This document shows, piece after piece, positions 1 to 9,987 of a stretch of DNA of 9,987 nucleotides. The stretch is from a bacterium (lineage in GTDB: Bacteria; UBA3054), in assembly GCA_017538635.1 (NCBI GenBank), contig JAFYIM010000290.1, forward strand, positions 1 to 9,987, in the 5' to 3' direction. The notes beneath the pieces were generated by a model. The model made no database searches. It saw only the letters and a list, made by a program, of their open reading frames with translations, and was not told the DNA's origin. The first letter of the stretch is position 1. Every line of letters starts with the position of its first letter. The position numbers and the translations under genes were made by a program.

Positions 1-40
1 GCCGGACGCACTTTTTTGTGCTTGTTTCATTCCTTTGTGG

Positions 41-69
41 TTGCTTTTTAAAAGATAATATGTTATACT
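41..69 (+). promoter_or_regulatory. Promoter of the hipBA-like operon
   Basis: A -35-like TTGCTT (41-46) and a -10 TATACT (64-69) are separated by 17 bp, with a TG one base before the -10. This puts transcription start near 75, about 30 nt before the first gene. The surrounding DNA is very AT-rich. GATAATAT occurs both here (54-61) and just before the start codon (95-102). HipB-type proteins usually repress their own promoter, but I see no clear palindromic operator. The promoter is inferred from consensus only. Confidence 0.55.
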
Positions 70-103
70 TTATATGGTTAAAACATAATTAAAGGATAAT
101 ATA

Positions 104-406
104 ATGTCTTTATCGTTGAAAACGCCTTGGGAAGTATCTATGGAGATCGCCGGTCGATTGAAAGCTAAGAGGCTGGCCAGGAATCTGACTCAGCAAGGGC
201 TGGCCGCGAGAGCGGGCATGAGCATCGGATCTCTTAAACGCTTTGAAAAGACGGGGCAGATATCCTTCGCTTCCCTTTTGAACATCGCTTTGGTCTTGGA
301 CTGCCTGGACGAGTGTTATTCCTTGTTCAAGGAAGATCCGAAGCCCAGGAGCTTGTTTTATGAAGAGCCCGAGAGAAAAGAGAGACGGAGAGGAAAATTA
401 AAATGA
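104..406 (+). CDS. hipB: XRE-family regulator, HipB-like antitoxin
   Basis: This 100-aa protein is a small DNA-binding regulator of the Cro/C1 (XRE) family. The helix-turn-helix lies at about residues 17-65, with the recognisable LTQQGLAARAGMS turn and a following SLKRFEKTG recognition helix. It ends in a very basic tail (ERKERRRGKLK). The start at 104 has an AAAGGA ribosome binding site at 91-96. Met13 is a possible alternative start but has no comparable site. The stop overlaps the next start as ATGA, so the two genes are translationally coupled. Its HipA-like partner makes a HipB role likely: neutralising the kinase and repressing the operon. That role is inferred from family and context; the sequence itself shows only the DNA-binding domain. 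Confidence 0.85.
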   Translation: MSLSLKTPWEVSMEIAGRLKAKRLARNLTQQGLAARAGMSIGSLKRFEKTGQISFASLLNIALVLDCLDECYSLFKEDPKPRSLFYEEPERKERRRGKLK

Positions 407-1569
407 ATCTGAAAGTCTTTTACAATGCTTATGGAGAGCGCCGGCTCATGGGGCTTCTGTCCCAAAGAGAAGGCCGCATTTTTTTCGAGTACGCGCCGGA
501 TTTTTTTAATTTCGGGTTGGAAGTCTCGCCTTTCAAACTGCCGCTGCGGCCGGGGCTGTTTGAAGGAGATCCGATGTTTGCCGGCGGGCTGTTCGGAGTT
601 TTCAACGACAGTCTTCCGGACGGCTGGGGATGTCTGCTGCTGGATCGCCAGCTTATGCGGAGAAACATCTCATATAACGAGATCGGTCCTATCGACAGGC
701 TGCGGTTGATAGGCAAAGATCCCTTCGGAGCGTTGGAATACGAGCCGGCGGAGGAAGGCGCGGAGGAAACAATAAAGATAATCCTGGATTCCTTGGCGCG
801 CGAGGCCGACAAGATCCTGGTGGGACGCTCCCAGGAAATGCTGGACGAATTGGTGGCGCTGAACGGATCTTCGGGTGGCGCCAGGCCGAAGATAACGGCG
901 CTGGTATCGGATGACAAAAGCAAGATCGTTCAAAACAGCAGGGCTGTTCCGGACGGATTTTCATCCTGGATCATAAAATTCTCCAATAAGAGAGACAGGA
1001 AGGATCTGGGGCTGCATGAATACGTCTATTCCCTGATAGCGAAAAAGGCCGGCATAAAAATGACGGAAACATATCTTTTCCCTTCTAAAAACAGCAGCGG
1101 GCATTTCGGAACAAAGCGCTTCGACCGGGAAGGCAATCAAAAGATCCACATCCATTCCGCCAGCGGGTTGCTGCATGCTGATTTCAGGATACCGTGTTTA
1201 GATTATGCAAGTCTGCTTAGGCTGACGCAGCTATTAACGAAAAATCAGCAGGACATTGAGCAGATGGTCCGCTTGATGATCTTTAACGTAAAAGCGGGAA
1301 ACAAAGATGACCACAGCAAAAATTTCACCTTCCTCCTTGACAAAGCGGGAGAGTGGCATCTGTCCCCCGCCTACGATCTGACGAGATCCTCTGGCATAAA
1401 CGGCGAGCAGACGGCCATGGTCAACGGCAAGGGATGCGGCATAACCGACGAAGATCTCATCAAGGAAGCCCAAAGATACAATGTCTCTGCGGGAAAGGTC
1501 AGGGAAATGATCGCGCAAACGGAAGACGCGCTGGCGGATTACGACAGGCTGATGAAGGAGCTGAGATGA
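403..1569 (+). CDS. hipA: HipA-family serine/threonine kinase (toxin)
   Basis: This 388-aa protein has the full HipA layout: an N-terminal HipA_N/couple region (about 1-110) and a C-terminal kinase-like HipA_C region (about 150-385). Visible motifs are SSGGARPK at 156-163 (the P-loop-like segment holding the regulatory serine in this family), FGTKRFDR at 235-242, the catalytic loop NKDDHSKNF at 300-308 (D302 the likely catalytic Asp), and SPAYDL at 321-326 (D325 the likely metal ligand). In E. coli, HipA phosphorylates glutamyl-tRNA synthetase and stops growth; the target here cannot be read from sequence. The gene overlaps the XRE regulator by 4 nt, the usual toxin-antitoxin arrangement. All catalytic motifs are present, so it looks active. 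A non-toxic metabolic regulator of the same fold is possible. Confidence 0.92.
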   Translation: MNLKVFYNAYGERRLMGLLSQREGRIFFEYAPDFFNFGLEVSPFKLPLRPGLFEGDPMFAGGLFGVFNDSLPDGWGCLLLDRQLMRRNISYNEIGPIDRLRLIGKDPFGALEYEPAEEGAEETIKIILDSLAREADKILVGRSQEMLDELVALNGSSGGARPKITALVSDDKSKIVQNSRAVPDGFSSWIIKFSNKRDRKDLGLHEYVYSLIAKKAGIKMTETYLFPSKNSSGHFGTKRFDREGNQKIHIHSASGLLHADFRIPCLDYASLLRLTQLLTKNQQDIEQMVRLMIFNVKAGNKDDHSKNFTFLLDKAGEWHLSPAYDLTRSSGINGEQTAMVNGKGCGITDEDLIKEAQRYNVSAGKVREMIAQTEDALADYDRLMKELR

Positions 1570-1586
1570 GAAAAATGCTGATATAT

Positions 1587-1614
1587 AATTTTTTGGGATT
1601 TATCCCAAGAAATT
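1587..1614. terminator. Hairpin after hipA, probable terminator
   Basis: Arms 1587-1598 and 1603-1614 form a 12-bp stem (one T-G wobble) around a TTTA loop, with core TTGGGA/TCCCAA. It begins 18 nt after the hipA stop and precedes the promoter of the next operon. The long T run lies on the 5' side, so the strongest terminator form is on the minus strand; on the plus strand there is only a weak AT-rich tail. It could also be an operator. Confidence 0.45.
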
Positions 1615-1640
1615 ACATATTAGGCTCGCCAATGTTTTAG

Positions 1641-1646
1641 TATAAT
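1641..1646 (+). promoter_or_regulatory. -10 element of the alpha-galactosidase operon
   Basis: A perfect TATAAT preceded by TTTAG stands about 48 nt before the start codon at 1694. No good -35 is found at 16-18 bp; the nearest candidate is TATTAG at 1618-1623. The same TTTAGTATAAT string occurs in the DUF4143 ATPase promoter at 8187-8197. It may need an activator because of the weak -35. Confidence 0.45.
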
Positions 1647-1693
1647 TTTCTTAGGTAATAAAATATGGCTATGATCCGGGAGACCCAGAAATT

Positions 1694-3961
1694 ATGAAAA
1701 AAGCTCTGCTTTTCTTTTTGCTTCTGTTCGTCTGGTTTGCAGAGGCTTCGGACCTGACTTATGAGGAATTCAAGGACCTTATGTACATTAAAGCGTACTT
1801 GGAAGATAATGACGCCTTCAGGGATATGGTTTGGAGCGAATTCTTTGTTGAGACGGGTATCAGCGAGACAAACAAAGCGCATTATTTGGAAACGGCCAAC
1901 CGAAAAATCAAAGAACTCGTACCGGCTGAGCTCTGGACTTATGTCATGAAGTTTAACGAAGAGCTCTCCTTTGAGCATATGAGCTTGATGATTCGTTCTG
2001 ATCAGCCGGCTCCGAATTCAAGTTGGAGAGATTATAAAGCAAACGCCATAGCGAAAGATCTTCTCCGCAAAGCTGACGGCCTCGGAGGTCCTTTGTTCTT
2101 CTGGAGCTACGGAGGATCGGAGCAATTTGGAGAAATCTGCTTCTGGTACGAGTGGAGAAAATATTTGCCTAAAGTCTGGGATATGTGGTATGCATGTTGG
2201 AAAGAAGAAAACAAAAGAGAAAAACCCAGGGAAACGATCGTAAAAATACTGCTGGAAGACGCCGGCGGGCTGACGTATCATTTCGCTCCCTTCATATACG
2301 AGGCCATAAAGGAAGGCGACAGATCCTTGGAACGGAATTTTAGCGCGCTTTGGCCCAAAGGCAAGACCAACGAAACGTTTATGGTTTGGTGGGAAAGGGA
2401 AAAAGACAATTTCACGCTTCCTCCCTGCGAAGGATATAGGGAGGCGCAAAAAAGGCTGAAAGGCAAAGACACCGCGTATTCCCCACGGGATTTAGACGCG
2501 TGGAAAATGTGTCCGCATATAGAAAAATATTATGAAGATCCCGCCTACAAGACCAATTACTGGTATTATTTCTTGAAACCTGATTACGAGTACGACCAAG
2601 AAGGCGACGAATATATGCTGGACAGATTTCGCTTTAGCGATCTGTCCAAGGATGACGAGTGGCGCAAGGAAAAGTTAAAAAGCAGCGACAAAGAAGAAAT
2701 AAAAAAGCAAAAGGCCTTGAAAAAGGAGAACGCGATGGACATAGATGAGTTTTATGACAACACAGCGATGAGCCAGCCGGCGCCGCCCATGGGCTGGAAT
2801 TCTTACTGCACGATGAATTGCGATCCTACGGAGAAGGACGTTCTCGAGATCGCGAGGTGTATGGCGGACAACGGATACCTGGAGGCAGGCTACCGTTACA
2901 TCAACATTGACGACGGCTGGCTGGAAAAGGAGCGCGACGAAAAAGGCCAGCTCGTGGCGAGAAAAGACAAGTTCCCGCACGGAATGAGATTTTTGACGAG
3001 CAGGCTGCACGCTCTGGGCTTCAAGGCCGGGATCTATCTGGGCTGCGGCGTGACCACTTGGCATGGGGATGCGGGGACTTTGGGGCACGAGTTCAGCGAC
3101 GCGAAGCAGATCGCGGACTGGGGCTTCGATTACCTCAAATATGATTATCATCCGGCGGAAGGAGATCCGGAGCGCAACTTCATCAGGGAATATACTAAGA
3201 TGGGAGCCGCGCTTAGGGCGTCTGGGAGGAAGATCTTCTACAACCTCTGCGAGCACGGCAGAAGCAAGCCCTGGCTGTGGGCGCACGGCGTAGGTCCGAT
3301 GTGGCGCATCGGCTACGACATCAGGGACCAGTTCGACGGCAACGCGGGCTTGTGGTCCGTTACGGACGCCATGGAGAAAGGCATGCAGTCTATCGCGGAC
3401 TACGCCAGGCCGGGCAATTACAACGATCCGGATTTCCTGGTCTGCGGAATGCGCCATGCCAACGACTGGATGGGACCGGGCTGCACGGATATGGAATATC
3501 GCGCCAACTTCGGGCTCTGGTGCTTCACGGCCGCGCCTTTGATGATCGGCGGCGATCCGAGGAAACTGGACACCACGGCAAAGGTGATCCTGACGCATAA
3601 AGGCTACATCGCCCTGGATCAGGACCCCCTGTGCGTGCAGGGGCGCTGCTATAAGAAGTACGGTTTTGACGGCAAGGAATACTCCTCTACCAACGGTTAC
3701 GAAGTATGGAGAAGAGAGCTAAGTTCTTTGCGCTGGGCCGTAGCGCTCTTCAACAGATCCTCCGAAAAAAAGGAATTATCCTTCACGTATCGGGATATCG
3801 AGCTGGAAGCGGATTGGGAAGCGGAATTAACCGATCTCTGGAGCGGAGAAAGTTTAGGTATAATTACCCCTAAGAAGCCTGAGGAAACAGTCTATAAAAC
3901 ACTCGTGGAGCCCCACGAGTTCAAGATCCTTATCCTGAAACCGCGCTTCACGGAAGATTAA
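1694..3961 (+). CDS. Secreted GH27 alpha-galactosidase-like protein with novel N-domain
   Basis: This 755-aa protein has two halves. Residues 1-18 are a signal peptide (MKK, a hydrophobic run, then AEA-S). Residues 19 to about 345 are an aromatic-rich domain, dense in W and Y, that I do not recognise; it ends in a Lys/Glu-rich linker (322-346). Residues about 358-755 are a complete GH27 enzyme: PPMGWNSY at 364-371, INIDDGW at 403-409, YLKYD at 480-484 (D484 the likely nucleophile), MWRIGYDI at 536-543 (D542 the likely acid/base), NDPDF at 577-581, and a C-terminal beta domain. GH27 enzymes cleave terminal alpha-galactose or alpha-N-acetylgalactosamine from glycans; which one is undecided. GGGAGA at 1679-1684 serves the start. 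Met348 has its own strong ribosome binding site, so a shorter product or an ancestral fusion is possible. The stop overlaps the next start (TAATG). Confidence 0.9.
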   Translation: MKKALLFFLLLFVWFAEASDLTYEEFKDLMYIKAYLEDNDAFRDMVWSEFFVETGISETNKAHYLETANRKIKELVPAELWTYVMKFNEELSFEHMSLMIRSDQPAPNSSWRDYKANAIAKDLLRKADGLGGPLFFWSYGGSEQFGEICFWYEWRKYLPKVWDMWYACWKEENKREKPRETIVKILLEDAGGLTYHFAPFIYEAIKEGDRSLERNFSALWPKGKTNETFMVWWEREKDNFTLPPCEGYREAQKRLKGKDTAYSPRDLDAWKMCPHIEKYYEDPAYKTNYWYYFLKPDYEYDQEGDEYMLDRFRFSDLSKDDEWRKEKLKSSDKEEIKKQKALKKENAMDIDEFYDNTAMSQPAPPMGWNSYCTMNCDPTEKDVLEIARCMADNGYLEAGYRYINIDDGWLEKERDEKGQLVARKDKFPHGMRFLTSRLHALGFKAGIYLGCGVTTWHGDAGTLGHEFSDAKQIADWGFDYLKYDYHPAEGDPERNFIREYTKMGAALRASGRKIFYNLCEHGRSKPWLWAHGVGPMWRIGYDIRDQFDGNAGLWSVTDAMEKGMQSIADYARPGNYNDPDFLVCGMRHANDWMGPGCTDMEYRANFGLWCFTAAPLMIGGDPRKLDTTAKVILTHKGYIALDQDPLCVQGRCYKKYGFDGKEYSSTNGYEVWRRELSSLRWAVALFNRSSEKKELSFTYRDIELEADWEAELTDLWSGESLGIITPKKPEETVYKTLVEPHEFKILILKPRFTED
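2721..2737 (+). promoter_or_regulatory. Internal ribosome binding site and ATG in frame
   Basis: AAAAGGAG at 2721-2728 is followed after 6 nt by ATG at 2735, in frame with the large gene (codon 348). Initiation here would give a 408-aa protein without a signal peptide that starts about ten residues before the GH27 core, the usual length of a stand-alone GH27 enzyme. The site is stronger than the one at 1679-1684. Lys-rich coding sequence can create such a motif by chance, but its exact place at the domain boundary argues against that. Confidence 0.55.
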
Positions 3962-4419
3962 TGATGGAAAAAGAAGAATTAGCCAGAAAGAAATTCGTTG
4001 AGGGGCGCAACTGCGCCCAGGCGGTCTTCGCCACCTTCGCTCCGGAGCTGGGCGTAGACGAAGCCACGGCCCTCAGGATAGCCTCTTCCTTCGGAGGAGG
4101 CATAGGAAGGCTTAGGGAAGTCTGCGGGGCCTTTTCCGGGCTTTGCATGGTTGCCGGGCTCCTTAGAGGCTACGCCGACGGCGAGACCCCGGAAGAGAAG
4201 GCCGCCCACTACGCCCTCATCCAGGAACTGGCGGAAAAATTCAAGAAGGAGCACGGCTCCCTTATCTGCCGCGAGATCCTTCAGCTTAGTAAAGACGCTC
4301 CCACGCCTCCGACGCCGGAGGCAAGAACCACCAAGTATTACTCTAACCGTCCCTGCGAACGCTGCGTCGGCACCGCCGCCAGACTTTGCGAAGAACTTAT
4401 TAAGGAAAACAAAAAATGA
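3961..4419 (+). CDS. C_GCAxxG_C_C family protein
   Basis: This 152-aa protein belongs to the C_GCAxxG_C_C family, a small group of anaerobe proteins with conserved cysteines and no firmly established function; redox or metal binding is usually supposed. Cysteines lie at 18 (GRNCAQAVF), 55 (VCGAFSG), 62, 103, 132 and 135 (PCERC) and 143. A glycine-rich FGGGIGRL segment at 44-51 precedes the central motif. There is no signal peptide, so it is cytosolic. The start ATG shares one base with the upstream stop; a second ATG follows immediately at 3964. It overlaps the next gene as ATGA, so it is firmly inside the operon. An iron-sulfur or disulfide role next to two hydrolases is unexplained. Confidence 0.85.
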   Translation: MMEKEELARKKFVEGRNCAQAVFATFAPELGVDEATALRIASSFGGGIGRLREVCGAFSGLCMVAGLLRGYADGETPEEKAAHYALIQELAEKFKKEHGSLICREILQLSKDAPTPPTPEARTTKYYSNRPCERCVGTAARLCEELIKENKK

Positions 4420-5969
4420 AGAAAGGAAGTTTGCTTTGCGCGCTCGTTGCTCTAGCGCTTTTAGCCGGCTGCAAGACCAAGGAAGTTCAGGTCGTAAGAT
4501 GCCCCGTTGTGCCCGAGGTCCAGACCGCGACCATTACGAAAGCGGAATTGATGGACAAAATTAAAGGCGGCTGGGCCGGACAGCTAATAGGCTGCGCTTA
4601 CGGCGGCCCGACGGAATTCTGCTACAGGGGCGTGATGATCCCGGACGACAGGATACTGGAATATCCCGAGGGACACCTGAAATTTTTCTTCGACAAGATC
4701 CCGACTCTCTACGACGACATCTACATGGATCTGACTTTTATTGAAGTCATGCAGAAGAAAGGCATCCATGCGGACGCGAAAGAATTCGCCGTGGAATTTG
4801 CCAACCGCGACTACGGTCTCTGGCACGCCAACCAGGCGGCCCGCTATAACGTCTTGCACGGCGTCATGCCGCCGGAATCCGGCCACTGGCTCAACAATCC
4901 CCACGCCGACTGCATCGACTACCAGATCGAGAGCGACTTCGCGGGATTGATCTCCCCGGGCATGCCCAACGCGGCCTCCGAGATCTCCGACAGGATCGGC
5001 CACATCATGAACTACGGCGACGGCTGGTACGGCGGCGTCTTCACCGGCGCTATGTACACGGAAGCCTTCTTCGAGACCAACGTGCTGACCGTCGTGGAAA
5101 AAGCCTTGCAGACCATCCCGCCTGAAAGCGACTTTTACAAAAGGATCAGCCAGGTCATCGCCTGGTACAAGGAAGATCCCAAGGACTGGAAGCGCTGCTG
5201 GACTCTGTATAACGATGCCTATAGCGAAGACGTAGGCTGCCCCGAGCTGATCCTGGCGCCCGGCAACATCGACGCCACCATGAACAGCGCCTATGTCGTC
5301 ATGGGCCTTTTGTACGGCAACAAGGACTTCAAGGAGACTATGGAGATAGCGACTCGCTGCGGCCAGGACTCCGACTGCAACCCCTCCACCGCCGCCGGTA
5401 TTCTCGCCACCATGATCGGATACTCCAACATCCCGGAATACTGGATGCCGAATCTCAGGGAAACCGAGGACATCGATTTCATCTACACGAAACTGAATCT
5501 CAACAAGACCTACCAGGCCGTTTATGACCTGGCCATCCAGAACGTCCTTGCCAACCAGGGTTCCACCAACGAGACCGAAGTCACGATCGTAAGGGAAGAG
5601 CCCCAGACCGTCCGCTACGAAAAGAGCTTCCCCAACATGCGCCCGGTGGAACTGGCCAAGGATCTGGAGTTCCTAGGCACTCCCGAATGCAAGCAGAACA
5701 CCTTTACTTTCACAGGCAAAGGCTTCGCCATCCACGGCCATCTTAGCTGCCCTGATCCCCAATACGAATCTCAGCTGCAGCTTATCGTTGACGGCGTGCC
5801 CGTGAAGACTTTCCCCAACAGCTCCGACTACCGCAGGAAGATCGATACGCTCTGCTGGAAGTACGACCTCCCCTACGCCCCTCACACCGTGACCGTAAAG
5901 CTTCTGAATCCCAAGGAAGGCGCCAATCTCAAAGCTTCCCGCGTCTTCTACTACGAACCGAAGGAATAA
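4416..5969 (+). CDS. ADP-ribosylglycohydrolase-family lipoprotein
   Basis: This 517-aa protein is exported and lipid-anchored: residues 1-18 are hydrophobic after MKK, and LAGC places the lipidated Cys at 19. Residues about 41-350 match the ADP-ribosylglycohydrolase fold: KIKGGWAGQLIGCAYGGPTE at 48-67, the metal-binding motif YDDIYMDLT at 99-107 (D100, D101, D105), GDGWYGG at 201-207, and the second metal site GQDSDCNPSTAAG at 316-328 (D318, D320). Residues about 390-517 form a separate beta-rich domain ending HTVTVKLLNP, perhaps carbohydrate-binding. Family members remove ADP-ribose from proteins or act on other N-glycosides. An envelope-anchored copy beside an alpha-galactosidase suggests action on an external glycoside rather than on cytosolic ADP-ribose, but that is inference. 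It overlaps the upstream gene by 4 nt. Confidence 0.88.
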   Translation: MKKGSLLCALVALALLAGCKTKEVQVVRCPVVPEVQTATITKAELMDKIKGGWAGQLIGCAYGGPTEFCYRGVMIPDDRILEYPEGHLKFFFDKIPTLYDDIYMDLTFIEVMQKKGIHADAKEFAVEFANRDYGLWHANQAARYNVLHGVMPPESGHWLNNPHADCIDYQIESDFAGLISPGMPNAASEISDRIGHIMNYGDGWYGGVFTGAMYTEAFFETNVLTVVEKALQTIPPESDFYKRISQVIAWYKEDPKDWKRCWTLYNDAYSEDVGCPELILAPGNIDATMNSAYVVMGLLYGNKDFKETMEIATRCGQDSDCNPSTAAGILATMIGYSNIPEYWMPNLRETEDIDFIYTKLNLNKTYQAVYDLAIQNVLANQGSTNETEVTIVREEPQTVRYEKSFPNMRPVELAKDLEFLGTPECKQNTFTFTGKGFAIHGHLSCPDPQYESQLQLIVDGVPVKTFPNSSDYRRKIDTLCWKYDLPYAPHTVTVKLLNPKEGANLKASRVFYYEPKE

Positions 5970-5984
5970 AGACGCATACGAAAT

Positions 5985-6000
5985 GTCGCAATTTTGCGAC
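5985..6000. repeat. Inverted repeat GTCGCA/TGCGAC
   Basis: GTCGCA (5985-5990) and TGCGAC (5995-6000) form a 6-bp stem with an ATTT loop, 16 nt after the lipoprotein stop. A T-rich run (6010-6016) comes only 10 nt later. It may be a weak terminator for the operon or an operator for the riboswitch promoter that follows. Function is uncertain. Confidence 0.35.
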
Positions 6001-6029
6001 AGTAAGACATATTTTTCCTCCCTTATTTA

Positions 6030-6038
6030 TGCGATAAT
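6030..6038 (+). promoter_or_regulatory. Extended -10 promoter for the riboswitch transcript
   Basis: TGCGATAAT at 6030-6038 is an extended -10 (TGn plus GATAAT). No convincing -35 lies 16-18 bp upstream, which extended -10 promoters tolerate. It places transcription start at about 6044-6046, immediately before the 5' strand of riboswitch helix P1 at 6047. That fit supports it. Confidence 0.55.
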
Positions 6039-6046
6039 GGAGGTGA

Positions 6047-6131
6047 CCTATTAAGAATGCGCGAGAGACAAGCTCGTTGACCGCATAGCAACCTGCGAAC
6101 TTTTGTAAGGTGCTAAAGCTTGACCGATAGG
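6047..6131 (+). ncRNA. SAM riboswitch (SAM-I superfamily, P4-less)
   Basis: This RNA element senses S-adenosylmethionine. By hand, P1 is CCTATT (6047-6052) with GATAGG (6126-6131). After the conserved AAGA, P2 is ATGCG (6057-6061) with CGCAT (6082-6086), then CGAG (6062-6065) with CTCG (6073-6076), and TTGA (6077-6080) supplies the UGA side of the kink-turn. The P2 loop CAAG (6069-6072) pairs with CTTG (6119-6122) as the pseudoknot. AGCAACC and AGGTGCTAAA (6108-6117) are the conserved SAM-core strings, and P3 is ACCT (6091-6094) with AGGT (6108-6111). There is no room for P4, which points to the SAM-I/IV or SAM-IV type rather than classic SAM-I. L3 CTTTT (6100-6104) could pair with AAAAG (6136-6140) as the second pseudoknot of those types. 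Confidence 0.86.
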
Positions 6132-6176
6132 CGAAAAAAGAAGAACGCCCGTCGGTGACGATGGGCGTTTTTCTTT
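6123..6176 (+). terminator. Riboswitch expression platform: terminator and antiterminator
   Basis: A 10-bp stem, 6145-6154 with 6159-6168, closes a GTGA tetraloop and runs into TTTTTCTTT: a strong intrinsic terminator. Its 5' arm can instead pair with 6123-6133: ACCGATAGGCG with CGCCCGTCGGT (6146-6156), 10 of 11 pairs including one wobble. That antiterminator consumes the whole 3' strand of P1 (6126-6131). SAM binding should stabilise P1, release the terminator and switch the downstream gene off, the standard logic of SAM-I-type switches. Confidence 0.85.
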
Positions 6177-6227
6177 GGCCTTCTTATTAGGGATCCGAAA
6201 TATTAAAACCTAATGTAAGGAGGAAAA

Positions 6228-6596
6228 ATGAAAACCTTATCTTTTACGGAAACGTCCGTTGGAAAAAGCATAACGCTCATCGCCAGCAAACCGCGCATTG
6301 CGGACGGATGTTGGCATGTTATCGACTGGAAGAAGGCCGCCGAGATCATCCGTAAACACAAACCGAAAAAAGCCGAAGTCGGAATGCCGGAAGGCTGGGA
6401 GATCACCAAGGCGGTAATTTTTGAAAACGGAAAACTCAAAAACCCCTTAACGCCGATGATAACTTCCTGGGGAACTTTCGTGCTGCGGCTGGACGGCAGC
6501 AACGTCTATCATCTGTGCTTCAAGAAAGCCAAAAATCCAAAGAGCAGCTATTATAGAGCCTGGCCCAAGCGTTTTGCCAAAAAGCTTGCGGAATAA
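6228..6596 (+). CDS. Small basic protein of unknown function under SAM control
   Basis: I do not recognise this 122-aa protein. It has no signal peptide or membrane segment and is probably cytosolic. It is strongly basic, with 19 Lys and 5 Arg against about 10 acidic residues, and its C-terminal 25 residues (KKAKNPKSSYYRAWPKRFAK) are especially so. A WHVIDWKKAAEIIRKH stretch at 29-44 looks helical, and VIFENGKL and WGTFVLRLDG look like beta strands, so it is probably a small alpha/beta domain. Only Cys28 and Cys97 are present. The start has a consensus TAAGGAGG at 6216-6223, 4 nt before the ATG. It is the first and apparently only gene behind the SAM riboswitch terminator, so it should be expressed when SAM is low. 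A role in methionine or SAM metabolism is inferred from regulation alone. Confidence 0.78.
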   Translation: MKTLSFTETSVGKSITLIASKPRIADGCWHVIDWKKAAEIIRKHKPKKAEVGMPEGWEITKAVIFENGKLKNPLTPMITSWGTFVLRLDGSNVYHLCFKKAKNPKSSYYRAWPKRFAKKLAE

Positions 6597-6643
6597 TATA
6601 AGGCATAATTTGCGGATAATTGCTCTTGCTATTATTCCGCAAA
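6586..6643. repeat. Three copies of a 12-bp TTGCGGAATAAT element
   Basis: TTGCGGAATAAT occurs at 6586-6597, across the stop codon of the 122-aa gene. A near-copy, TTTGCGGATAAT, is at 6609-6620, and the exact reverse complement ATTATTCCGCAA is at 6631-6642. The third copy can pair with either of the first two, giving two mutually exclusive hairpins. It may terminate the upstream gene or act as an operator for the fic gene that starts at 6662. Confidence 0.6.
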
Positions 6644-6661
6644 TTTGCTAGCATATTAACC

Positions 6662-7591
6662 ATGAAAGAGGGGACGATAAAATTCGTGTCTAGCGTGAAG
6701 ATAGCTTCGCGCTGGGGCATATCCGACCGTAGAGTAAGAGTTATGTGCGAAAAAGAACAGATTCCCGGAGCGGAACGCCAAGGAAAGCTCTGGAAGATCC
6801 CCGCTGACGCAAAAAAGCCCCTTGACGGCCGCAGCCTGCGCGGCCTGGGCATCCCCTCTTCCTTGCGCGCGCTGTTTTCGGAAGTTGACGCGCTGAAGGA
6901 AAAGCTTAGAAAGGCCCGCCCACTGACCGAAGGCGAGAGAGGTCGTTTGCGCGAAGCCTTCCTTGTTGACTACACCTACGCCTCAAACGCCATCGAAGGC
7001 AACACGCTAACTTTGAGCGAGACCGCTATGGTTTTAGCCGGCATGACGGTGGGCAGAAAGCCCCTGAAGGATCACCTGGAAGCTATCGGGCACAGAGACG
7101 CATTCTGTTTCCTGGAAGAATTCGTTTCCTCCGGCGATCCTGTGTCCGAGCTTTTTGTCCGTCAGCTGCATTCCCTCGTCCTCGCCGACAAGCCTCAGGA
7201 TAAGGGCGCCTACCGCAGCCTTCCCGTCATCATAACAGGCGCCTCTCACACGCCGCCCCAGCCGTACCTGATCAAACCTCTGATGGAGGATTGGGTGCGT
7301 GATCTTAAAAAAGCGAAAAAGCATCCCTTGGTGACCGCCGCGCTCTTCCATATCCGTTTCGAAGCGATCCATCCCTTCATAGACGGGAACGGCCGCACCG
7401 GCCGGCTTTTGGCAAACTTCACGCTGATGAAAGCGGGCTATCTTCCCGTCAGCATAAAGTACGAAGACCGCATGAAATATTACGCCGCCTTCGACGCCTA
7501 TCACAAAAACAACAGTACGGTCCCGATGATAGCGCTCTTCGCCGAAGCAGAACGGGAGCGCCTGAAAGAATATTTGAATATAATCTGTTAA
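6662..7591 (+). CDS. Fic-domain protein with N-terminal helix-turn-helix
   Basis: This 309-aa protein is a Fic-family enzyme, a group that transfers AMP or another nucleotide moiety to Ser, Thr or Tyr of target proteins. Residues about 8-48 form a MerR/excisionase-like helix-turn-helix (SVKIASRWGISDRRVRVMCE). The inhibitory motif SNAIEGN at 108-114 fits S/TxxxEG, so it is a self-inhibited class II type. The Fic core is complete, with HPFIDGNGRTGR at 237-248 (His237 catalytic), and the flap region is near ITGASHTPP (191-199). I chose ATG 6662 over an in-frame TTG at 6620: the extra 14 residues are translated from the repeat region and precede the conserved domain. No clear ribosome binding site is seen before 6662. 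Targets are unknown. A flavodoxin gene follows in the same operon. Confidence 0.88.
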   Translation: MKEGTIKFVSSVKIASRWGISDRRVRVMCEKEQIPGAERQGKLWKIPADAKKPLDGRSLRGLGIPSSLRALFSEVDALKEKLRKARPLTEGERGRLREAFLVDYTYASNAIEGNTLTLSETAMVLAGMTVGRKPLKDHLEAIGHRDAFCFLEEFVSSGDPVSELFVRQLHSLVLADKPQDKGAYRSLPVIITGASHTPPQPYLIKPLMEDWVRDLKKAKKHPLVTAALFHIRFEAIHPFIDGNGRTGRLLANFTLMKAGYLPVSIKYEDRMKYYAAFDAYHKNNSTVPMIALFAEAERERLKEYLNIIC

Positions 7592-7604
7592 AAAGGAGAA
7601 AGAC

Positions 7605-8069
7605 ATGAAAGTTTTGGTTGCCTATTTTTCTGCGGAGGCGGGCAGGACCGCCGCCGTGGCCGAAGTTATCGCGGACGCCATCAGCGCGAGCATCTTTGAG
7701 ATTAAGCCCGCCCAGCCCTATTCCAAAGCCGACCTTCGCTGGATCAATCCTTTCGCCCGCTGCAACAAGGAAAAATTCGGCAAGAAGGAAGTGCCGGTTG
7801 GAAATAGGATCGAAAACTTTTCCGATTACGACACGGTCTTTCTGGGCTTCCCCATTTGGTACGGCTGCGCGCCGAACGTCGTCAACACTTTCTGCCAGGG
7901 CTACGACTGGAGCGGTAAGCGCGTTTTTATTTTCGCGACTTCCGGCGGAGGCGGCATGGGCAAGAGCGCCGAAAAGCTTTCGCCCTATATGCCAGGCGCA
8001 ACGATCGCCGGCGAGAAGCTGGTGAAAAAGCCGGAAGAAGTCAAAAATTGGCTTGAAACGGTCCTGTAA
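7605..8069 (+). CDS. Flavodoxin-family protein
   Basis: This 154-aa protein is a flavodoxin-like FMN-binding electron carrier or small NAD(P)H-dependent reductase, cytosolic. The FMN phosphate loop follows the first strand: VLVAYFSAEAGRTAAVAE at 3-20. The second FMN contact is GFPIWYGCAPNVVNTF at 81-96, and the third is VFIFATSGGGGMGKS at 106-120. Length and motif order fit the Flavodoxin_4 group common in gut anaerobes. AAAAGGAG at 7591-7598 gives a strong start at 7605, 13 nt after the Fic stop, so the two genes should be co-transcribed. Why a Fic protein and a flavodoxin would share an operon is not evident; the flavodoxin may simply be a passenger. Confidence 0.87.
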   Translation: MKVLVAYFSAEAGRTAAVAEVIADAISASIFEIKPAQPYSKADLRWINPFARCNKEKFGKKEVPVGNRIENFSDYDTVFLGFPIWYGCAPNVVNTFCQGYDWSGKRVFIFATSGGGGMGKSAEKLSPYMPGATIAGEKLVKKPEEVKNWLETVL

Positions 8070-8082
8070 TTTCCGATCGGCA

Positions 8083-8108
8083 TTTTGTTGCAAAATCCGG
8101 CAACGAAA
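8083..8108. repeat. Imperfect hairpin after the flavodoxin gene
   Basis: GTTGC (8087-8091) and GCAAC (8100-8104), extended by T/A pairs, form a 9-bp stem around an 8-nt loop. No U run follows on the plus strand, so it is a poor intrinsic terminator. It sits directly before the two better palindromes at 8111-8164 and shares TTG...GGCAA with them, so it could be a decayed third copy. Confidence 0.3.
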
Positions 8109-8110
8109 AA

Positions 8111-8164
8111 TTGGTAAGATTTACTTGCCAAATTAATAAAATATTGGCAAGGTTTGCTTGCCAA
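8111..8164. promoter_or_regulatory. Tandem 21-bp palindromic operator
   Basis: There are two palindromes: TTGGTAAG-ATTTA-CTTGCCAA (8111-8131) and TTGGCAAG-GTTTG-CTTGCCAA (8144-8164). Their 8-bp arms are nearly identical and both spacers are 5 bp with a central TTT. The centres, 8121 and 8154, are 33 bp apart, about three helical turns, so two dimers would bind one face of the DNA. The second copy ends 4 bp before the -35 at 8169. This looks like a binding site for a dimeric regulator of the next gene. Confidence 0.65.
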
Positions 8165-8168
8165 TTGC

Positions 8169-8197
8169 TTGACTTTCTGTTTGCTATTTAGTATAAT
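8169..8197 (+). promoter_or_regulatory. Consensus sigma-70 promoter of the ATPase gene
   Basis: TTGACT (8169-8174) and TATAAT (8192-8197) are 17 bp apart, close to the ideal promoter. Transcription should start near 8204, leaving a leader of about 25 nt before the ATG at 8229. The palindromic pair lies just upstream, centred at about -50 and -83. Confidence 0.8.
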
Positions 8198-8228
8198 GGC
8201 GGTAGTTTAGATAAAAAAAGAGGTTTTT

Positions 8229-9542
8229 ATGAAAAAAGCTTTGACAGAGGTCATATGCGAATTTTATGACAATGGTCTGCCGGATGGAATTGTGCCGCGC
8301 GACGTTGAATATGTGGAAAAACTCCGGGCGGCGACCGTCATTAAAGGTATGCGCCGCACGGGAAAAACCTTTGTAACATATGAGCGAATCGGACAATTAA
8401 TAAAATCAGGCGTGCCGCTTGGCTGCATAGTGCATATCAATTTCGAAGATGACAGATTACGCGACCTGAAAGTTTCCGACTTGCGCTTGATTGATGAGAT
8501 CCATGCAGAATTATATCCTGAATACAGCAAGGAGAAATGTTGGTATTTTCTGGATGAACTCCAGAAGGTGGAAGGTTGGGAAACTTACGCTAGGCGTATC
8601 GTGGATTCAAAGCGCATTCAACTTTGCCTGACGGGTTCATCTTCCAAGCTGCTTTCTGAGGAGATAGCCACCGAGATGCGAGGCCGCTCCGTACCGATAG
8701 AAGTGTTTCCTTTATCATTCGCGGAATATTTGCGTTTCAACGGGATTCTGAAACAACCGCCCCGCCTGGGGTTTACTCCGCGTCTGAAAGGCGTGTTACG
8801 CAAGGCGATTCGCGAATATCTTGAGCGTGGAGGTTTCCCGGATGTGCAGGATGTTTCACCGCGTATGAGAGTTGCGATTCTTCAGGGCTACGTTGATGCT
8901 GTTCTTTACCGCGACGTTATTGAGCGACACAGAATAGCCAGCACTCAGGCCCTCCGTTACACGCTGGATTGTTTGTTCCACAATTATGCTCGCAAGCTTT
9001 CAACGAGAAATATCTCAAATGTTTTGAAAAACATTACTATTTCCGCTAACCGTGAGAGCATATCAAATTACATTGACTGGCTTGCGGACGCATATCTCGT
9101 CTATCCGGTATCAGTAATGTCAGATTCTCCCGCGGTGAAGCGGGTGAATCCGGAAAAGTATTATCTTATCGACACAGGGCTTATACGCGCTATGAGTGTA
9201 AAGAGCGATTCCGAGAACGGATGGCTCTTGGAAAACCTCGTGTTTATGGCGCTTAGGCGCGGCCTAAACAGGATAAAATATGTTTCCAATTCAGACGGAA
9301 CTGAAGTTGACTTCCATGTCCTCAACATGGTGACGAAGAAACGCAGGCTCATACAGGTTGCCTGGACAATAAACGACCAGGAAACTTTAAATCGCGAAAA
9401 GGCGGCGTTGGAGCAGGCTCAAAAGACCCTTCACATAGACGATTGCGTTATCGTTACCTGGGACGACGAAGCGGAACTCGAATCCGGAATAAAAGTTGTT
9501 CCCGTCTGGAAGTGGCTTTTGCAGGAAAATTCGGTTGATTGA
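8229..9542 (+). CDS. AAA-type ATPase with DUF4143 domain
   Basis: This 437-aa protein has the usual build and length of the ATP-binding/DUF4143 family. Walker A is GMRRTGKT at 40-47, the Walker B Asp-Glu is WYFLDE at 105-110, and the sensor-like LTGSSSKLL is at 134-142, followed by GRSVPIEVFPLSFAEYL typical of the group. The C-terminal DUF4143 region (about 200-390) has YLIDTGL at 312-318, ENLVF at 335-339, EVDF at 359-362 and IQVAW at 375-379; these resemble a PD-(D/E)xK nuclease core, here with Gln376 where nucleases often have Lys. The family's function is not settled; defence, DNA transactions and mobile-like behaviour are suggested. It stands alone with its own promoter and a palindromic operator. 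AAAGAGG at 8217-8223 precedes the start. Confidence 0.92.
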   Translation: MKKALTEVICEFYDNGLPDGIVPRDVEYVEKLRAATVIKGMRRTGKTFVTYERIGQLIKSGVPLGCIVHINFEDDRLRDLKVSDLRLIDEIHAELYPEYSKEKCWYFLDELQKVEGWETYARRIVDSKRIQLCLTGSSSKLLSEEIATEMRGRSVPIEVFPLSFAEYLRFNGILKQPPRLGFTPRLKGVLRKAIREYLERGGFPDVQDVSPRMRVAILQGYVDAVLYRDVIERHRIASTQALRYTLDCLFHNYARKLSTRNISNVLKNITISANRESISNYIDWLADAYLVYPVSVMSDSPAVKRVNPEKYYLIDTGLIRAMSVKSDSENGWLLENLVFMALRRGLNRIKYVSNSDGTEVDFHVLNMVTKKRRLIQVAWTINDQETLNREKAALEQAQKTLHIDDCVIVTWDDEAELESGIKVVPVWKWLLQENSVD

Positions 9543-9670
9543 ACAATTGTTTTATGTCGTGGGCTGAACTGTTCCGCTTGTTTGGAAGGCAGGGCGTGGG
9601 TGGATGGAATTAAAAGGGATATTTGCTAAAATAGTCGCCTGATAATTTCTTTTCTTTTCAGGAGAAAAAT

Positions 9671-9987
9671 ATGGAACCTATCGTCAAATCCGTTACGCTT
9701 AAAGACGTCCACTCCGATATCAGGGGACCTTTGTATTTCGAATCTTTGAAGATGATCGAAAGAGGCGAGAAAGTTTTGCGCCTCAACACCGGCAATCCGG
9801 CGACTTTCGGCTTCAAGCTGCCCGAGAGCATGAGAAAAGCTCTTGTGGAGAATGTTGACAAGGCTGTCGCCTATTGCGATTTCCGCGGTATGAAGGCCGC
9901 CAGGGAAGCGATCGCCCAGTATCACGTCGGCAAAGGCGTCAAGGGCGTCACGCCGGACGACATCTTCATCGGCAACGGCGTTTCGGA
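9671..9987 (+). CDS. alaA: AlaA-like alanine aminotransferase, N-terminal part
   Basis: The open frame begins at ATG 9671 after an AGGAG at 9660-9664 and runs off the window, giving 105 residues with no stop. SDIRGPLYFESLKMIERGEK, KVLRLNTGNPATFGFKLPE, AYCDFRGMKAAREAI and DIFIGNGVSE match the start of E. coli AlaA (fold-type I, PLP-dependent; pyruvate plus glutamate to alanine plus 2-oxoglutarate) in order and spacing. The PLP lysine would lie beyond the edge. TAAAAT at 9627-9632 is a possible -10 without a clear -35. A related aminotransferase specificity cannot be excluded from this third of the protein. Confidence 0.85.
   Translation, partial: MEPIVKSVTLKDVHSDIRGPLYFESLKMIERGEKVLRLNTGNPATFGFKLPESMRKALVENVDKAVAYCDFRGMKAAREAIAQYHVGKGVKGVTPDDIFIGNGVS

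What the first reader, a model, noticed from the sequence alone, without database searches (positions are those of the whole stretch)
6047..6176. Complete SAM riboswitch with terminator/antiterminator in front of an unknown gene
P1, two-part P2 with a UGA kink, P3, the loop pseudoknot and the conserved AGCAACC and GGTGCTAAA strings can all be paired by hand. The 3' strand of P1 is also one arm of a 10-of-11-bp antiterminator that excludes the 10-bp terminator. Such a full switch normally guards methionine or SAM genes. Here it guards a 122-aa basic protein I cannot place, which would make it a new member of the SAM regulon.
Basis: partly seen in the sequence, partly recalled or inferred. Interest (0 to 1): 0.75.

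Follow-up and report, generated by a model that had tools for sequence, protein, structure and literature searches.

The report
Phage-type SAM riboswitch lacking one arm
An RNA switch that should shut a gene off when the cell has plenty of S-adenosylmethionine sits before a small unknown protein of a ruminant-gut bacterium; the switch lacks one of the four usual arms, and its closest relatives found so far lie in phage and predicted viral sequences before small unknown genes.

Summary
In detail: window 6045-6133 matches Rfam SAM (RF00162) at 55.0 bits (cut-off 44.4); terminator and 10-of-11 antiterminator are where stated.

It is not a standard S-box: the P4 arm is missing. A covariance model trained on 27 viral aptamers without P4 scores the window at 94.1 bits; six other SAM hits score 33-62. 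I found the type in 47 IMG/VR contigs and Ruminococcus phage NatCom_28274; 13 of 26 pairs show two-sided changes. Bacteria were sampled far less (384 genomes).

The 122-aa protein is a distant member of another unnamed phage family (profile match 98.6%; 60 shuffles at most 16.9%). Switch and gene occur in the same 3 of 8 family genomes, with empty sites in three relatives. It is the only RF00162 hit in those three genomes; no MetE or MetH domain was found in the eight.

Best reading: a SAM-I variant of viral lineage working as a transcriptional OFF switch. SAM binding and protein function are untested.

The parts
6030..6038 (+). extended -10-like promoter element TGC-GATAAT just upstream of P1
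   Evidence: read directly; a -10-like box also precedes P1 in L001-L003 and, by eye, in many viral loci; not tested statistically, and the promoter scan did not report it
6047..6131 (+). P4-less SAM-I (S-box) aptamer: P1 6047-6051/6127-6131; P2a 6057-6061/6082-6086; P2b 6065-6067/6073-6075; P3 6087-6093/6109-6114; pseudoknot 6069-6072/6119-6122
   Evidence: RF00162 55.0 bits; model R1 of viral P4-less aptamers 94.1 bits; 26 pairs counted on 30 distinct relatives; coordinates checked
6123..6133 (+). 5' arm of antiterminator (contains the P1 3' strand)
   Evidence: 10 of 11 pairs with 6146-6156; favoured by 5.4-8.0 kcal/mol over the aptamer once the partner strand is out, in window and L001-L003
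6146..6156 (+). 3' arm of antiterminator, overlapping the terminator 5' arm
6143..6177 (+). intrinsic terminator: stem 6143-6154/6159-6170, GUGA loop 6155-6158, U-rich tail
   Evidence: GNRA loop GUGA or GUAA in all four loci of alignment A5
6179..6223 (+). second, post-terminator hairpin that buries the Shine-Dalgarno sequence (6179-6191 with 6209-6223; SD 6217-6223)
   Evidence: predicted fold -14.6 kcal/mol against a mean of -8.1 for single-base shuffles; SD mostly paired in 24 of 27 loci folded
6228..6596 (+). gene of the 122-aa basic protein, remote member of the phage VFDW-KAA family
   Evidence: 15 clusters among 5.8 billion proteins; phage tblastn E 5e-4; hhalign 98.6%; dN/dS 0.13-0.30
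6662..7591 (+). Fic-domain gene (weak N-terminal HTH match, under Pfam's cut-off), next gene in window and L002, absent from this place in L001 and L003
   Evidence: Pfam Fic E 1.6e-21; synteny
7605..8069 (+). Flavodoxin_4 gene; directly follows the 122-aa gene in L001 and L003, so possibly co-regulated
   Evidence: Pfam E 1.6e-40; synteny

Best explanation
The element is a variant SAM-I (S-box) riboswitch without the P4 arm, belonging to a group found so far mainly in viral contigs. It most likely works as a transcriptional OFF switch. High SAM: SAM holds P1 (6047-6051/6127-6131) together, the terminator 5' arm stays free, the terminator forms and transcription stops near 6177. Low SAM: the P1 3' strand is taken by the antiterminator (6123-6133/6146-6156), RNA polymerase reads on, and the 122-aa protein (and probably the genes behind it, Fic and/or flavodoxin) can be made once a second hairpin that hides the ribosome-binding site opens. 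Switch and gene form one cassette, present or absent as a unit between the ADP-ribosylglycohydrolase gene and the Fic/flavodoxin genes of a ruminant-gut lineage; both parts have phage relatives, so acquisition from mobile elements is likely. Shown by computation: aptamer pairing, absence of P4, platform anatomy, viral relatives, protein homology, co-occurrence, empty sites. Inferred: SAM binding, OFF direction in the cell, phage origin, co-transcription of downstream genes.
For: RF00162 above cut-off; the only RF00162 hit in each of G001-G003. P4 absence: R1, trained on 27 viral sequences without the window's clade, gives 94.0-94.5 bits to window and L001-L003, against 33.3-61.8 for six other SAM hits; on 30 distinct aptamers 98.7% of 773 cells paired, 13 of 26 pairs with two-sided changes, 0 of 500 shuffles as high. 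In L083 (4 of 5 pairs) and L086 (3 of 5) the far strand in the terminator does not complete P1, while the near strand does (5 of 5). By my own mapping, 22 of the 23 conserved SAM-I nucleotides listed in PMC3764141 (passages) are kept, using the T. tengcongensis sequence printed in PMC5393176 (passages); U4 is C. Platform: 51 of 51 terminators, 49 of 51 antiterminators; folding energies fit an OFF switch. Cassette: same 3 of 8 family genomes, empty sites in G004, G005, G008. Phage homology of the protein.
Against: No binding or termination was measured. In SAM-I the ligand is reported to bring about P1/P4 stacking (PMC4971091, passages), so an aptamer without P4 might bind more weakly or differently. 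The window's terminator is so stable that terminator plus aptamer wins at equilibrium even without ligand (-50.6 against -44.0 kcal/mol), so the switch would have to be kinetic. The pseudoknot is not in the folding model. The viral bias is partly one of sampling: only the viral collection was scanned by pattern; of bacteria, 384 genomes related to G002, where one more genome, G150, has five copies. No switch locus holds a relative of the 122-aa protein besides the window's own clade (0 of 53), so joint phage origin is not shown. The window's own genome is not held.
Confidence: 0.78

Rival explanations
1. SAM-ON switch. P1 is closed by the far repeat CGAUGGG in the terminator 3' arm (6159-6170), and the antiterminator stem is the aptamer's P4. 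SAM would then hold the antiterminator and switch the gene on.
For: cmscan itself aligned L002 and L003 (and viral loci L071, L072) this way, with P4 made of the antiterminator, at 60.4-64.2 bits. Of 51 platforms 38 can pair all 5 P1 bases with the terminator 3' arm, hardly fewer than the 41 that can with the near strand (some counts are too low because of where I started P1).
Against: That fold is 7.6-13.6 kcal/mol worse than terminator plus near P1 in window, L001 and L002 and 4.7 worse in L003. The far strand leaves the polymerase only at or after the U-tract (inference). In L083 and L086 the far strand completes only 4 and 3 of 5 pairs, while near P1 is intact. Two near-identical strands are expected in any such OFF switch, since both must pair with the terminator 5' arm. 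In L073 cmscan aligned no P4 at all.
Confidence: 0.06
2. An ordinary S-box whose P4 is merely degenerate, with no special lineage: one more member of the host's methionine/SAM regulon.
For: It passes RF00162. S-boxes exist in the same phylum in front of what reads as threonine synthase (L010, L011).
Against: R1 separates it sharply from those (94 against 37-42 bits). In 384 relatives only G001-G003 and G150 exceed 80 bits, all other listed hits being 65.5 or less. MetE/MetH domains in 0 of 8 family genomes, and no Rfam match in the 8 metK loci scanned.
Confidence: 0.1
3. A hitchhiking relic: the switch came in with a mobile cassette and no longer matters.
For: Patchy presence (3 of 8); the guarded protein is lineage-restricted (15 clusters).
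Against: Aptamer, antiterminator and terminator are almost unchanged between window and L003 although synonymous sites differ at dS 0.75; the P3 length change keeps pairing; the protein is under purifying selection.
Confidence: 0.08
4. The true target is the downstream flavodoxin, as reductase partner of MetH.
For: In L001 and L003 the flavodoxin gene follows the 122-aa gene at under 50 nt.
Against: MetH activation domain 0 of 8, MetH N-terminal domain 0 of 8. A close flavodoxin homologue (80% identity or more) is present in 7 of 8 genomes, four of them without the switch.
Confidence: 0.04

Closest known systems
SAM-I (S-box) riboswitch, RF00162
   Same: P1, kink-turned P2, P3, loop pseudoknot, conserved CAACC/GGUG core, a G-C pair where the consensus has the lone J3/4-J4/1 pair, terminator/antiterminator platform
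   Different: no P4 arm, so three helices plus pseudoknot instead of a four-way junction; guards small genes of unknown function here and in viral contigs
SAM-IV riboswitch, RF00634
   Same: also lacks P4 compared with SAM-I (PMC6890682, passages)
   Different: SAM-IV has a four-nucleotide turn in P2, P5 and a second pseudoknot; cmscan reported RF00162 for this element
SAM-I/IV variant, RF01725
   Same: shares the SAM-binding core (PMC6890682, passages)
   Different: lacks the P2 internal loop and PK-1 (PMC2864571, PMC6890682, passages); both are present here
P4-less S-box of Ruminococcus phage NatCom_28274 (PV036439.1 44047-44129)
   Same: same aptamer type, 104.9 bits with R1
   Different: guards a different ~100-aa protein, XTK83981.1, with an annotated DNA methyltransferase gene two genes further on, opposite strand
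Phage VFDW-KAA small-protein family (for example XNZ85207.1 of Stenotrophomonas phage S72)
   Same: homologous to the 122-aa protein over residues ~28-120
   Different: no SAM riboswitch in the 30 phage loci scanned (two of them, L039 and L040, are only weak relatives); 23-40% identity to the window protein for the eight phage sequences aligned with it

Membership tests
SAM-I (S-box) riboswitch RF00162 | covariance-model score above gathering cut-off | tested here: met
   55.0 against 44.4 bits
SAM-I (S-box) riboswitch RF00162 | P1, P2a/P2b with kink-turn, P3, loop pseudoknot | tested here: met
SAM-I (S-box) riboswitch RF00162 | P4 arm between J3/4 and J4/1 (four-way junction) | tested here: not met
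   only two bases, AC, stand where P4 should be (A6 columns 79-80); hence filed as a variant, not a standard member
SAM-I (S-box) riboswitch RF00162 | conserved nucleotides of the ligand pocket, kink-turn and pseudoknot | tested here: met
   22 of 23 listed in PMC3764141 kept by my own mapping, U4 is C
SAM-I (S-box) riboswitch RF00162 | binds SAM and rejects SAH | not testable with these tools
   needs in-line probing or ITC
SAM-IV riboswitch RF00634 | P5 hairpin and PK-2 pseudoknot 3' of P1 | tested here: inconclusive
   cmscan reported only RF00162 at gathering threshold; PK-2 not searched for specifically
SAM-I/IV variant RF01725 | P2 without internal loop, no PK-1 | tested here: not met
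   kink-turn and PK-1 present
P4-less viral S-box group (defined here) | high score with a model built without the window's clade | tested here: met
   94.1 bits
Phage VFDW-KAA protein family (defined here) | significant profile-profile match along most of the length | tested here: met
   98.6%, 104 columns; 60 column shuffles at most 16.9%, reversed 0.1%
Phage VFDW-KAA protein family (defined here) | same fold | not testable with these tools

The most novel reading that the evidence does not exclude
Phages and related mobile elements carry their own subclass of SAM-I riboswitch, stripped of P4, that lets them read the host's SAM level and release small accessory proteins when SAM is short. 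In one phage group the switched gene lies tail to tail with DNA methyltransferase genes, users of SAM, which suggests a defence or anti-restriction programme tied to failing methylation. The window shows such a module settled in a bacterial chromosome; its three relatives with the module have no other SAM-I riboswitch.
Probability: 0.35. Interest if true: 0.8.

Novelty: new variant of a known kind. Interest (0 to 1): 0.62.

Why it matters
SAM-I is described as a four-way junction in which SAM drives P1 onto P4 (PMC4971091, passages). A natural form without P4, seen in 30 distinct aptamers and more, would show what the minimal SAM pocket needs and gives a ready set to test. A virus-borne SAM sensor in front of small unknown genes would also make testable a plain question: why do phages want to know the host's SAM level? 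My searches of the open library returned no paper whose listing, or whose passages where I looked, describe such a group; most subscription papers are not held and several listings were cut at 12-20 of many, so this is weak evidence of novelty.

Tried and rejected
SAM-ON reading: rejected on energies, order of transcription and loci L083/L086. MetH-flavodoxin reading: rejected. Named family for the 122-aa protein: no Pfam, no NCBIfam (window and two relatives), no PADLOC (window and one relative); over all 16 family members only a sub-threshold Pfam WW_1 match in 3, best E 0.018, and weak PHROG matches, phrog_21750 (unknown function) in 10, best E 0.0053. PDB profile search: one match, E 0.6, not significant. 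Plasmids: best E 4 for the 122-aa protein, none for its phage homologue at E 0.1, none for one member of the viral ~100-aa family at E 0.001. Viral contigs with the narrow protein profile: none confirmed. Search of 53 switch loci for relatives of the 122-aa protein: none. Search for the VFDW-KAA family in 44 phylum genomes: only G001-G003. Naming the bacterial lineage by metK: the nearest named records are called only 'bacterium' (best 120 listed). First energy run with constraints had P2b placed one register off and is replaced; the near-P1 constraint for L003 was misplaced, also replaced. In one search the P1 count for L074, L082 and L096 is too low because their P1 starts with a four-base CCAT, and for L073 the terminator picked is the later SD hairpin.

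Full report
WHAT IS THERE. One Rfam family hits the window at gathering threshold: RF00162 SAM at 6045-6133, 55.0 bits (cut-off 44.4), E 9.5e-11. Downstream is an ORF of 122 aa with a good Shine-Dalgarno sequence (6217-6223, ATG 6228).

IS THE GENE REAL AND LINKED TO THE SWITCH. Fifteen protein clusters in 5.8 billion sequences match, and a profile search found the same fifteen. Three species genomes carry it: L001-L003, ruminant-gut MAGs called only 'bacterium'. Each has RF00162 just upstream (55.0, 60.4, 64.2 bits), and it is the only RF00162 hit in each genome. dN/dS is 0.13-0.30 in the six pairwise comparisons. In the family (8 genomes) switch and gene occur in the same 3. Of the other five, G004 shows ADP-ribosylglycohydrolase then flavodoxin directly; G005 and G008 show ADP-ribosylglycohydrolase, Fic, flavodoxin; the G007 contig starts inside Fic; G006 has no close flavodoxin. 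The left flank of L003 and those of G005/G008 agree closely up to TCATA, and the sequence around and after the window's stop codon (CGGAATAATATAAGG) reappears at their empty site. So switch and gene come and go together. Flavodoxin homologues of 80% identity or more are in 7 of 8 genomes, so flavodoxin is not what the switch is tied to.

METHIONINE CONTEXT. In the 8 family genomes metK is found in 8, MetE (PF01717) in 0, MetH N-terminal domain (PF02574) in 0, MetH activation domain (PF02965) in 0; each family rang in 7-10 of the 14 control genomes. No Rfam match was found in the 12 loci around metK (8) and flavodoxin (4). These are MAGs, some contigs are cut, and other methionine synthases were not sought. 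In the phylum (44 genomes) RF00162 occurs in 6; of the three outside the family two sit before what I read as threonine synthase, the third (48.1 bits) before an unknown ORF.

P4 IS MISSING. The window has only AC between the pseudoknot strand and the C that pairs with G6118. cmscan placed the P1 3' strand differently in different relatives because the terminator 3' arm repeats CGAURGG. I looked for relatives without that ambiguity. A 22-base P2 pattern found three IMG/VR contigs, all RF00162 by cmscan; in L073 cmscan aligned no P4 at all. Three more patterns brought the count to 35 contigs after dropping L077 (chance match) and L104, L107, L108 (not of this type, or too short to tell). In one search, whose pattern says nothing about the region behind GGTGC, 21 contigs matched: 18 without P4 (12 distinct aptamers), two with P4 (L104, L107), one too short to tell (L108) (my reading). 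A fifth pattern, which does fix the P4-less junction, gave 44 contigs, 12 of them new. On 30 distinct aptamers (39 places) the structure has 98.7% of cells paired, 13 of 26 pairs with changes on both sides, 0 of 500 shuffles as high on any measure, and slid versions at 37% or less. P1, with the near strand, is paired in 100% of cells. The pseudoknot never varies; the patterns fixed letters of it, so this says little.

INDEPENDENT TEST. R1 was built from 27 viral aptamers, none from the window's clade. It gives window 94.1, L001 94.1, L002 94.5, L003 94.0 bits, and 61.8, 47.7, 41.6, 36.8, 34.3, 33.3 to L104, L107, L011, L010, L012, L108. Not in the training set either: 12 of 12 new contigs (82.7-101.8 bits), L110 104.9 and L111 86.5 bits. 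In 384 genomes related to G002, 46 have a match at E 0.001 or better; only G001-G003 and G150 (five copies, 86.6-97 bits) exceed 80 bits, all others listed being at most 65.5. E-values of R1 are rough, and over 40 genomes the filters are stricter.

HOW IT WORKS. Energies (pseudoknot not modelled): up to the P1 3' strand the aptamer fold is within 0.4 kcal/mol of the best; once the terminator 5' arm is out, the antiterminator beats it by 5.4-8.0; with the full terminator, aptamer plus terminator is -44.4 to -50.6 against -43.6 to -46.7 for the antiterminator. L003 alone prefers the antiterminator at full length. This is the pattern of a kinetic OFF switch. Of 51 distinct aptamer-plus-platform sequences 51 have a terminator-like hairpin and 49 an antiterminator of 7 pairs or more. 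The ON reading needs a fold at -37.0 to -39.7 kcal/mol; its P1 is complete in 38 of 51 against 41 of 51 for the near strand, and falls to 4 and 3 of 5 in L083 and L086, where the near strand is complete.

SECOND GATE. After the terminator a hairpin buries the SD sequence in 24 of 27 loci folded, window included (single-base shuffles as control). How it is opened is unknown.

WHAT THE VIRAL SWITCHES GUARD. Of 35 viral loci (several near-copies), 23 have the same ~100-aa family behind the switch, 11 have singletons, one has no ORF by my rule. Seven of these proteins were scanned; none has a Pfam family above cut-off. Ruminococcus phage NatCom_28274 has the switch unannotated at 44047-44129 and a family member, XTK83981.1, behind it. 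Behind that, on the opposite strand, lie a gene that I read as a DNA cytosine methyltransferase (recalled PCQ motif; annotated 'hypothetical protein') and an annotated DNA methyltransferase. Relatives of these two lie near 16 of 37 viral switch loci, 15 of them with the first one 373-614 nt from the aptamer and always on the opposite strand; in the control, 33 stretches of phages with the VFDW-KAA gene (28 places, five fetched twice, and about half the bases), 1. Several of the 16 are near-copies, so this is one phage group, not 16 events.

THE PROTEIN. tblastn against 50,697 phage records gave Stenotrophomonas phage S72 XNZ85207.1 at E 5e-4, 33% identity. From it I built a phage family (24 sequences). 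hhalign to the window's family: 98.6%, P 4.8e-16; 60 column shuffles at most 16.9%, reversed 0.1%. The nearest phage member aligned, L067, is 40% identical. The phage family has no PHROG at E 0.01 and only chance-level Pfam and NCBIfam matches (best E 0.06 and 0.015). 30 loci (27 IMG/VR, L033, and the weaker relatives L039 and L040) hold no SAM riboswitch. So the switch and the gene both have phage kin, but not together in what I could see.

LITERATURE. Passages only: PMC6890682 (SAM-IV lacks P4), PMC2864571 (SAM-I/IV variants lack the P2 loop; manA and wcaG RNAs in cyanophages), PMC3764141 (conserved SAM-I nucleotides), PMC4971091 (P1/P4 stacking), PMC2258182, PMC3766115, PMC5393176, PMC5753348. 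Other papers were seen as search listings only.

VERDICT. The anatomy of a riboswitch is real; it is a P4-less variant of SAM-I with its closest kin in viral sequences, new to me and to the searches I could run; OFF direction likely; SAM binding, protein function and the reason phages carry it remain open.

Noticed in passing
window 6179-6223; L071-L102: A second hairpin after the terminator hides the Shine-Dalgarno sequence in 24 of 27 loci folded, many with a TAGGNA-like stretch in the stem or loop (by eye).
   Followed up: partly
L071, L072, L075, L079, L080, L091, L092, L094, L098, L099, L103, L105, L106, L109, L110: The switched viral gene lies tail to tail with a gene that I read as a DNA cytosine methyltransferase (recalled motif, no family search), in most cases with a second DNA methyltransferase relative behind it.
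   Followed up: partly
   Followed up: partly
PV036439.1 44010-44114: The deposited annotation of Ruminococcus phage NatCom_28274 places a short hypothetical CDS (XTK83980.1) over the riboswitch.
   Followed up: no
L010, L011: In two other genomes of the phylum a strong S-box (93.6 and 84.8 bits) stands before what reads as threonine synthase; P4 present by eye.
   Followed up: no
L012: RF00162 at 48.1 bits before an unknown 118-aa ORF in G027.
   Followed up: no
L127 and L137: Two viral aptamers have a much longer P3 (aptamers of 115 and 118 nt against about 83).
   Followed up: no
L059, L065, L066; L043: ROOL RNA and, in L043, a type II hammerhead ribozyme lie close to the phage VFDW-KAA gene.
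   Followed up: no
window 104-1569, 6662-7591, 8229-9542: The window carries a HipA-type gene with an HTH partner, a Fic gene and an AAA_14/DUF4143 gene around the cassette.
   Followed up: no
alignment A1, first 14 residues: The N-terminus of the 122-aa family comes in different versions (MKTLSFTET, MKKRIV, MKKRIF), in P0008 and P0009 combined with a body close to the window's.
   Followed up: no
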